From Chitinophagaceae bacterium (GTDB lineage Bacteria; Bacteroidota; Bacteroidia; Chitinophagales; Chitinophagaceae): 64,000 bases of DNA. Both the position numbers and the translations under genes were made by a program. Below are positions 1-64,000 of this stretch, piece after piece; the stretch's first letter is position 1; each line of letters begins with the position of its first letter. The DNA lies in NCBI GenBank assembly GCA_014879565.1, contig JACSRW010000028.1, positions 1-64,000 on the forward strand, given 5' to 3'. The notes under the pieces were generated by a model. That model was not told the DNA's origin and searched no databases. It saw only the letters and a list, made by a program, of their open reading frames with translations.

Positions 1-4
1 ACAT

Positions 5-148
5 GGGCAGGAGGGTTGGTTCTTGTTATTTGGTTCTTGGAACTTCTTAAAAAGAACCAAGATCCAAGATCCGAAGAGCCAATTGTCATGCTTTCGGTTC
101 ACAGGGGCAGGAGGGTGGGTTCTTGTTATTTGGCTCTTGGAACTTCTT
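5..148. repeat. Direct repeat pair with inverted core, intergenic
   Basis: Two 44-bp copies differing at two positions lie at 5-48 and 105-148, exactly 100 bp apart; both begin GGGCAGGAGGGT and end CTTGGAACTTCTT. Inside the first unit TTGGTTCTT (30-38) is inverted as AAGAACCAA (52-60), so the transcript could fold. This non-coding stretch lies downstream of the leftward acylase gene and looks like a Bacteroidota intergenic repeat element. It may extend left of the window. Function unknown. Confidence 0.7.
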
Positions 149-163
149 GCTCCTCACTTTAAG

Positions 164-2362
164 CTATTCTCCCGGATGATATTTCCTTTCCACGTTCCTT
201 TCTACATCTTCCTTATAAAAGAGTACATTTTTAAATGACCCCTTGCTGTACATCACCGACTGATCAAAAAAGTGCGGGGAGTTGGGGTCGCCGCTGTTGC
301 CGCCTGCAAGCAGGGATTTAGCCCTGATTTTTTTACCAAATTCAACCACGCAGACAAAACTGTTCCCGTTCACCCCGTATCTTTTCACTGTTCCCGGATA
401 TACCCGGCTGGTATAGGAAGGCAGCATACCCCAGGCTGAAGAGGCAAAGGGTACTGGGATACTTTCCTGGTTATCGTCAAATTTGTTATCGATGTCTGAC
501 GAAATACGCTGAAAGCGGTTGAGATTACCCCAGGATACTTCCCAGCGGCCAAAACGTTTTTCCAGATCGCGGATCGTGGCCAGCAGGGGCAGGAGCAGTT
601 GTCCGGCTGTGGCGGTATTTGCAAAATGACGGAATTTCTCCACCTGGTCGGCTTCTTCATCCTCCACAATTTTTACCCGCAGCATCTCCGGCAGTAATTT
701 TTGCCCCCATTCAATCGCGAGGGTTGTGGCAATAGAAAGTTCACTGCAGCGGTAATCCCATTTCTCCAGGATCATCATGGGCATGGACAAGATGCGGGTA
801 ATGGAGTCCGGAAAATCCGTTCTTTTTTCCCAGGCTTTCAGCAGGGCCGGTATCAGCACTTCGAAAGCGGCGAGGCGGCGGTCGTAACCGGCGGCGATTA
901 CTTTTTCCAGGTTATAGGTTTTGGTTTCATTGAGTACCCGCACGGCATTCAGTCCCCGGAAATTCTCCCCGTCGGGTGCCATATATGCCGGATAGTTTTC
1001 TTTTTTCGGGCTACTGGTTCCGGCAGCGGTAAAGGGGGTGGAATTACAGTTCTGCAGCCAGCCATTGGGCGGGTTGATCAGGTGCAGGGTCTGTTCAATG
1101 GGATGATAGCCCTTCCATTCAGTGAGTTGGTTGCTGCCGTCAACCGCCTTGTTCCAGTTAAACTGCGGATCACGAACGGGGATGCGGTTTCCATGCCAGT
1201 AAGCGATATTGCCCTGTGCATCGGCATAAACCGTATTATTGGAAATATTTCCTTTCAGGTCAAGGGTCTTTTTGAACTCTTCCAGTCCCCTGGCTTTGGT
1301 ACGCTGCCAGCACTGGATCAGTCCTTCGGCTATGCGGTTATCGGCCCTTACACTCAGCCACTGGCTGTCACGCTGGGCCATTACAGGACCATGATGCGTA
1401 AAATAGGTCGTGAATTCGCGGGTCTCCGTTCCGGTTTCCGTTTTATACTTCAGCCGGATTTTTTCTTCTTTCACGGGCCGGGTACTGCCCTCGTATTCAT
1501 AAACGAGTCCCTTGCCGGCTTTTTTTATTTTTTCGATATAGGTGTCCGCCGCATCCACATAACTGCTGGTATGCATCCAGCCGCAGTGTTCATTAAAGCC
1601 CTGGTAGATAAAGAACTGGCCCCAGGTGACGGCACCGTAGGCGTTCAGTCCCTCTTCACTGACCATATGCACTTCGGGCCGGAAGTAAAAAGTGACATGC
1701 GGGTTGATATAGAGTATCGCGTTTTTATTTTCGGTGATAGCCGGGGCAAAAGCAAATCCGTTGGAGCCGGTCAGGAGCAGATCCGCTTCCGGGTCTTCTG
1801 ATTTTTTTGCCAGGGGCAGGGGAGCTTCGCCGGAGTAGAAGTTTTTCAGTTCATTTACTGTGATATCGGCGGTACTGATGGCCCCGATACTGCCATCGGT
1901 CCAGAGCAGGGGAAACCAGGGCTCAAAGCGGGTAAGCAGGGCCGGTTTTTTCTCCGGGTGTTTATACAGGTAATAGTTTATAGCATCGGCAAAAGCCAGG
2001 CAGAGTTTCTTCAGCCAGTCCGGCGATTTCTCATAATCTTTTTTTGCATCCTGCTGATTGATGACAAGCCGGATCAGCAGGTCTTCATAGAGTTCTTTTT
2101 CTCCCCTGACCTCGGCCATCCGGCCCAGCTTTTCGATATAGTTTCTTTCCACCCGGGCAAAATCGTCTTCACACTGGGCATAGAGTAATCCGAATACCGC
2201 ATCCGCGTCGGTCTTGCCATAGATATGGGGCACACCATAATGATCACGGTAAATAGTCACGTTTTGGGCTTGTTTTTCCCAGCGTGTGATTTCTTTTTTG
2301 GAAAAAGGCTGGGTGTTGCCCAGCAGGGGGCCAAGGGCTATCAGAAAAAGCAGCAGTCTCAT
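164..2362 (-). CDS. Penicillin acylase family protein (Ntn hydrolase, secreted)
   Basis: A 732-residue exported amidohydrolase of the penicillin acylase family (PF01804), which hydrolyses amide bonds of acylated amines, acyl-homoserine lactones or beta-lactams; the substrate here is unknown. I start at the ATG at 2362 because it gives a clean signal peptide (RLLLFLIALGPLLGNTQ); the longer reading from 2398 adds 12 residues ahead of it. The precursor is expected to cleave itself before Ser200, in the motif TGSNGFAFAP, which matches the GSN start of the beta chain in this family; the conserved N-terminal YRDHYGVPHIYG block marks the alpha chain. Length fits the family. Transcribed away from the Crp/Fnr gene across a short divergent region containing a palindrome. 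Family certain, substrate not. Confidence 0.9.
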   Translation of the reverse strand: MRLLLFLIALGPLLGNTQPFSKKEITRWEKQAQNVTIYRDHYGVPHIYGKTDADAVFGLLYAQCEDDFARVERNYIEKLGRMAEVRGEKELYEDLLIRLVINQQDAKKDYEKSPDWLKKLCLAFADAINYYLYKHPEKKPALLTRFEPWFPLLWTDGSIGAISTADITVNELKNFYSGEAPLPLAKKSEDPEADLLLTGSNGFAFAPAITENKNAILYINPHVTFYFRPEVHMVSEEGLNAYGAVTWGQFFIYQGFNEHCGWMHTSSYVDAADTYIEKIKKAGKGLVYEYEGSTRPVKEEKIRLKYKTETGTETREFTTYFTHHGPVMAQRDSQWLSVRADNRIAEGLIQCWQRTKARGLEEFKKTLDLKGNISNNTVYADAQGNIAYWHGNRIPVRDPQFNWNKAVDGSNQLTEWKGYHPIEQTLHLINPPNGWLQNCNSTPFTAAGTSSPKKENYPAYMAPDGENFRGLNAVRVLNETKTYNLEKVIAAGYDRRLAAFEVLIPALLKAWEKRTDFPDSITRILSMPMMILEKWDYRCSELSIATTLAIEWGQKLLPEMLRVKIVEDEEADQVEKFRHFANTATAGQLLLPLLATIRDLEKRFGRWEVSWGNLNRFQRISSDIDNKFDDNQESIPVPFASSAWGMLPSYTSRVYPGTVKRYGVNGNSFVCVVEFGKKIRAKSLLAGGNSGDPNSPHFFDQSVMYSKGSFKNVLFYKEDVERNVERKYHPGE

Positions 2363-2369
2363 AAAAGTC

Positions 2370-2396
2370 GTGTAAATATTATGGGGTAATTTACAC
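2370..2396. promoter_or_regulatory. Palindrome in divergent acylase/Crp promoter region
   Basis: GTGTAAAT (2370-2377) and ATTTACAC (2389-2396) form a perfect 8-bp inverted repeat with an 11-bp spacer. It lies 8 bp before the acylase ATG and upstream of the Crp/Fnr gene. Position and symmetry suit an operator for a dimeric regulator, perhaps the adjacent one; this is inference, as it is not a canonical Crp or Fnr box. Confidence 0.4.
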
Positions 2397-2453
2397 AAAC
2401 TGTGCCGATATGTGACCGGAAAAACTTTTGTAGATTTAGCCGAATTAGCGTCT

Positions 2454-3083
2454 ATGCCATTGGCTGTTTCAGAAATAAAATCTTATCTGCCCGGTTTCGG
2501 GAATGAACTGCTGGAAGAAATTGCCGGCCATGCCCAGTTAGGAGAAGTGCCGGCCGGGATGGAGATCCTGAAAGAGGGGCAGTATGTCCGAATGATTCCC
2601 ATTGTACTCGAGGGACTGGTCAAGGTATTTACCCGGGCGGAGGAGAAGGAATTGCTTCTCTATTATATCGGTCCCGCGCAGAGTTGTATCATGTCATTCT
2701 CTGCCGGTCTCAGTAATGCCCCCAGCCGGATCTTCGCCTTTACCGATGAACCTTCACTGTTATTGTTATTACCCGCCGATAAACTGAGCCGCTGGGTGAA
2801 GCAGTTTCCCCCCCTCAATGAATTATTTTTTGAGCAGTACAACCTGCGGTATACCGAAATGCTGGATACCATCAACTCCCTGCTCTTTGACCGGATGGAC
2901 CAGCGCCTTTATAATTATCTCCAGGAAAAAAGCCGGCTCAAGGGCGATAAGGTGCTGAACCTCCGTCACAAGCAGATAGCCGGTGAACTGGGTACGGCCA
3001 GGGAAGTGGTAACCCGGGTGATGAAAAGACTGGAGCAGGAGGGCAAAGTGCGGCAGTTGCCCGAAGGTATTGAGGTAAAATGA
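2454..3083 (+). CDS. Crp/Fnr family transcriptional regulator
   Basis: A 209-residue regulator with an N-terminal cyclic-nucleotide-binding-like beta-roll (about residues 15-125, including the EILKEGQ and EGLVKVF segments) and a C-terminal winged helix (about 140-209; recognition helix in the GTAREVVTRVMKRLEQEG segment). It lacks the N-terminal cysteine cluster of Fnr, so an iron-sulfur oxygen sensor is unlikely; the ligand is unknown. I prefer the ATG at 2454: the upstream reading starts with GTG at 2412 and crosses a near-consensus -7 element TAGATTTA (2431-2438). The next gene is a small DUF2892 membrane protein, a frequent partner of such regulators in Bacteroidota, suggesting redox or sulfur stress control. 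Confidence 0.9.
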   Translation: MPLAVSEIKSYLPGFGNELLEEIAGHAQLGEVPAGMEILKEGQYVRMIPIVLEGLVKVFTRAEEKELLLYYIGPAQSCIMSFSAGLSNAPSRIFAFTDEPSLLLLLPADKLSRWVKQFPPLNELFFEQYNLRYTEMLDTINSLLFDRMDQRLYNYLQEKSRLKGDKVLNLRHKQIAGELGTAREVVTRVMKRLEQEGKVRQLPEGIEVK

Positions 3084-3354
3084 GTCAGGCCCGCTGGTGA
3101 CCGGTGTCACCGGCAGGGTTTCGCCGGGCCCGCTATTTTTACGGAGAGGAGTGAGTGATGTGGAATGAGTTATGAGTAATGGTTGAAGAACTTTACGTTC
3201 CTGTAACTTTTCACAGAGCGGACTGTACAAAACAGCAGAGATTGTGCAGTCATTAATCATTATTCATAATTCATGACTGCCAACTCCTTGCCGAATTCTT
3301 CTTCTTAAATAAACAAACATCAAATCTCAATCTTCAACCTTCAAACTTTCGTTT
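3084..3354. repeat. Gene gap with inverted heptamer-type repeat element
   Basis: No coding sequence is visible. A GC palindrome GGTGAC-N4-GTCACC lies at 3096-3111, without a clear T-run. Further on, a left arm rich in GAGT(A/T)AT units (about 3151-3181) is mirrored by a right arm of ATTATTCAT/ATTCATGA units (about 3250-3274). The same arrangement occurs at 42.1 and 44.7 kb. Confidence 0.5.
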
Positions 3355-3558
3355 ATGAAACCAAACATGGGAACAGCCGACCGCATCATTCGTGTATTGC
3401 TTGCCGCTGTATTTGCGTATCTCTATTTTTCCGGAACCGTATCCGGTACCCTGGGCCTGGTGCTCGTGATACTGGGCGGGGTATTCCTGCTCACCAGCCT
3501 GGTGAGTTTTTGTCCCTTGTATCCGTTGCTGGGGATTAATACTTGCGGGAAGAAATGA
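3355..3558 (+). CDS. DUF2892 family small inner-membrane protein
   Basis: A 67-residue protein with two hydrophobic helices (about residues 15-31 and 34-54) separated by a short glycine-containing turn, and the cysteine pattern FCPLYPLLGINTCG. This matches the DUF2892 (PF11127) family, also found as the membrane part of the rhodanese YgaP. The two cysteines are conserved in the family and suggest thiol or sulfur chemistry at the membrane, but the function is not established. Probably co-regulated with the Crp/Fnr regulator 270 bp upstream. A hairpin terminator follows at 3616. Confidence 0.85.
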   Translation: MKPNMGTADRIIRVLLAAVFAYLYFSGTVSGTLGLVLVILGGVFLLTSLVSFCPLYPLLGINTCGKK

Positions 3559-3570
3559 GGGGAGATTGGT

Positions 3571-3598
3571 GAGTAATGAGTAATGAGTAATGAGTAAT
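3571..3598. repeat. Four tandem GAGTAAT heptamers
   Basis: Exact head-to-tail heptamers at 3571-3577, 3578-3584, 3585-3591 and 3592-3598, immediately after the DUF2892 gene and before its terminator. The same heptamer runs occur near gene ends at 44.74 kb and, degenerate, at 3.15, 42.1 and 62.87 kb. Confidence 0.85.
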
Positions 3599-3615
3599 GA
3601 ACGGGGCCAGGGTTA

Positions 3616-3641
3616 GGGCAGGGGAAAACCTGTCCTTTTTT
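3616..3641 (+). terminator. Intrinsic terminator after DUF2892 gene
   Basis: GGGCAGG (3616-3622) pairs with CCTGTCC (3629-3635) with one G-T wobble and a 6-nt loop, followed directly by a run of T residues. Confidence 0.75.
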
Positions 3642-3752
3642 TATGCTTTTCCGGGTGGCTGTGCCGGCAGGAAAGAAGCCGGCATGATCAGGGAATGATT
3701 AATTTTAGCAGCCATTCTGTTTTTCTCAACGGATGGGCATAAATAAATTACT

Positions 3753-4103
3753 ATGGACAATTCCCGTGTATACCGGATGATATTTGCCAGTGTGTATCCG
3801 CATTATGTAAACAAGGCGGAGAAAAAGGGTCGTACCCGGGCGGAACTGGATGCCGTGATTTGCTGGTTGACCGGCTACAGCCCTGAAGCACTCCAGACTC
3901 AGATAGAAAAAAGGGTAGACTTTGAAACCTTTTTTGCCGAAGCTCCCCGGCTGAATCCCGCCGCGTCCAAAATCACCGGACTGATCTGCGGTTACCGGGT
4001 GGAGGAAATTGAAGACAAACTGATGCAAAAAGTGCGCTACCTTGACAAACTGGTAGATGAACTGGCAAAGGGGAAGGCGATGGAAAAGATTTTGAGGAAA
4101 TAG
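3753..4103 (+). CDS. DUF2200 family protein
   Basis: A 116-residue soluble protein matching DUF2200 (PF09966) along its length: the family signatures [18 protein letters not shown] and VICWLTGY are present near the N-terminus, followed by a helical C-terminal half. No signal peptide or membrane segment. The family is widespread in Bacteroidota and Proteobacteria as a stand-alone gene of unknown function; the fold is small and helical. A near-consensus -7 element (TAATTTTA, 3700-3707) lies about 45 bp upstream. It is the last gene with normal base composition before the AT-rich block. Confidence 0.85.
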
Positions 4104-4213
4104 AGGGGTGAATTGGCTGGCCTGTTTCTTCCTTTCTTAAAAACGGCCGGGGCAACTAATGAAATAAAGGTTGTGAATTTCCTTTACCTGGAATAATAAG
4201 ATACCTTTAATGT

Positions 4214-5077
4214 GTGAAATCTATTCCGGTCCGACAGATAACCTCGGCTCAAAAAGAGTTCAATAATGCTGGCCGCTTTAGCATACGTAAACTTGAAAGT
4301 ATACTGAATGGCAAAGATTTACAACATGAATTGCACCGGCATGACTTCTTTTTTGTTTTGTTTGTTCAATCGGGTAAAGGTATTCACGATATAGATTTTA
4401 CACCTCATCCGGTTACAAACAAAACTGTTTTCTTTTTGCGTCCGGGACAGGTTCATCAGCTTCAATTAAAGGCATCTGCACAAGGATATCTTATGGAATT
4501 TGATGCTGAATTTTATCATCCTTCTGACAAGTTGTCGGCTCACCGTTTTCGGAAAGTGTCCAATAAAAGTTTCTGCAGGTTTGAAGCTGAACGGTTTGAA
4601 CGACTCAGATTTTTAATGGAAAATATTTTTGAGGAATGCCTTAATAAGCAGGAGGGATATCAGGATGCTATAAGAGCAAATCTTGAACTATTCTTTATTA
4701 ATTGTACCCGACAAAGCGGAAATCCCGGAAGTCATGCCGCACCCGGGGGTGACTATGTTATGGACCGTTTTGAAGAATTTACAGAATTATTGGAAAGGAA
4801 CATTGCAACAGAAAAGCAGGTTGTGTATTATGCTGGTGAAATGAACCTTTCATCCTACCAGTTGAATGACATTACAAAAAGAGCAGTTGGGAAAACTGCA
4901 TCCGCGCTCATAAGTGAGTATATCCTCCTTGAGGCAAAAAGAAATTTATTGGCAACACCCAATCAGGTAAAGGATATTGCCTGGAATTTGGGTTATGAAG
5001 ACACTTCTTATTTTATTAGGTTTTTTAAAAAGCAAACAGGACTTACACCTGAGCTTTATCGCCATAATTTTAAATAA
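4214..5077 (+). CDS. AraC family transcriptional regulator
   Basis: A 287-residue regulator with an N-terminal cupin-like sensing domain (about residues 35-110; HELHRHDFFFVLFVQSGKG) and a C-terminal double helix-turn-helix AraC domain (about 195-287; VKDIAWNLGYEDTSYFIRFF and the closing GLTPELYRHNF). The start is GTG at 4214: the nearby ATG at 4210 is out of frame, and a TACCTTTA -7-like element lies at 4202-4209. It heads the AT-rich oxidoreductase block and likely controls it; the effector is unknown. Confidence 0.9.
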   Translation: MKSIPVRQITSAQKEFNNAGRFSIRKLESILNGKDLQHELHRHDFFFVLFVQSGKGIHDIDFTPHPVTNKTVFFLRPGQVHQLQLKASAQGYLMEFDAEFYHPSDKLSAHRFRKVSNKSFCRFEAERFERLRFLMENIFEECLNKQEGYQDAIRANLELFFINCTRQSGNPGSHAAPGGDYVMDRFEEFTELLERNIATEKQVVYYAGEMNLSSYQLNDITKRAVGKTASALISEYILLEAKRNLLATPNQVKDIAWNLGYEDTSYFIRFFKKQTGLTPELYRHNFK

Positions 5078-5095
5078 GTGCTATTCAAACTGAAA

Positions 5096-5113
5096 CCTGT
5101 CCTATAGGGCAGG
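5096..5113. promoter_or_regulatory. Short hairpin/palindrome between AraC gene and 5174 gene
   Basis: CCTGTCC (5096-5102) and GGGCAGG (5107-5113) pair with one wobble around a TATA loop. There is no T-run, so an operator is as likely as a weak terminator. Confidence 0.3.
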
Positions 5114-5173
5114 ATATTCATGCAGATACTTTTGCGGGGTTAATTTATTAAAACCCTCAAATCAGGTATTTCC

Positions 5174-5839
5174 ATGAAAAGAATTTATCTCCTGGCACTT
5201 TTTATTGCCGCTTCATTCAGTATGCAAAGTCTGGAGGCACAGGACACAACTCTTTATTGCAGGATCAAAACAATCTCTGTTGAAGAAATGGTTGGCGGCA
5301 ACCGGCAATTTTTACAGCTTATTGTAAACAGGCTTATTGTTGAGAATAAAAGGATTGGGTTACTGTCAATTTCGTCTTATGCTGCTGACAACAACAATAA
5401 ACCGGAAAACAATGAATTTCAAAACTCAGCACTTATTTATCATCACTTGTCTGACGGAATCAGCATCAATTCCGGCGTAACTTTTACTTCCGCAGAGGGC
5501 TTGAAAAATTTTGTAGGCTTACAATATATATATCAGCGCAAAACGCTTTTGTTGATTTATCTGCCAGGTTATTATTTTATCAACAGTCACAAGATTTCCA
5601 ATTTTGCACTCATTGAGTATAGGCCATCTGTGAATGAAAACTGGTCTCTTTATTCCCGTCTCCAGCTACATTACAACCATAATTTAGAAAACGGCTTTCA
5701 TTTCCGAAGTTATGCATATAGCCGTTTAGGATTAACATATAAATATTTCAGTTTTGGACTAGCCCATAATTATGACCGTTATGGTATAAATAAATCCACG
5801 AAAAATAATTTAGGACTGTTTCTGAAGTTGTCTTTATAA
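5174..5839 (+). CDS. Secreted protein, possible outer-membrane beta-barrel
   Basis: A 221-residue protein with a clear signal peptide (KRIYLLALFIAASFSMQSLEAQ) and a body of alternating aromatic/hydrophobic strands, ending in the aromatic- and leucine-rich LGLFLKLSL typical of beta-barrels inserted in the outer membrane. No cysteines suggest a redox role. I do not recognise a named family with certainty; DUF2490-like barrels are the nearest guess. It sits between the AraC regulator and the SDR gene on the same strand and shares their AT-rich composition, so it probably belongs to the same regulon. Confidence 0.6.
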   Translation: MKRIYLLALFIAASFSMQSLEAQDTTLYCRIKTISVEEMVGGNRQFLQLIVNRLIVENKRIGLLSISSYAADNNNKPENNEFQNSALIYHHLSDGISINSGVTFTSAEGLKNFVGLQYIYQRKTLLLIYLPGYYFINSHKISNFALIEYRPSVNENWSLYSRLQLHYNHNLENGFHFRSYAYSRLGLTYKYFSFGLAHNYDRYGINKSTKNNLGLFLKLSL

Positions 5840-5946
5840 ATGTTTCGGAAAAAAGGGTAAAAATCCTGTTTAACTAAGCAAATGTCCTATCAGCCAGGGG
5901 GTAAGCCGCTATAATTTTACATCTCAACAATTAAAAAGCCAACAGC

Positions 5947-6555
5947 ATGAATACAAGGAAAAAAATTATCATAGTGGGGGCATCAGGCACCATGGGAAAG
6001 TTTCTGGCTGATTTACTGGAAAAAGAAGGCCATGAAGTAATCAGGGTCAGCAGAACTTCAAAGGATGTAAAAGCAGATACTACATCAGTAAAATCAATTC
6101 AGGAAATGTTTGAAAAGATTGGCGCTTTTGACGCACTGGTTTCCACAGCAGGCTCCACATTTGTCGGTCCCTGGAAAAACCTGAATGATCAGACTTTCAG
6201 AACCGGAGTTGAAGGAAAAATGATGGGTCAAATCAACCTGGTACTGATCGGTCAGCATTATATAAACCCCAAAGGTTCTTTTACTTTAATTACAGGTGCG
6301 CTGACACATGAACCGCAAATTCATTTTGCCAATGCCTCCGCTGCCAACGGGGCAGTGGAAGGGTTTGTGCGGGCAGCTGCAATTGAACTGCAAAACGGCA
6401 TTCGTATCAATGCAGTAAGTCCCACAGTCATTGAAGATTCCCCGCAATATTTTCCATTTTTTCCGGGAGAAATACCTACCACGATGAAGCAATTGGAATT
6501 TGGTTTCAGAAAAAGTTTGTTCGGAGCTGTAACGGGACAAATAATAAAACCATAA
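5947..6555 (+). CDS. Short-chain dehydrogenase-like protein (atypical SDR)
   Basis: A 202-residue Rossmann-fold protein with the nucleotide-binding motif VGASGTMGK at residues 10-18 and the SDR landmarks VSTAGS and INAVSPT. It resembles the short atypical SDR group typified by PRK07578-type proteins. The usual catalytic YxxxK is absent: the expected place reads FANASAANGAVEG. It may therefore bind NAD(P) without classical SDR catalysis or use another mechanism. Ten bases separate it from the next gene, so the two are surely cotranscribed. Confidence 0.85.
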   Translation: MNTRKKIIIVGASGTMGKFLADLLEKEGHEVIRVSRTSKDVKADTTSVKSIQEMFEKIGAFDALVSTAGSTFVGPWKNLNDQTFRTGVEGKMMGQINLVLIGQHYINPKGSFTLITGALTHEPQIHFANASAANGAVEGFVRAAAIELQNGIRINAVSPTVIEDSPQYFPFFPGEIPTTMKQLEFGFRKSLFGAVTGQIIKP

Positions 6556-6564
6556 ATACCCATT

Positions 6565-6786
6565 ATGAAAACAAAAGAAAAAATTATACAGGCATTCAAA
6601 GTCTGGATTGTAATTTATCCTTCTATTACCCTGTTTAATATGGTGTTTGGCGCTTTTTTAAACAGCCTTTCGGTTTATATGAAAACCTTCACCTTAACTG
6701 TGGTGCTGGTTCCCTGGATGATATTTGTGGGCCTGCCTTTTGTAAACAGGCTTCAGCAAAAAATATCCAAAAATGAAAAGGCTTAG
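6565..6786 (+). CDS. DUF2798-like small membrane protein
   Basis: A 73-residue protein with two hydrophobic helices (about residues 11-31 and 39-58) joined by a short loop, and charged ends. The pattern fits the DUF2798 (PF11391) group of two-helix inner-membrane proteins; assignment is by length and hydropathy rather than a strong motif. Its end overlaps the next start by 14 bp, pointing to translational coupling with the flavoprotein. Function unknown. Confidence 0.7.
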   Translation: MKTKEKIIQAFKVWIVIYPSITLFNMVFGAFLNSLSVYMKTFTLTVVLVPWMIFVGLPFVNRLQQKISKNEKA

Positions 6787-7783
6787 CAGAAGAGGGTTTA
6801 TTATCCAAAGCGGGGTGATGGCCACCGCAATAACTCTGCCTTTAGCCTTAAACCCCCTATTAACAAAAATGGAAATGACCAGGATAAGACAATTTGATGT
6901 TATTATTACAGGCGGCAGCTATTCAGGACTGGCAGCAGCTTTGGCTTTAGGAAGAGCCTTAAGAACAGTATTGATTATTGACAACGGAAATCCCTGCAAC
7001 AGGCAAACACCCTATTCTCATAATTTTATTACACAAGATGGTAAGCCTCCACATGTAATCACGGCATCAGCAAAGCGGCAGGTTAAAGAATATAAGACTG
7101 TAGAATTCCACAACGACAGTGTAATAACTGGAAATAAAAATGAAGGGGGATTTGAGGTACACACCCGATCGGGCAGAAAGTTCTCAGCCAAAAAGCTGAT
7201 TTTCGCAACAGGTATCAAAGACATCATGCCCGGCATACCAGGTTTTGCCCAAAGCTGGGGAATCAGCGTATTGCATTGCCCTTATTGTCATGGGTATGAA
7301 GTAAGAGATCAAATAACCGGGGTTCTTGGAAATGGTAACTTTGGTTATGAGTTTGCGGCTTTAATCTCAAACTGGACAAAGGATCTGGCACTGTACACTA
7401 ATGGGAAGTCGGCCTTATCGGCTCAACAAACAAAAAAACTGCACCAGCACAACATCCCCATTATTGAAGACGAAATAGAAAATCTGGAACACGAAAGCGG
7501 CTATTTAAAGAAAATCAATTTCAAAAACGGAATTACGAGAGAAATAAGGGCATTATATACCCGTCCTGATTTTGTTCAGCACTGTTCTGTTCCCGAAATG
7601 ATTGGCTGCGTAATGACCGAGGAAGGTTACATTAAGGTTGATTCAGCACAGCGAACAAGTATTCCCGGGGTTTTTGCCTGCGGGGATAATACAACAAAGT
7701 TAAGAACAGTTGCTAATGCGGTAGCTATGGGGACCACAGCCGGACTGATCGTGAATAAGGAACTGATTGAAGAGGAATTCTGA
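6773..7783 (+). CDS. Tat-exported thioredoxin-reductase-like FAD/NAD(P) oxidoreductase
   Basis: A 336-residue flavoprotein. The N-terminus MKRLSRRGFIIQSGVMATAI is a twin-arginine signal, so a folded FAD enzyme is predicted to be exported. FAD binding: VIITGGSYSGLAAALALGRA near residues 43-62; redox-active cysteines in CPYCHGYE near 174; second dinucleotide site GVLGNGNFGYE; the C-terminal FAD motif GVFACGDN. This is the architecture of low-molecular-weight thioredoxin reductases, but the CPYC centre and export set it apart; similar proteins are annotated only as NAD(P)/FAD-dependent oxidoreductases. Neighbouring SDR and MDR genes suggest detoxification of electrophiles or quinones. Confidence 0.88.
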   Translation: MKRLSRRGFIIQSGVMATAITLPLALNPLLTKMEMTRIRQFDVIITGGSYSGLAAALALGRALRTVLIIDNGNPCNRQTPYSHNFITQDGKPPHVITASAKRQVKEYKTVEFHNDSVITGNKNEGGFEVHTRSGRKFSAKKLIFATGIKDIMPGIPGFAQSWGISVLHCPYCHGYEVRDQITGVLGNGNFGYEFAALISNWTKDLALYTNGKSALSAQQTKKLHQHNIPIIEDEIENLEHESGYLKKINFKNGITREIRALYTRPDFVQHCSVPEMIGCVMTEEGYIKVDSAQRTSIPGVFACGDNTTKLRTVANAVAMGTTAGLIVNKELIEEEF

Positions 7784-7808
7784 ATATTCAGCTTAATAAA
7801 CTATTAAC

Positions 7809-8741
7809 ATGAAAGCAGTTGTTTATACAAAATATGGTACACCAGATGTGTTGGAGTTAAAAGAAGTTGATAAACCGGTTCCTGATTTGAATGAGGTACT
7901 GATTAAAGTGTATGCCACTTCTGTTACTGCCGCAGACTGGAGGATGCGTAAAGCAGATCCATTTCTGGTTCGGCTTTTCAATGGACTCCTAAAACCCAGA
8001 AAGGTAAAAATACTTGGATTTGAATTAGCCGGTATCATAGAAGAAGTTGGCAGCAATATAACTGATTATAAAACAGGTGATCCTGTTTTTGCCTCCTGCG
8101 GATTTAAAGGTGGCGGATATGGAGAATATATCTGTTTAAAAGCAGACGACGCGGTGTCTATAAAACCTTCTAACATGACATTCCGGCAAGCGGCTACTGT
8201 GCCATTGGGCGGGTTAACCGCCTTGCGTTTTTTGAATATGGCAGGAATTAAGCAGGGGCAAAAAGTGCTCATCTACGGAGCATCAGGCAGTGTGGGCACA
8301 TTTGCTGTACAGATAGCAAAAGCATTTGATACAGAGGTTACGGCAGTCTGCAGTACAAGAAACATGAAGCTCGTTCAATCACTCATGGCAGATAAGGTGA
8401 TAGACTATACCAGAGAGGATATTACAAAATTCAAACCGGAATTTGATATGGTGTTTGATGCTGTTGGAAAAGTATCGGGATCCTCTCTGAAAAAGCTGCT
8501 GAAACCCGGTGGTAAATACGTTTCAGTAAGGTCTACTCCCAAAAAAGGAACTAACGAACTCATGTTCTTAAAGCAACTTATAGAAGCCGGAAAACTAAAC
8601 ACCGTGATTGATAAGCATTATACACTGGATCAAATAGGAGAAGCACATTTGTATGTTGAGCTGTTCAGGAAAGCAGGCAACGTATCAATATGTGTTTTAA
8701 ACGGAAACAATTATAGCCTGACTCAAACCAGTATTGCATGA
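7809..8741 (+). CDS. MDR-family NAD(P)-dependent alcohol dehydrogenase / quinone oxidoreductase
   Basis: A 310-residue medium-chain reductase. The GroES-like N-terminal domain (about residues 1-125) has GFELAGIIEEVG and the Rossmann domain has the cofactor motif YGASGSVGTFAVQIAK at about 158-173. The catalytic and structural zinc ligands of classical alcohol dehydrogenases are missing, as in zeta-crystallin-type quinone oxidoreductases. Likely role: NADPH-dependent reduction of quinones or enones in the cytoplasm. Its stop overlaps the start of the following acyltransferase remnant (ATGA at 8738-8741), showing that the donor operon continued into that gene. Confidence 0.88.
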   Translation: MKAVVYTKYGTPDVLELKEVDKPVPDLNEVLIKVYATSVTAADWRMRKADPFLVRLFNGLLKPRKVKILGFELAGIIEEVGSNITDYKTGDPVFASCGFKGGGYGEYICLKADDAVSIKPSNMTFRQAATVPLGGLTALRFLNMAGIKQGQKVLIYGASGSVGTFAVQIAKAFDTEVTAVCSTRNMKLVQSLMADKVIDYTREDITKFKPEFDMVFDAVGKVSGSSLKKLLKPGGKYVSVRSTPKKGTNELMFLKQLIEAGKLNTVIDKHYTLDQIGEAHLYVELFRKAGNVSICVLNGNNYSLTQTSIA

Positions 8742-8983
8742 AGACGGACAGATATCATTATATTGATTTATTAAGGATTATTGCCATTCTAATGATGTTC
8801 GTCTATCATGTTTTTATGGTATTCGCAGCAGATTGGGACTGGCATATAAAAAATATGGAAACCAGCAATACACTGTTGGAAATCAACTATTGGATGGCGT
8901 CGTTTAGAATGCCTTTGCTTTTTTTCGTATCCGGGTATATATCATATATTCTTATGCAACGACTGGGGCTGAAGGCATTCGTG
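8738..8983 (+). pseudogene. Truncated acyltransferase 3 family gene (N-terminal 82+ codons)
   Basis: The first ~85 codons belong to a membrane acyltransferase of the acyltransferase 3 family (PF01757): the opening YHYIDLLRIIAILMMFVYHV with its catalytic-type histidine, then FRMPLLFFVSGYISYIL. A full member has about 350-400 residues and ten helices; here only two remain. Without a stop codon the frame runs on into the glycosidase at 8984, whose own signal peptide begins there. The DNA changes from AT-rich to normal composition at the join. It is a broken gene created by the recombination that joined the two blocks; a functional two-helix product is unlikely. Confidence 0.8.
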
Positions 8984-10084
8984 ATGCAGCGACAATATCG
9001 TATTCATATAACCGGATTAGTTTTGCTGTTTGCCGTGGTTGCCCTGCAGGCACAGCAAACCGTACCTGCAGAAAAAATGCAGAAAATTTATGAGGAGATC
9101 AAAACCCCTTACAAATACGGACTGGTTGTTACTGCTGACAATAGCACAAAGAAAATTGACTGCCCTTCCGTCTTCCGCAAAGGAAAATACTGGTACATGA
9201 CCTGGATCCAGTTTGACGGCAGGGGTTATGAGACCTGGTTGTCGAAAAGTAAAGACCTGCTTAACTGGACTACGCTTGGTAAGATCATGAGTTTTTCGGA
9301 TACTGCTGATTGGGATAATAATCAAAAAGCAGGTTATACCGCCCTGGCCAATACAAAATGGGAAGGCTCCTATAAACTGAAAAAATATAAGGGACGGTAC
9401 TGGCTTTCCTATATCGGCGGGAAAGAACGCGGTTATGAATCCGGCCAGCTCGCCATCGGTTTGGCCAGTACAAAGAGAAATCCGGCCAAACCACATGAAT
9501 GGGATCGGCTTCCCAACCCGGTATTAAGTGCAACCGACAGTGCGGTCCGCTGGTGGGAGAACAAAAAACTGTATAAGAGCAGCATCATTTGGGATAAGAG
9601 CAAAACCACCGGCTATCCCTTTGTGATGTACTATAATGCCAATGGCGATACCAGCAACAACACCCCCAAATGGCGCTGGTTTGAACGGATCGGTATGGCC
9701 GTCTCCAACGATATGATCCATTGGGAACGATACAAAACAGACCCCGTGGTACATCATAAAATCGGGATCACCGGTGATGGGGTGATACAGAAAATAGGTG
9801 ACCTTTGGGTGATGTTTTACTTCGGCGCTTTCTGGGAAGGACGCAAGGATGCGTTCAACCGGTTTGCCTGCAGTTATGACCTGGTGAACTGGACCGACTG
9901 GACCGGCGAAGACCTGGTCCATCCATCGGAGGATTATGATGCGAAGTACGCCCACAAAAGTTATGTGGTGAAATGGAAGGGGGTGGTCTATCATTTTTAC
10001 TGTGCCGTGGATCAAAAGGACAATCGTGGCATAGCCCTGATTACCTCTCTTAACATGGGCAGTAGTCAGCTTGTTTTTAAGTAA
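8984..10084 (+). CDS. Secreted beta-propeller glycoside hydrolase (GH43/GH117-like)
   Basis: A 366-residue exported protein. Start chosen at the ATG at 8984, where a complete signal peptide (RQYRIHITGLVLLFAVVALQAQ) begins; the open frame continues upstream into the acyltransferase remnant. The body has repeated blade-like units with WY/WL/W-F motifs (GKYWYMTWIQFDG, GRYWLSYIGG, LWVMFYFGAFWEG, VVYHFYCAV) and the acidic KIDCPSVF near the N-terminus, typical of five-bladed propeller glycosidases of the GH43/GH117/GH130 type. Exact family and sugar are unresolved. It precedes a GH106 rhamnosidase by 37 bp, implying joint action on a rhamnose-containing polysaccharide such as pectin. Its native promoter appears to have been lost in the fusion. 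Confidence 0.75.
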   Translation: MQRQYRIHITGLVLLFAVVALQAQQTVPAEKMQKIYEEIKTPYKYGLVVTADNSTKKIDCPSVFRKGKYWYMTWIQFDGRGYETWLSKSKDLLNWTTLGKIMSFSDTADWDNNQKAGYTALANTKWEGSYKLKKYKGRYWLSYIGGKERGYESGQLAIGLASTKRNPAKPHEWDRLPNPVLSATDSAVRWWENKKLYKSSIIWDKSKTTGYPFVMYYNANGDTSNNTPKWRWFERIGMAVSNDMIHWERYKTDPVVHHKIGITGDGVIQKIGDLWVMFYFGAFWEGRKDAFNRFACSYDLVNWTDWTGEDLVHPSEDYDAKYAHKSYVVKWKGVVYHFYCAVDQKDNRGIALITSLNMGSSQLVFK

Positions 10085-10121
10085 TTATTGAGAATTTTGA
10101 AACCTTGTACTGGCTTGTCAT

Positions 10122-13100
10122 ATGAAAACAGCTTACCGGATATTCTTCCTCTTTTTATGCTGGGGACTCACACAGAACCTGGTTGCGCAGCCTGCCAGAC
10201 AAGGCCCTGAGGAAAAACTCTTTCAGCATCCGCCACCATCTGCCAGACCCTGGGTCTTCTGGTACTGGATGCACGGGGCTGTATCAAAGACCGGTATAAC
10301 GGCCGACCTGGAAGCCATGAAAGCAGCGGGTATCGGCGGCGCTTACCTGATGCCCATTAAGGATACCACAGCAAAAATCCCCTTTAGCCCCGTTGCCCGT
10401 CAGCTGACACCGGCCTGGTGGGCACTGGTTAAACACGCTTTTCTGGAAGCCCGCCGACTGAAACTGGAACTGGGTCTGCATTTCAGCGATGGCTTCGCCC
10501 TGGCAGGAGGACCCTGGATCACGCCGGCCTTCTCCATGCAAAAACTGGTCTGGACCAAAACCTATCTGCGGGATGGTTCAGCTGAACAGATTATTCCTGA
10601 ACAACCGGAATCCTTCAAAGGCTTTTATAAGGATGTGGCTGTATTTGCCTATCCGGCCAATTGCACCAACCCCTTTTCCGACATCACCTTATTGCCGGCT
10701 GTCAGCAGCAGCGATGGCAGCAAACCTTTTTTTCTTTCTTTTTCCGGCGAAGAAGACCAGACATTCAAATCCGACTCATCCTGCTGGATTCAATACCGCT
10801 ATCCCGCTCCCTTTACCTGCCGGTCTGTAACGGTTAAAACGGCGGGGAATAATTACCAGGCATTGAGGCTGGAAGTACAGGCCAGTGAGGATGGTAGTCA
10901 TTTCCGCACGGTAGCCCGCCTGGAAGCTCCGCGTCATGGCTGGCAGGACTGGGACCAGCCCTATACCTGGTCAGTTCCGGCTACCACGGCCCGCTGGTTT
11001 CGTTTTATTTATACTAAAGAAGGAACGGAACCCGGCGCTGAAGATCTGGATGCGGCCAAATGGAAACCTGCCCTTAAAATCAAAGGACTTTACCTGAGTG
11101 ATGAACCCGTGATCCACCAGTACCAGGCTAAAAACGGATCAGTCTGGCGGGTGGCTGCCAGAACCCATACAGAAACCTTAAAAGAGGAAGAGGCTGTTCC
11201 CCTTAAAAGCATCATTAACCTGACGGGAAAGATGAAAGCCGATGGTTCGCTTGACTGGCAGGCTCCGGCAGGTAACTGGATAATTGTACGGATCGGGCAT
11301 ACTTCCCAGGGACATACGAATTATACCGGCGGGGGCGGACTGGGCCTGGAATGTGACAAGTTTAATCCCGCTGCCGTAAAGCTGCAGTATAAAAACTGGT
11401 TCGGAAAATTCTATGAAAAGACCGGGCCGGCACTTGCCCGGCAGGTGCTGAAAGTTCTACATGTGGACAGCTGGGAGGCCGGCTCACAGAACTGGACCGC
11501 TGATTTTCCGGCCGAATTTAAAAAACGCCGCGGGTATGATCTGCTTCCTTATCTGCTGACCATGGCCGGCGTGCCCGTGGAAAATGCAGCCGTATCTGAG
11601 AAAGTGCTGCATGATGTCCGGCAAACCATCACTGACCTGGTACAGGATGTTTTTTATACAGTTATCCGGAAGGAAGCGGATGCAAAAGGACTAATCATCA
11701 GTGCGGAAGCGATCGCGCCTACTATGTTAAGCGATGGATTGCTGCATTACAAACTCACCGACCGGCCCATGGGCGAGTTCTGGCTGAAAAGCCCCACACA
11801 TGATAAACCCAATGATATGCTGGATGCCATCAGTGGTGCCCGTATCTACGGAAAGAAAATTGTGCAGGCCGAATCCTTTACCACTTTGCGGATGGACTGG
11901 TCCGAACATCCCGGCAATCTCAAGGCCCTTGGCGACCGCCAACTCGCCCTGGGTGTAAACAAACTGGTGTTTCATGTCTTCACACAAAATCCCTGGATGA
12001 ATAAAAAACCCGGGATGACACTGGATGCCATCGGGCTTTATTTTCAGCGCGACCAGACCTGGTTCAGACAGGCCAGGGCCTGGATGGATTATCTCAGTCG
12101 TTGCCAGTCTCTCCTGCAACAGGGGAAACCCGTGGTGGATATAGCCGTTTTCACCGGGGAGGAATTGCCGCGGCGGGCCCTGCTCCCGGATCGCCTGGTG
12201 CATGTGCTGCCCGGACTGATCGGGAATGAAAGAATAAAGACCGAGAAATTCAGATTAGAAAATAAAGGACAGCCGCAAAAAGAACAACCGGACGGGGTCA
12301 TCCATTCCGCGAATATGACAGATCCGGCAAATTGGACTGATCCGCTGAACGGTTATGCCTATGATTCTTTCAATCCCGATGTTTTACTGCAAATGAAGGT
12401 GCAGGAGGGTAAGCTGGTAACCGCAGCGGGAATGCGTTATTCGCTGCTGGTATTCCCGGGCAAACATCCGCTGCATCCCAATGCTGCAGGCATTTCTCTG
12501 CCGGTAGCCAGAAAAATACTGGAACTCCTTCAGGCAGGTGCCAGGATTATGATGGAAGAAATTCCTTCCTTACCGCTTGGCATGGGCGATAGCGAAGAAG
12601 CCCTGCAAAAAATAGGGGAACAGCTGCGGCAGATGGAGAAAGCAGGCAGGCTGATAACCGGACCCTGGCAGGCGGCTGATCTCTCCGCGCTGAATATAAA
12701 CCGTGATGTGGAGGTAATACGGGGCCACAAGCAGCTTGCCTGGACCCACCGGGAGTTGCCCGGCACAGATATTTATTTCATCAGTAATCAATCAGGCCGG
12801 GAACTGGAGGCCGAACTGAGTTTCCGGATTTCAGACAGGCAACCCATAATACTTGATCCCGTTACGGGTATGCAAATGCCATTGTACAATCTGCAGCAAG
12901 CCGGCGGAAGGACAAGGGTGTCTTTTCCAATGACAAAAGACCAAAGTCTTTTCCTGGTATTCCGTCAGGGTAATACCGCTTCCGTTGCACCCGGCATACT
13001 TCCGATGCGGCCGGAACGGATGATTGATTGCAGTAAGGACTGGACCCTGCAGTTTGATCCGGCATATGGTGGTCCTGTGCCCCCGGTGCCGTTTACGCAA

Positions 13101-13496
13101 CTCCGCAGCTGGTCGGAAGAACAGGATCCGGCGGTTCGTTATTATTCCGGTTCGGTGATGTACCGGAAAGAAATTATGCTCGATCCGGATATTCCGTTTA
13201 CCTCCGCTGTACTGCAACTGGATTCGCTTTTTGATATAGCCTCGGTAAAAGTCAACGGGACGGACTGCGGAACAATCTGGACCCATCCTTTCAGCCTGGA
13301 TATCCGAAAAGCACTAAAACCCGGAAAAAATAAACTGGAACTGATGGTAACTAATACCTGGTATAACCGCCTGGCGGGAGATGAACAATTGCCGCCGGAA
13401 AAAAGAATTACCTGGACAACGGCTCCTGTCCGGCACGCACATAAACCGCTCTTACCCGCCGGCATTACCGGCAATGTTAAAATTATACTGCAATGA
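10122..13496 (+). CDS. Glycoside hydrolase family 106-type alpha-L-rhamnosidase
   Basis: A 1124-residue secreted enzyme with an N-terminal signal peptide ending near LVAQP. The family's opening signature is present at about residues 42-78 (ARPWVFWYWMHGAVSK, ADLEAMKAAGIGGAYL), followed by a long TIM-barrel-type catalytic region containing LHVDSWEAGSQNW and ISAEAIAPT, and a C-terminal galactose-binding-like beta-sandwich (about 1010-1110; ASVKVNGTDCGTIWTHPF). GH106 enzymes release terminal alpha-L-rhamnose, for example from rhamnogalacturonans. Length fits. Its stop overlaps the next start (ATGA, 13493-13496). No SusC/SusD pair is near, so uptake must rely on genes elsewhere. Confidence 0.88.
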   Translation: MKTAYRIFFLFLCWGLTQNLVAQPARQGPEEKLFQHPPPSARPWVFWYWMHGAVSKTGITADLEAMKAAGIGGAYLMPIKDTTAKIPFSPVARQLTPAWWALVKHAFLEARRLKLELGLHFSDGFALAGGPWITPAFSMQKLVWTKTYLRDGSAEQIIPEQPESFKGFYKDVAVFAYPANCTNPFSDITLLPAVSSSDGSKPFFLSFSGEEDQTFKSDSSCWIQYRYPAPFTCRSVTVKTAGNNYQALRLEVQASEDGSHFRTVARLEAPRHGWQDWDQPYTWSVPATTARWFRFIYTKEGTEPGAEDLDAAKWKPALKIKGLYLSDEPVIHQYQAKNGSVWRVAARTHTETLKEEEAVPLKSIINLTGKMKADGSLDWQAPAGNWIIVRIGHTSQGHTNYTGGGGLGLECDKFNPAAVKLQYKNWFGKFYEKTGPALARQVLKVLHVDSWEAGSQNWTADFPAEFKKRRGYDLLPYLLTMAGVPVENAAVSEKVLHDVRQTITDLVQDVFYTVIRKEADAKGLIISAEAIAPTMLSDGLLHYKLTDRPMGEFWLKSPTHDKPNDMLDAISGARIYGKKIVQAESFTTLRMDWSEHPGNLKALGDRQLALGVNKLVFHVFTQNPWMNKKPGMTLDAIGLYFQRDQTWFRQARAWMDYLSRCQSLLQQGKPVVDIAVFTGEELPRRALLPDRLVHVLPGLIGNERIKTEKFRLENKGQPQKEQPDGVIHSANMTDPANWTDPLNGYAYDSFNPDVLLQMKVQEGKLVTAAGMRYSLLVFPGKHPLHPNAAGISLPVARKILELLQAGARIMMEEIPSLPLGMGDSEEALQKIGEQLRQMEKAGRLITGPWQAADLSALNINRDVEVIRGHKQLAWTHRELPGTDIYFISNQSGRELEAELSFRISDRQPIILDPVTGMQMPLYNLQQAGGRTRVSFPMTKDQSLFLVFRQGNTASVAPGILPMRPERMIDCSKDWTLQFDPAYGGPVPPVPFTQLRSWSEEQDPAVRYYSGSVMYRKEIMLDPDIPFTSAVLQLDSLFDIASVKVNGTDCGTIWTHPFSLDIRKALKPGKNKLELMVTNTWYNRLAGDEQLPPEKRITWTTAPVRHAHKPLLPAGITGNVKIILQ

Positions 13497-15811
13497 AAAA
13501 ACGGCTCCCCTTTCTCCTCTTCCTCAGCCTCAACCTCAGCCTCAACCTCAGCCTTAATCTGCGTGCTCAGGCCCAGCTCCCGGACGCATACGATATTGTA
13601 TGGACCACAGCAAGCAATAACGCGTCAGAGTCCATGCCCTGCGGGGGCGGTGATATCGGGATGAATGTATGGGTGGAGAAAGGAGAAATGTTTGTCTATG
13701 TAGCCCGCAGCGGACAGTATGATGAGCACAATACCCTTTTAAAAACAGGGCGGATAAGGATTAAAATATTTCCCAATCCCTTTGAAGGAAAAAATTTCAA
13801 ACAGCAGCTTCACCTGCAAAAAGGATTCGTAACGGCAGAAGGAGAAAATAAAGGAGTGAAGACGGTTGTAACCGTATGGGCCGATGTATACAAACCGGTG
13901 GCACATATTGATGTGAAATCATCCGGAAAAATCAGTGTGGAAGCCCGCTATGAAAGCTGGCGTTACCAGGACCGGGTGGTGAAGGCCAGGGAAAATTATG
14001 CCAATAGCTGGAAATGGGGAGCGCCGAAGGATAATGTTTACAGGAAAGATAATATTGATTTTTCGGGTAATGATGTGATGTTTTATCACCATAATACTGC
14101 ACAAACTATTTTTGATGTTACCGTTGCCCAGCAGGGAATGGAGCCGGTGAAAGACCAGCTCTACAATCCGCTCAGGCAACTGGCTTCAGGCGGTATATTC
14201 GGCGGTAAGAATTTTATACCTGCCGGAACCGATACGGGCACCTATGTGAATACGGATTACAAAGCCTGGATTGTAAAAAGCAAATCGGCGGCAAAGACAC
14301 ATGCCCTTCAACTGGTATTACATACGGCACAGGTGGATGATATAGCCGATTGGAAGAAAGGGCTGGAAGCTGCAAGGGTTAAGGCAGTGCAACCGGCTGC
14401 AGACAGGAACAGAAACCTGCAATGGTGGACAGATTTCTGGAAGCGCAGTTATATTGTTATTGACAGTCTGCAAACGGATTTGCCTTCCTGGGAGGCCGGC
14501 CGCAATTACCAGCTTTTCCGGTATATGCTGGCCTGTAATGCCTATGGAGAATGGCCCACCAAGTTCAACGGCGGTCTGCTGACGGTGGATCCCGTCTATA
14601 CAGACAAGAATGAGCTGACGCCCGATTACCGCAACTGGGGCGGGGGGCTGCATACCATGCAAAACCAGCGGCTGGTTTATTTCCCTATGATCCGTGCGGG
14701 TGACTGGGATATGCTGCAGCCGCAATTAAATTTTTATCTGCGGATTTTAAAAAATGCAGAATTGCGGAGTAAGGTTTACTGGAATCACGGAGGGGCCTGC
14801 TTTACTGAACAGATGGAAAACTACGGGTTGCCTGATTATGCGGAGTACGGCACCAAACGTCCTGCTTATTTTGACAAGGGTGTGGAGTACAATGCCTGGC
14901 TGGAATATGAATGGGATACGGTATTTGAGTTCTGCCTGATGATGATGGAAGAAGAACAATACACCGGCCGGGATATCAGGGACCGCATTCCCTTTATTCA
15001 AAGTTGTCTTCGTTTCTTTGACGAACATTACCGGTACCGGGCAAGATTACGCGGGATAAAAGAACTGGACGGAGACGGTAAACTGATTCTCTATCCCGGC
15101 AGCGGTGCCGAAACATATAAGATGGCCCATAATGCCAGCTCCACCATTGCCGCCTTACAAACCATTACCCGCCGGCTTTTGGAACTGCCCGCCGGTTATT
15201 TAACGGCTGCTGAACGGGCACATTGGGATTCTTTCCGCTTGCGGATACCGCCGATCCCCTTTACCCATATAAACGGGTATCCCGTTATCGCCCCCGCTAA
15301 AAGCTGGGAGCGGATTAATAATATTGAGTCCACCCAGCTTTATCCCGTTTTCCCCTGGGGGATCTATGGCCTCGGGAAACCCGGTCTGGATACCGCACTG
15401 AATACCTGGCATCACGACACCCTGGTGCAGAAATTCCGCAGTCATATTGGCTGGAAGCAGGATAATATCTGGGCGGCCCGGCTGGGACTCAGAGACGAAG
15501 CCTGGCGGCTGAATGAACTGAAGTTCCGTAACAGCGGCCGGCGGTTCCCCGCTTTCTGGGGTCCCGGGTTCGACTGGGTGCCCGACCATAACTGGGGAGG
15601 CAGCGGCATGATTGGTTTGCAGGAAATGCTTATGCAGACGGACGGGAAAAAGATCCTGCTATTTCCCGCCTGGCCTGTGAATAAAGATGTGAAGTTCAGG
15701 CTTCATGCGCCCTATAATACCACGGTAGAAGCGGAATGGAAGGGAGGCAGGCTTGTAAACCTGAAAGTATGGCCGGAGGAAAGGAGAAGGGATGTGGTGG
15801 AAGTAAAGTAA
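13493..15811 (+). CDS. DUF5703 domain-containing secreted protein (putative glycosidase)
   Basis: A 772-residue protein. A signal peptide with repeated LNLS units leads to a mature start near QAQLPDAYDIVW. The N-terminal beta-sandwich (about residues 30-290; MPCGGGDIGMNVWVEKGE) matches DUF5703, and the larger C-terminal part looks like an (alpha/alpha)6 barrel (WWTDFWKRSY, GEWPTKFNGGLLTVD, NWGGGLHTMQNQRLVYFPM), the arrangement of GH95-type enzymes. Catalytic activity on fucose, galactose or rhamnose residues is plausible but unproven. Translationally coupled to the GH106 gene, so the two enzymes probably attack the same glycan. Terminator at 15892. Confidence 0.82.
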   Translation: MKKRLPFLLFLSLNLSLNLSLNLRAQAQLPDAYDIVWTTASNNASESMPCGGGDIGMNVWVEKGEMFVYVARSGQYDEHNTLLKTGRIRIKIFPNPFEGKNFKQQLHLQKGFVTAEGENKGVKTVVTVWADVYKPVAHIDVKSSGKISVEARYESWRYQDRVVKARENYANSWKWGAPKDNVYRKDNIDFSGNDVMFYHHNTAQTIFDVTVAQQGMEPVKDQLYNPLRQLASGGIFGGKNFIPAGTDTGTYVNTDYKAWIVKSKSAAKTHALQLVLHTAQVDDIADWKKGLEAARVKAVQPAADRNRNLQWWTDFWKRSYIVIDSLQTDLPSWEAGRNYQLFRYMLACNAYGEWPTKFNGGLLTVDPVYTDKNELTPDYRNWGGGLHTMQNQRLVYFPMIRAGDWDMLQPQLNFYLRILKNAELRSKVYWNHGGACFTEQMENYGLPDYAEYGTKRPAYFDKGVEYNAWLEYEWDTVFEFCLMMMEEEQYTGRDIRDRIPFIQSCLRFFDEHYRYRARLRGIKELDGDGKLILYPGSGAETYKMAHNASSTIAALQTITRRLLELPAGYLTAAERAHWDSFRLRIPPIPFTHINGYPVIAPAKSWERINNIESTQLYPVFPWGIYGLGKPGLDTALNTWHHDTLVQKFRSHIGWKQDNIWAARLGLRDEAWRLNELKFRNSGRRFPAFWGPGFDWVPDHNWGGSGMIGLQEMLMQTDGKKILLFPAWPVNKDVKFRLHAPYNTTVEAEWKGGRLVNLKVWPEERRRDVVEVK
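13522..13557. repeat. 12-bp tandem repeat inside a signal peptide
   Basis: Three copies of CCTCAGCCTCAA (third copy with one change) at 13522-13533, 13534-13545 and 13546-13557. In frame they code for repeating S-L-N-L units in the hydrophobic core of the DUF5703 protein's signal peptide. Gain or loss of a copy keeps the frame and changes the core by four residues. Confidence 0.9.
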
Positions 15812-15891
15812 TCCAGAAGGAATTTTTCGGATCCTTTAAACAGCTCACTGGTACTTATGGTTGAGGAATTTTAAGCCGGGATTTCCGGAAT

Positions 15892-15920
15892 AAAAAGGAG
15901 GCATAAAATTTCCTCCTTTT
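15892..15920 (+). terminator. Intrinsic terminator after DUF5703 gene
   Basis: AAAAGGAGG (15893-15901) pairs with CCTCCTTTT (15912-15920) around a 10-nt loop; A-tract before and T-tract after the GC core. It ends the glycosidase operon and could work on both strands. Confidence 0.7.
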
Positions 15921-15934
15921 CCGGGATATCCCGG

Positions 15935-15993
15935 GCCGTTTTTGTTTCCCATTTTTGAGCAGGGTCTTCCAAAAAGGTCCTGACAAAAACGGC
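15935..15993 (+). promoter_or_regulatory. Long leader hairpin directly before a start codon
   Basis: GCCGTTTTTGT (15935-15945) and ACAAAAACGGC (15983-15993) are a perfect 11-bp inverted repeat. The right arm ends 5 bp before the ATG at 15999. Inside, CAGG...CC-AAAAA-GG...CCTG adds a shorter inner stem. If transcribed, the fold would hide the ribosome landing zone of the following gene. Confidence 0.5.
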
Positions 15994-15998
15994 TTCCG

Positions 15999-17447
15999 AT
16001 GAAATACATTTTTTTTGCCTTTTTACTGGCCGCAACCGGCAGTTTCGCCCAGCCCGCCAACTATGATATTGCCAGCTTTGTCCTGCCAAAGGGCTGGAAA
16101 CCGGGCGGGGAAAACAACAGCAGCGTGCAATACCAGAAAATTTCCGGCAACGACTGGGGGCAGATCGTTATTTACAAAAACACCCTGACGGCCGGCAGTC
16201 CCGAAGCGGATTTTGACAGTGAATGGCAAAAGCTGGCCGCCTCTGTTTATAATATCCAGGAAGCGCCGCAAAAAACAGCGGTGGAAAGCGCGGCCGGTGA
16301 ATGGAAAAAAATCAGCGGATCAGCCAACTGGTCCTTCAATGGTAAAAATGTAACAACCACGTTTATCACATTCAGTGGCTACAATGCCTGTATCAGTTTG
16401 GTCTATAACCGGACCGATGCGCAGTTTGACCAGGCCTTTCAGCAGATGCTGAGCTCCCTGACCCTGCAAACCGGAAGCAGTAAGCCTGACCCGGCTGAGC
16501 AGCCGGCAGAAACAAAGGAAACCGGCAAACCGGCGGTAAAAACAACGGTTTCTTCCGGTTATAAATTCACCTCTACAAAGTTTGATGATGGCTGGACCAG
16601 TTCCATACAGGAAGACTGGGTAGAAGTCGAAAAGGGTCGTATCCGGGTACTAATCCATTACCCCAGAGAAGGCACCATTTTTCCCGCCGATCCCGATGTG
16701 CTGAGCAGGGCCGCCTGGAATATACTGGTAGCTCCACGGTACAGTCATCTCAGTAATTTTAAAACCAGTTATGTTCAGGATTATAACCGGCCTTATTTCG
16801 CGACCGGTTCACTCACCGAAAACAGTTCCGGAAAGCCTGTATTTGTCGTACTCTTTCGCCGCAGCGGCGGCTGGATTGAGGTGGTATCGCCTGATAAGGC
16901 AACGTTTACGACAGAGTTTGGTTTTGATCCGGAGTCTATTCACCATGGATATATTTCCGAGTTTTTTGCCAGCTGGCTCGTCGTAAACAGTGCGGGCCAG
17001 AAAGTGCAGGCCGATGCAGTCATCTTTGATAAACTGGATAGAATGGTCAATTATAACAAGTTCGCGGTAGCGGCTGCTGACCTTGATAATACCGGTAAAT
17101 GGAATTCAGGCTTCTCGAGTAATACCTTTTATACCAATTACTATACCGGTGCCTCTGCCGGTATGAGCACTTATTCATCTTCCGTATGGTTTGAATTCAA
17201 GGCAGGGCAGCAATACCATTGGGGTGTGGTGATGGCGAATTCCTATGGCGGCACAACCAGTGCAGTACAGGCTAAATCCGACGGAACATTTAAATCGCTC
17301 AATGACTGGCAGCTTCGTTTCTCCGATATTGAAGGTAAGCCCAAGACCTATGATGCCTATTTTTCCGCCATCAAAGGGGGGCGTGTGTTATGGATGAATG
17401 ATGCGGAATATCCGGGGAGCGGGATTTATACAGGATACTCCCGGTAG
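15999..17447 (+). CDS. Secreted protein of unknown function
   Basis: A 482-residue protein with a signal peptide (KYIFFAFLLAATGSFAQ). Two halves are visible: residues about 20-160 (FVLPKGWKPGG... SLVYNRTDAQFDQAFQQML) resemble the stress-response or lipoprotein-like beta domains that start with a LPxGW motif, then a low-complexity linker rich in P, E and K (about 162-185), then a larger domain (190-482) rich in aromatic residues. No catalytic motif or membrane segment. I recognise no named family. Preceded by a strong leader hairpin, and convergent with the sialate esterase gene 35 bp downstream. Confidence 0.75.
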   Translation: MKYIFFAFLLAATGSFAQPANYDIASFVLPKGWKPGGENNSSVQYQKISGNDWGQIVIYKNTLTAGSPEADFDSEWQKLAASVYNIQEAPQKTAVESAAGEWKKISGSANWSFNGKNVTTTFITFSGYNACISLVYNRTDAQFDQAFQQMLSSLTLQTGSSKPDPAEQPAETKETGKPAVKTTVSSGYKFTSTKFDDGWTSSIQEDWVEVEKGRIRVLIHYPREGTIFPADPDVLSRAAWNILVAPRYSHLSNFKTSYVQDYNRPYFATGSLTENSSGKPVFVVLFRRSGGWIEVVSPDKATFTTEFGFDPESIHHGYISEFFASWLVVNSAGQKVQADAVIFDKLDRMVNYNKFAVAAADLDNTGKWNSGFSSNTFYTNYYTGASAGMSTYSSSVWFEFKAGQQYHWGVVMANSYGGTTSAVQAKSDGTFKSLNDWQLRFSDIEGKPKTYDAYFSAIKGGRVLWMNDAEYPGSGIYTGYSR

Positions 17448-17482
17448 CCCCCATTGCGTATTCACTATTGCGGACTGCCTGA

Positions 17483-18946
17483 TCACCATTCATCACTCCT
17501 GAAACTGCTCACCGGAAAACCTTCCGTTCCAAACAGGTCGCCGGTCACAAAGTTTTTAAAAGCATACCTGACGGCTACGGGTTCTTTTATTTCAGGTGAA
17601 GAAACCTGTACTGTTCCTCCCCGGATGACAGCTTTGGCCGGGCGGAAAATTTTATTGGCACCGGCTATTTCAAAACAGGTCAGTTCCCTGCCAAAAGAGG
17701 TCAGTCCGTTTGGCGCATTTTTGAAATGAACGGTCACCATACTGCCACTGATACTGATGGATGCAAAGGCCGGGCTTTCCGCTGCGAATCCTTTTAAACC
17801 ATACGCTTTGGCAAAAGCCAGATAGGCCAGTCTTTTGCTGCCGCTGGCTTTATCTGCCGGGTGAATGTTTGTCTCTTCCCCGATATCCATCAAAACAGCC
17901 ATCCCGCTGTTGGGAATTTTTTCAAGCGCTTTCCGCTGTGCATCGCGCAAATAAGCGCTGTTATACACCGGGGCTCCGGCAGCGGCCAGTTGGCCGTAGT
18001 TGAAAGGAGCTATCTGCGCATATAGAAAAGGAAAATCACCCTGGCCGCTCTGTTCCCGGATTTGTTTTACAAAAGCGGGTAAGAGTGATTCGTATTGCCG
18101 GGGGCGGTCATTATTGGTTTCGCCCTGGTACCAGATACAGCCTTTAATGGTATATCCCAGGAAGGGGCGCAACATACCGTTGTATAATACAGTTGCATGT
18201 TTATTATTCAGTTTGGCCGTATCATTTGCTGCAGGCACCTGAATTTCCGGAAAAGCCTTCAGGGTTTCCGCATCCATAAAAGCCTCTACCGGTGTGCCGC
18301 CATAGCTGATATTCACCAGACCCACCGGCACTTTCAGCCGGTCATGCAGCATTTTCCCAAAATAGTATGCAGTGGCGCTGAAATTGCTCACGGTTTCCGG
18401 TTCAGCGGATTTCCAGGCCGATTGTTTGCTGGTATCCTGGGGTAAACGCTGTACGGAGCGCGGTACTGTATATAAACGGATCTGATCATTCGTGGAATTG
18501 AATATGGCCTCATTACTTCCGAGTATGGGCTGGTCCTTATACCCCTTCATGGGCATTTCCATATTGCTTTGTCCGCTGCAAAGCCACACTTCACCGATTA
18601 GTACATTTTTTATCATAACCGGGCTTCCGTCTGAAACGGAAATTGTGTGCGGGCCTGCCAGCTTCAGGCCATCCTCAGAGATAGCTCCATTGCTGACGAC
18701 AGGTGTGGTCACCATCAGTTTCCATTTACCGTCTTCATCTGCCCGGGTACTGTAACTGGCATTGTTCCAGGAAGTGATGACACGCACCACAGCACCGGGT
18801 TTTGCCCAGCCCCACAGGGCGGCACGTGTACCCTGCTGTAATACCATACCATCGGATATAAACCAGGGAAGCCTGATGACAGCATGAGTGCCGGCCGAAA
18901 GCAAAAGAAATGAAAGGGTAATGAATACACGGGCAAATGAATGCAT
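17483..18946 (-). CDS. Sialate O-acetylesterase (SASA family), secreted
   Basis: A 487-residue SGNH-type esterase with a signal peptide (ARVFITLSFLLLSAGTHA). The catalytic serine lies in LCSGQSNMEMPM (block I, residues about 123-134), a second family block in CIWYQGETNN, and the His/Asp block in IHPADK. An N-terminal beta-sandwich (about 25-110) precedes the hydrolase. The family removes acetyl groups from sialic acids, but many members in Bacteroidota act on acetylated xylan or pectin, which fits the neighbouring rhamnosidase genes better. It is transcribed away from the AraC regulator next to it. Confidence 0.92.
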   Translation of the reverse strand: MHSFARVFITLSFLLLSAGTHAVIRLPWFISDGMVLQQGTRAALWGWAKPGAVVRVITSWNNASYSTRADEDGKWKLMVTTPVVSNGAISEDGLKLAGPHTISVSDGSPVMIKNVLIGEVWLCSGQSNMEMPMKGYKDQPILGSNEAIFNSTNDQIRLYTVPRSVQRLPQDTSKQSAWKSAEPETVSNFSATAYYFGKMLHDRLKVPVGLVNISYGGTPVEAFMDAETLKAFPEIQVPAANDTAKLNNKHATVLYNGMLRPFLGYTIKGCIWYQGETNNDRPRQYESLLPAFVKQIREQSGQGDFPFLYAQIAPFNYGQLAAAGAPVYNSAYLRDAQRKALEKIPNSGMAVLMDIGEETNIHPADKASGSKRLAYLAFAKAYGLKGFAAESPAFASISISGSMVTVHFKNAPNGLTSFGRELTCFEIAGANKIFRPAKAVIRGGTVQVSSPEIKEPVAVRYAFKNFVTGDLFGTEGFPVSSFRSDEW

Positions 18947-19051
18947 GGCAATTGGTTTTTATTCGCTCCGAATGTACTGTATTTGATGAGTTGTACCATC
19001 CTGCCCTGCATGAAAGGCTTTTTCCCTAAATTAGCTACCTGTTCACCTCTT

Positions 19052-19978
19052 ATGCTGAAGGAAAAAGACAATAAGGAAGGCTCCCACAAAAATATCTGGT
19101 ACGGAGCTGGCCGGCAGCGGATTGAAATTCCCCGGACCATTCTGAAATCACGCGTGTCGGGTAATCACCTGCTTCAGCACCTGTATATTTGTTCCATTGG
19201 TTATTACCCCAAGGCTAAGGATCATTATACCTACCGGAAAAAAGGATTGCCGGAGAATTTTCTTTTTTATTGTGTGGATGGCTATGGCTGGTACCAGATC
19301 GGCAAACAGCGCTATGAAGTAGGCCCCAATGAATTTTTTATTTTGCCGGCAAATGTGGAACATTCCTATGGAAGCAGCACCGAACAGCCCTGGACCATTT
19401 ACTGGATTCATTTCGGGGGGAATGCGCTGCAGCAGTTCAATGAGGTACAGGAAGTGCAAAAGCACTTTAAGCCGGTATATATAAAAAACAACGGCGATAT
19501 CATTCCCATTTTCTCCAAAATATACAAAACACTGGAACTGGGTTACAGTGTGGACAACCTGCTTTTTGCCAATATGTGCCTGTCCCATTTCCTGACCCTC
19601 TTTGTGTACAACAGCCGGCATTATATGGCCAGTTCCGCGGATAAACTGGATTGTGTGGACAGTGCCATTCTTTATATGCAGGAGCATATCAATGATATTA
19701 TCTCCCTGCAGGAACTGAGCCGGCAGTATAATTATTCCATCTCCCGGTTTTCCAATCTGTTTAAACAAAAAACAGGTTACGCGCCCATTGATTACTTCCT
19801 GCAGATGAAGATGCAGAAAGCCTGCCAGCAACTGGATTTTAGCAACCGGTCCATAAAAGATATAGCTTTTGGCCTGGGTTTTGATGATCCTTATTATTTT
19901 TCCAAACGTTTCCGGAAAAATATCGGCTTATCGCCCAAGAAATACCGGGCCCGCCGCACGAGCAACAGCAATGAGTGA
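19052..19978 (+). CDS. AraC family transcriptional regulator
   Basis: A 308-residue regulator: N-terminal cupin-type sugar-sensing domain (about residues 40-130; FFILPANVEHSYGSS and WTIYWIHFGG, typical of the AraC_binding family) and C-terminal AraC helix-turn-helix region (about 210-300; IKDIAFGLGFDDPYYFSKRF, GLSPKKYR). I start at the ATG at 19052; the frame is open back to 18941, which would overlap the divergent esterase start. Position between the glycan genes and their orientation suggest it senses a product of this glycan degradation and controls the esterase and glycosidases; inference. Confidence 0.9.
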   Translation: MLKEKDNKEGSHKNIWYGAGRQRIEIPRTILKSRVSGNHLLQHLYICSIGYYPKAKDHYTYRKKGLPENFLFYCVDGYGWYQIGKQRYEVGPNEFFILPANVEHSYGSSTEQPWTIYWIHFGGNALQQFNEVQEVQKHFKPVYIKNNGDIIPIFSKIYKTLELGYSVDNLLFANMCLSHFLTLFVYNSRHYMASSADKLDCVDSAILYMQEHINDIISLQELSRQYNYSISRFSNLFKQKTGYAPIDYFLQMKMQKACQQLDFSNRSIKDIAFGLGFDDPYYFSKRFRKNIGLSPKKYRARRTSNSNE

Positions 19979-20003
19979 GCATCACATGAATATGTGGTTC
20001 CCG

Positions 20004-20049
20004 TATTGAAAACATTTTCGGTCATTTGAGCCAACCAATCTTTTCAATA
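20004..20049 (+). promoter_or_regulatory. Leader inverted repeat adjoining start of 20051 gene
   Basis: TATTGAAAA (20004-20012) and TTTTCAATA (20041-20049) pair perfectly with a 28-nt loop; the right arm ends 1 bp before the ATG. CACAT/ATGTG just upstream (about 19983-19996) adds a second small hairpin. Confidence 0.4.
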
Positions 20050-20050
20050 T

Positions 20051-23000
20051 ATGCGCCCCGTACATTTTCTCATCTGCTTATTGCAGGGTTCTGCTGCGTT
20101 GCTTTCCGCGCAGACAGACAGCAGCCGGAAACCCATTACGGTACAGGCTGTTAATACCATTTCGCCGGGTAACCTGACACTGGCACATGCCGGTTTTACA
20201 TTCGAACAGGGAGCCGCCTCCCTGACCGGATGGCAAAGGGAGGGAAACGCTTTTGCCACGCAGCCCACCTACGGACATAATGTTACAGTCAGACGCGAAA
20301 TGGATAATCCGAAAAATCCGTTCCGGATTAAAATCCCGCTGGGAGGTGACTACTGGAAAGACCTGGCGCTGCCTGTGGGCGAAAAAGGCCATTACTGGAT
20401 TGGAACATTTGAGAACCGTCCTGACAGCAGCCATCCCTTTGGCCGCACACAGGGTACGCAGCCAACCGGAACACTGACATCACCGGTTTTTACCATTGAG
20501 AAAAAATATATTACCCTGCTGGTCGGAGGCAGCAATGATCCCGGCACAGAAAGGGTAGAACTGCTTTGGGAAGGCCAGGCGGAAACTATAAAAACAACAG
20601 ACCAGATTAAACCGGCTACGGGTTCAGTTCCACTGACAGTTTCCGGAGACCTGCGGGCGGCTATTCAACCTTACAAGGCCACAGGCACCGGGAGTAATGT
20701 GATGCGCAGGATCTGGTGGGATGTCAGCGGACTGAAAGGTAAAACAGCCCGTATCCGCATCACAGATGCCAGTCCGGCTGGCTTTATTAATGTGGATGAT
20801 ATCCGCTTTCAGGATACTCCCCCCGACCAGACCGATATAGCAATCAGTTCACGGCTGAAAGTGAAACAGGTATTTGAAAAGAACGGACAATACTATGACT
20901 GGGACTTTCCATTGTGGGGATCCATTGACACCCACACCCATCCGGCGGCCCATCTTGGATTCGGCAACAGGTTATTTCATGGCGAGCCCGTTGGTAATAT
21001 CAACAAGGCCCTGGCCGATTGCGAAATCAGTCATGGGGCGGATGTTTTCCGCACACTCACCAGTTCAACAGGTGAGCGGATCAGCGGCAATATTGTCCGG
21101 AATGCGGTAGCCGGTGCATTTGATCCCGGCCATCGCCTGGGGGTGATGGATCCGGGTAATACCTGGGGTACCCCGGAACAAACCCTTGCCTACTGGCCGT
21201 TGTATAATACCAAACTGCATCAGCAGATGTGGAAAGACTGGCTGAAACGGGCATTTGATGGCGGGCTGCGGATGATTGTGGCGCTTACCGTCCATAACCA
21301 GGTATTTGCCCGCATCAGTGAGGGTACCCGGCCGGATGATGATAAATCGGTTGGCGATAAACAGATTGAGTATATCAAAAATGTACTGGCTCCTGCCTGC
21401 CGCGACTGGATGGAAATCGCGTACTCCCCTGCTGATATGCGCCGGATTATGCTTGCGGGTAAAATGGCCGTGATATTAGGCAGTGAACTGGATAATATCG
21501 GGAATTTCGATGGCAAACGTTCGCCCACAGAAGCGGAAGTGAGGGCTGAAATACGCAGGCTGTATAACCTGGGATTGCGGTATATGTTTCCGGTGCATTT
21601 GCTGGATAATGGTTTGGGCGGAACGGCCATCAAGTCGGATATCTTTAATCTCGCCACCAAGTTTAATACGGGCAGACCCTTTGATGTGGAACTGAAGGAT
21701 TATAAAGACGGATTTTCCGAATACCGGCTGAAAGCCAAATTTGATTTGCTGAACAGTGTGGCTCCTGCGCTGATTGAGGCTAATAACAAAGCGATAGCTT
21801 ATGGCGGAATCGCCGGCGCAGCGGCTCCGCTGGTCGTTCCGGTTGCCGCCCCGGCCCTGCTGCCGTTTATGCCCGTTATTGCCACTGCCGGTGGTACCGT
21901 GCTGGGTATGGCGGCTCCGCTGATCCCGGTTTTGGCAGGAGTTGCGGTGCATAAATGGACAAATGACTGGGGAATTTCCCTCGATGTAATTCCGGTGGGA
22001 AACAATTATCCTGCCTATCCCTGGAAAAGGTATGCCGGTCATATTAACCGGCTCGGCCTCACCAGTGCCGGCCAGGTTGCCGTCAATGAAATGATGCGTC
22101 TGGGAATGATGATAGATATTGATCATGCCGGGCGCAAAACAGTGGACGGTTATTTTAATATGGCGTTTGCCGTGCCCGGCGGATATCCGCTCAACAGCGG
22201 GCATAACCAGTTTACCGAAACCCGGTGGACAGAAGCCCAGCTGCTGCCTGAAAGTTATAATCTGTCAACAGCAGAGGGAAGGAAATTATACGCGAATCAC
22301 TACGAACATATCACTGAAAAAATTGCCAATGAAAACGACCGCAGTCCGTCGGATCTGCAGCGTATTAAACAACTGGGCGGGATGATGGGAGTGGGCATCT
22401 CCGGAGCCAATCCCAATGCGTTTGACCGGGTGGTGCCCGCCGGTTCCCGGAGATACACCAGTTCAGTGGTCGCCAATGATAATCCGGGCAGCACCAAGGC
22501 GGCGGCCCAGTTGTTGCTTTACGCTATAGAAAAGATGAAGGGGAACGGGGTGTGTTTCGGTACGGATATCAACGGGTTTGCCGGGCTGGTGGGTCCCCGT
22601 TTTGGAACCAACAGTGCATCTTCGGCCGGACATGACCGTTATGATCTGTATAACCTTCGCCGTTTTGTATATAACCAGACCGGGGCCGTTAAGTACACGC
22701 CTTTCACAGATCTTACCGGTAACCGTTTCAGAGGTCGTCTTACCGGCTCCGGCAGTAAACAAAAAGATGATCCCGCCGGATTTCTGCAGGAAGGCAAACT
22801 GTTTACTGAGGAACAAGGTGATTTTATGATGGCCCTGCAGTTATACTATACCATGGATGAAAGGCTGAAAAGGGAGGCCGAATCCGGTGAAACGAAAACC
22901 CGGATTGACTGGCTGCTCAGCCGGGTGGTACACAACAGTTATGACAAGAACCGGATAAAGGAGTTTGTCAAAGGCCTGATAAAGGGAGGCAACGGAGAAG

Positions 23001-23410
23001 GGATTGGAACGGATATTTTTAACGGGGATGTGGGTACCCAGCAGCAGATTGCCTGCAAAGTCAGCCGGGAAAGAATCTTCAATAACCGTACGGTTGACAG
23101 CCGGATCAGTGATGTGGTCAGCAATGCGGAAAAAAACCGCCGGTACCGGTTACTGGATGAAGCCTTCACCTATTACGGCATATTATCAAGACCCGGAAAC
23201 AATGAGCCCCTGCTTCCTTCTTCCACGCTGGGCAAGACCTGGAATTATAACCTGGATGGCATGGCGCATTACGGGCTGATGCCCGATTTTTTCCAGGATC
23301 TGAAAAATGTGGGGATGAAAGCGGCGGATATGTCTGTCTTGTTTAATTCGGCGGAAGATTTTGCCCGGATGTGGGAACGTTGTATCCGGCAAAGTGAGAA
23401 GCTGCGGTAA
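20051..23410 (+). CDS. Large secreted membrane-dipeptidase (M19)-like amidohydrolase
   Basis: A 1119-residue exported protein (signal peptide ending LLSAQ). Residues about 25-270 form a beta-sandwich-like leader region; the metal-dependent hydrolase barrel then starts at SIDTHTHPAAH (about 295), a classic metal-binding HxH motif. Later blocks match M19 dipeptidases: LGLTSAGQVAVNEMMRLGMM, IDIDHAG and CFGTDINGFAG. Within the barrel, residues about 578-634 are an odd glycine/alanine/proline-rich hydrophobic insertion with no charges, resembling a membrane hairpin. The C-terminal ~250 residues are helical without known motif. Far longer than the ~400-residue dipeptidases; substrate unknown. Convergent with the 23415 gene. 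Confidence 0.75.
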   Translation: MRPVHFLICLLQGSAALLSAQTDSSRKPITVQAVNTISPGNLTLAHAGFTFEQGAASLTGWQREGNAFATQPTYGHNVTVRREMDNPKNPFRIKIPLGGDYWKDLALPVGEKGHYWIGTFENRPDSSHPFGRTQGTQPTGTLTSPVFTIEKKYITLLVGGSNDPGTERVELLWEGQAETIKTTDQIKPATGSVPLTVSGDLRAAIQPYKATGTGSNVMRRIWWDVSGLKGKTARIRITDASPAGFINVDDIRFQDTPPDQTDIAISSRLKVKQVFEKNGQYYDWDFPLWGSIDTHTHPAAHLGFGNRLFHGEPVGNINKALADCEISHGADVFRTLTSSTGERISGNIVRNAVAGAFDPGHRLGVMDPGNTWGTPEQTLAYWPLYNTKLHQQMWKDWLKRAFDGGLRMIVALTVHNQVFARISEGTRPDDDKSVGDKQIEYIKNVLAPACRDWMEIAYSPADMRRIMLAGKMAVILGSELDNIGNFDGKRSPTEAEVRAEIRRLYNLGLRYMFPVHLLDNGLGGTAIKSDIFNLATKFNTGRPFDVELKDYKDGFSEYRLKAKFDLLNSVAPALIEANNKAIAYGGIAGAAAPLVVPVAAPALLPFMPVIATAGGTVLGMAAPLIPVLAGVAVHKWTNDWGISLDVIPVGNNYPAYPWKRYAGHINRLGLTSAGQVAVNEMMRLGMMIDIDHAGRKTVDGYFNMAFAVPGGYPLNSGHNQFTETRWTEAQLLPESYNLSTAEGRKLYANHYEHITEKIANENDRSPSDLQRIKQLGGMMGVGISGANPNAFDRVVPAGSRRYTSSVVANDNPGSTKAAAQLLLYAIEKMKGNGVCFGTDINGFAGLVGPRFGTNSASSAGHDRYDLYNLRRFVYNQTGAVKYTPFTDLTGNRFRGRLTGSGSKQKDDPAGFLQEGKLFTEEQGDFMMALQLYYTMDERLKREAESGETKTRIDWLLSRVVHNSYDKNRIKEFVKGLIKGGNGEGIGTDIFNGDVGTQQQIACKVSRERIFNNRTVDSRISDVVSNAEKNRRYRLLDEAFTYYGILSRPGNNEPLLPSSTLGKTWNYNLDGMAHYGLMPDFFQDLKNVGMKAADMSVLFNSAEDFARMWERCIRQSEKLR

Positions 23411-23414
23411 CGGG

Positions 23415-24272
23415 TTACTGGGAGAGCAGTTCCGGATCTTCTTCCTTTACCCAGGCATCCGGAGGCAAGCCTCTTTTAAACCGGTAGAGCGCCTGTTTGA
23501 TATAAAGCCGGAAATCATAATCGCCGGCCAGTTTGGTAAACGTATAAGAGGGGCGGAAAACACGCATAAAACTGTCGAGTTCGGTCCCGTCCAGCAGGGT
23601 CAGCCGCCGTACCAGGGCTTTATTAAACCGGAAGTCCACGAACTTCTCCTGCTCTTCCATCAGTAACCGCTGCTGGAAGGAGAGCATACTGCGGTTGCGC
23701 CGGAAGCGGAACATATTGATTATTTCGTTCAGGTCAAAACCAACACCCGCCCCGTATTGCGGGGTCACTGTAGTGAGCCGTGGTTTCTGGTAATTGAAGA
23801 CTTTAGCATAATCCAGCCTGTTCCGGAGAGAGTCCTGCCGGTAATTGCGCGGTAAAACTTTCACTTCCTTCAGCACCGGCACATTTACCTGCAACGAAAT
23901 ATCAAATTGCATGGGATTACTGATTCCCAGAACCGGGAACCGGATCGTGGGTTTGTTCAGGTAGCTGAACCAGATGGAATCTTTTTCCGACACTTCAATT
24001 TCATAATAACCTTCGGCGTTGGTGACCGTTCCCTTACCCGAAGTGGAAATCACACTGACCATTTCCATGGGATAACTCCGGGTACTGTCAAACACATAAC
24101 CCCTGATCCGGTAGGTCTGTGCCTGCAGGGCACCCGAGAGCAACAGGAGTAAAATAATACTGCCGGTATGATGACGAAACTTTTTCAAACCGGCAGCAAG
24201 TAACAAAAGAAACTGCAAAAGGGATGGTAAAGTGAAACTTTCCGGGGATTTTTTCCGGAAATTATTGCCCAT
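23415..24272 (-). CDS. Carboxypeptidase-regulatory-like domain protein, secreted
   Basis: Reads as 285 residues from the ATG at 24272, which overlaps the end of the upstream gene by 11 bp and suggests coupling; a TTG at 24185 directly before the signal peptide (SIILLLLLSGALQAQ) is an alternative. Residues after cleavage (TYRIRGYVFDSTRSYPMEMVSV, TVTNAEGYYEIEV) form a CarboxypepD_reg-like beta-sandwich (PF13715), the module found at the N-terminus of SusC-like receptors, but no barrel follows. The C-terminal part is basic and helical (FRFRRNRSMLSFQQRLLMEEQ). Families like this are common in Bacteroidota, probably envelope proteins; function unknown. Confidence 0.8.
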   Translation of the reverse strand: MGNNFRKKSPESFTLPSLLQFLLLLAAGLKKFRHHTGSIILLLLLSGALQAQTYRIRGYVFDSTRSYPMEMVSVISTSGKGTVTNAEGYYEIEVSEKDSIWFSYLNKPTIRFPVLGISNPMQFDISLQVNVPVLKEVKVLPRNYRQDSLRNRLDYAKVFNYQKPRLTTVTPQYGAGVGFDLNEIINMFRFRRNRSMLSFQQRLLMEEQEKFVDFRFNKALVRRLTLLDGTELDSFMRVFRPSYTFTKLAGDYDFRLYIKQALYRFKRGLPPDAWVKEEDPELLSQ

Positions 24273-24891
24273 AACCCGCCAGTTCAAGCAATTCTTTGCT
24301 GCGGGCGGCAATTTTTTCTTTATAGTCTTTGGTCACGGGGTAAATGCCGATAGCGGTCAGTTTGTTTTCATCGTATATCATTTCAAGTCCCAGGGTATAA
24401 TAATAATGATCGCCGCTGTATTCGCCGTAAGCCAGTTCCACATAGGGGTGTTTTTTCAGTTTTTCCATACAGTCGCCCTGGTTGTCATGAAAACGCATTC
24501 CGCCCTTGATCTCTACGGCTTTCAGGTGTTCATCAGTGGCTGAATAGGATGTCACTGTTATAAAATTCAGTTTGCCATCCTTAAAATACAGGCTGAAAAC
24601 CGGCATTTTCTCCGGGAGACTGCCGCTGTACCGTACGCAGCTGTCAAAACCCTGAACAAACTGCAGAATGCTGTCAATACGCGAACCGTCGGAGGTAAAA
24701 TCTGACAATTGCTGTTCAAAGCTGTACCAGCTGGGTTCAGCTTCCAGCACTGCCAGGGCTTCTTTTACAGACATGCCCAGTTTAAGGTCATTCACACCTA
24801 TGCCCGGCGTGATCAGAATTTTGTTATCATTTTGGGAGAAAGAGGCTACGCAGAGCAGGATGGCCAGCAGGCCCAGGATTGTTTTTTTCAT
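24262..24891 (-). CDS. Secreted hypothetical protein
   Basis: A 209-residue protein, started at the ATG at 24891 because a signal peptide (KKTILGLLAILLCVASFSQ) begins there; the open frame extends to 24951. The mature part has ITPGIGVNDLKLGMSVKEAL, a pattern seen in lipoprotein-like beta/alpha envelope proteins in which a GxxLG element precedes a variable domain. No catalytic residues stand out. It lies in a four-gene leftward operon behind purN (65 bp) and overlaps the next gene by 11 bp. Family not recognised. Confidence 0.75.
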   Translation of the reverse strand: MKKTILGLLAILLCVASFSQNDNKILITPGIGVNDLKLGMSVKEALAVLEAEPSWYSFEQQLSDFTSDGSRIDSILQFVQGFDSCVRYSGSLPEKMPVFSLYFKDGKLNFITVTSYSATDEHLKAVEIKGGMRFHDNQGDCMEKLKKHPYVELAYGEYSGDHYYYTLGLEMIYDENKLTAIGIYPVTKDYKEKIAARSKELLELAGYGQ

Positions 24892-24956
24892 ATTGGTAAA
24901 ATAGGCACTAAAGGTGCACCGCATTTTCCGGCCTGCCAATACCCTGCTCAAGGTAT

Positions 24957-25532
24957 TCAGGAAACCAGTTCTTCTATCACCCGGGGGAAATGGGTGTGTT
25001 CAAGCGCCTGCACTCTTTTGGCCAGTGTTTCGGGTGTATCCCCGGGCTCAACGGGGCAACGTGCCTGAAACAACGTTCGGCCATGGTCATACTGTTCATC
25101 TACCAGGTGTATCGTAATCCCGCTTTCTTTTTCACCATTTTGCAAGACGGCCTCATGCACATGCCGGCCATACATGCCTTTCCCGCCATAAGCCGGCAGG
25201 AGGGCGGGGTGTATATTAATAATGTGTTCAGGCCAGGCCCGGATTAGCGCGGGGGGAATTTTCCATAAAAAACCGGCCAGGATAATCCAGTCAATACCCG
25301 CCTCTTGTAAAAACCCGGTATAAGCGTCTCCCCGGAAAAAAGTTTCCTTATCCAAAAGAACTGTATCAATTCCTTCTTTTTCAGCTATTTGTAACACGCC
25401 AGCCCCTTGTTTGTTGCAAACGATCAGACTACATTCCACCCTGGATGACTGCCGGAAATAGTCAACGATTCTTGCCACATTGCTGCCGGTTCCGGAAGCA
25501 AAAAGAGCCAGTTTTATTTTTTTATCAGGCAT
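24957..25532 (-). CDS. purN: Phosphoribosylglycinamide formyltransferase (GART)
   Basis: A 191-residue cytosolic enzyme of de novo purine synthesis: transfers a formyl group from 10-formyl-THF to GAR, giving FGAR. The nucleotide loop FASGTGSNVARI is at residues 11-22; the catalytic Asn-His-Asp set is visible as INIHPALLP (Asn and His, about residues 105-113) and the aspartate in HLVDEQYDHG (about 142-151). Normal length for PurN. Its start overlaps the end of the preceding small membrane gene by 8 bp. The other purine genes are not in the window. Confidence 0.95.
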   Translation of the reverse strand: MPDKKIKLALFASGTGSNVARIVDYFRQSSRVECSLIVCNKQGAGVLQIAEKEGIDTVLLDKETFFRGDAYTGFLQEAGIDWIILAGFLWKIPPALIRAWPEHIINIHPALLPAYGGKGMYGRHVHEAVLQNGEKESGITIHLVDEQYDHGRTLFQARCPVEPGDTPETLAKRVQALEHTHFPRVIEELVS

Positions 25533-25830
25533 GGTTTGCTGAATTTTTTTCGCTGACTAATCCCATTTTCACGCCCAGTTTGGTGATATAACGGATAAAA
25601 AACCGGAACTGCCCAAAGGGGACGCTTACCAGCAGCACCATCAGGGGCCAGATCAGGGTTACCAGGAGTATATATAATATGGCCCAAAGCCAGTCCTGCT
25701 CAACAGCCAGCAGATTCATGATCTTTTTTCCCAGCCAGCCGGTGGCGCTGCCGCCAATGGCAAAAGTGCAGAGAATCAGGGTCAGCTGACCCGTTTTAAC
25801 CTTCCATTTTTTCTGTAAACGTTCAAACAT
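25525..25830 (-). CDS. Small two-helix membrane protein (DUF6787-like)
   Basis: A 101-residue protein with two transmembrane helices (about residues 16-38 and 47-72), a basic N-terminus (FERLQKKWKV) and a basic C-terminal amphipathic part (FRFFIRYITKLGVKMG). It resembles the DUF6787 group that often precedes purN or prolipoprotein-processing genes in Bacteroidota; function unknown. First gene of the leftward purN operon. Upstream, 270 bp separate it from the divergent actA operon. Confidence 0.7.
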   Translation of the reverse strand: MFERLQKKWKVKTGQLTLILCTFAIGGSATGWLGKKIMNLLAVEQDWLWAILYILLVTLIWPLMVLLVSVPFGQFRFFIRYITKLGVKMGLVSEKNSANHA

Positions 25831-25944
25831 GCGCTGCTTTTAAATTGAGGCCCGGCAAAAGTCGCCAAAAAACAATCAATAAACTGTTGGGATTTCACAT
25901 ATGTTGAAGCAGAAGCCCGAGTTTACGTATTTGTGACAAACAAA

Positions 25945-25976
25945 ATTTCGGGGGGTCAAAAAAACCCCCAAAATCG
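25945..25976. promoter_or_regulatory. GC hairpin in the purN/actA divergent region
   Basis: GGGGGT (25951-25956) pairs with ACCCCC (25964-25969) around an A-rich loop, flanked by ATTT/AAAT. No T-run on the plus strand; on the minus strand T residues lie inside the loop. The rest of 25831-26100 shows only the actA -7 element. Confidence 0.4.
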
Positions 25977-26045
25977 GCTGAAATGCAGGCTGGTAGCGGA
26001 TTAAAAAAAAGTTAAACCAACTGGCTTTTTAAAGACCTCATGGCT

Positions 26046-26053
26046 TATTTTTG
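26046..26053 (+). promoter_or_regulatory. Bacteroidota -7 element for the actA operon
   Basis: TATTTTTG matches TAnnTTTG, followed by GC as in other promoters here. Transcription would start near 26060, leaving about 40 nt of leader before the actA ATG at 26101. The -33 element is not clear. Confidence 0.55.
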
Positions 26054-26100
26054 CGCCTGATTAGAGCTATTTATCCACATTTTTCAGATCAATTGCGTCT

Positions 26101-27381
26101 ATGATTCTTTGTAAACCAATCGGCCAGAGACTGTCTGTACTATTCCTGTCCTTTTTTGCCCTTTCTGTAGTATCTGTTTCTGCCCAGGATGCCGCCGCCG
26201 GTAAAGCCCTTTATGCGAGTAAGTGCGGGGCTTGTCACAATATATTTAAAAAGATGACCGGTCCGGCGCTTGGAGGACTTGAAGACCGCCACAAGTGGGC
26301 CGATCATAAAGAACTGCTTGCCTGGATCAATAATCCGGCAGCTTATATGGCTAAGGATGCCTATACCCAGGGCCTGAAAGCCGAGTACGGTTCTATGATG
26401 ACCGGCTTCCCGGAAATCACCCTCAAGGATGTGGATGACCTGGTGGCCTATATCAATGCAGAAGTTGTCGCCCAGAAAAGCGGAGGTGATAAAAAAGATG
26501 TAGCTGCCGAAGCCCCGGATACCAGTAATCAGAATGCCCTGATTTTTGGAATCATCTCCCTGATCCTGGGTGTGGTGGCCCTGATCCTGATGCAGGTTAA
26601 CAGCAACCTGAAAAAGATGTCGGATGATGCAGAAGGCATATTAAGACCTGCCCCCCTGCCTTTCTACCGCAACAAAACGTATATTGCCCTTGCGTCAGTT
26701 ATCTTCTTCGTATTTGGCGGCTATATGGTGGCAAAAGGTGCTATCGGACTGGGCCGCCAGACTAACTACCAGCCCGACCAGCCTATCTTCTATTCCCATA
26801 AAGTGCATGCCGGTATCAACCAGATCAACTGTCTGTATTGCCATGGCAATGCCTGGGAAAGCAAACATGCCGCTATCCCGAGTGTCAATGTGTGTATGAA
26901 CTGCCACAAGGCGATCAGCACCTACGAAAAGGGTCCCAAACTCTATAATGACCGTGGGGAGGAGATTGATGGTACTGCCGAAATCGCCAAACTCTACAAA
27001 TACGCCGGATTTGACCCCAATAATCCCAATAAATGGGATCCCTCCATGGCCAAGCCGATTGAATGGGTGAAAATCCACAACCTGCCTGATCACGTTTACT
27101 TCAACCACTCGCAGCACGTAACAGCCGGTAACGTTCAGTGCCAGAGCTGTCACGGGGAAATCACGGCGATGGATGAGGTTAAACAGGTGGCCGAACTCAG
27201 CATGGGCTGGTGTATCAACTGCCACCGGCAGACCAATGTCAATTTCAATTACGACAGCACCAAAGGCAACAAGTTTTACAGCATTTACGAGAAATTCCAC
27301 AACGATATCAAGTCGGGTAAGATGGACAGCGTGAAAGTGAAAGATATCGGTGGACTGGAGTGTCAGAAATGTCACTATTGA
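26101..27381 (+). CDS. actA: Alternative complex III subunit A, hexaheme cytochrome c
   Basis: A 426-residue periplasmic-facing cytochrome. After a signal peptide, a class I cytochrome c domain has the first heme site CGACH (residues 42-46) with a distal Met (GSMMTGFPE); two membrane helices follow (about 145-165 and 193-217), then five more sites: CLYCH, CMNCH, CQSCH, CINCH and CQKCH at the very C-terminus. The characterised ActA is pentaheme; here a monoheme domain is fused at the N-terminus, giving six. It passes electrons from the iron-sulfur subunit ActB towards the oxidase. First gene of the act-cox block. Confidence 0.93.
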   Translation: MILCKPIGQRLSVLFLSFFALSVVSVSAQDAAAGKALYASKCGACHNIFKKMTGPALGGLEDRHKWADHKELLAWINNPAAYMAKDAYTQGLKAEYGSMMTGFPEITLKDVDDLVAYINAEVVAQKSGGDKKDVAAEAPDTSNQNALIFGIISLILGVVALILMQVNSNLKKMSDDAEGILRPAPLPFYRNKTYIALASVIFFVFGGYMVAKGAIGLGRQTNYQPDQPIFYSHKVHAGINQINCLYCHGNAWESKHAAIPSVNVCMNCHKAISTYEKGPKLYNDRGEEIDGTAEIAKLYKYAGFDPNNPNKWDPSMAKPIEWVKIHNLPDHVYFNHSQHVTAGNVQCQSCHGEITAMDEVKQVAELSMGWCINCHRQTNVNFNYDSTKGNKFYSIYEKFHNDIKSGKMDSVKVKDIGGLECQKCHY

Positions 27382-27438
27382 TCCGGTGGGGAATCACGGT
27401 TTTATTCAGCACATTATAGCATTATCAAATTGATATTC

Positions 27439-30400
27439 ATGAGCCAAAAAAAGTACTGGCAAAGTTTCGGTGAGGTGAATGACAACGAAAACTTCCGCAA
27501 GCAACAGCAGGACGAGTTTCGTGAGGAGCTGCCCTTCGAAGGTCTGGATGACAAGGGATTAATTGATGCCAAAGCCCCCCGCAGGGATTTTCTGAAGTAC
27601 CTGGGATTCAGTACAGCGGCCGCTACGCTGGCTGCCAGTTGTAAGATCCCTGTGAAAAAGGCGATTCCCTATGCCAATAAACCCGAAAACCTGATCCCCG
27701 GTGTGGCCCAGTATTATGCCACTACCTATGTACAGGACGGGGATGTGGTACCGGTTGTGGCCAAAGTAAGAGATGGCCGCCCGATCAAGATCGAAGGCAA
27801 TGATCTCTGCTCCTTCACCGGCGGCGGTACCTCTGCCCGTGTACAGGCCTCGGTACTGGACCTCTATGACACCCATCGTCTCCGCTTCCCGATTCACCGG
27901 ACCGGCAGCGGCGAAAATGTGAAGTATGAGGAGGTGCCCACTTTTGAGCAATTTGATAAAGCAGTGGGAGAAGCCATGAAAGTGGCCGGTGGTACAACCG
28001 TACTGCTGACCAGTACCCTTGTTTCCCCCAGCACCAAAGAGATCATCGCTGCATTTCCCGGACTGCGCCATGTAGTGGCCGACCCGGTTTCTTACAGCGG
28101 TATGCTGCTCGCCAATGAAGCAAGCGGATTCGGACGCAAGCTGCCTTCCTACGACTTCAGCGCTGCCAAAGTGATTGTGAGTCTCGGCGCCGATTTTCTC
28201 GGTACCTGGCTGAGCCCGGTTGAATTTGCTAAAGGATACGCCACCGGCCGCAAAATCAATGAAGGCAGTTTCACCATGAGCAAGCACTACCAGTTTGAGA
28301 GCTATCTCAGCCTGACCGGTGCCAGCGCCGACGAACGGTTCACCCACCGTCCCTCTGAAACAGGGGCTGTGGCCCTCGACCTGCTGAATGCCCTTACCGG
28401 CGGCGAACCGGTGGTGAAAGCCACTGCGGCAGCTGTGAAAAAAGTGGCAGCTGATCTGCTCGCCAATAATGGCGCCTCCCTCGTCGTTTGCGGAAGCAAT
28501 GATAAAGACATACAGGTAATCGTCAATGCCATCAATAATGCCATCGGCGCCTTTGGCAAAACCATTGACTGGGGCAAACCGGTGAACTACCGCCAGGGTA
28601 TTGATGCCGATTTTACCCAGTTGCTGTCCGATATGGAAGCCGGCAATGTGGGTACCCTGCTGATACACGGTGCCAACCCTGTTTATCATTCCTGGGAGGC
28701 AGATCGTTTCAAAGCGGCTCTCGCCAAAGTGAAACTGAAGGTTTCTTTCAGCGAGCGTATGGATGAAACAACCGAACTCTGCGATTATATCCTCCCTGCC
28801 CACCATTACCTGGAGAGCTGGGGGGATGCCGAACCCAAAGCCGGCGCCGTTTCTTTCCAGCAGCCGACCATCTATCCCTTATTCAAAACCCGGCCTTTCC
28901 AGACTTCCCTGCTGAAATGGTCCGGTAACAATACGGATTACGAAACGTATTTCAAAAACTACTGGACCGGCAAACTCGGTTCAGAAGCCGCTTTCAACAA
29001 AGCGCTGCAGGATGGTATTAAGGAAGAAACCGTCGCTGTTTCCGCTGGCTCCTACAGCGGTGCTGCGGTTGATGCCGCTAAGGCAGCTGTTTCTGCAGCT
29101 AAAATCTCCACCGGCACCGAACTGGTTCTTTACCAGAAAACATCCATCGGTACGGGCACCGGCGCCACCAACCCCTGGTTGCAGGAACTGCCGGATGCCA
29201 TTTCCAAAGCCACCTGGGACAACTATGCGCTGATGAGCCTGCCCATGGCCAAGGAGCTTCTGGGGCTGAACCTGATTGACGGCAGTGAAAAAGAAAGCAA
29301 CAATTACGAATACTATCCCCAGAAACCGGTTATCAAACTGACCCTGGGTAAAAAGGAAGTGGAACTGCCTGTACTGGTCATTCCCGGAATGAATGCCCAT
29401 ACCATCGCCGTGGCGGTGGGCTATGGCCGCAGCATCAACCTCGGCAAAACTGCCGGTGAGGTGGGACAGAATGTTTATCCTTTCAGTAAGTTCAACGGCA
29501 CTACCGTATCCTACCATAACGAGGTTACGGTAGCCGATGCCGGCCGCAAGCATAAAATTGCCCAGACCCAGATTCACAACTCCTATGAGGAGCGGGTGGA
29601 AGTGGTAAGGGAAACCACCCTGGCCACTCTGAAGAAGTATCCTGCCGTGATTCCGGATTTCCGCAATCATCTGGAGGAAACCTATGGCCGCAGCAAGGAT
29701 GGCAAAACGGTTGACTACCGCAAAGAAGGTACCCTGTATCCGATGCACGACCAGCCCGGTATCAAATGGGGAATGAATATTGACATGAACGCCTGTTACG
29801 GATGCGGCGCCTGTGTGGTGGCCTGTCATGCCGAAAACAACGTTCCTGTGGTGGGTAAGAGTGAAGTACTCCGCTACCACGATATGCACTGGCTGCGTAT
29901 TGACCGCTACTTTGTCAGCGATGAGAAGAATCCCGATCAGCTGAAAGGGGTGGTCTTCCAGCCGATGATGTGTCAGCACTGTGACAATGCGCCCTGTGAG
30001 AACGTTTGTCCGGTAGCTGCTACCAACCATAGTGCGGAAGGCATCAACCAGATGACCTATAACCGCTGTATCGGTACCCGTTATTGCGCCAATAACTGTC
30101 CGTATAAAGTACGCCGCTTTAACTGGGCCGACTATACCGGGGCAGACAGTTTCAAAGATAACCAGGACCAGCAACTGGTGGGTAAACTGGATCCCGTTGT
30201 ACACCAGATGAACGATGACCTCACCCGGATGGTGCTGAACCCGGATGTAACGGTTCGTTCCCGCGGGGTGATTGAAAAATGTTCTTTCTGTTTCCAGCGC
30301 CTGCAGGCTGCCAAACTGGAAGCGAAAAAAGACAACCGTCCGCTGAAAGACGGAGATGCCAAAACGGCCTGTCAGACCGCCTGTTCCGCCAATGCGATCG

Positions 30401-30633
30401 TATTCGGAAACGCACACGATGCGGAAAGCGCGATCTCCAAGGTAAGAAAGGAGAATCCCAGCCGCGGTTATTATGTACTGGAACAGCTGCACGTGCTGCC
30501 TAATGTGAGTTACCTGGCCAAAGTGCGGAACACCGATGAGATCATTGAACCGGCAGGCCATCATGCGGCACCGGCGGGTAATCATGGCGAAGCACAGCCG
30601 GCTGAGAAAAAAGCGGAGGAAGCACATCACTAA
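27439..30633 (+). CDS. actB: Alternative complex III subunit B, iron-sulfur/molybdopterin-like
   Basis: A 1064-residue subunit. Start is the ATG at 27439; the frame opens with TTG at 27430. A twin-arginine signal RRDFLKYLGFSTAAATLAASC ends in a lipobox cysteine, so the protein is expected to be exported by Tat and lipid-anchored. Residues about 60-750 are a molybdopterin-oxidoreductase-like fold, which in ACIII carries no molybdenum; the C-terminal ferredoxin domain (about 780-1010) has cysteine sets CYGCGACVVAC, CQHCDNAPCENVC, CIGTRYCANNC and CSFC/CQTAC for three [4Fe-4S] and one [3Fe-4S] cluster. Couples quinol oxidation in ActC to ActA. Confidence 0.95.
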   Translation: MSQKKYWQSFGEVNDNENFRKQQQDEFREELPFEGLDDKGLIDAKAPRRDFLKYLGFSTAAATLAASCKIPVKKAIPYANKPENLIPGVAQYYATTYVQDGDVVPVVAKVRDGRPIKIEGNDLCSFTGGGTSARVQASVLDLYDTHRLRFPIHRTGSGENVKYEEVPTFEQFDKAVGEAMKVAGGTTVLLTSTLVSPSTKEIIAAFPGLRHVVADPVSYSGMLLANEASGFGRKLPSYDFSAAKVIVSLGADFLGTWLSPVEFAKGYATGRKINEGSFTMSKHYQFESYLSLTGASADERFTHRPSETGAVALDLLNALTGGEPVVKATAAAVKKVAADLLANNGASLVVCGSNDKDIQVIVNAINNAIGAFGKTIDWGKPVNYRQGIDADFTQLLSDMEAGNVGTLLIHGANPVYHSWEADRFKAALAKVKLKVSFSERMDETTELCDYILPAHHYLESWGDAEPKAGAVSFQQPTIYPLFKTRPFQTSLLKWSGNNTDYETYFKNYWTGKLGSEAAFNKALQDGIKEETVAVSAGSYSGAAVDAAKAAVSAAKISTGTELVLYQKTSIGTGTGATNPWLQELPDAISKATWDNYALMSLPMAKELLGLNLIDGSEKESNNYEYYPQKPVIKLTLGKKEVELPVLVIPGMNAHTIAVAVGYGRSINLGKTAGEVGQNVYPFSKFNGTTVSYHNEVTVADAGRKHKIAQTQIHNSYEERVEVVRETTLATLKKYPAVIPDFRNHLEETYGRSKDGKTVDYRKEGTLYPMHDQPGIKWGMNIDMNACYGCGACVVACHAENNVPVVGKSEVLRYHDMHWLRIDRYFVSDEKNPDQLKGVVFQPMMCQHCDNAPCENVCPVAATNHSAEGINQMTYNRCIGTRYCANNCPYKVRRFNWADYTGADSFKDNQDQQLVGKLDPVVHQMNDDLTRMVLNPDVTVRSRGVIEKCSFCFQRLQAAKLEAKKDNRPLKDGDAKTACQTACSANAIVFGNAHDAESAISKVRKENPSRGYYVLEQLHVLPNVSYLAKVRNTDEIIEPAGHHAAPAGNHGEAQPAEKKAEEAHH

Positions 30634-30694
30634 AGAGAAAGTTGACTAACTATATCCTTTGAACCGGTCGGGGAGAAGGACAAACAACCAGAAT

Positions 30695-32149
30695 ATGGCA
30701 TTACTCAGATACGAATCACAGGTAAGAGCACCGTTGGTGGATGGCACCAAAGATTATCACCAGGTTACGGAAGATATTTGCCGCCCGGTGGAAGCACGCC
30801 CGTCTAAATTATGGTGGGTCGGATTTTTGATCTCTGTAGCGTTACTCATTTTCGGGATTGTTTCCGTTACCATGGAGGTGATCTATGGTACCGGTCAGTG
30901 GAACCTGAACAAAACAATCGGCTGGGGATGGGATATCACCAACTTCGTTTGGTGGGTGGGTATCGGTCACGCCGGAACCCTGATCTCCGCGATCCTGCTG
31001 CTGTTCCGCCAGGGCTGGCGTACCGGTGTAAACCGCGCCGCTGAGGCCATGACCATCTTCGCGGTGATGTGCGCGGGTCAGTTCCCGATCTGGCACATGG
31101 GTCGTGTGTGGAACGCCTTCTTCGTACTGCCTTATCCGAATACACGCGGACCGCTCTGGGTGAACTTCAACTCCCCCCTGCTCTGGGACGTATTCGCGAT
31201 CTCCACCTACTTTACCGTATCCCTGCTTTTCTGGTATTCCGGTCTGCTGCCCGATCTGGCTACCCTGCGTGACCGCGCCAAAGAGAAGTGGAGAAAACAT
31301 TTTTATGGGGTGGCTGCATTCGGCTGGACCGGTTCCACCAAACACTGGCAGCGGCACGAGGCCCTTTCGCTGGTACTGGCCGGTCTGAGTACCCCGCTGG
31401 TACTCTCCGTACACACCATCGTATCCTTCGACTTTGCCACTTCCGTTGTACCCGGCTGGCATACCACCATCTTCCCGCCCTATTTCGTGGCCGGTGCGAT
31501 CTTCTCCGGTTTTGCGATGGTGCAAACCCTGCTGGTGGTGACCCGGAAGGTACTGGCGCTGGAAGACTATATTACCCTGGAGCACATTGATGTGATGAAT
31601 AAGGTAATCGTACTCACCGGTTCTATTGTGGGTATTGCTTATCTGACGGAACTTTTCATGTCCTGGTATTCAGCAGTGAGTTACGAAGAATTCGCCTTCT
31701 TTGAGAACCGCCTGAACCTGAGCAGTCCCTATGGCTGGAGCTACTGGCTGATGATGGGTTGTAACGTACTGTCACCCCAGATCTTCTGGTTCCGTAAGAT
31801 GAGGAGAAACCTGTTTGTGACCTTCTTTATGTCTATCCTGGTGAATATCGGTATGTGGTTTGAGCGCTTTGTGATCATCGTAACCTCTGTTTACCGTGAT
31901 TACCTGCCTTCTGCCTGGAGTACCTACTATACCCCCACCATCTGGGAAGTAGGTTTCTATATGGGTACGTTTGGCCTGTTCTTCACCTGTTATTTCCTGT
32001 TCTCTAAATTCTTCCCGGTCATCGCGCTGGCTGAGATCAAGCATATCCTGAAGAAAAACGGGGAAGGGTTTAAGAATAATATGGATGAGCTGGAAGGAGA
32101 GAGTACCGATGAGTTCGGGCATAAGCACGGACATGACCATGGTGCCTGA
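30695..32149 (+). CDS. actC: Alternative complex III subunit C, NrfD-like quinol oxidase subunit
   Basis: A 484-residue polytopic membrane protein of the NrfD/PsrC family with about ten helices; start taken at the ATG at 30695 (MALLRYESQ) rather than the upstream in-frame start at 30659. Family landmarks: WWVGIGHAGTLISAILLLFRQ and RNAAEAMTIFAVMCAG-type segment after the second helix, ending in a His-rich tail (HKHGHDHGA). It is the membrane subunit thought to bind quinol on the periplasmic side. Follows actB by about 60 bp. Confidence 0.94.
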   Translation: MALLRYESQVRAPLVDGTKDYHQVTEDICRPVEARPSKLWWVGFLISVALLIFGIVSVTMEVIYGTGQWNLNKTIGWGWDITNFVWWVGIGHAGTLISAILLLFRQGWRTGVNRAAEAMTIFAVMCAGQFPIWHMGRVWNAFFVLPYPNTRGPLWVNFNSPLLWDVFAISTYFTVSLLFWYSGLLPDLATLRDRAKEKWRKHFYGVAAFGWTGSTKHWQRHEALSLVLAGLSTPLVLSVHTIVSFDFATSVVPGWHTTIFPPYFVAGAIFSGFAMVQTLLVVTRKVLALEDYITLEHIDVMNKVIVLTGSIVGIAYLTELFMSWYSAVSYEEFAFFENRLNLSSPYGWSYWLMMGCNVLSPQIFWFRKMRRNLFVTFFMSILVNIGMWFERFVIIVTSVYRDYLPSAWSTYYTPTIWEVGFYMGTFGLFFTCYFLFSKFFPVIALAEIKHILKKNGEGFKNNMDELEGESTDEFGHKHGHDHGA

Positions 32150-32246
32150 GAGAAGCCGGTAGTCGTAAGTTGAAAGAAAGAAAATTTGTTTACAGAGTTA
32201 GGATTGGTACTATGTACTTCGTAACTCGTAGTTAAAGTGAAATAAA

Positions 32247-32825
32247 ATGGCTGTAAAAAAATTTGTAGTCGGCAATTTTGATGATGAAGCGGTGCTTTTT
32301 CCCGCAGTGAAAAAAGTACGCCGGGCTGGATACAAGATCCATGATGTCTTCACCCCTTTCCCGATACACGGCCTTGACAAGGCGATGGGACTGCGGGATA
32401 CCAGCCTGCATACGGCCGGCTTTATTTATGGTATTTCCGGTACCGCCACCGCGGTAGGTTTCATTACCTGGGCGCTGACGGTTGACTGGCAGATTAATTT
32501 CGGTGGTAAACCGTTTTTCTCCCTGCCGGCCTGGATTCCGGTCACCTTTGAGCTGACGGTATTATTCGCCGCGGTGGGTATGGTGCTCACTTTCTGCTAT
32601 CTCTGTCAGCTGGCCCCCTTTGTAAAAAAGGATCACTTCAACCCCCGCTCCACCGACGACACCTTTGTAATGGCGCTGGAATGCACCGACAAAACCAATG
32701 AAGAAGAAGCGATCAGCTTCCTTACAACAGTGGGTGCCAAAGAAGTGAAAGTGGAGTATAAGGAAACAGAATGGTGGCTGGGCCGCTATGACAAGGATAA
32801 AAAACTGTTTCACAAAGAGAACTAA
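32247..32825 (+). CDS. actD: Alternative complex III subunit D (DUF3341)
   Basis: A 192-residue protein of the DUF3341 family: cytoplasmic N-terminal domain (about residues 1-50; GNFDDEAVLFPAVKKVRRAGY), two transmembrane helices (about 58-80 and 96-120), and a cytoplasmic C-terminal domain (EEAISFLTTVGAKEVKVEY). In ACIII structures ActD caps the complex and contacts ActC. Typical length. Same operon. Confidence 0.93.
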   Translation: MAVKKFVVGNFDDEAVLFPAVKKVRRAGYKIHDVFTPFPIHGLDKAMGLRDTSLHTAGFIYGISGTATAVGFITWALTVDWQINFGGKPFFSLPAWIPVTFELTVLFAAVGMVLTFCYLCQLAPFVKKDHFNPRSTDDTFVMALECTDKTNEEEAISFLTTVGAKEVKVEYKETEWWLGRYDKDKKLFHKEN

Positions 32826-32852
32826 GATCATTCATTGAAATAATCAGAGCTA

Positions 32853-33482
32853 ATGAAGAAAGTATTGTATATCACCGGCAGCCTCTCTCTGGTAATCGCA
32901 CTGGTCAGTTGTGGTGGTCCGCGTAAGGATGAGGGCCGTGCCTATATGCCCGATATGGCATACAGCCGGGCGTATGAGACCTACTCCTCCACGGAAGCAC
33001 TGGATAAGGCCAATATTCATTATGTGGCCCGCCCGGTGGAAGGCACCATTGCCCGCGGTGAAATGCCGGCTTATACCCTGAAAAATGATTCAGCCGGTTA
33101 TGCCCAGTCCGCTTTTGTAAAGAACCCGCTTGATTCTGCTGACCTCACTGCGGAGCAACTGACAGAGGCAGCGCGTCTTTACCAGATCAATTGTGGTATC
33201 TGCCACGGTGCCAAACTGGACGGAAATGGCCCCCTCTACACGAGTGGCGCCTATCCGGCTGCCCCGCGTAACCTGATCGGGGATCCCCTGATGCTGGCTA
33301 TGACTGAGGGTACCATGTTTCACTCCGTGACCTATGGCAAGAACCTGATGGGCAGTTATGCTTCCCAGCTCAGCACCAAACAGCGCTGGCAGATTATTGC
33401 CTTTATCAAAGCAGAGCAGGCCAAAAAAGGAGCTCCTGCCGCCGCCGCACCTGCCGCGGCCGACAGCACTGCGAAGAAATAA
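32853..33482 (+). CDS. actE: Alternative complex III subunit E, monoheme cytochrome c lipoprotein
   Basis: A 209-residue lipoprotein with lipobox LVSC (Cys20) and one heme site INCGICHG (about residues 111-118), distal Met likely in NLMGSYAS. C-terminal tail is alanine-rich. ActE is the likely exit point of electrons from ACIII to the aa3 oxidase. Together with the fused domain in ActA, this complex has two class I cytochrome domains, one more than the standard set. Confidence 0.93.
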   Translation: MKKVLYITGSLSLVIALVSCGGPRKDEGRAYMPDMAYSRAYETYSSTEALDKANIHYVARPVEGTIARGEMPAYTLKNDSAGYAQSAFVKNPLDSADLTAEQLTEAARLYQINCGICHGAKLDGNGPLYTSGAYPAAPRNLIGDPLMLAMTEGTMFHSVTYGKNLMGSYASQLSTKQRWQIIAFIKAEQAKKGAPAAAAPAAADSTAKK

Positions 33483-33515
33483 AACAGATATTGAAGAAAC
33501 ACTAAATAGTAACTG

Positions 33516-34745
33516 ATGTCTATCCGGGAAAATTTTGAAGTGCCAAAACGTTACAATCTCATCGCTTTCGCCCTCATGGCGGTGGGCATTCTGGCCATAA
33601 TTGGATTGTGGGTAACCAGCGGGTCAAAATCCGACCCCCGGGAATCCGCCAGGTTCTGGGCATCCCTGCTGCAAAACAGTGTTTTCTTTTTGCTGGTGGT
33701 GAATGCTTCCATGTTCTTCATCTGCGCCACTACCCTGGCCTGGGGCGGCTGGCAAATGGCTTTCCGCCGTGTACCTGAAGCCATCTCGGCAGTGGTGCCC
33801 GTTATCGGGGTGATAGCCGGCGCTATCCTGCTGGCCATTGCTTTTGGCGACAACCATACCATTTACCACTGGACCGACAGCCACCATGTAGCTGAAGATC
33901 CCATCCTCAGTCATAAAAAGGGATTCCTGAATAAAGGTTTCTTTGCCGCGGCTACCGTGCTGACGATTGTACTCTGGTCGGTGCTGGGCTGGAAAATGCG
34001 TCAGCTTTCCCGCAGCCTGGATAATAACCCGATTACTACTGTCGAAGGCCGCAAGAAATATATCTGGAAAAACACGGTTTGGGCCGCCCTCTTTATTATA
34101 GTATTCTCCCTGACCGTGATGTCTTCCATTCCCTGGCTCTGGCTGATGAGTATTGATGCTCACTGGTACAGCACCATGTACAGCTGGTACACTTTTGCAA
34201 GCACTTTTGTATCCGGTATGGCCCTGATCGCCCTTTTTGTGGTATTCCTGAAAAACAATGGCTACCTTGAATATACCAATAATGAACACCTCCATGACAT
34301 TGGTAAATTCATGTTCGCCTTCTCCGTTTTCTGGACCTACCTCTGGTTCAGCCAGTTTATGCTGATCTGGTATGCCAATATCCCCGAGGAAACCATTTAT
34401 TTCCAGCCCCGGGCCCATGGTATCTACAAAGGGATTTTCTGGCTCATGTTTATAATCAATTTTATCGCTCCGTTGTTAATATTAATGACCCGGGATGCGA
34501 AAAGAAACTACGGAACCATTACATTTATGGCCATCCTGATCATATTCGGACATTGGCTGGACTTTTACCAGATGGTATTCCCGGCCGTATCTCCCAATAA
34601 GGTCCCGATGATCCTGTATGATTTTGGCGTGGCGCTTGGTTTTGTGGGACTCATTATGTTCGTTACCGGCCGGGCACTCAGTAAGGCGCCCCTGCTGGCA
34701 AAGAACCATCCTTTTGTAAAGGAAAGCCTGATTCACCATACCTGA
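33516..34745 (+). CDS. actF: Alternative complex III subunit F
   Basis: A 409-residue membrane protein with about ten helices, resembling the C-terminal half of NrfD-type subunits. Conserved stretches WWxx are replaced by SIDAHWYSTMYSWYTFAS and FSVFWTYLWFSQFMLIWYANIPEE, typical of ActF. In ACIII it lies beside ActC and may form part of a proton path. Last gene of the act set, 63 bp before coxB. Confidence 0.93.
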   Translation: MSIRENFEVPKRYNLIAFALMAVGILAIIGLWVTSGSKSDPRESARFWASLLQNSVFFLLVVNASMFFICATTLAWGGWQMAFRRVPEAISAVVPVIGVIAGAILLAIAFGDNHTIYHWTDSHHVAEDPILSHKKGFLNKGFFAAATVLTIVLWSVLGWKMRQLSRSLDNNPITTVEGRKKYIWKNTVWAALFIIVFSLTVMSSIPWLWLMSIDAHWYSTMYSWYTFASTFVSGMALIALFVVFLKNNGYLEYTNNEHLHDIGKFMFAFSVFWTYLWFSQFMLIWYANIPEETIYFQPRAHGIYKGIFWLMFIINFIAPLLILMTRDAKRNYGTITFMAILIIFGHWLDFYQMVFPAVSPNKVPMILYDFGVALGFVGLIMFVTGRALSKAPLLAKNHPFVKESLIHHT

Positions 34746-34808
34746 TAGTGTACAGGTACGGATCCGGCTCTGACAGATAAAGAACAAAAAACCACCTCAT
34801 TTTAAGTT

Positions 34809-35855
34809 ATGCAGACATTTTTCATTGTCGCCATTCTGGTGCTTGGCTTCCTGATCACCTTCCAGATAGCCAAAGCGAGTGAATATGTGGCCGTTTTGCG
34901 GGGTTATGAGCGCGCCCGCAAACAAACCAACAAGATCAACGGGTTTCTCCTGCTGGCCTTCCTGGTACTTGGCCTGATCGGTGTCTTCTATTGCAATGAA
35001 CAGCTGAAGGGTAAAATTCTCGGCGCCCCTGCCTCCGATCACGGGGTGCTGGTGGACCGGATGCTGTATGTAACCCTCGCGATCACCATGGTCGTTTTCT
35101 TTGTGACACAGATCGCTCTCTTCTGGTTTTCTTATAAATACCAGGAATCTGATAAGCGCAAAGCCTATTATTTCCCCCATAACAATAAGCTTGAACTGAT
35201 CTGGACCGTAATTCCGGCCATTACCCTGACCATCCTGGTGGGTTTTGGTATTTTCTACTGGTTCAAAATCACCGGCCCGGCTCCCAAAGATGCCATGGTG
35301 GTGGAAGTTGTCGGTAAGCAGTTTGGCTGGGAGTTCCGCTACCCGGGTAAGGACAAAATCCTTGGAAAAAAATACTTCAAGAATGTAAATGCCGCCGAGA
35401 ATAACCCGGCCGGCCAGATCTGGGAAGATCCCGCCAACCACGACGATGTATTTGTGGAGCAGGAAATGCACCTGGTCGTCAATAAGCCTGTACAACTGGT
35501 AATCGGTGCCAAGGATGTGATTCATGATGTGGGACTGGCTCATTTCCGGATGAAAATGGATGCGGTGCCCGGCACCCCCACCACCATGTGGTTTACCCCG
35601 ACAAAAACCACCAAACAGATGAAGGAAGAAACCGGTAATCCCGATTTCGTTTACGAAATTTCCTGTGACCAGATGTGCGGAAAGGGTCACTGGAGTATGC
35701 GGGGTACCATCATCGTGGAAACGCAGGAGGAATTTGATGCCTGGATGGCTTCCAAGAAACCGCAGTACCTGGTGGCCAATCCCACCAAAGATCCTTCAGC
35801 ACCAAAGGATACTGCCGCCGCCGCCGCTCCGGTAGCTGCAGCTGTAATCCGTTAA
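34809..35855 (+). CDS. coxB: Cytochrome c oxidase subunit II (CuA)
   Basis: A 348-residue subunit with two membrane helices (about residues 30-50 and 80-105) and a C-terminal cupredoxin domain. CuA ligands: the first His in VIHDVGLAHF and the set CDQMCGKGHWSM (two Cys, His, Met). No CxxCH, so this is an aa3- and not a caa3-type subunit; a cytochrome donor such as ActE is needed. Extra N-terminal segment (about 1-75) before the usual first helix, and an Ala/Pro-rich C-terminal tail. Receives electrons and passes them to subunit I. Confidence 0.94.
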   Translation: MQTFFIVAILVLGFLITFQIAKASEYVAVLRGYERARKQTNKINGFLLLAFLVLGLIGVFYCNEQLKGKILGAPASDHGVLVDRMLYVTLAITMVVFFVTQIALFWFSYKYQESDKRKAYYFPHNNKLELIWTVIPAITLTILVGFGIFYWFKITGPAPKDAMVVEVVGKQFGWEFRYPGKDKILGKKYFKNVNAAENNPAGQIWEDPANHDDVFVEQEMHLVVNKPVQLVIGAKDVIHDVGLAHFRMKMDAVPGTPTTMWFTPTKTTKQMKEETGNPDFVYEISCDQMCGKGHWSMRGTIIVETQEEFDAWMASKKPQYLVANPTKDPSAPKDTAAAAAPVAAAVIR

Positions 35856-35892
35856 CTGAATCCGAATCACCTCGCGAATAAATAAGTGACTT

Positions 35893-37698
35893 ATGAGTGA
35901 AACATCAACCATACACACAGGAGCCGTACATGCAGTACATCATGGCGATCACGGCCACGGTCATCATGAGCAATCCTTTATTTCGAAGTATATCTTCAGT
36001 ATGGATCACAAGACCATCGGTAAGCAGTTTCTGATTACCGGTATCGTCTGGGCCATCGTAGGAGGGCTGTTCTCCGTATTGTTCCGTCTGCAGCTCGGTT
36101 TTCCTGATCAGACTTTTCCGATCCTGGAGACATTCTTCGGACATTGGGCCAAGGGCGGGCAGATTCAGCCAGAGTTCTACTACGGACTGGTAACCATTCA
36201 CGGTACGGTACTGGTATTCTTCGTACTGACAGCGGGTCTGAGCGGAACCTTTGCCAACCTGCTTATTCCCCTGCAGATCGGTGCCCGTGATATGGCTTCA
36301 CCCTTCATGAACATGCTGTCGTACTGGTTCTTCTTCCTGGCGAGTGTGGTAATGATGTCCTCCATATTTGTGCATACCGGGCCCGCTTCCGGTGGCTGGA
36401 CCATGTACCCCCCGCTGAGTGCGCTTCGCCAGGCCGGTGACGGACAAAAAATCGGTACCGACCTCTGGCTGATCGCGATGGCTCTCTTCATTGTGTCATC
36501 ACTGCTGGGTGGGCTGAACTATATTTCCACCATTCTGAATATGCGTACCAAGGGTATGAGTATGACCCGTCTGCCTCTGCCGATCTGGGCCATGTTCTTC
36601 ACCGCTGTACTGGGTGTGCTTTCTTTCCCCGTACTGCTTTCCGGTGCGATCCTGCTGATTTTTGACCGTAACCTGGGTACCAGTTTTTATCTGAGTGATA
36701 TTGTCATCAACGGGGAAATATTACCCAACGAGGGCGGAAGTGCGATCCTTTACCAGCACCTGTTCTGGTTCCTGGGTCACCCGGAAGTATATATTATCCT
36801 GTTGCCCGCCATGGGTATGGTTTCCGAAATTCTTTCGGTGAATGCCCGTAAGCCGATCTTCGGTTATATGGCCATGCTCGGTTCCATGTTCGCCATCGCG
36901 ATCCTGGCCTTCCTGGTTTGGGCTCACCATATGTTTGTGACCGGTCTGAATCCCTTCCTGGGTTCCGTCTTCGTGCTGCTTACACTGCTGATCGCGGTGC
37001 CGTCGGCTATCAAGGTGTTCAACTGGCTGACTACTCTCTGGAGAGGAAATATCCGCTTTACTCCCGCCGCCCTGTTCGCGATCGGTTTTGTGAGCCTGTT
37101 TATCTCCGGCGGTCTGACCGGTATCTTCCTGGGTAACTCCACGATTGATATTCACCTGCACGATACTATGTTTGTTGTGGCACACTTCCATATCGTAATG
37201 GGTGTGGCGTCCTTCTTTGGTATGTTCGCCGGCGTGTATCACTGGTTCCCGAAAATGTTCGGCCGGTATATGAACAATACCCTTGGCTATATCCATTTCT
37301 GGGTAACGATGGCAGGTGCTTACCTGATCTTCTGGCCGATGCATTATCAGGGTCTGGCCGGTATGCCCCGCCGTTACCTGGACAAAAGAGGCTGGGTTTC
37401 CTTTAACCAGTTTACCGATCTTGATAAAATGATCACGGTGGTATCCATAATCGTGTTTGCCGTTCAGCTGATGTTTGTGTTCAATTTCTTCTATTCCATC
37501 TATAAAGGACGGAGGGTGATGACACAGAATCCCTGGGGCGCCAACAGCCTGGAGTGGACTACCCCGATCAACCCGGGTCATGGTAACTGGGAGGGTGAAA
37601 TTCCCGAAGTACACCGCTGGCCCTATGATTATGGTAAAGATGGCCGTGAGTTCATCCCCCAGACCGAGCCGGTTGGTGCGAATGAATCAAAACATTAA
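35893..37698 (+). CDS. coxA: Cytochrome c oxidase subunit I (aa3 type)
   Basis: A 601-residue catalytic subunit with 12 or more helices. Heme a ligand in ITVHGTV-type motif (VTIHGTVLVFF); CuB ligand and crosslinked tyrosine in WFLGHPEVYIILLP; further CuB histidines in WAHHMFVTG; heme a3 and heme a ligands in HDTMFVVAHFHIVMG. The N-terminus is His-rich (HHGDHGHGHHEQ), as often in this phylum. Reduces oxygen and pumps protons. Confidence 0.96.
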   Translation: MSETSTIHTGAVHAVHHGDHGHGHHEQSFISKYIFSMDHKTIGKQFLITGIVWAIVGGLFSVLFRLQLGFPDQTFPILETFFGHWAKGGQIQPEFYYGLVTIHGTVLVFFVLTAGLSGTFANLLIPLQIGARDMASPFMNMLSYWFFFLASVVMMSSIFVHTGPASGGWTMYPPLSALRQAGDGQKIGTDLWLIAMALFIVSSLLGGLNYISTILNMRTKGMSMTRLPLPIWAMFFTAVLGVLSFPVLLSGAILLIFDRNLGTSFYLSDIVINGEILPNEGGSAILYQHLFWFLGHPEVYIILLPAMGMVSEILSVNARKPIFGYMAMLGSMFAIAILAFLVWAHHMFVTGLNPFLGSVFVLLTLLIAVPSAIKVFNWLTTLWRGNIRFTPAALFAIGFVSLFISGGLTGIFLGNSTIDIHLHDTMFVVAHFHIVMGVASFFGMFAGVYHWFPKMFGRYMNNTLGYIHFWVTMAGAYLIFWPMHYQGLAGMPRRYLDKRGWVSFNQFTDLDKMITVVSIIVFAVQLMFVFNFFYSIYKGRRVMTQNPWGANSLEWTTPINPGHGNWEGEIPEVHRWPYDYGKDGREFIPQTEPVGANESKH

Positions 37699-37776
37699 GT
37701 ACGGCGAGTGAGCGGGGAGCCGGCTGGCGTGATCAGCCGCAGAAACGGATGAGATTTTTTGAAAATATGTGAAGGC

Positions 37777-38655
37777 ATGAAAAAGATTAAGGACTATGTG
37801 ATGCTGATGAAGCCTTCGCTGAGTATCATGGTTGTATTCAGCAGTGTGATCAGTTATCTGCTGGCGCCTAAAGTGGTGGAATACGACTGGACCATGATAT
37901 TCTTGCTCTTTGCAGGTGGGATGCTGGTATCAGGCAGCGCCAATGCCATCAACCAGGTAATGGAGAAGCACACCGATGCGCAGATGAAACGCACTTCCGG
38001 CAGGCCGGTTGCCTCCGGCCGGGTGGGCGAAACGGAAGGCTGGGCCTTTGCAGTTATCACCGGTGCGGCAGGTGTGTATCTGCTGGGACATTACTTCAAC
38101 TGGTTATCGGCCGGACTGGCGGCGTTCAGTCTTTTCCTGTATGCGTTCATTTATACCCCGCTGAAAAAAATCAATTCAGTGGCGGTACTGGTGGGCGCAG
38201 TTCCGGGAGCGCTTCCCTGCCTGATCGGCTGGGCAGCGGGAGATGACAGCCTGACCCTGGGTGGATGGATCCTTTTTGCCTTCCAGTTTTTCTGGCAGTT
38301 TCCCCATTTCTGGGCGATTGCCTGGGTGGCACACCGGGACTATTCGGCTGTAGGTTTCAAACTGCTTCCGGCAAAAGAAGGGCCCACCAAGTTCACTGCC
38401 CTGCAGGCCATTTTGTATTCCCTGCTGCTGGTACCGGTGACCGTACTTCCTTATTTCACCGGGATGTGCAGTTATGAAACCCTGGGGGGCATGATCAGTA
38501 TCGGGCTGATTATTCTGGCCAACCTGTTTATGATCGGCCGGTGTATCAGCCTGTACCAGACCATGGAAGTGAATGCAGCGCGGAAGGTGATGTTCGGCAG
38601 TTATATGTACCTGCCCGTTGTGATGTTTGCCCTGCTGCTGAGCAAAGCGTATTAA
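37777..38655 (+). CDS. ctaB: Heme o synthase (protoheme IX farnesyltransferase)
   Basis: A 292-residue UbiA-family prenyltransferase with about nine helices; start at ATG 37777 rather than the TTG at 37759. The prenyl-diphosphate/Mg motif NAINQVMEKHTDAQMKRT with following SGRPVASG is present at about residues 56-80, the second motif YTPLKK near 125. Makes heme O from heme B, the first step towards heme A of the adjacent oxidase. Confidence 0.94.
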   Translation: MKKIKDYVMLMKPSLSIMVVFSSVISYLLAPKVVEYDWTMIFLLFAGGMLVSGSANAINQVMEKHTDAQMKRTSGRPVASGRVGETEGWAFAVITGAAGVYLLGHYFNWLSAGLAAFSLFLYAFIYTPLKKINSVAVLVGAVPGALPCLIGWAAGDDSLTLGGWILFAFQFFWQFPHFWAIAWVAHRDYSAVGFKLLPAKEGPTKFTALQAILYSLLLVPVTVLPYFTGMCSYETLGGMISIGLIILANLFMIGRCISLYQTMEVNAARKVMFGSYMYLPVVMFALLLSKAY

Positions 38656-38665
38656 TTAAAGAGAG

Positions 38666-39238
38666 ATGGAAATAGTGAGCAATCAACAAAAACAAAAAAT
38701 GCATCCCCACAAGTTTACCCTGTGGGTGGCGATCGGCAGCCTGATCATGATGTTTGCCGGTCTGACCAGTGCTTTTATTGTGAAAAGTAACCAGGTCAAC
38801 TGGAAACCGGTGAGTCTGCCCGTCATTTTCTGGGTTTCCACCGGGGTCATCCTGCTCAGCAGCCTGACCATTCAGATGGCCCTCAGATCTTTTAAAGACC
38901 GTGAGATGAACAAATACCGGATGCTGATCGGGATGACCGTTCTGCTTGGCGCCGGGTTTATCTTCTGCCAGTGGATGGGATTCCGGGAACTCTGGGCTCA
39001 GCAAATCACCTTTAAGGGTTCAGGAGCCGGACAGTTTCTCTATGTAATCTTCGGTCTGCACGCCCTGCATGTGGCGGGTGGCCTGATAGCCCTGGCGGTT
39101 ATGTTTATCAACGGATTTTTTGGCAACAGGAAAAATTATAGTTCCGTTCCGGTGGAAGTGGCAGCCACCTACTGGCATTTTGTAGACGCCCTCTGGCTCT
39201 ACCTGCTGGTATTTTTTCTGCTGATCGGAAGGAGCTGA
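38666..39238 (+). CDS. coxC: Cytochrome c oxidase subunit III (short form)
   Basis: A 190-residue heme-copper oxidase subunit III with five helices. Signature GLHALHVAGGLIALAVMF and ATYWHFVDALWLYLLVFFL near the C-terminus match the family. Starts 10 bp after ctaB. One of two adjacent subunit III genes; in Bacteroidota both are usually kept, and this shorter copy follows heme o synthase. Confidence 0.92.
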   Translation: MEIVSNQQKQKMHPHKFTLWVAIGSLIMMFAGLTSAFIVKSNQVNWKPVSLPVIFWVSTGVILLSSLTIQMALRSFKDREMNKYRMLIGMTVLLGAGFIFCQWMGFRELWAQQITFKGSGAGQFLYVIFGLHALHVAGGLIALAVMFINGFFGNRKNYSSVPVEVAATYWHFVDALWLYLLVFFLLIGRS

Positions 39239-39271
39239 TGACATACGAAACAAGTAAAACTGACAACCTAC

Positions 39272-40144
39272 ATGGCGACAACTGCACAAGTACATCAGAC
39301 CAAATGGTGGAGCGGAGGTAAAAGTCCCTTCAACCTGGAGTATGGCAAGCTGATGATGTGGTACTTCCTGATGAGTGATGCCTTCACCTTTGGCGCATTC
39401 CTGATTTCTTACGGCACCATCCGTTTCAGCCAGAACTTCTGGCCGGATCCCAACGTAGTCTTCAACGCCTTCCCCGGAGCCGGTCATGCCAACCTGCCCC
39501 TGGCTTTTGTGAGTGTGATGACCTTCATCCTGATCATCAGCTCCGTTACCATGGTGCTGGCTGTTCATGCCGGGCATAAGAATGACAAAGCGGGTGTGGT
39601 AAAATGGCTGGGCTGGACCATCGTGGGCGGTGCCGCGTTCCTTGGCTGTCAGGCCTGGGAATGGCATCACCTGATCACCGGCGAGCATGCTGTGCTGGTT
39701 GACGGACAAATTGACCTGATCGGACAAACAATGCGGGCCAACCCCTGGGGTTCGCTGGTGCCACATGAATCGGTAGCCGCAGCCCTGCAGAAAACACCGC
39801 ACGAAACCCTGGTAGCCCTCGCGCACCAGAGCAACCATGCCCTTAGTCATGAGCAACTTGCCGCCATGACCGATCAGCAACTGGTCAATACAATTAATAT
39901 TGATGCCCTGCATGTCCGTTCCAAAGGCCCTGTTGCCTTCGGCGGTTACTTCTACGGCATTACTGGTTTCCACGGTTTCCACGTATTCTCCGGGGTGGTG
40001 ATCAATATCGTCATGCTTAAAATGACGCAGAATAACGTATTCCAGAACCGGGGTCATTACCTGATGATTGAAAAAGCCGGTCTGTACTGGCACTTTGTAG
40101 ACCTGGTATGGGTATTTGTATTCCTTTGCTTCTACCTGATCTGA
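39272..40144 (+). CDS. Cytochrome c oxidase subunit III (long form)
   Basis: A 290-residue subunit III with the same helix pattern as the preceding paralogue plus a ~65-residue polar insertion (about residues 145-210, LVDGQIDLIGQ to DALHVRSKG) between helices, probably periplasmic or cytoplasmic loop. Family motifs: FGGYFYGITGFHGFHVFSG and GLYWHFVDLVWVFVFLCFY at the end. Starts 33 bp after its neighbour. Confidence 0.92.
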   Translation: MATTAQVHQTKWWSGGKSPFNLEYGKLMMWYFLMSDAFTFGAFLISYGTIRFSQNFWPDPNVVFNAFPGAGHANLPLAFVSVMTFILIISSVTMVLAVHAGHKNDKAGVVKWLGWTIVGGAAFLGCQAWEWHHLITGEHAVLVDGQIDLIGQTMRANPWGSLVPHESVAAALQKTPHETLVALAHQSNHALSHEQLAAMTDQQLVNTINIDALHVRSKGPVAFGGYFYGITGFHGFHVFSGVVINIVMLKMTQNNVFQNRGHYLMIEKAGLYWHFVDLVWVFVFLCFYLI

Positions 40145-40190
40145 CCTGCTGCTGTAAAAAACTCATTGTTAAAACGGAAACAAAAACAAT

Positions 40191-40646
40191 ATGCAACATC
40201 CGGCTTTTGAAGAAGTAAGTTTTCACCATCATACTGATGATGATACTTTTTATAAAAAAGTAAAAAAGACGACCATCCTGCTTTCGATCATTACCGTTAT
40301 CGAACTGGCAATCGGTCTGATTATTTATAATATTCACAAGGGGGAGAGCCCGAATGAGCTGCTGGTGCTCATGTTCAAAGGCATGGTTTGTATACTCACC
40401 CTGGCCAAAGCCTATTATATCGTATCTGTGTTTATGCACCTGGGTGACGAGATCCGGAATATGGTCATGACCATTGTGGTACCCCTGCTGCTCTTTATCT
40501 GGTTTATTACGGCCTTTATCTGGGATGGTAATTCCTACCGGAACCTGCGGAATAACTATGACAAGCATTTCCAGGAAACCACCACACCGGCTAAGGGACA
40601 TGGCCACCAGGACAAACATCAGGACCCGCCAGCCGGGAAACAGTAA
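40191..40646 (+). CDS. coxD: Cytochrome c oxidase subunit IV family protein
   Basis: A 151-residue protein with three predicted helices (about residues 28-48, 60-82 and 90-112) and a His/Lys-rich C-terminal tail, matching prokaryotic cytochrome oxidase subunit IV (PF03626). It supports assembly or stability of the oxidase. Last structural gene of the oxidase block; a hairpin terminator follows at 40675. Confidence 0.88.
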   Translation: MQHPAFEEVSFHHHTDDDTFYKKVKKTTILLSIITVIELAIGLIIYNIHKGESPNELLVLMFKGMVCILTLAKAYYIVSVFMHLGDEIRNMVMTIVVPLLLFIWFITAFIWDGNSYRNLRNNYDKHFQETTTPAKGHGHQDKHQDPPAGKQ

Positions 40647-40658
40647 AAATTTAGGTCT

Positions 40659-40666
40659 TACTTTTG
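40659..40666 (+). promoter_or_regulatory. Bacteroidota -7 element upstream of Sco gene
   Basis: TACTTTTG matches TAnnTTTG, followed by CAACC. It begins 12 bp after the coxD stop. A hairpin with T-run lies just downstream, so transcripts from here would pass through it. Confidence 0.5.
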
Positions 40667-40674
40667 CAACCATT

Positions 40675-40727
40675 AAACCGCCTCTTCCGGTGAACCGGAG
40701 AGCGGTTTGATGGTTTTACTTTTTTAA
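40675..40727 (+). terminator. Hairpin terminator between coxD and Sco genes
   Basis: AAACCGC-TCTTCCGG (40675-40690) pairs with CCGGAGAGCGGTTT (40695-40708); the following 20 bases contain TTTTACTTTTTT. It probably ends or attenuates the oxidase operon transcript. Confidence 0.65.
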
Positions 40728-40737
40728 TAATCTGCGT

Positions 40738-41538
40738 GTGAATAAGAAAGCCCTTTTGGCGGTCATGATCGCCCTCCTGATACCCCTGGTTTCCTATTTT
40801 ATCGTAAAGGGGAAAAGCGAGAAAGCCATCCATATGCCCCGGCACTACCTCCCGGACTCCATCATCAGTAAAACACAGCAGGGGAAAAAAGTAAGTGATA
40901 CCATCTGGCACCAGGTTTCGGATATCACCCTGACTAACCAGGAAGGAAAACAGGTAAACTGGGACAGCCTGCGCGGTAAGATTGTAATCCTTGACTTTTT
41001 TTTCACCCGCTGCCCTACGATCTGCCCTTCCATGACCAAAAACATGAAAAGACTGGCGGAATCCATTCATAATGGCAAACGGGTGGGTGACAAAACCAAT
41101 AAACTCGTTCATTTCCTGTCCATCAGCATTGACCCCGAAAGAGATTCGGTGGAAAGGCTGAAGTACTGGGCCAACCGTTTCCAGGTAAATCCTGACCAAT
41201 GGTGGCTGCTGACCGGCGACCGGAAAAAGATCTATGATTTTGCGCTCAATGATATCAAACTCGGACTGATAGACGGGGAGGGCGTTGACACCAACTTCGT
41301 GCACAGTGATAAGTTCGTGCTGATTGACAGCAGCCGGCGGGTACGCGGTTATTACAGCGGACTTGATTCAGCCGATCTGGCTGAATTGTCCCGTGACCTG
41401 GTGATGCTGACAATGGAAAAAGACCCGAAAAGAAAAAGTTTCTTTGCAGGCAAACTCGAGATTATGGCGGTAGCCTTTCTCTGTGCGCTGCTTGGGGTAT
41501 TCCTGCTTTTATATTTTTTAAACAAAAAGAAAAACTGA
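40738..41538 (+). CDS. SCO1/SenC family copper chaperone
   Basis: A 266-residue thioredoxin-fold protein anchored by an N-terminal helix (about residues 4-22), with an extra C-terminal helix (LEIMAVAFLCALLGVFLLLYF). Copper ligands: FTRCPTICPSM (CxxxC, near 99-103) and the His in TNFVHSDKFVLID. Delivers copper to the CuA site of subunit II. Start is GTG at 40738; the first in-frame ATG would remove most of the anchor. The DUF420 gene follows 2 bp after the stop. Confidence 0.93.
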   Translation: MNKKALLAVMIALLIPLVSYFIVKGKSEKAIHMPRHYLPDSIISKTQQGKKVSDTIWHQVSDITLTNQEGKQVNWDSLRGKIVILDFFFTRCPTICPSMTKNMKRLAESIHNGKRVGDKTNKLVHFLSISIDPERDSVERLKYWANRFQVNPDQWWLLTGDRKKIYDFALNDIKLGLIDGEGVDTNFVHSDKFVLIDSSRRVRGYYSGLDSADLAELSRDLVMLTMEKDPKRKSFFAGKLEIMAVAFLCALLGVFLLLYFLNKKKN

Positions 41539-41540
41539 TT

Positions 41541-42086
41541 ATGCTTCCTGCTGTCTGGAAAAAGAATGACCCCAAAGCCAAAACCCTGATCTGGGTGTTT
41601 TCCTTTGTTGTATTTGCCGCTGTTGTCCTGCTGGGCCGGGTTAAACTGGAGGTTGACCTTGGATTTGATGTGCATCTCTTTGCCCGCCTCAATGCCATGA
41701 TCAATTCGGCTGTGGCGGTATTGCTGGTAGCCGCCCTGCTGGCGGTGAAGTCCGGAAAATACAAACTGCACCGGGGATTGATGATGACCGCCATGATCCT
41801 GTCGGTGCTCTTTCTGCTGAGTTATATCTGTCACCATCTTTTCGCGGGAGAAACCAAATTCGGCGCAGAGGGCATTGCCCGAACGATTTATTATATTATT
41901 CTTTTTACCCATATTCCCCTGGCCGGACTGATTCTGCCCTTTATTCTTTTCACGGCTTACAGGGCCATGACCGGGGAATGGCCGCAACACCGCAAGCTGG
42001 CGAAAATTACCTGGCCGGTTTGGTTTTATGTGGCTGTTACAGGTGTGCTGGTGTACTGGATGATCAGTCCATACTATGTGGGGTGA
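41541..42086 (+). CDS. DUF420 family membrane protein
   Basis: A 181-residue protein with five hydrophobic helices and the family motifs HLFARLNAMINS, KLHRGLMM and HIPLAGLILPF, plus histidines in YICHHLF and WPQHRKLAK, which resemble heme or copper ligands. DUF420 (CtaM-like) proteins accompany cytochrome oxidase genes and in some bacteria help oxidase assembly. Last gene of the respiratory block. Confidence 0.9.
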   Translation: MLPAVWKKNDPKAKTLIWVFSFVVFAAVVLLGRVKLEVDLGFDVHLFARLNAMINSAVAVLLVAALLAVKSGKYKLHRGLMMTAMILSVLFLLSYICHHLFAGETKFGAEGIARTIYYIILFTHIPLAGLILPFILFTAYRAMTGEWPQHRKLAKITWPVWFYVAVTGVLVYWMISPYYVG

Positions 42087-42404
42087 GAAAACAGTAATGA
42101 ATAATAAGTAATGAGTGGCTGGCTGAACAGATCCTGTAACCCGGAACCCTCCGCTAAACGGCGTATTCCGGATCTTAAAGACTTTTCGGTAATCACCTAT
42201 TATTCATTACTCCTTACTGATTACTCATAACTCATACCCCCCGTCATCATTTTGTCAAAAATCCTCATACGACAAGAACTGTTCACTTTAACATTTTCTG
42301 TATAATAAATTCTCCTTTTCGCTGTTTATTTCAGTTCTATCTTTGCAATATCCCTGCGAAAGCCACCCCTTAAACCATCATTATCTCATTAGCGAACCAA
42401 ACGG
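42087..42404. repeat. Gene gap: inverted heptamer element, hairpin and promoter
   Basis: AGTAATGAATAATAAGTAAT (within 42093-42118) is mirrored by ATTCATTACTCCTTACTGAT (within 42202-42235, which continues with TTACTCATAACTCAT). Between them CCGGAA (42141-42146) pairs with TTCCGG (42166-42171), with CCG/CGG inside, probably closing the respiratory operon. No coding sequence. The promoter of the next gene lies at 42338. Confidence 0.65.
42338..42345 (+). promoter_or_regulatory. Bacteroidota -7 element for 42405 gene
   Basis: TATCTTTG matches TAnnTTTG, followed by CAATA. It lies 60 bp before the ATG. Confidence 0.6.
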
Positions 42405-43334
42405 ATGAAAAGATCTGTTTTCTTCTTTATTGTATTACTGACCGGCAATTTTGTACAGGCACAGGATGCAGTTGTACGAAAGCTGCAACAGGAATCGCTC
42501 CGGCAGATTAAAAAAGAAATACCGGATACCGGGAGGAAATCCTGGCGTACCGGTGGTGCCTACAGTCTTAGTATCGGGCAGGGCAGCCAGAATAACTGGG
42601 CTGCAGGGGGGGATGATTTTTCTTTTACCGTCAATACCAATCTTCGCCTGTTTGGGTTTTATAAAAAGAAAAAGCACAGCTGGGATAATACCTTTGATGT
42701 AAGTTTTGGCTACCTCAATACCACCAGTCTGGGCAGCCGGAAAAACGACGACCGGTTTGATATTCTTTCCAAATATGGTCTGGCACTGAATAAAAAATTC
42801 AACCTGGCCACACTCGCCAATTTCCGGTCCCAGTTCCTGAAGGGCTATACTTACCCGAACAATATAAAGACATTTGCCTCCGATTTTCTCTCACCGGCTT
42901 ATCTGGTCATCAGCCAGGGGATTGATTTTAAGCCCAATAAAGAACTGACGATTTTTGTTTCACCGGTTACTTCGCGCTGGGTTTTTGTAAAAGACAGTAC
43001 CCTGGCCGCAAAGGGAGAATATGGGGTGAAGCACAATACTCATAGTATAAACCAGAACGGCGCTTTTGCCACCATCGGTTACCAGCGGGCTTTTAATAAA
43101 GTGGTCTCTTATAAGAGCCGGATTGACTTCTTTTCCAATTACCAGAAGGATCCGCAAAATGTGGATGTATTCATGACCAATACCTTCTCTGCGAAAGTGG
43201 CTAAAATCATTGCCTTCAGCTGGAATGTTGATATGATTTATGATGATGATGTCCGTCTCTTCGGCGAGAACAATGACTCCCCGGCCCTGCAGTTCAAATC
43301 CATTATCGGGATCGGGCTGCAGGTGAAAATCTGA
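42405..43334 (+). CDS. DUF3078 family secreted beta-rich protein
   Basis: A 309-residue envelope protein with a signal peptide (KRSVFFFIVLLTGNFVQAQ). Family signatures: SIGQGSQNNWAAGGDDFS at about 53-70, WDNTFDVSFGYLNTTSLGSR, and the C-terminal IYDDDVRLFGENNDSPALQFKS. The alternating strands and final aromatic/hydrophobic strand suggest an outer-membrane barrel. A clear paralogue lies at 44885-45808 in the opposite direction. Function unknown in both. Confidence 0.9.
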   Translation: MKRSVFFFIVLLTGNFVQAQDAVVRKLQQESLRQIKKEIPDTGRKSWRTGGAYSLSIGQGSQNNWAAGGDDFSFTVNTNLRLFGFYKKKKHSWDNTFDVSFGYLNTTSLGSRKNDDRFDILSKYGLALNKKFNLATLANFRSQFLKGYTYPNNIKTFASDFLSPAYLVISQGIDFKPNKELTIFVSPVTSRWVFVKDSTLAAKGEYGVKHNTHSINQNGAFATIGYQRAFNKVVSYKSRIDFFSNYQKDPQNVDVFMTNTFSAKVAKIIAFSWNVDMIYDDDVRLFGENNDSPALQFKSIIGIGLQVKI

Positions 43335-43401
43335 GCGGGTTATTCTCATTCAGGGTTAATAGATAGTCTTCTCAACCCCTCAACCTCTCAACCGCTCAAC
43401 G

Positions 43402-43409
43402 TATCTTTG
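43402..43409 (+). promoter_or_regulatory. Bacteroidota -7 element for trmB
   Basis: TATCTTTG, perfect TAnnTTTG, 6 bp before the ATG at 43416. Its presence rules out the TTG at 43407 as start, because that codon overlaps the motif; the mRNA would be leaderless or nearly so. Confidence 0.65.
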
Positions 43410-43415
43410 CCCGCT

Positions 43416-44117
43416 ATGGGTCAGAAGAAATTACAGCGTTTTGCCGAACTGGAAACCTTTAAGAATGTACTCCAGTTTCCCCGGGATATACAGGGAAAGT
43501 GGAAGGGGGTATTTGGGAATGAACATCCCATAACCCTGGAACTGGCCTGCGGAAAGGGGGAATATGCCCTTGGACTGGGCCGGCTTTATCCCGGCCGCAA
43601 TTTTATCGGGGTGGATCTGAAAGGCAACCGGATCTGGGTCGGTGCCCGCAAAGCCCTGCAGGAAGGCCTTGATAATGTGGCATTTCTGAGAACGCAGATT
43701 GATCAGATAAGCAGTTATTTTGCTGCCGGTGAAGTGGCTGAAATCTGGATTACCTTTCCCGACCCCCAGTTGAGAATCTCCAAAGCCAAAAAAAGGCTTA
43801 CCCACCCCAAATTCCTCCGCTTTTACCAACAATTCCTTCGTCCCGGTGGTTGTATTCATCTGAAAACAGACAGTCCGGACCTGTACCGGTTTACCAAACT
43901 GGTGATTGATGTATATGGTTGTCACCTGCTGAAAGACAGTGACCATGTATATGCACAGGAACAGGTGGAGGAAGAGCTGCGGATAAAAACGCATTACGAA
44001 TCGCTGGATATAGCGGGGAGCAACCGGATTCATTACCTCTGTTTTCAATTACCCGCAGATCTGGGCAACCGGGACAAAGATCTGTTGCTGAAAGAAAAGT
44101 TACTGGCCGATGCATAA
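43416..44117 (+). CDS. trmB: tRNA (guanine-N7)-methyltransferase
   Basis: A 233-residue SAM-dependent enzyme making m7G46 in tRNA. SAM site LELACGKGEYALGLG (about residues 44-58); FIGVDLKGNRIW next strand; catalytic-region motif ITFPDPQLRISKAKKRL (about 112-128), the DPxxKxxHxKRR-type block in a Bacteroidota variant. Start chosen at ATG 43416 because of the promoter. Overlaps the DUF5522 start by 8 bp. Confidence 0.94.
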   Translation: MGQKKLQRFAELETFKNVLQFPRDIQGKWKGVFGNEHPITLELACGKGEYALGLGRLYPGRNFIGVDLKGNRIWVGARKALQEGLDNVAFLRTQIDQISSYFAAGEVAEIWITFPDPQLRISKAKKRLTHPKFLRFYQQFLRPGGCIHLKTDSPDLYRFTKLVIDVYGCHLLKDSDHVYAQEQVEEELRIKTHYESLDIAGSNRIHYLCFQLPADLGNRDKDLLLKEKLLADA

Positions 44118-44313
44118 TCTTACGGAGGGCGTTCATTATTACTGGAGTACAGACGGGTTGATTGTGCTGACCGAACAATACCACCTGGAAAAAGGCTATT
44201 GCTGCGGCAATGGCTGCCGTCATTGTCCATTCCAGTATGAAAATGTACCCGAGCCCCGCCGGTCCGAACTGATGGAACAGCGGGAAAAAAATCCTCCGCC
44301 GGGCAAACCCTGA
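44110..44313 (+). CDS. DUF5522 family small cysteine-rich protein
   Basis: A 67-residue protein with the signature KGYCCGNGCRHCPF at residues 28-41: four cysteines in CCGNGCRHC, likely a metal or iron-sulfur site. DUF5522 proteins are short, cytoplasmic and frequent in Bacteroidota and in eukaryotes as part of larger proteins; function unknown. Overlaps trmB by 8 bp, so the pair is translated together. Confidence 0.88.
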   Translation: MHNLTEGVHYYWSTDGLIVLTEQYHLEKGYCCGNGCRHCPFQYENVPEPRRSELMEQREKNPPPGKP

Positions 44314-44350
44314 TGTCTTCCTTTGCCGCCGCATTTACTATCTTCATTCC

Positions 44351-44740
44351 ATGGCCAAAAAGCAGGCAACTGAAAAACTGAAAACAGTCCGTCCGTCGGG
44401 TAAGATGGACGAAAACTTTTTTTCCCTGGTATTTGAACTGGTCAGGCAAATTCCGAAGGGGCGCGTTAGTTCTTACGGGGCCATTGCGGCCTCTCTCGGC
44501 ACGCGCTCCTCTGCCCGGATGGTGGGTTGGGCGATGAACAGCTCTCACCGGGTAAAACCTTCAGTACCGGCTCACCGGGTGGTAAACCGCAACGGGATGT
44601 TAACCGGCAAACATCATTTTGATCCGCCAGGGAAGATGGAAGCCCTGCTGAAAAAGGAAGGCATCAAGGTGAAAAATGACCAGGTGGTGGAGTTTAAGAA
44701 ACTGTTCTGGGATCCGGGGAAGGAGGTGGGGGAGGGATGA
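44351..44740 (+). CDS. Alkyltransferase-like protein (ATL, MGMT family)
   Basis: A 129-residue protein of the O6-alkylguanine-DNA alkyltransferase fold (helix-turn-helix SYGAIAASLGTRSSARMVGWAMN, arginine finger RMVG). The active-site PCHR of the methyltransferases reads PAHRVVNRNG: the acceptor cysteine is alanine. It therefore cannot accept alkyl groups and belongs to the ATL proteins, which bind O6-alkylguanine and hand the lesion to nucleotide excision repair. Length without the N-terminal domain fits ATL. Confidence 0.92.
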   Translation: MAKKQATEKLKTVRPSGKMDENFFSLVFELVRQIPKGRVSSYGAIAASLGTRSSARMVGWAMNSSHRVKPSVPAHRVVNRNGMLTGKHHFDPPGKMEALLKKEGIKVKNDQVVEFKKLFWDPGKEVGEG

Positions 44741-44866
44741 GTAATGAGTAATGAGTAATGTGTGAGTGCCGTATTGACTTTATTAACTGAACCCTCCGCT
44801 ATTCGGAGGGTTCAGTTTTTATCAGAGCTCTTCAGATAGCAACTGATTACTCATTATTCATTACTG
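44739..44866. repeat. Inverted heptamer element around a terminator
   Basis: Three exact GAGTAAT units (44739-44759) are mirrored by TGATTACTCATTATTCATTA (44845-44864). The bidirectional terminator lies between the arms, so the whole 128-bp segment can form one long hairpin. It sits between two convergent genes. Confidence 0.8.
44787..44820. terminator. Bidirectional intrinsic terminator
   Basis: CTGAACCCTCCG (44787-44798) and CGGAGGGTTCAG (44804-44815) form a perfect 12-bp stem with a 5-nt loop, followed by TTTTT on the plus strand. It serves the ATL gene and probably the convergent DUF3078 gene. Confidence 0.9.
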
Positions 44867-44884
44867 GTTACATACATCTACCCT

Positions 44885-45808
44885 TCAAAATTTAAACAAA
44901 AACCCAATTCCCACCAGCGATTTTACCTGTAAGGCCGCGGAGCGCTGGTTTTTGCCGAAGAGACGTACATCATCATCATAGATAAAGTCAAGACTCCAGG
45001 ATACAGACAGGGTTTTGCCAAGTTTGGCATTCAGGATATTGGACATGAAGATGTCAATATTCTGCGGATTGTGCCGGTAATTGGAGAAGAGATCAATACG
45101 GCTTTTGTAGGTGACGTGTTTATTGATTTCCTTCATGTAATTCACGGTAGCAAAGGCACCAAATTCAAGGTTGGATTTTTTGCCGGGGGTAACCCCGTAG
45201 AGCCCCTTGTTGGAAAGGCTGGTATCGCGAACAATTACCCAGCGGGCGGTGACCGGTGAGAGGAAGATGGAGAAATTTTTTGCCGGTTTATAATCCATAC
45301 CCAGGGAGGTCAGGATATAACCCGGGGCCATAAAGGCGGATGAGAAGGTTTTTATATTACCGGGGTAGGTGTATCCTTTAAACAGTTGGGAGCGCAGGTT
45401 AAAGAGGGCCGATACATTCAGTTTGGGGTTGAGGGCATGGCCGTATTTGGAGAGAAAGTCAAAGCGGTCGTCATTTTTCCGGCCGCCCAGGCTGGTCGTA
45501 TTTACATAACCGATATTAAAGTCAAAGGTATTATCCCAGCTGTGTTTGTCTTTTTTATAAAAAGCATAAAGGCTCAGCAGGGAGTTAACGGAAAGTGAGA
45601 AATTATCACCCCCCGCGGCCCAGTTGCTCAGTGAGCCCTGGGATACATTGATACCATACACGCCGCCGCGTCGCCAGGCTTTTTTACTGGTATCGGCTTC
45701 TTTTTTTATGGCACGCTGGGCTTCCGAGCAGAGGGCTTTCATGGTGCCGTCCTGGGCGCTGGTTATGAATGGTAAAAGAGGAAAGAGCAGGAGTAAAATT
45801 CGTTTCAT
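44885..45808 (-). CDS. DUF3078 family secreted beta-rich protein (second copy)
   Basis: A 307-residue paralogue of the 42405 protein. Started at the ATG at 45808 because the signal peptide (KRILLLLFPLLPFITSAQ) begins there and a perfect promoter motif lies just upstream at 45831; the frame is open to 46036 without coding character. Shared blocks: VSQGSLSNWAAGGDNFS, WDNTFDFNIGYVNTTSLGGR, IYDDDVRLFGKNQRSAALQVKS. Likely outer-membrane barrel of unknown function. Confidence 0.9.
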   Translation of the reverse strand: MKRILLLLFPLLPFITSAQDGTMKALCSEAQRAIKKEADTSKKAWRRGGVYGINVSQGSLSNWAAGGDNFSLSVNSLLSLYAFYKKDKHSWDNTFDFNIGYVNTTSLGGRKNDDRFDFLSKYGHALNPKLNVSALFNLRSQLFKGYTYPGNIKTFSSAFMAPGYILTSLGMDYKPAKNFSIFLSPVTARWVIVRDTSLSNKGLYGVTPGKKSNLEFGAFATVNYMKEINKHVTYKSRIDLFSNYRHNPQNIDIFMSNILNAKLGKTLSVSWSLDFIYDDDVRLFGKNQRSAALQVKSLVGIGFLFKF

Positions 45809-45830
45809 GTAAAAAGAATAAAGGTTGCGG

Positions 45831-45838
45831 CAAAGGTA
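45831..45838 (-). promoter_or_regulatory. Bacteroidota -7 element for second DUF3078 gene
   Basis: Reads TACCTTTG on the minus strand, a perfect TAnnTTTG followed by CCGC, 22 bp before the ATG at 45808. Confidence 0.6.
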
Positions 45839-45881
45839 CGAAGGGGAGGGCTTGCAAGGTTCCTGCGAGGTAAGTTGAGGG

Positions 45882-45916
45882 CAAAAAAATGCCCTTATGA
45901 AAGGAACATAAGGGCA
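45882..45916 (-). terminator. Strong intrinsic terminator of the leftward RNA gene
   Basis: On the minus strand TGCCCTTATG and CATAAGGGCA (45907-45916 and 45890-45899) form a perfect 10-bp stem with a 7-nt loop, followed by seven T residues (45883-45889). Just upstream, AGCA-GAAGC/GCTTC-AT-TGCT forms another hairpin (about 45917-45941). Confidence 0.85.
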
Positions 45917-45960
45917 AGCAATGAAGCATTTCGCTTCTGCTAAAGTCGCACGAGAAAAAT

Positions 45961-46034
45961 GCTGTAGGGGGAGGGATCGAATGCCGACGCTTTGGTCGGC
46001 ATCCAGACCGGCAAAGCCGCGTCTGGACCTCCAC
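45961..46034 (-). repeat. Partial copy of the RNA gene's 3' end, split by a double palindrome
   Basis: The last 28 bp of the tRNA-like gene (46044-46071) recur here as 45961-45981 (21 bp exact) and 46027-46034 (8 bp), separated by a 45-bp insert. The insert is two hairpins back to back: ATGCCGAC/GTCGGCAT (45981-46002) and CCAGAC...GTCTGG (46003-46026, inner GGC-AAA-GCC). The break falls inside the T loop of the copied sequence. No transposase is near. Confidence 0.85.
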
Positions 46035-46044
46035 AAAAAATTAG

Positions 46045-46215
46045 CTGTAGGGGGAGGGATCGAACCTCCACGGAGCAGTTAGCCAAAAAGCAAAGATTAG
46101 TGGTCAACCCTGGTCGGCCTTACCAATGGTAACGTCGGCTCTACTTTTCGTTTATCCTGTGCTCTCCACCCCCGAGACGAGAGGGCATGTCTGCCAAAAA
46201 TTTCATCACCCCACA
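46045..46215 (-). ncRNA. tRNA-like structured RNA with giant variable region
   Basis: On the minus strand ~171 nt fold by hand as a type II tRNA. Acceptor: TGTGGGG (46215-46209) with CCCTACA (46052-46046), one G-T pair. U8-G9 follow; D stem ATG/CAT of 3 bp with a GG-containing loop, as in Leu and Ser tRNAs. Anticodon-like arm CCCTC-TCGTCTC-GGGGG (46185-46169): position 33 is C, not the universal U, and the triplet would be GTC. T arm GGAGG-TTCGATC-CCTCC (46069-46053) is canonical. Discriminator G (46045); no encoded CCA. The variable region is 99 nt instead of 10-20: stem GGAG(a)GCA/TGCTCC, then CGAAAAG/CTTTTTG, then a TTACC-ATT-GGTAA hairpin. Promoter and terminator flank it. G73 and a long variable arm recall tRNA-Ser. 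Not tmRNA: its insertion would be in the anticodon arm, and no tag frame is seen. Confidence 0.7.
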
Positions 46216-46247
46216 GTGTAGAAGAACTTGTTGTTTGTTTGATAGAG

Positions 46248-46280
46248 CAAATATAGGGCGGCAGGTCTTTTTGTTCCAAA
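46248..46280 (-). promoter_or_regulatory. Bacteroidota promoter (-33/-7) of the tRNA-like RNA
   Basis: Minus strand: TATATTTG at 46255-46248 (perfect TAnnTTTG, followed by C) with TTTGG at 46280-46276, a 20-21 bp spacing that suits this class of promoter. Start predicted near 46241, about 26 nt ahead of the mature-like 5' end, leaving a leader for RNase P-type removal. Confidence 0.7.
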
Positions 46281-46364
46281 TTTTCTAATAATTATTTTAA
46301 AAGTATAGAAATTGTTTAATAAATTAGCATATGTATTAGATTATTTTAAAAAACAGTTGTCAAA

Positions 46365-46829
46365 ATGGGGGTCAAATTGAATCTCGACAATCTCGATCTG
46401 CAGATCATCCACCATATGATGGAGAACGCGGAGATATCCTATGCCGATCTGGGTAAAAAACTCTTTGTATCCGGGGGCACTATACATGTACGGATCAAAA
46501 AACTGCAGGAAGCCGGTATCGTGAAAGGTACAAGATTACAGGCTGATCTGCGGGCTCTCGGCTATGATGTAATCGCCTTTATCGGCATCTATCTGAAGGA
46601 GAGTTCCCTTTATGATACCGTAGCCCGGGAGCTGCAGCGGATTCCTGAAATCGTTCGCCTCAATTATACCACCGGCAACTACAGTATGTTTGCCGAAATT
46701 GTATGCAAGGATATCACCCAGCTCCGTTCGGTACTGCACGATCAGTTACAAAAAATTAAGGGGATTGAGCGTACGGAAACCTTTATCTCCCTGGAGGAAA
46801 GCTTCAGCCGTCATGTAAAAGTGATATAG
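46365..46829 (+). CDS. Lrp/AsnC family transcriptional regulator
   Basis: A 154-residue regulator: N-terminal helix-turn-helix (about residues 5-55; DNLDLQIIHHMMENAEISYADLG, SGGTIHVRIKKLQEAGIV) and C-terminal ligand-binding RAM domain (about 68-150; VIAFIGIYLK, TGNYSMFAEIVCKD). Usually senses amino acids and binds DNA as multimers. AT-rich upstream region holds the promoter. It lies 9 bp before the flippase gene on the same strand. Confidence 0.93.
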   Translation: MGVKLNLDNLDLQIIHHMMENAEISYADLGKKLFVSGGTIHVRIKKLQEAGIVKGTRLQADLRALGYDVIAFIGIYLKESSLYDTVARELQRIPEIVRLNYTTGNYSMFAEIVCKDITQLRSVLHDQLQKIKGIERTETFISLEESFSRHVKVI

Positions 46830-46838
46830 ACCCTGATT

Positions 46839-48269
46839 ATGAAAGAAAGCAACCGTCTTTTTTCCGCAATGGGCCTGCTGCTGCTGCTGAATGCACTGAT
46901 CAAACCACTCTGGATATTCGGGGTTGACAGGCAGGTGCAGAATCTCAACGGCACAGAAGCCTATGGGTTGTATTTCTCCCTGCTCGGGCTTGCGTTATCG
47001 GGCAGTTTTTTGCTCGACTGGGGCATGAGCGGGTATATAAACCGGCGCCTGGCAGCCGATCCCGCTTTTCAGCAGGATAATGCGGGCCGCCTGCTGCTGC
47101 TGAAATTTTTGCAGGCGGTACTCTACAGTATACTGCTTTTGCTTATTGCCTTATATACAGGGGTGACAGAATGGGAATGGCTCATTCTGCTTGCTGCCAT
47201 CCAGATCATGAACGCGTTTTTTCTTTTTATGAGGGCGCTGATCACGGCCCGGCAGTGGTTTAAAGCCGAAGCCTGGTTTTCGGTGTTCGATAAGGGACTG
47301 ATGCTGCTGTTCTGTGGTACCATCCTGCTTCTTCCTCTTTCCGGCGGCCTCGATATCCTGCTTTTTCTTCGGATACAATTGGGCTGTACGATTATAGCTG
47401 CGCTGGCAGCATTTCTTTTCCTCCGGTACCGGGGGCAGTCCTTTCACTTTAAAAAAGGAGAACCCCTGCGCCGGCTTTTCCGTGAAGCCCTCCCTTTTGC
47501 AGTTATTGTAATGCTTATGTCAGTACACAACCGGCTGGATGCCTTCCTGCTGGAAAGAATACATCCCGAAGGAGCCTACCAGGCAGGGATTTATGCCGGT
47601 GCCTATCGCCTGCTTGATGCCGGAAATATCGCCGGTTACCTGGTTGCCTCCCTGCTGCTGCCCTTTCTGGCAGCACAAGGCGGAGCCGGTCCTCCCGCCC
47701 GCAAAGCCATACTGGTCAGCCGTCATATTCTGCTGCTGTTTTCCATTGCCGCCGGGGTAACGGCTTACTGCCTCGCCACTCCTTTGCAACAGCTGCTTTA
47801 TCATAACCAGGATGCGGCAGCTGTACAGGTACTTCAGTTTTGTTTACCTGTACTGGTAGCCTATTCGGTAATTCATGTATACGGCACGGTACTGACCGCG
47901 TTTGGTTGGCTGAAGCAGTTTTCATTGATTGTTCTGGCCGGACTGCTGTTGAATATCCTGTTTAACCTGTGGTGGATACCTGCTTACGGGGCAACAGGCT
48001 GTTGTTATGCGGCCCTTGTCAGCCAGGGGCTGACAGCCGCCGCTGTTTATTGGCTGGCAATTAAAAAGAATTCAATTTCCCATCATACCCGTTCCTGGAT
48101 CGTTTATATATTGAGCGGGTTCATCCTTTTTTGTTTTCTTTACTTTGGAAAAATATGGATACCGGTTCCCTGGATCCTGTTGTTTTCCGGCGGAATGCTT
48201 TATGTGCTGTTTGCCAGGGTCTGGCTGGGTCCGGATCTCTTTCTTTATTTCCGAATGATTAAAAAATGA
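46839..48269 (+). CDS. Oligosaccharide flippase family membrane protein (Wzx-like)
   Basis: A 476-residue protein with about 12-14 helices, matching polysaccharide flippases of the MATE/MVF-related Wzx group. N-terminal FGVDRQVQNLNGTEAYGLYF is typical of the lipid-linked sugar exporters. Predicted to flip undecaprenyl-linked oligosaccharide across the inner membrane. In an operon with a Wzz-like and a ligase/polymerase gene (3 bp to the next gene). Confidence 0.87.
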   Translation: MKESNRLFSAMGLLLLLNALIKPLWIFGVDRQVQNLNGTEAYGLYFSLLGLALSGSFLLDWGMSGYINRRLAADPAFQQDNAGRLLLLKFLQAVLYSILLLLIALYTGVTEWEWLILLAAIQIMNAFFLFMRALITARQWFKAEAWFSVFDKGLMLLFCGTILLLPLSGGLDILLFLRIQLGCTIIAALAAFLFLRYRGQSFHFKKGEPLRRLFREALPFAVIVMLMSVHNRLDAFLLERIHPEGAYQAGIYAGAYRLLDAGNIAGYLVASLLLPFLAAQGGAGPPARKAILVSRHILLLFSIAAGVTAYCLATPLQQLLYHNQDAAAVQVLQFCLPVLVAYSVIHVYGTVLTAFGWLKQFSLIVLAGLLLNILFNLWWIPAYGATGCCYAALVSQGLTAAAVYWLAIKKNSISHHTRSWIVYILSGFILFCFLYFGKIWIPVPWILLFSGGMLYVLFARVWLGPDLFLYFRMIKK

Positions 48270-48272
48270 TTT

Positions 48273-49082
48273 ATGACAGACCTGACGGATCTTTTACGCA
48301 ACTGGTGGAAACAAATGCTGCTCCTGGTTTTATTAACGGCTGTCAGCACCGCCGTGCTGCTCTTTACCCGTCCTGTCATGTATCTTTCTGTGTCCACAGC
48401 CATTCCGGCCAGTACCTATACATCTGACAAAGCCCGGTTCTTTAATCAGCAGATCCAGCAACTTTATCCCGGCATCGGTACCCCCGATGATCTTGATTTT
48501 ATGGTGGGTACCGGTAACCTCGACACGCTCTACCTCGCGGTGGCCGATGCCCTGCAGCTTCAAAATCATTACCGGGTAAAAGAGAACGGTAACCCCGCCA
48601 GAGAGAAAGCCGCCCTTTTACTGAAGAAGAACAGCCGGATCAGTAAAAGCGGATTCGGTGAATTGCGTATAAAAGTGTGGGACCGGGACGCGGCCACAGC
48701 AGCCCGTATGGCGAATGCCCTGCAGGAGGCGATGGAACAAATGCATCAGCGGCTCCGCAATGCGGGCAATGAAGCCGCTCTGGCCGGTTTGTATAAGAGC
48801 CGTGACAGGCTGAGCGCATCCCAGATGGCGGCAACTGATGCAGACAGTATAGCATTGATTGCGCACAGCCTGGCTTCCTGTAATCAGCTGATCTCCCAGT
48901 ATAAACTGCAGGCAGAAAGTAATCCCCCGGCCCTGCTGGTGGTGGAAAAAGCCCGGCCGGCTTTATGGCCCGACCGGCCCAAGCGCATGTTGTGGATCGG
49001 GGGACTCACTGTGCTGGCCTTTTTGTTTTCTCTCTTACTGGCAATTTTTCTGGAAAGAAAAAAACAAACGGTTGCCGGATGA
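48273..49082 (+). CDS. Wzz-like polysaccharide chain-length protein
   Basis: A 269-residue protein with the Wzz layout: N-terminal helix (about 14-32), a large periplasmic helical region (about 40-230, IQQLYPGIGTPDDLD, MANALQEAMEQMHQRL), and a C-terminal helix preceded by the proline-rich stretch ARPALWPDRPKRM typical of chain-length regulators. Without a kinase domain. Likely sets the length of the glycan exported by its operon partners. Confidence 0.82.
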   Translation: MTDLTDLLRNWWKQMLLLVLLTAVSTAVLLFTRPVMYLSVSTAIPASTYTSDKARFFNQQIQQLYPGIGTPDDLDFMVGTGNLDTLYLAVADALQLQNHYRVKENGNPAREKAALLLKKNSRISKSGFGELRIKVWDRDAATAARMANALQEAMEQMHQRLRNAGNEAALAGLYKSRDRLSASQMAATDADSIALIAHSLASCNQLISQYKLQAESNPPALLVVEKARPALWPDRPKRMLWIGGLTVLAFLFSLLLAIFLERKKQTVAG

Positions 49083-50497
49083 AGGCTGCAGCTCAGCAAC
49101 ACCGTTCTTTTTTATACCTGGGCAGTCTCTTTCTGTTCAGCAGTATCACCGCCATACTGCTTGAAGAAGTATGGCCCCTCCTGTTTCCTTTCCTGCTGCT
49201 CTTGTTATGCAGCGGCTGGGCATTTCCCTTTTTACCCTGGGCCCTGCTCCTGATCAGTATCCCGTTTTCCATTGAATATGCATTCGATTCCGGTTTGGGC
49301 ACTGACCTGCCCGATGAACCACTCATGCTGCTCACTGCTTTTATTGGCCTGGCAACGGCATTGTATGCCGCAAATACCAACTGGAAGTTAAGACCACAGC
49401 TTATATTATCCGTGCTGGGAATCTTGCTGCTCTGGACCCTGTTAACGGTATACTTTTCAACCAATCAACTCATTTCGTTTAAATACCTGCTGGCCAAGGG
49501 ATGGTACCTGGGCGCCTTCGTGCTGGCACCGGTAGTGGTTTTAAGCAACCCTCGGCTGATTCGTATCAGTGCCCTCTTGCTGGGCGGATCCATGTTTTGT
49601 GTAACCCTGCTGATACTGTTTCGCCAGGCCGGCCAGGGATTTCTTTTTGCAGCGGTGAATGAGGCGGTCAGTCCTTTTTTCCGTAACCATGTGAATTATT
49701 CCGCCCTATTGGTATGCATGATACCGGTCTGGGCAGCTTCTTATTTTTTATCCGGCAGCCTCATTCTTAAAAGACTGGTACTGCTGATCCTGCTTATCAG
49801 TCTGACAGCCCTGTTTTTTTCTTATGCCCGCGGGGCCTGGCTGGCCCTGCTGACAGGCGGTATTTCCTACTGGCTGATCAGGAGAAAAATTCTCGTATAT
49901 GTTTATCTGTTCGTGCTGGCCGCCGCACTGGGAACTTTTACCTGGCTGGCTTCGGAAGACCGCTACCTGCAATGGGCGCCGGATTACCAGCGCACGGTAT
50001 TTCATACGGATTTCAGCGAGCACCTGACCGCCACCTATGCTCTCCGGGATATGTCGGCTGCCGAAAGGTTTCACCGCTGGATAGCGGGTACCCGTATGAT
50101 TCAGGACCGGCCCCTCACCGGATATGGTCCCGGGACATTTTATGAACAATACAAACCATATACGGTACCGGCATTCCGCACCTGGGTTAGTGACAACCCT
50201 GAGCGGTCAACCATCCATAATTATTATTTACTCACGCTAACCGAACAGGGAATTCCCGGTTTATTTTTCTGGATACTGCTGACCAGCCTGCTGCTGCTGA
50301 CAGCCCAGCGGATCTGGCACCAGTCAGCCGACCGGTTTACCCGGATTGCGGCTATGACAACCGGCGTCATCCTGGTCATGCTGCTAACCCTCAACAGTCT
50401 CAGCGACCTGGTGGAAACCGACAAGGCGGGCAGCCTGTTTTTTATTTGCCTGGCGGTGCTGGTGGTGCTGGACAGAAAACAGCCTGTTGTCCGGTAA
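49079..50497 (+). CDS. O-antigen ligase family protein (Wzy/WaaL-like)
   Basis: A 472-residue membrane protein with 10-12 helices; start at ATG 49079, overlapping the previous stop as ATGA. The Wzy_C-type periplasmic loop carries the conserved RxxxW...PLTGYGPGTF and NPERSTIHNYYLLTLTEQGIPGL (about residues 345-405), where H and R take part in transfer. Could be ligase or polymerase; motif alone does not decide. Third gene of the export operon, followed by a terminator. Confidence 0.88.
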   Translation: MKAAAQQHRSFLYLGSLFLFSSITAILLEEVWPLLFPFLLLLLCSGWAFPFLPWALLLISIPFSIEYAFDSGLGTDLPDEPLMLLTAFIGLATALYAANTNWKLRPQLILSVLGILLLWTLLTVYFSTNQLISFKYLLAKGWYLGAFVLAPVVVLSNPRLIRISALLLGGSMFCVTLLILFRQAGQGFLFAAVNEAVSPFFRNHVNYSALLVCMIPVWAASYFLSGSLILKRLVLLILLISLTALFFSYARGAWLALLTGGISYWLIRRKILVYVYLFVLAAALGTFTWLASEDRYLQWAPDYQRTVFHTDFSEHLTATYALRDMSAAERFHRWIAGTRMIQDRPLTGYGPGTFYEQYKPYTVPAFRTWVSDNPERSTIHNYYLLTLTEQGIPGLFFWILLTSLLLLTAQRIWHQSADRFTRIAAMTTGVILVMLLTLNSLSDLVETDKAGSLFFICLAVLVVLDRKQPVVR

Positions 50498-50514
50498 GGG
50501 TTTCAGGTTTGTTG

Positions 50515-50548
50515 AAACAGGGAATCTTTCACTTTGTTCCTGTTTTTT
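50515..50548 (+). terminator. Terminator of the flippase/Wzz/ligase operon
   Basis: AAACAGG(G)AA (50515-50524) pairs with TTCCTGTTT (50537-50545) with one bulged G, followed by further T residues. Confidence 0.55.
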
Positions 50549-50561
50549 AATACCCACAATC

Positions 50562-50981
50562 CACCCCTACGGGGTGGTAATATATTCCTTAACACCTGAT
50601 GCTACCTACAGTGCACCCCTACGGGGTGAAAAGATATAATCCGGGATACCTGATGTTCCTCACAATCCACCCCTACAGGGTGGTAGGAAATTTCGTGATA
50701 CCTGATGCTACCCACAATGCACCCCTACGGGGTGAAAGGACTTTGCGTGATACCTGATGTTCCTCACAATCCATCCTATGGGATGAAAGGACGTTGCGTG
50801 AAACCTTTTGTTTTCATCAAGGTGCCTCTATGGGGTGAAAAGGGAGCCCGCTTCGTCGTTGGTTGCAGGCATTAATCCCCTTTGCCAGGCAAAATCTTCA
50901 ACTGCTATTTCACCCCATAGGGGTGTTTTGTAGGTAGAAAATTCAGCCAACCCCATACCCTGGCAGCACCCCGTAGGGGTG
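50562..50981. repeat. Array of CACCCCTACGGGGTG palindromes
   Basis: Palindromic cores at 50562-50576, 50614-50628, 50668-50682, 50720-50734, 50772-50785 and 50823-50837 recur every 51-54 bp, embedded in a longer unit (GATACCTGATG... CACAAT C + core + AAAGGA). Two more cores at 50911-50925 and 50967-50981 are separated from these by 88 bp and face the other way (core followed by ATTGTGGG). Cores drift along the array. It fills the gene gap between the convergent ligase and ABC permease genes; 50498-51028 otherwise holds only the terminator. Confidence 0.9.
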
Positions 50982-51028
50982 GATTGTGGGAGTTCCGTTT
51001 TTATGTGATGAGGGGAATCGGGCCGCTA

Positions 51029-52114
51029 TTATAATCTTCCTCTTACATTCAGGGCGTCTCTTAAACCGTTTCCAAACAGGTTAAAGGCCAGTACCAGTAT
51101 CATTATAGCGAATCCGGGCGCCAGGGCCAGCATCGGATTCTGCGTGATGATGAAATTATAGTTTTCCTTAATCATCAGTCCCCAGCTGGGTACCGGCGGT
51201 TGTACACCAACCCCGAGAAAACTAAGACCGGCTTCAATCACAATAGCCGATGCAAAATTGGAAGCCGCAATCACCATCACCGGTCCCATGATATTGGGCC
51301 AGATATGCCGGATAATGGTACGCAGTCCGGAATAACCGAGCGCCCGCGTGGCTTCAATATATTCCAGTTCCCGGACAGCCAGTACCTGGCCTCTTACGAG
51401 GCGGGCCACATTTACCCACATGGTCAGTCCCACTGCAATAAAGACCTGCCAGAATCCTTTTCCCAGAGCCAGGGTGATAGCGAAAACAAGTAATAGCGTG
51501 GGGATGCTCCAGATCACATTGATCACCCACATAATTATTTCGTCTGTTCGTCCCCGGTAGTATCCGGCCAGCGAGCCGAGAAGCAATCCGATACTGAGCG
51601 ATATCAGTACGGTGATCAGGCCGACACTCAGGCTAACCCTGGTGCCTACGAGGATCCGGCTCAGGATATCCCGCCCGTATTTATCTGTTCCGCTGTAAAA
51701 ATGCAGCCGCTGAACCGGGTCAGGTGCCAGCCGGGATGTATGATAAGCCTGTCTTTCGGAAAGTGTTTCATCTATGTATTTTTCAATAATCAGGCTGTCT
51801 CCTTTTTTTTCATACCCTGTCAGGGGTACATAATAATAAGGATCCTCCGAACCTGCCAGCAGCTTCCGGAAAAACCCGGTTGGCTTAACCTCTTTTTCTT
51901 TTTTAAGGCAAAGGAATTCCCGGGTGTAGCCCGGTTTTTCTCCTCCGATTTCCAGGATGATGCGGTTGGCATAGGGTGAACCGTCCGGTGCCAGGAAATA
52001 AGCAAAAACGGCTACCAGCACGGAGAGAATGATGATAAAAAGCCCGACAAGCGCGCCTTTGTTTTTACGGAGCCTTAACCAGGCTGCCCTGCTGAAAGAG
52101 GGGGTGGACTGCAT
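51029..52114 (-). CDS. ABC transporter permease (OppC/DppC type)
   Basis: A 361-residue permease of a peptide/nickel-type importer: N-terminal OppC_N segment (SRAAWLRLRKNKGALVGLFII), then the permease domain with the EAA loop EATRALGYSGLRTIIRHIWPN (about residues 240-260). A ~100-residue polar insertion after the first helix (about 40-145) is common in Bacteroidota versions. I start at ATG 52114; 52153 would overlap the upstream gene. Its partner permease, ATPases and binding protein are not in the window. Confidence 0.9.
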   Translation of the reverse strand: MQSTPSFSRAAWLRLRKNKGALVGLFIIILSVLVAVFAYFLAPDGSPYANRIILEIGGEKPGYTREFLCLKKEKEVKPTGFFRKLLAGSEDPYYYVPLTGYEKKGDSLIIEKYIDETLSERQAYHTSRLAPDPVQRLHFYSGTDKYGRDILSRILVGTRVSLSVGLITVLISLSIGLLLGSLAGYYRGRTDEIIMWVINVIWSIPTLLLVFAITLALGKGFWQVFIAVGLTMWVNVARLVRGQVLAVRELEYIEATRALGYSGLRTIIRHIWPNIMGPVMVIAASNFASAIVIEAGLSFLGVGVQPPVPSWGLMIKENYNFIITQNPMLALAPGFAIMILVLAFNLFGNGLRDALNVRGRL

Positions 52115-52128
52115 CGGGGGAAAGATAC

Positions 52129-53247
52129 TTATTTTACTTTTCTTCCTTTCCATTCATAACGGCCGGTCTGACCCAGCAGTCCGGACAAAACGGTATACAG
52201 GATATGCAGGGGTTGAAAGAAAAAGAAAGCACGCATTCTTTTTTCTTTTTTATAAAACCGGGCTACGGCAGCGACAAAGGGCCATTCAACAACCGTTTTC
52301 AGTATCCAGCCGCCCAGGAAATAAGCCAGGTTAAGCGGATGGGCAAAAGCAGTGAACACAAAAAGAAGCAGGCAGAGATTCAGGAGGTAAACCAGCAACA
52401 GTACGGCCGTAATTCCTTTTTCCTGGTAGAAAGTGGCTTTGCTGGCCCAGCGGATCCTTTGCTGGAAAAAAGAGGACCAGTCCGGCATCGGGGCTGTTTG
52501 CATGATGGCATCAGGTGACAGGAGGTAACGGGTTTTTTCCGGATAACGTTTCCGGATCTTATGCATGAGCAGCATATCATCTCCGGACGCAATACGGTCA
52601 ATGCCGCTGAATCCCTCTACCTCGTCAAAAACTTTGCGGGTATAGGCCATATTGGCCCCGTTGCATAGGGATTGAACACCCTTGTGTACTACGGCGGCTG
52701 TGATGCCCTGCAAAACCAGAAAATCCAGTTCCTGGAATTTCTCCGGCAGGTTATGTCCGGCAGTGAAGGCAACCGGAGCGGCGATAAAAACAGCCTCCTC
52801 TTCCTGGTAAAAACTGACCAGGGTACTGAGCCAGGCAGGGCCGGGGATACAATCCGCGTCGGTGGTAATGATCAGTTCACCGGTCGCGGCCTTTATACCT
52901 GTTTCCACCGCTTTCTTTTTATAGGAGTTGATGCCCTCATCCTGCAAGGACAGCAACCGGATATGTGAGTATTCCTGCACAATCGTCACCGTCGCATCGG
53001 TAGAATGATCATCTACGACAATAATTTCTGTAAATGAAGCGGGATAGCGCTGGTTTTGCAGGGCTTCCAGCAGGGGACCAATATTTTTTTCTTCATTACG
53101 GGCCGGTATAATGATACTGACCTGTATGGGTAAATGCATTGCGGATGAAGGCGTGTAAACCGGAATTTCTTTCCAGGACCGGTAATACCAGTTAAGGAGA
53201 AGACTGTATAGGAAGAGCAGGAATATGGTAAGTACCGGTAAAACCAT
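52129..53247 (-). CDS. Family 2 glycosyltransferase, membrane-bound
   Basis: A 372-residue enzyme. ATG at 53247 preferred (the frame opens with TTG at 53259). One N-terminal helix, then the GT-A domain: VSIIIPARNEEKNI, VVDDHSTDA (UDP/NDP contacts), TTDADC (DxD), GDDML (catalytic Asp region) and QQRIRW (QxxRW) are all in place. Two to three C-terminal helices (about 290-350). Closest in layout to processive or lipid glycosyltransferases; sugar and acceptor unknown. 14 bp before the permease start. Confidence 0.9.
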   Translation of the reverse strand: MVLPVLTIFLLFLYSLLLNWYYRSWKEIPVYTPSSAMHLPIQVSIIIPARNEEKNIGPLLEALQNQRYPASFTEIIVVDDHSTDATVTIVQEYSHIRLLSLQDEGINSYKKKAVETGIKAATGELIITTDADCIPGPAWLSTLVSFYQEEEAVFIAAPVAFTAGHNLPEKFQELDFLVLQGITAAVVHKGVQSLCNGANMAYTRKVFDEVEGFSGIDRIASGDDMLLMHKIRKRYPEKTRYLLSPDAIMQTAPMPDWSSFFQQRIRWASKATFYQEKGITAVLLLVYLLNLCLLLFVFTAFAHPLNLAYFLGGWILKTVVEWPFVAAVARFYKKEKRMRAFFFFQPLHILYTVLSGLLGQTGRYEWKGRKVK

Positions 53248-53268
53248 ACGGTGGTACAAAGCTACTTA

Positions 53269-54081
53269 TTACTGCAGTGCAGGCAGGATCTCCGTCACAT
53301 GTTTTTCGTGCAAAAGCTGGTGCCCGGAGTGTATCATCCGGAGACGGGCCTGCGCTTCCAGTCCCCTGATAAATTTTTCTCCCCGGCCGGGGCGGATGAT
53401 CCGGTCATGGATGCCATACAGCAGTCTTATTTCTGTATGGTGCCGCAGGGCGGCCTGCCGGATCTGTTGCAGGGAGGGACTGAAAAGGCGGAGACAGGTC
53501 CAGCGTTTGTACAATAGCGCTCTTACCTGTTTATCCCCGATATAGAAGTGAACAAATTTATAAATACTGGCATTCACCATGCCAAAGCGGTTCATCAGCT
53601 TAAGGAGGCCCAGAAACCAGCCCGGTTTGCTCATGGTAAGTGCAAAGAAGCGGTTCCCTGCCCAGCTACGGGTAGCCAAACGGTACCAGGGATTCACTTT
53701 TAAGCCGTCAGGCGCCAGTAAAATAAGGCGCTGGTACTTCACCGGGTTAATTTCATACAAGGCAAGTGCTATCCGTCCGCCCATACTGAAGCCCATCAGG
53801 TACTGCTGTTGTGCCTGTATCGTTTCTTTTTCGCAGATTTCGTTTATCAGGGTCTGTAATACAGCGGGTTTAAGGTCCCCGTCCTGCCATTCGGTACGGC
53901 CATGCCAGGGCAAATCAATCGCCAGAAAACAGTATGCTGTTCCTGCATATTTCCCCAGAAAATCAAACCCGGCGGCCGATTCCCCATACCCGTGAAAACA
54001 GAGTACCAGCACCGGGCCCTGTCCCGAAAGCCGGTAACCAACGGCTGACTGCCCCCATTTCATTTGTCCTTCCCTGTGCAT
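53269..54081 (-). CDS. Alpha/beta hydrolase
   Basis: A 270-residue alpha/beta hydrolase. HGYGESAAGF forms the oxyanion loop (about residues 30-39), GFSMGG the nucleophile elbow (Ser near 97), the acid is likely Asp in YGIHDRII, and the His in HSGHQLLHEKH. Substrate unknown. A second in-frame ATG at 54063 is possible. Divergent from the MarR gene with overlapping promoters: -7 of this gene reads TATATTTG at 54120-54113. Confidence 0.9.
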   Translation of the reverse strand: MHREGQMKWGQSAVGYRLSGQGPVLVLCFHGYGESAAGFDFLGKYAGTAYCFLAIDLPWHGRTEWQDGDLKPAVLQTLINEICEKETIQAQQQYLMGFSMGGRIALALYEINPVKYQRLILLAPDGLKVNPWYRLATRSWAGNRFFALTMSKPGWFLGLLKLMNRFGMVNASIYKFVHFYIGDKQVRALLYKRWTCLRLFSPSLQQIRQAALRHHTEIRLLYGIHDRIIRPGRGEKFIRGLEAQARLRMIHSGHQLLHEKHVTEILPALQ

Positions 54082-54112
54082 CCTACTTTATGAAAATTTA
54101 AATTGGCCGTTT

Positions 54113-54132
54113 CAAATATAATATTAATTTTG
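54113..54132. promoter_or_regulatory. Back-to-back -7 elements, hydrolase and MarR promoters
   Basis: Minus strand TATATTTG (54120-54113) and plus strand TAATTTTG (54125-54132) both match TAnnTTTG and are separated by 4 bp, so the two promoters overlap. Confidence 0.6.
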
Positions 54133-54133
54133 G

Positions 54134-54153
54134 ATAGTTGCACAAACAACTAT
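54134..54153. promoter_or_regulatory. MarR-type operator palindrome touching the start codon
   Basis: ATAGTTG-CACAAA-CAACTAT: perfect 7-bp half-sites, 6-bp spacer, spanning the start site and ending directly at the marR-type ATG (54154). The AGTTG/CAACT half-site recalls operators of several MarR proteins. Autorepression is the obvious inference. Confidence 0.65.
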
Positions 54154-54594
54154 ATGCCAAACAACCAATTTAAACGAGGGGAGCTTTACAGTTTTATCAC
54201 GGGGAAGGCCTCGACCGCGATTGCACGCCGGCTGCAGAAAAAATTCAATACGGCAGGTTTGCATATCACCATTGAACAATGGAGTGTTCTGTATCATTTG
54301 TGGAAGCAGGATGGTATCAGTCAGCAGGAATTGTGTAACGCTACTTTCCGGGATAAACCCAGTATTACCCGGCTGGTGGATAATCTGGAAAAGCTGAACC
54401 TGGTAAAGCGGGTGCCCTCCGAAAATGACCGGCGGATCAATCTTATTTTTCTTACCCGCCAGGCACAGAAACTGCAGGAAGATACCATGGCCCTGGCCGA
54501 AGAGACCCTGAATGACGCGCTGACGGGTGTACCGGCCGATAAAGTGGATATCTGTAAGGAAGTGCTTCAGATAGTATATGATAACCTGAAATAA
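54154..54594 (+). CDS. MarR family transcriptional regulator
   Basis: A 146-residue winged-helix regulator: IEQWSVLYHLWKQDGISQQEL, KPSITRLVDNLEKLNLV (recognition helix) and the wing VPSENDRRINLIFLTRQA. ATG at 54154 chosen; the frame opens with TTG at 54103, upstream of the promoter. Followed at 34 bp by an acyl-CoA dehydrogenase, so it probably responds to a fatty acid or acyl-CoA. Confidence 0.93.
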   Translation: MPNNQFKRGELYSFITGKASTAIARRLQKKFNTAGLHITIEQWSVLYHLWKQDGISQQELCNATFRDKPSITRLVDNLEKLNLVKRVPSENDRRINLIFLTRQAQKLQEDTMALAEETLNDALTGVPADKVDICKEVLQIVYDNLK

Positions 54595-54628
54595 AACCAA
54601 CCTATTTTTTAACATTAAAAAGCTTTTT

Positions 54629-56419
54629 ATGCGTACTGCAACGGTTGCCGGCAAAACAGTGAAAGGCGGAGAATGGCTGATCCGTGAATCAGCGCCCGCA
54701 GACACCTTTATCCCCGAAGTGTTTTCAGAAGAGCAGCTGATGATCCGGGATATGTGTAACCAGTTCCTGGAAGCGGAAGTATATCCCCTGCTTGATCGTA
54801 TTGACTCCCTGGAAGAAGGGCTGATGAAATCCCTCGTCACCAAGGCCGGGGAGCAGGGTCTTCTGTCCACTTCTTTTCCGGAAGAGTACGGCGGACTCGG
54901 GAAAGATTTTATCACCTCCACGATTATCAATGACTATCTCGGTGCCGGGCACTCCTTTTCCGTGGCTATTGCCGCACATACCGGTATCGGCACCCTGCCG
55001 ATCCTTTACTTTGGAACACCGGAACAAAAAGCGAAATATATTCCCAAACTGATTACCGGGGAATGGGCCGGAGCATACGGTCTGACCGAACCCAACAGCG
55101 GGAGTGATGCCCTGAGCGCGAAAACCACAGCCAGGCTGAGTGAGGATGGCAAACATTATATCCTGAACGGGCAGAAATGCTGGATCACCAATGGCGGGTT
55201 TGCGCAGGTATATACGGTATTTGCCAAAGTGGATGGCGATAAATTCACCGGTTTTATTGTGGAAAGGGGTATGGAAGGGTTTACCCAGGGACCGGAGGAA
55301 AATAAAATGGGTATCAAAGGTTCTTCCACGGTACAGCTGTATTTCCAGGACTGTAAAGTGCCGGTGGAAAATGTGCTGGGTGAGATCGGTAAAGGGCATC
55401 GGATCGCCTTTAATATTCTGAATATCGGCCGGCTGAAACTCTGTGCGGCTACCCTTGGCGGCGCGCGCAAATCGCTCAGCGGTACCATTGAATATGCCAA
55501 AACAAGGGAACAGTTTAAACAGCCCATTGCCAATTTCGGAGCTATCAAACACAAACTGGCGGAAATGGCAGTCCGCATTTTTGCTGCAGAGTCGGCCCTG
55601 TACCGGACCGCGAAATGGATTGATGAAAAGGAACATGAACTGCTCTCTGAAGGAAAACCCTTCAACGAAGCCCTGCTGGGAGCCGCCGAGGAATATGCTA
55701 TTGAATGTGCTATCCTGAAAGTGTACGGCAGCGAGGTACTTGACTATGTGGTGGACGAGGGTGTGCAGATTCACGGGGGGAATGGGTTCAGCGCCGAGTA
55801 TAATATTTCCCGGGCATACCGCGACAGCCGGATCAACCGGATTTATGAAGGCACCAATGAAATCAACCGTCTGCTCACCCTGGATATGACCCTGAAGAGG
55901 GCGATGGCCGGCCGGCTGGATCTGATGGGTCCGGCCATGGCGGTACAGAAAGAACTGATGAGTATTCCTGATTTCAGTGAAGATGATACCGCTTTTGCAG
56001 CCGAACGCAAACTGGTGGCCAACCTGAAAAAAGCCATCCTCATGACAGCCGGCGCTGCAGTGCAAAAACTGATGATGAAGATTGACAGCGAGCAGGAAAT
56101 ACTGATGAATATCGCGGATATGGCTATAGAAACCTATAACGCGGAAAGTGTACTGTTGCGGGTGATGCGGATGACGGAGGAAAAAGGAGAGGCGGCAGTG
56201 GCCCTGCACCTGGATATCATGCGCTGTTATCTCTATGACGCGGCTGACCGTGTAAATAAATCAGGCAAAGATGCCATCAATGCTTTTGCTGAAGGGGATG
56301 AGCAAAAAATGATCCTGATCGGGCTCAAACGGTTTACCCGTGCCGAACCCTTTAACAGCAAGGATGCCCGTCGCCGCCTGGCAGATAAAATGATAACAGA
56401 AGGTAAATATTGTTTTTAA
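54629..56419 (+). CDS. Acyl-CoA dehydrogenase
   Basis: A 596-residue FAD enzyme of fatty-acid beta-oxidation. The N-terminal helical domain, GAYGLTEPNSGSDA and ITNGG FAD-region motifs, and the catalytic segment RDSRINRIYEGTNEINR (Glu in YEGTNE, about residue 411) are present. The ~150-residue C-terminal extension is typical of the VLCAD/ACAD9-like subgroup. It is directly behind the MarR regulator. The hairpin terminator at 56449 lies within the convergent neighbour; the genes overlap by 4 bp. Confidence 0.94.
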   Translation: MRTATVAGKTVKGGEWLIRESAPADTFIPEVFSEEQLMIRDMCNQFLEAEVYPLLDRIDSLEEGLMKSLVTKAGEQGLLSTSFPEEYGGLGKDFITSTIINDYLGAGHSFSVAIAAHTGIGTLPILYFGTPEQKAKYIPKLITGEWAGAYGLTEPNSGSDALSAKTTARLSEDGKHYILNGQKCWITNGGFAQVYTVFAKVDGDKFTGFIVERGMEGFTQGPEENKMGIKGSSTVQLYFQDCKVPVENVLGEIGKGHRIAFNILNIGRLKLCAATLGGARKSLSGTIEYAKTREQFKQPIANFGAIKHKLAEMAVRIFAAESALYRTAKWIDEKEHELLSEGKPFNEALLGAAEEYAIECAILKVYGSEVLDYVVDEGVQIHGGNGFSAEYNISRAYRDSRINRIYEGTNEINRLLTLDMTLKRAMAGRLDLMGPAMAVQKELMSIPDFSEDDTAFAAERKLVANLKKAILMTAGAAVQKLMMKIDSEQEILMNIADMAIETYNAESVLLRVMRMTEEKGEAAVALHLDIMRCYLYDAADRVNKSGKDAINAFAEGDEQKMILIGLKRFTRAEPFNSKDARRRLADKMITEGKYCF

Positions 56420-57198
56420 TTCCAGAGCTCTCTGTCAAAATCGAGCATGGCTGTCCGGATACGGACAGCCTTTTTTGTGTCCGAGTAAACAGTAGTGAGC
56501 TCCTTGCGGGTAATCTTCAGCTCTTTCAGTTTACGGATGCGCTTTTGTTCTACCAGCAGACCCGCGCACATCAGTCCGGCGGAAACGGTGGCCGCGATGA
56601 AATAAATCAGGAAGGTATCGTTGACCAGCTTTTCATCAATGGAGCCGTCGGGTAAATTCTGCGCTTTGAAAACATAATAAAGCAGGTAGATGATAAAGTA
56701 ACATCCGTAGGCGAATAAAAGTGATGTGATGATAAATGCTTTTCCGGTGGCTTTCCGGTTTTCAATGGCCTGCCGGGTATTCCGGATGAAGAAGTAAATC
56801 CCCAACCCGCAAACCAGCAGTAAACCGGGCCCCATAATTACCGTGGCGGCTTCAATGTTAAATCCAAGCACAGCGATCACGACGGCTTCAAATAACACAA
56901 AGATGAATGCCAGCAGCTGCATGCGTTGGGTGAATGTCCGTGATGTACTGAAATAAGTGAGAAAGAGAATCATTACAGGCGCATCGGTGAGGTTATTGAT
57001 CAGCCCCCAGTAATGTTCCACATCCGGGCTGACATAAATGTATCTTTCTGTTATCAGGTTATAAACAAAGACGGTTCCGTAATAAAATAAAAGGAAGGGG
57101 AAACTCCGGTAACGGGTGAGTCCCAGTGATAAAATCAAAACAATCGGGCCAAACATGGCAAATGTTGAAACAAGGCCCATTGTAGAATACCAGTTCAT
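56416..57198 (-). CDS. Seven-helix membrane protein of unknown function
   Basis: A 260-residue protein; ATG at 57198 preferred over the TTG at 57267. Seven hydrophobic segments are seen (about residues 8-28, 31-50, 72-88, 94-116, 121-140, 154-176 and 194-215), then a basic, charged C-terminus (EQKRIRKLKELKITRKELTT). The layout resembles the membrane half of 7TM-type sensors of bacteria, but no signalling domain follows. Its final codons contain the terminator of the convergent acyl-CoA dehydrogenase gene. Confidence 0.7.
   Translation of the reverse strand: MNWYSTMGLVSTFAMFGPIVLILSLGLTRYRSFPFLLFYYGTVFVYNLITERYIYVSPDVEHYWGLINNLTDAPVMILFLTYFSTSRTFTQRMQLLAFIFVLFEAVVIAVLGFNIEAATVIMGPGLLLVCGLGIYFFIRNTRQAIENRKATGKAFIITSLLFAYGCYFIIYLLYYVFKAQNLPDGSIDEKLVNDTFLIYFIAATVSAGLMCAGLLVEQKRIRKLKELKITRKELTTVYSDTKKAVRIRTAMLDFDRELWN
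56449..56476 (+). terminator. Terminator of acyl-CoA dehydrogenase within coding DNA
   Basis: GGCTGTCCG (56449-56457) and CGGACAGCC (56462-56470) form a perfect 9-bp stem with a GATA loop, then six T residues. The hairpin lies in the last ~20 codons of the convergent gene. Confidence 0.8.
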
Positions 57199-57396
57199 TT
57201 TGCGGATATTGGTTATTTCTAAGGATAAGGATAAGTGCTTTGGATTCTGTTCAGTATTCTTCTGCAATATTAACGGGTAACAGGCTCCGGTAGTACAATA
57301 CGGTTAGTATATACCCCGAAATCGAGTAAAACTGTGATAGGGATTCGTAATATTACGCGGACCCGGGTATCGGACTTTTTATGCTAATTTTCAGGT

Positions 57397-58566
57397 ATGT
57401 TACGATTCAGTTTGTTTTTTTTGACAATTTTCAATATTACCCTGTATGCGCAAACAGGATCATTATCCCCTGTAAATGGCAAAACAACCGGCCTTTTTCC
57501 GTACCTGGAGTACGGGATGGGAGCTGACCGTTTGGGTGGTGCAAAAATGACTTACCTGGATACCGGGATACTGGTGCAGGTGGTTGACAGTACCGTTATG
57601 AATTACAAAATCAGGCTCTCGGGGCAGCATCATGCGTATTTGCCCAAAATTCATTTTCAGCGGACAGACAGTATCCGCCGCCAGCCCTGGTACCTTACCG
57701 GCAGCTGGAAAGTATGGGGAGACGACAAAGCCGATTTTGTATCGGTAACCCTGGATGAAAAACTTCCTTACCGGAGTTACCAGTTGCTGCACCCTTCCCG
57801 GATTGTGGTGGAAGTTTTCGGCGCCACCAGCAATACCAACTGGATCACCCAACTGCAGTCGGCCAGGGAAATTAAAAACGTATATCATGAGCAGCCCGAA
57901 GACGATCTGTTCCGGATAATCATTGAACTCCGGCATAATCAGCATTGGGGTTACCAGGTAGCGTATGAGGGTAAACGTCTGCTCATTAAAGTAAAACGGC
58001 AGCCACCTGTACTATCCCTGTCAAGAATGAAAATAGCCGTGGATGCCGGTCATGGGGGAGAGAATAACGGAGCCAGGGGAAAAGAAACGGGCATCCTGGA
58101 AAAGGAATACAACCTGCTGATCGCAAAAGAGCTTGAAAAGACGCTGAAAGCAGAGAAAGCAACTGTTTTTATGACCCGGGAGAAAGATACCTCTCTCTCC
58201 ATGAATGAACGTCTGCTTGCCCTGCAAAAAGCAGAACCGGATTTTCTGATCAGTATTCACCTCAACTCTTCCTCCAAGGACAGTATCCGGGGTACGAGTA
58301 CCTATTACCGGTATATCGGCTACCGGCCGCTTACTGAGCATATTCAGAAGGCGATGCTGAAAACGGGGTTAAAGGAATTCGGCAATATCGGCAGTTTTAA
58401 TTTCACCTTAAGCGGTCCGACCGAATACCCCAACTGCCTGGTGGAAGTGGCTTTCCTCAGTAATAAAGAAGATGAAAAACTGATCCGGAGTTCCGTATTC
58501 CGCAAAAAAGTGGCGCGCGCCATAACAGAGGGTATAAAGAACTGGCTGAATGCCTGCCGGAATTAA
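57397..58566 (+). CDS. N-acetylmuramoyl-L-alanine amidase (Amidase_3)
   Basis: A 389-residue exported cell-wall hydrolase with a signal peptide (FSLFFLTIFNITLYAQ). An N-terminal AMIN-like beta domain (about 60-200, PSRIVVEVFGA) precedes the zinc amidase domain (about 210-385): KIAVDAGHGGENNGA (first His), ILEKEYNL (Glu), SIHLNSS (second His) and the catalytic Glu in LVEVAFLSN. Cuts the amide between MurNAc and the stem peptide during cell division or recycling. Confidence 0.93.
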   Translation: MLRFSLFFLTIFNITLYAQTGSLSPVNGKTTGLFPYLEYGMGADRLGGAKMTYLDTGILVQVVDSTVMNYKIRLSGQHHAYLPKIHFQRTDSIRRQPWYLTGSWKVWGDDKADFVSVTLDEKLPYRSYQLLHPSRIVVEVFGATSNTNWITQLQSAREIKNVYHEQPEDDLFRIIIELRHNQHWGYQVAYEGKRLLIKVKRQPPVLSLSRMKIAVDAGHGGENNGARGKETGILEKEYNLLIAKELEKTLKAEKATVFMTREKDTSLSMNERLLALQKAEPDFLISIHLNSSSKDSIRGTSTYYRYIGYRPLTEHIQKAMLKTGLKEFGNIGSFNFTLSGPTEYPNCLVEVAFLSNKEDEKLIRSSVFRKKVARAITEGIKNWLNACRN

Positions 58567-58580
58567 CAGGCATCCATCAG

Positions 58581-58979
58581 TCAGTCTTCCGGGGGGAAGG
58601 GCTCGCCCCGGTGACAGGTTTTGCAGTTGATGGTATGCAGGTATTCGGGCCGCTGGTTTTTATCAAACCAGAAATGGTTCCGGTTAATCTCAATAGTCAT
58701 GCGCAGCATATCCCGTGCATTTTCTTTCATCGGTTCCGCATCGGAAGCATAGTCCATATCTCCCGGGTAGATTTTTTTCTTTACATGGCAGAATTCACAG
58801 TTTACGCCCAGGGCCTTATTCCAGGATTGCATGATACTGTCCAGCCGGGCATCGGAAATATCCGGAGGCAATACTTTCAGGTTGCGGGGCTTCTGCACCG
58901 GTGCTTTTACCGCCGCCATACCCAGTATCACAAAACCCAGGCACCCGGCCATCACCAGCCATTTCTTTTTGCTATTCAT
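58581..58979 (-). CDS. Diheme c-type cytochrome (reaction-centre cytochrome c-like)
   Basis: A 132-residue exported protein with an N-terminal helix (about 8-25; signal or anchor) and two heme sites, NCEFCHVKK (about 60-68) and NCKTCHRGEPFPP at the C-terminus. Two Met in EPMKENARDMLRM are likely distal ligands. The family is PF02276-like, related to half of the tetraheme photosynthetic reaction-centre cytochrome, and is common as a stand-alone gene in Bacteroidota; probable periplasmic electron carrier. Confidence 0.88.
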   Translation of the reverse strand: MNSKKKWLVMAGCLGFVILGMAAVKAPVQKPRNLKVLPPDISDARLDSIMQSWNKALGVNCEFCHVKKKIYPGDMDYASDAEPMKENARDMLRMTIEINRNHFWFDKNQRPEYLHTINCKTCHRGEPFPPED

Positions 58980-59094
58980 CTGATAATCTCTTTAATGTTG
59001 ATTATTTATCCTCTGATCACCCTCCGGCAGGCAGGATACCATAGGGTTCCTGCTGTTTACTGCTATTTTCTAACTCCTGTCTCCCGACTCTTGT

Positions 59095-61290
59095 CTACCG
59101 TATAAACCGCTCAAAAAACTCCCAGGTCCGCAGCAGCTGGTCCATCCGCTGGCGGTTGTTGCCACTGCGGGTGAGCTCATGCGTGGCGCCCGGATGCCGC
59201 ACATATTCTACAGGACGGCCCAGCACTTTCAGGCTTTTATACAACATTTCACTCTGCACAAAGCCGGTTCGCCGGTCATTGTCGCCATGAAAAATGATAT
59301 AGGGCGTTTTAATCTGCTGCACATAATGTATCGGAGATTCTCTTTCCAGTGTTGCTTTTGCGGCCGCTTCCCAGGGGTAGCCGCCAAAATAGTTGGGCAC
59401 CAGTCGCCAGGCATTGCCTTCCCCGAAAAAAGTGGGCAGGTCGTATACCCCCCGCTGCGAACAGGCCGCGGCAAATCGCTGGTCGTGCGCAATGATCCAG
59501 GCAACCAGGTAACCGGCATAGGAGCCGCCGGTAACCAGCAGTTTACCGGTATCGGCCCAGCCTTCAGCTACAGTTTTATCCAGCGCGGTCAGCACATCTT
59601 TTGTGGGACCTTTACCCCAGTCATTGATATTGGCCCGCAGAAAATCCAGTCCGTAACCGCCGCTTCCCCTTGGATTGCTGTACACCACGCCATACCCCTT
59701 GCTGCAGAAATACTGGTATTCGTGCCACATACTGGCTTCTCCGGGTCCCCACATGGCAGAGGGCCCTCCGTGAATCTCCAGCAGCAAAGGATACTTTTTC
59801 CCGGTTTCATAACCGGCGGGTTTCATTACCCAATATTCCACCGTGAGACCTTTTTCATTTTTAAAACTGTGTTTTTCCGGGAAGGAAAGTTTTTTGACAG
59901 CCAGCCACTCCCTGTTGAAACGGGTCAGCGGTTTTGCCTCTTTGCCTTTCAGATCGGCTGTCCATAATTCAGAAGGGTTGGCCACTTCGGTTTTGCTGAA
60001 TACAAGACGGTTGCCGGCCAGCTGAAACTGACCGATACCGCTGGTGTAATCCGTAAGTTGTTCAACCGGGAAATTATTTTTTAACGCGCTTAAGGGAGGA
60101 AAAATGGTAATTCCATTGCTCAGGTCAACCCGGTACAAGGGCTGGCCGCCATTACTCTGGGCCGTGAAATAGATGTATTTTTCATCAGCCGACCAGGTGA
60201 TATTGTTTTTATTCCGGTCAAAGGGGATATCCATTTTTTCGGTGCCTGTACCCGGAAAAGGCATCAGGGCCAGCGTGGCAATACTGACAAAAGAGGTGTT
60301 GCTGTACTGAAAGGCCAGCCATTTGCCGGAAGGAGAGAGGCGGGGACTGAGAAAGGTTTTTCCTTTTTCGCCCAGGATTTTTTTCAGGCCACTGCCATCG
60401 GTTTGCATCAGCCAGATGCCGTTTTCAAGCACCCGGTCCGGATGTTCGGTCAGTTCGGGATTGCCAGTGAGAATAAGTTGTGTTCCGTCGGGGGTGAATT
60501 CGGCCGACTGGTACCGGCCAAACCCACAGGTGATCGCCCGGGCGGGGGCATTGGCAACCGCCTCCATCAGGAAAAAATGGGTGAAGCTCATCCCGGCATT
60601 AATGTCCATTTCATCGAGATGATTGAGTTTGGTAAATACTCTGGCTTTCCGGTCTTCTTCATTTTTCTCCAGCCAGGCCCTGGCTTCCTCTATATTTCCA
60701 TCGGGATCGGCCTTGGCTTTATTATGCAGCAGGCGCGTATTGTCCAGCCCGGGTTTTTCCAATGACCATTCAGGCACTTTACCTCCCGGATTTAACAGGG
60801 AGTCTTTCAGTAATTCTTTGAACGGTAAGGAGGCGGAAAAAAGAATCCGGGTCCCGTCCGGGCTCCATTTGGGTGCAGCGGCTCCATATTTCGACCGGGT
60901 CAGCTGGACCGGCTCGCCCCCCGCCAGGTCAAGCAGGAAAAGCTGTGATTTTCCTTCCACAAACCGGGTGAAGAGGATTTTGCGGCCATCCGGACTCAAC
61001 GCGGGAGAACCGGCTCCCTCTTTGGCATGAGTCAGTTGCAGCGGAGCCTGTCTGCCGTCGGTATAGGCCAGCCAAAGCTGGTTGACATATTTATACTCCT
61101 GTTTGTTTTCGGTATCCGGTTCAATACTATTCAGCAGAAATACCGCTTTTTCTCCCTTTGCATCCAGATCCAGGGAGCCGACCGTCCGGATTTTCAGCAT
61201 ATCCGTCAGTTTAACGGGTTCGGTTCCGTTTTGGGCGGCCAGGCTCAGGGCCAGGAGCAGCCAGCAGCAGGCAAACAGCAATTTTCTCAT
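59095..61290 (-). CDS. S9 family serine peptidase (prolyl oligopeptidase type)
   Basis: A 731-residue exported peptidase with a signal peptide (KLLFACCWLLLALSLAAQ). The N-terminal beta-propeller (about residues 30-440, WD-like repeats such as PALSPDGRKILFTRF and PKWSPDGTRILFSA) restricts access; the C-terminal alpha/beta domain has the nucleophile GGSYAGYLVAW (Ser near 573), Asp in HGDNDRRTG and His in HPGATHEL. Resembles acylaminoacyl peptidases or dipeptidyl peptidases; specificity unresolved. Confidence 0.92.
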   Translation of the reverse strand: MRKLLFACCWLLLALSLAAQNGTEPVKLTDMLKIRTVGSLDLDAKGEKAVFLLNSIEPDTENKQEYKYVNQLWLAYTDGRQAPLQLTHAKEGAGSPALSPDGRKILFTRFVEGKSQLFLLDLAGGEPVQLTRSKYGAAAPKWSPDGTRILFSASLPFKELLKDSLLNPGGKVPEWSLEKPGLDNTRLLHNKAKADPDGNIEEARAWLEKNEEDRKARVFTKLNHLDEMDINAGMSFTHFFLMEAVANAPARAITCGFGRYQSAEFTPDGTQLILTGNPELTEHPDRVLENGIWLMQTDGSGLKKILGEKGKTFLSPRLSPSGKWLAFQYSNTSFVSIATLALMPFPGTGTEKMDIPFDRNKNNITWSADEKYIYFTAQSNGGQPLYRVDLSNGITIFPPLSALKNNFPVEQLTDYTSGIGQFQLAGNRLVFSKTEVANPSELWTADLKGKEAKPLTRFNREWLAVKKLSFPEKHSFKNEKGLTVEYWVMKPAGYETGKKYPLLLEIHGGPSAMWGPGEASMWHEYQYFCSKGYGVVYSNPRGSGGYGLDFLRANINDWGKGPTKDVLTALDKTVAEGWADTGKLLVTGGSYAGYLVAWIIAHDQRFAAACSQRGVYDLPTFFGEGNAWRLVPNYFGGYPWEAAAKATLERESPIHYVQQIKTPYIIFHGDNDRRTGFVQSEMLYKSLKVLGRPVEYVRHPGATHELTRSGNNRQRMDQLLRTWEFFERFIR

Positions 61291-61366
61291 TTCATTTTTT
61301 TAAGCGGATGAAAATACGAATTCAGGTTCTTTCCGGATCGGGTAAATGATAAATGGCGAACCGGAT

Positions 61367-61374
61367 TATTTTTG
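61367..61374 (+). promoter_or_regulatory. Bacteroidota -7 element for AhpD-like gene
   Basis: TATTTTTG matches TAnnTTTG, 15 bp before the ATG at 61390; it overlaps the in-frame TTG at 61372, which is therefore not the start. Confidence 0.6.
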
Positions 61375-61389
61375 CCCAAAACAGCGAAT

Positions 61390-61734
61390 ATGAGCCATCC
61401 TGTACAGGAATTCAATGATTACCGCAGCCGTATGAATGAGGTCATCCTCAGTAAGGACAACCTGGTACTGAAACGTCTCTGGAACCTCGATACCAATACC
61501 TATGCCCCCGGGGCGCTTGATGTAAAAACCAAGGAACTGCTGGGCCTGGTGGCCAGTATGGTGCTGCGTTGCGATGATTGTATTAAATACCACCTGGGCA
61601 AGGCCCATGAACTGGGAGTGAGTACAGAAGAAATGTATGAAGTCTTTGCGGTTGCCAATATTGTGGGAGGCACCATTGTGATTCCCCATACCCGAAGGGC
61701 GGCTGAATACTGGGAATTGCTTATAGCCGGTTGA
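61390..61734 (+). CDS. Carboxymuconolactone decarboxylase family protein (AhpD-like)
   Basis: A 114-residue all-helical protein with the redox motif RCDDCIKYHLGKA (CxxC and His, about residues 53-65) of the AhpD/CMD family. Such proteins act as peroxiredoxin partners or peroxidases. The rest fits: EVFAVANIVGGTIVIPHTRRA. Start at ATG 61390 in view of the promoter. The S9 gene is divergent from it; no terminator is obvious before korB. Confidence 0.9.
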   Translation: MSHPVQEFNDYRSRMNEVILSKDNLVLKRLWNLDTNTYAPGALDVKTKELLGLVASMVLRCDDCIKYHLGKAHELGVSTEEMYEVFAVANIVGGTIVIPHTRRAAEYWELLIAG

Positions 61735-61808
61735 ATCTCAAAACTGTTTTGACTTATTCCCTGATAAAAATCAGCCTTTTTCGGTTTTTGCCCCTCCCCG
61801 CAAATCAT

Positions 61809-61816
61809 TAAATTTG
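61809..61816 (+). promoter_or_regulatory. Bacteroidota -7 element for korB
   Basis: TAAATTTG matches TAnnTTTG, followed by CC; ATG at 61834 is 17 bp further. Confidence 0.6.
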
Positions 61817-61833
61817 CCGGAATAGATAATATC

Positions 61834-62862
61834 ATGAGTGACGTAACGACAGCTCCCGCCCTTAGTGCCAAGGATTTTGCAACCGACCAGGAAGTACGCT
61901 GGTGCCCCGGATGCGGGGATTATTCTATCCTTGCCCAGGTACAGAAAGTGATGCCCACCCTGGGTATTCCCAAAGAAGACATTGTGTTTATATCCGGTAT
62001 CGGCTGCAGCAGCCGCTTCCCGTATTATATGAACACCTATGGTATGCACTCAATCCACGGCAGGGCTACGGCTATTGCATCGGGTCTTAAAGCCTCCCGC
62101 CCTGAACTGAGTGTTTGGGTCGTTACGGGTGATGGGGACTGTCTGAGTATCGGGGGTAACCATACCATTCACCTGCTGCGCCGGAATTTTGACATCAATG
62201 TACTGATGTTCAACAACCAGATATATGGGCTGACCAAGGGGCAGTATTCCCCGACATCAGAACAGAATAAAGTCACCAAGTCATCCCCGATGGGCAGTGT
62301 GGACCACCCCTTCAATCCTGCGGCCCTGGCCCTGGGGGCTGATGGCAGTTTTGTGGCCCGTACCATGGACCGTGATCCGAAACATATGCAAGCCGTGCTG
62401 CTGCGTGCCCATGCGCACCGCGGAACTTCTTTTGTGGAGATCTACCAGAACTGTAACATTTTTAATGACGGTGCATTTGAAGTGTTCACCGAAAAAGCCA
62501 GCAAGGCTGAAGAGACCTTGTTCCTGGAGCAGGGTAAACCCCTTGTTTTTGGCGCCAATGCCGATAAGGGGATTAAACTCGACGGGTTCAGACCGGTGGC
62601 GGTTAACCTGAATGAAGGACACAGTAAAGATGATCTCTGGGTGCACGATGAAGCAGATATTTACAAGGCGCAGATCCTGACCCGCATCTTTGACAATCCC
62701 GCTGCGGAAGGACACCTGCCCCGTCCCTTTGGTGTCTTTTATGAATCCAAACGCCCCTGTTATGAAGACGTGATGGCGGCCCAGATCGAGGAGGCCAAAT
62801 CCCGCAAACCGGCAGATCTGGATAAACTGCTGCGCGGGCATGAAGTGTGGAAGATTAGTTGA
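61834..62862 (+). CDS. korB: 2-oxoacid:ferredoxin oxidoreductase, beta subunit
   Basis: A 342-residue thiamine-diphosphate subunit. Cysteines for a [4Fe-4S] cluster in WCPGCGDYS and [11 protein letters not shown]; ThDP/Mg motif [12 protein letters not shown] with later [15 protein letters not shown]. Catalyses CoA-dependent oxidation of 2-oxoglutarate (or pyruvate) with ferredoxin, together with the alpha/gamma subunit. That partner gene is not next to it: upstream is the AhpD gene, downstream a YciO gene, and the gene has its own promoter and terminator. Confidence 0.93.
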
Positions 62863-62910
62863 GGGGTGAGTGGTGAGTAGTGATTGGGGGAACAACAATA
62901 AATGAATAAC

Positions 62911-62944
62911 AAAATGGGTTGTGCGGGTGTACAGCCCATTTTTT
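62911..62944 (+). terminator. Intrinsic terminator after korB
   Basis: AAAATGGGTTGT (62911-62922) pairs with ACAGCCCATTTT (62931-62942) with one G-T pair and an 8-nt loop, then T residues. A degenerate GAGTRRT run (about 62866-62881) precedes it. Confidence 0.75.
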
Positions 62945-62972
62945 ATACATAAAGCAGAAAAAAAATAATCGG

Positions 62973-63581
62973 ATGTTATTACGTGTCCATCCCAAAGACC
63001 CGCAGCCTCGCCTGATCAAACAGGTGGTGGAAAGCCTGGAAAGGGGAGGGATCATTATATACCCTACAGATACCGTATATGGTCTTGGCTGCGATATCAT
63101 GCAGCAGAAAGCCATTGAACGGATCTGTAAGATCAAACAGGTGGATCCAAAGAAAGTACAGCTGTCTTTTGTCTGCAGCGACCTGTCGCACCTCAGTACA
63201 TTTGCCAAACCCATACCCAACCCGGTATTCCGGCTGCTCCGGGAATACCTGCCCGGTCCTTATACTTTTATTCTCCCGGCCAGTAAACTGGTGCCCAAAA
63301 TTCTGCAGAGTAAAAAAGACACCATCGGCCTGCGTATCCCGGATAATACCATTGCCCAGGCTATCATAAAAGAACTGGGTCGTCCCGTGCTCAGCGCTTC
63401 TTTACCCGGAGAAATGGTGGAAGACTATACGGATCCCGAAGTGATGCATCATAATTTTCCGCATGAAGTGGAGTATATTGTTGATGGCGGCATCGGGGGG
63501 ATGATTCCTTCCACGATTATTGACTGTACCGGGGATGAGCCGGTACTGGTGCGCCAGGGACTGGGTGAATGGAGAGAATAA
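62973..63581 (+). CDS. Sua5/YciO/YrdC family protein (YciO type)
   Basis: A 202-residue YrdC-fold protein. Start at ATG 62973, after the korB terminator; the frame is open from 62919. The RVHPKDPQPRLIKQ opening, GGIIIYPTDTVYGLGCD and TIGLRIPDN match E. coli YciO more than TsaC, and STTIID near the end fits. The basic/ser residues KxR and SxN of the threonylcarbamoyl-AMP synthases are partly replaced. Activity in t6A formation is uncertain. Convergent with rnhB 17 bp further. Confidence 0.9.
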   Translation: MLLRVHPKDPQPRLIKQVVESLERGGIIIYPTDTVYGLGCDIMQQKAIERICKIKQVDPKKVQLSFVCSDLSHLSTFAKPIPNPVFRLLREYLPGPYTFILPASKLVPKILQSKKDTIGLRIPDNTIAQAIIKELGRPVLSASLPGEMVEDYTDPEVMHHNFPHEVEYIVDGGIGGMIPSTIIDCTGDEPVLVRQGLGEWRE

Positions 63582-63597
63582 GAAACTGGCCGAAACA

Positions 63598-64000
63598 TCA
63601 GAACAATTCCTGCTGTGCCGGAATCAGGTTGAAGCTCTTCCTGTGGTAAACACATAATCCATATTGCTCAATGGCTTTACGGTGCGCGGCCGTGCCATAA
63701 CCTTTGTTGCTGTTCCAGCCATATTGGGGAAATTCAGCGTGCAGTCTCGCCATATGTTCATCCCGGTGGGTTTTGGCCAGGATGCTGGCCGCTGCAATAG
63801 ACGCGAAACGTCCGTCGCCTTTTACAAAACACTGGTGCGGGATTTTTTTATACGGATAAAACCGGTTTCCGTCAATCAGCAGATACTGTGGCTTTTTTTT
63901 AAGCAGTGCGATGGCCAGGTGCATCGCTTTTATGGAAGCTTTCAGAATATTGATCTCATCAATTTCTTTTTCACTCACCGAGGCTACCGCCCAGGCAAGG
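63598..64000 (-). CDS. rnhB: Ribonuclease HII, C-terminal part (gene runs off the window)
   Basis: The last 134 codons of a type 2 RNase H, which cuts RNA in RNA-DNA hybrids and removes single ribonucleotides. The frame is open past 64000 (reads LAWAVASVSEKEIDEINILKAS), so the GTG near 63978 is not the start. Visible family blocks: LLIDGNRF (catalytic Asp), KGDGRFASIAAASILAKTHRDEHM, and the end YGWNSNKGYGTAAH. The N-terminal DExxR-type motif lies outside the window. Confidence 0.93.
   Translation of the reverse strand, partial: LAWAVASVSEKEIDEINILKASIKAMHLAIALLKKKPQYLLIDGNRFYPYKKIPHQCFVKGDGRFASIAAASILAKTHRDEHMARLHAEFPQYGWNSNKGYGTAAHRKAIEQYGLCVYHRKSFNLIPAQQELF

Follow-up and report, generated by a model that had tools for sequence, protein, structure and literature searches.

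Organization of the locus

The window, a stretch of 64,000 nucleotides from contig JACSRW010000028.1 of a Chitinophagaceae bacterium, carries on its minus strand a tRNA-like RNA flanked by a promoter and a terminator of its own and, divergent from it, a gene for an Lrp/AsnC-type regulator. The features are collected in Table 1. A reading made from the sequence alone (the sequence-only reading) had proposed the promoter, the tRNA arms with their junction bases and the terminator, and each of these parts was located on the minus strand where it had been placed. Unremarked in that reading was a second, partial copy of the T arm and acceptor, situated between the element and the terminator.

Table 1. 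Features of the tRNA-like element and its surroundings in the window
Feature	Position	Strand	Basis
tRNA-like RNA, U1 to C74, 172 nt	46044–46215	minus	Sequence; covariance model match 46042–46216, 189 bits
Acceptor stem, 5' strand UGUGGGG (U1, G2 ...)	46209–46215	minus	Partner strand 46052–46046
D arm AUG/CAU, leucine-type loop with GGCAGA (A at 20a, no U20a)	46187–46206	minus	Sequence; bases after GG counted
Anticodon arm CCCUC-UCGUCUC-GGGGG; G34, U35, C36, C38; base 33 = C, base 37 = U	46169–46185	minus	Sequence; loop counts
Variable-arm domain: GGAG/CUCC, CAG/CUG, internal loop GAUAAA/CUAA, inner helix CGAAAAGU/GCUUUUUG, hairpin	46072–46167	minus	Two-sided changes, helices 5–8
Internal loop strand GAUAAA, facing CUAA 46082–46079	46151–46156	minus	Motif counts across sets
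Conserved segment GGGUUGACCAC, longer forms	46100–46110	minus	GGRTNGACCAC counts across sets
T arm GGAGG-UUCGAUC-CCUCC	46053–46069	minus	Sequence; covariation
Acceptor 3' strand CCCUACA 46052–46046, G73 46045, encoded C74	46044–46052	minus	G73 and C74 in all sequences counted
Promoter TTTG 46280–46277 ... TAtaTTTG 46255–46248, Bacteroidota type	46248–46280	minus	Sequence; kept in genus alignment
boxA-like GUUCUU in leader	46222–46227	minus	GTTCTT enrichment upstream of named loci
Inverted repeat TTTCTA-N18-TAGAAA, conserved AT-rich block; candidate operator of AsnC-type regulator	46282–46311		Genus alignment
Lrp/AsnC-type regulator gene, divergent neighbour	46365–46829	plus	PF01037 E 8.5e-17; PF13404 E 5.5e-13
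Partial T-arm/acceptor copy, T loop split by double-hairpin repeat 46026–45981	45961–46034	minus	Sequence; also in same-genus genome G034
Intrinsic terminator, 10-bp stem and T7	45882–45916	minus	Sequence

The counts that follow refer to four sets of sequences: a closer set (A3), divergent members chosen by covariance model (CM) score (A6), and two sets found with a pattern of the anticodon arm, one termed A5 and the other viral (A4). Two degenerate copies from locus L020 and two partial rows shorter than 90 nt were dropped from the A3 counts. A spurious row (L333:118) was dropped from the A6 base and motif counts and retained in the 29-row covariation analysis; row L223:3440 was dropped from the motif, length and D-loop counts of A5 and kept in the base-identity counts and covariation. 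For the viral set the best 43 rows were used, the other 41 being 25 that overlap ARAGORN tRNAs and 16 of another kind of RNA.

The element may be considered in terms of a tRNA body, with a 7-bp acceptor and a 5-bp T stem, and a large domain in the variable arm. The variable region had been described as 99 nt in length and itself paired. The pairing was borne out, but the length proved to be only one variant: whole elements range from 97 to 214 nt across the counted sets, and one member from the genus, which carries a D-loop insertion, reaches 247 nt. The 97-nt viral forms have a short arm only. Within the domain, GA[TC]AAA followed in order by CTAA is found in 56/65 (A3), 66/102 (A5), 15/28 (A6) and 8/37 viral sequences. 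The segment GGRTNGACCAC is found in 62/65 (A3), 57/102 (A5) and 33/37 viral sequences and in only 1/28 of A6. At the 3' end, G73 and C74 occur in every sequence counted. Since C74 is likewise encoded in the 30 tRNA genes examined in the same genome (29 of 30 tabulated rows, with tRNA-Trp misframed there), the element appears to be set out at N73-C74 like a tRNA awaiting completion by CCA addition. The leader contains GUUCUU, which resembles a boxA motif.

Conservation of the fold

The folding energy is unremarkable (z = -0.52, with 57 of 200 shuffles folding equally well or better) and the case for the RNA therefore depends on comparison. In an alignment of 20 same-genus sequences, 96.3% of cells were paired in the hand structure, two-sided changes were present at 16 of 47 pairs, and the covariation score was matched by none of 500 shuffles. 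The acceptor and D stems are invariant in this set, the support coming chiefly from the variable-arm domain. Among the divergent CM matches (29 rows, one of them spurious), 96.5% of cells were paired and two-sided changes were observed in 24 of 37 pairs, including six of the seven acceptor pairs. Covariation in the 103 distinct rows of A5 agrees with the divergent set. Both of these alignments, which were fitted to the CM and are biased towards its structure, present a cloverleaf in which the acceptor, D, anticodon and T stems all covary. At the level of aligned sequences, covariation demonstrates that the tRNA fold is conserved. Homologues with covarying stems, upon which the sequence-only reading had staked its proposal, were found in all three alignments.

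Distribution among bacteria

A BLASTN search located the element in 24 of 42 same-genus genomes. At E ≤ 1e-14, hand counts of CM matches gave 268/394 genomes of the family, 140/248 of the order and 68/395 of the class; at E ≤ 0.01, the corresponding counts were 273/394, 165/248 and 118/395. All six of the weak matches sampled (40–52 bits, 84–90 nt) were called tRNA-Leu by ARAGORN, which was silent at 21 loci with CM matches of 57 bits or more. Since the weakest matches are at least partly tRNA-Leu genes, members were counted only at E ≤ 1e-14. At the level of the phylum, copies scoring 77–88 bits, several in tandem, were identified in three genomes from one further family outside the class.

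Named records that carry the anticodon-arm pattern (80 listed of at least 120) have Chitinophagales, Saprospiraceae, Cytophagales and Sphingobacteriales among them. The Cytophagales named among the matches listed are Dyadobacter, Algoriphagus and Cyclobacterium, and the Sphingobacteriales are Pedobacter and Sphingobacterium. The names of Flavobacteriales and Bacteroidales do not occur in the 80 records listed of at least 120, an observation that is suggestive only. Judged by these matches, the element is a member of a widespread RNA family, carried by a common soil- and water-dwelling group of bacteria and present in several orders of Bacteroidota.

The element is usually single-copy within the family. 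An intact element at locus L020 (genome G030, contig 43) is followed downstream by two degenerate copies. Elsewhere in the order set, up to five CM matches occur per genome, several of them in tandem, and in Pedobacter a long form is paired with a short form, for instance at loci L200 and L215.

Promoter and neighboring genes

The promoter is conserved across the genus alignment. Among 77 named loci (80 listed of at least 120), TTTG-N17-21-TANNTTTG is found upstream of 19, compared to a shuffled mean of 0.12, and GTTCTT occurs no more than 120 nt upstream of 25, compared to a shuffled mean of 2.7. Of the inverted repeat in the intergenic region shared with the AsnC-type gene, the left half is well kept in the genus and the right half is variable, reading TAGAAA or TGAAAA. 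This TTTCTA-N18-TAGAAA repeat is a candidate operator for the AsnC-type regulator and may have a regulatory role.

A homologue of the AsnC-type gene is divergent from the element at a distance of 61–223 nt in 51 of the 72 named loci for which 700 nt or more of upstream sequence was present (from the 80 listed of at least 120) and is missing from the other 21. When neighbors were clustered by synteny, an AsnC-like cluster was recovered at 83 of at least 120 named loci. Within the genus, the AsnC-type gene is present in 22 of the 24 genomes with the RNA, as opposed to 0 of the 18 lacking it; in the two exceptions, the RNA is at a contig edge. GatB (GatB_N) is encoded in the genome of the window and, among the genus genomes, in exactly 24 of 24 with the RNA and 0 of 18 without it. 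The 18 negative genomes are all small (1.5–2.8 Mb) and may share one or a few loss events, so that the agreement with GatB and AsnC is not independent for each genome.

In E. coli, asnC and asnA form a divergent pair in which an AsnC-type regulator stands back to back with an asparagine-making gene. The AsnC-type gene is divergent in both cases, but here its partner would be an RNA and not an enzyme.

Other recurrent neighbors, judged by eye across at least 120 named loci (L148–L267), were TrmB-like downstream (17), SufB-like upstream (15) and long-chain acyl-CoA ligase-like downstream (13). Beside the element in the window, no more than 4 kb apart, are two similar proteins which both contain the motif NWAAGGD (42405–43334, plus strand; 44885–45808, minus strand).

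Viral copies

The element pattern was found in 43 viral contigs, in each of which the CM gives a score of 70–124 bits. A tRNA or tmRNA gene is present on the same strand within 500 nt of 35 of the 43 viral copies, and at most 10 nt away from 24 of these, compared to 0 of 80 chromosomal loci. Only three short (97-nt) viral forms were called by ARAGORN, as tRNA-Asp. Ordinary tRNA-Asp(GUC), read by eye, is present in 11 of the 43 loci. Phage-type genes were clear in two of nine sampled loci, one with a DNA polymerase (L301) and the other with a portal protein and an ATP-dependent protease (L274); of the ten proteins scanned from the nine loci, three were without a PHROG match and two matched unknown families only. 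Annotated phage and plasmid collections contained no match to the element, and the 43 viral loci, each a piece of no more than about 15 kb, yielded no homologue of AsnC or GatB. A search of viral contigs for proteins related to the AsnC-type regulator confirmed none.

Several of the viral pieces (L301, L271, L277, L280, L303) hold more than 20 tRNA genes, some with a tmRNA as well. L301 also encodes a DruA-like protein (PF14236) near its DNA polymerase.

A second kind of RNA was observed in seven of the 43 viral loci (L273, L275, L276, L296, L297, L299, L302) and in 0 of 308 other loci. It has tRNA-Leu-like ends around a hypervariable core of approximately 50–110 nt, the constant ends being AGTCAGG-TGGCGGAATTGGTAGACGC ... 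ACAGG-TTCGAAT-CCTG-TCCTGACTAC. The 16 copies comprise 12 distinct cores, six of which occur in L273 (minus strand; e.g. 6140–6263, 6475–6617, 7680–7831), and ARAGORN calls none of these RNAs. From their sequences, these RNAs look like tRNA-scaffolded variable RNAs.

Anticodon loop and identity determinants

Among 27 divergent members (A6), base 33 is U in 12, G in 7, A in 7 and C in one, and base 37 is U in 22, G in four and C in one. The closer set A3 has U33 in 53/64 and U at position 37 in 64/64. Because base 33 is U in only 12/27 and base 37 is mostly U, the element is probably non-decoding. The sequence-only description of a tRNA-shaped, probably non-decoding RNA that has a promoter and terminator to itself is supported.

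Other positions vary far less. The divergent members have G34 in 23/27 (U or C in the remaining four), U35 and C36 in 27/27, C38 in 25/27 (A in the other two) and G73 in 28/28. The U1-A72 pair is found in 65/65 (A3), 28/28 (A6), 101/103 (A5) and 35/37 (viral) sequences, and G2-C71 in 65/65 (A3) and 28/28 (A6). Position 20a is A, not U, in cleanly parsed D loops; the D-loop parser failed or misread 3/65 (A3), 8/102 (A5) and 5/37 (viral) rows. G10 is rare (5/65 in A3, 5/28 in A6), and the 11-24 pair of the 28 divergent members is U-A in 18 and C-G in 10. In two A3 and five A5 sequences whose anticodon stem is mismatched, the loop was read with a shift of one register (CTCGGTG) and is TTGTCTC by eye; the anticodon loop could not be parsed for one sequence in A3, one in A6 and two in A5. 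Since the search pattern contained GTCTCG, conservation of the loop cannot be read from the A5 and viral counts; the selection of A3 and A6 did not involve this pattern.

Among the 30 tRNA genes of the same genome, U1-A72 is found only in tRNA-Asn and tRNA-Gln, in a set that has no Ala, Ile or Leu(UAA) gene; tRNA-Trp has A1-U72 by eye. The tRNAs for Asn and Gln are the two classical substrates of GatCAB. The genome also encodes an ordinary tRNA-Asp(GUC). The absence of tRNA-Leu(UAA), tRNA-Ile and tRNA-Ala from the 30 hits over the cut-off in this genome (G000) probably reflects assembly gaps at repeats.

In excerpts of a survey of identity elements (PMC9976931), G73, G34, U35, C36 and C38 are given as strong determinants for aspartate. 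According to the same excerpts, amidation of Asp-tRNA-Asn is conferred by U1-A72 and is blocked in tRNA-Asp by G1-C72 and U20a; G1-C72 is strictly conserved in bacterial tRNA-Asp, and G10 is also listed. The element family carries the AspRS determinants, with exceptions at G34 (4/27) and C38 (2/27), and the GatCAB determinant U1-A72 without U20a. It departs from tRNA-Asp at G1-C72, where it has U1-A72 instead, and at G10. U37, conserved in 22/27, belongs to neither the AspRS nor the GatCAB identity set.

Comparison with known RNA classes

ARAGORN reported no tRNA in the window and none across 21 loci with divergent members. No Rfam match was obtained at gathering score in the window and, at E up to 10, the two weak matches near the element were confined to the terminator. 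At 20 further loci, no Rfam family, RF00005 included, matched the element in a scan that did find tRNA and tmRNA genes. The layout had been thought to be unlisted, and these searches agree. A search of open PMC papers, judged from titles and the starts of abstracts, returned no description of the element; a description elsewhere is possible. With neither an Rfam match nor a description in the literature searched, the element, which lacks a defining property of each of canonical tRNA, tmRNA, Ro60 Y RNA and allo-tRNA, would be a new RNA family. A structured RNA that is present in most searched genomes of one large family (268/394) and in phage tRNA arrays is without a match in the Rfam release used.

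A canonical decoding tRNA was rejected given the silence of the tRNA finders and Rfam, U33 in 12/27 and a purine at position 37 in 4/27, with the three 97-nt viral forms as the exception. A tmRNA shares with the element its tRNA-like ends and is found alongside it in certain phage arrays; it was rejected given the lack of an RF00023 match at the element, the separate canonical tmRNA in the genome and the full anticodon arm. Coding of a protein or a tag peptide was rejected as each of the three reading frames is interrupted by stops, which also sets the element apart from tmRNA. Of the listed frames over the element, the longest (60 codons from a TTG, 46279–46097) terminates within it. A kissing-loop dimer through GGUUGACC was dropped upon inspection as variants such as GGUAGACC are not self-complementary.

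YrlA is a bacterial Y RNA, a non-decoding partner of Ro60 with a tRNA-like module, and has also been reported from phages. Membership of this class was suggested by the tRNA mimicry and a UUGACC segment of the element. Both RNAs are tRNA-like. Ro60 (TROVE) is present in 0 of 42 genus genomes and Rfam gives no match, and a Ro60 Y RNA was rejected; among 14 control genomes, the same search matched in Deinobacterium only. Allo-tRNAs and tRNA-Sec-like RNAs also have a long variable arm and unexpected anticodons, GUC included, but excerpts of PMC7609411 describe them with a 12-bp acceptor domain (8/4 or 9/3) and from Clostridia, Proteobacteria and Acidobacteria. The element has a 7/5 acceptor domain and a structured insertion in its arm, and an allo-tRNA was rejected on its 7-bp acceptor and 5-bp T stem.

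Proposed function

With somewhat better than an even chance, and as the simplest account of all these observations, the element would be a non-decoding tRNA to which AspRS adds aspartate and on which GatCAB makes asparagine, in other words a carrier for tRNA-dependent asparagine synthesis. In favor of this reading are the AspRS and GatCAB identity bases, U1-A72 being confined to tRNA-Asn and tRNA-Gln among the 30 tRNA genes, the co-occurrence with GatB in the genus, the divergent AsnC-type gene, and the ordinary tRNA-Asp(GUC) in the genome and at 11 of the 43 viral loci. The RNA would be processed and CCA-tailed like a tRNA. It would then be aspartylated by AspRS via G34, U35, C36, C38 and G73, and GatCAB would amidate the aspartate to asparagine owing to U1-A72 and the absent U20a. 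The lost U33, the replacement of A37 by U and the large arm would keep an Asn-charged GUC anticodon off Asp codons. Asparagine would be freed spontaneously or by an enzyme that is perhaps docked on the variable-arm domain, and the AsnC-type protein would tune transcription to asparagine. In some large phages, the RNA carried in tRNA arrays would perhaps raise the supply of asparagine. The RNA probably descends from tRNA-Leu, as suggested by its leucine-type D loop and by tRNA-Leu genes being the next-best CM matches (6/6 sampled).

Known tRNA-dependent Asn synthesis in Deinococcus, Thermus and Bdellovibrio is alike in its use of AspRS, GatCAB and U1-A72 and in making Asn on an RNA (excerpts of PMC4206432 and PMC9976931), steps that are proposed here. 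It differs in that tRNA-Asn and a non-discriminating AspRS are used and the product decodes Asn codons, whereas the proposed carrier is a separate RNA that combines an Asp anticodon with a changed decoding loop. As chemistry, the proposal puts a known pathway to a new use. In excerpts of PMC4206432, Bacteroidetes are among the genera with AsnRS, GlnRS and GatCAB and without asparagine synthetase, and tRNA-dependent Asn synthesis via a non-discriminating AspRS acting on ordinary tRNA-Asn is supposed for such Bacteroidetes as well. That route needs no extra RNA, which is a counterpoint to the carrier, as is the fact that GatCAB may serve Gln-tRNA in these hosts. The carrier also leaves the variable-arm domain unexplained and the release step without a candidate enzyme. 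Further points against it are the exceptions at G34 and C38, the departures at G1-C72 and G10, the conserved U37, the 21 of 72 named loci that lack an AsnC neighbor, the negative search for AsnC and GatB homologues at the viral loci, and the short arm of the 97-nt viral forms.

If the asparagine reading is true, a tRNA-derived RNA has been retained for amino-acid synthesis and excluded from decoding. Both the additional 'tRNA' of such phages and a possible supply of asparagine with a discriminating AspRS, in those Bacteroidota that have AsnRS, GlnRS and GatCAB and lack the synthetase (excerpts of PMC4206432), could then be accounted for. The wider proposal, that asparagine is made in several orders of Bacteroidota on an RNA set aside for this purpose and outside protein synthesis, with an AsnC-type switch and as an auxiliary metabolic RNA in phages, is tentative and, from sequence comparisons, falls a little short of an even chance.

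Alternative explanations

The same identity bases would also be expected of a regulator or sensor that binds AspRS and GatCAB, reporting Asp/Asn status or titrating the enzymes with no bulk making of asparagine. Linkage to an amino-acid-type regulator agrees with such a role, the large conserved extra domain could bind a regulatory protein, and the thrS operator offers a precedent for a tRNA-like operator bound by a synthetase (excerpts of PMC9976931). However, neither a target nor a partner was found, and viral copies are near tRNA genes with no regulator detected. A sensor is a credible but unlikely explanation.

Distinctly unlikely is a translation-linked RNA, such as a special tRNA or a ribosome-acting RNA that uses its GUC loop on the ribosome. 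The proximity of 35/43 viral copies to tRNA or tmRNA genes, with 24 at most 10 nt away, and the tRNA-Asp calls for the three 97-nt viral forms are what it would explain. Yet the loop of divergent members (U33 in only 12/27, U37 in 22/27) is at odds with it and an ordinary tRNA-Asp(GUC) is also present. Position in an array shows no translation role by itself, as RNAs with tRNA ends that are not tRNAs lie in these arrays too.

A decoy for, or replacement against, host tRNA-cleaving defenses would account for an element among phage tRNA genes. Against it, the element is usually a single-copy gene within the family and has a promoter to itself and a regulator gene as a conserved neighbor, and U1-A72 would be left unexplained; we regard this explanation as very improbable.

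The sequence-only reading had favored SerRS, which it supposed could charge the element through G73 and the long variable arm. Both of these, with G2-C71, are indeed in the bacterial Ser set given in excerpts of PMC9976931, but so are C72 and C11-G24, where the element has A72 (65/65 in A3, 28/28 in A6) and U-A at 11-24 in 18/28. Serine identity is independent of the anticodon (excerpts of PMC9976931) and, therefore, there would be no explanation for U35 and C36, which are nearly invariant, or for G34 and C38, which are strongly conserved. The conserved bases fit AspRS and GatCAB better, and a seryl-tRNA mimic has only a very slim chance of being correct.

Finally, a decayed, functionless tRNA-Leu gene, to which the leucine-type D loop and the tRNA-Leu genes as next-best CM matches (6/6 sampled) might point, is contradicted by the conserved promoter and by stems that covary in both the tRNA arms and the variable arm, leaving it a negligible chance.

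A double-hairpin repeat in T loops

The repeat that splits the T loop of the partial copy in the window (46034–45961, a copy of the T arm of the element) is a double hairpin, and it was also observed within the T loops (GGT|TCGA) of other partial tRNA 3' halves. The same repeat is present at the end of L003, the start of L004, the end of L002 and at about 1440–1560 of L031, at contig ends. The interrupted sequences there match tRNA-Gly(ccc) and tRNA-Val(tac) in their 3' halves, plus one T arm without an assignment. By its placement, the repeat resembles a mobile palindrome with tRNA T loops as its targets. The same interrupted T-arm copy follows the element in the same-genus genome G034 (L008, 37–389) and thus the insertion is not unique to the present strain.
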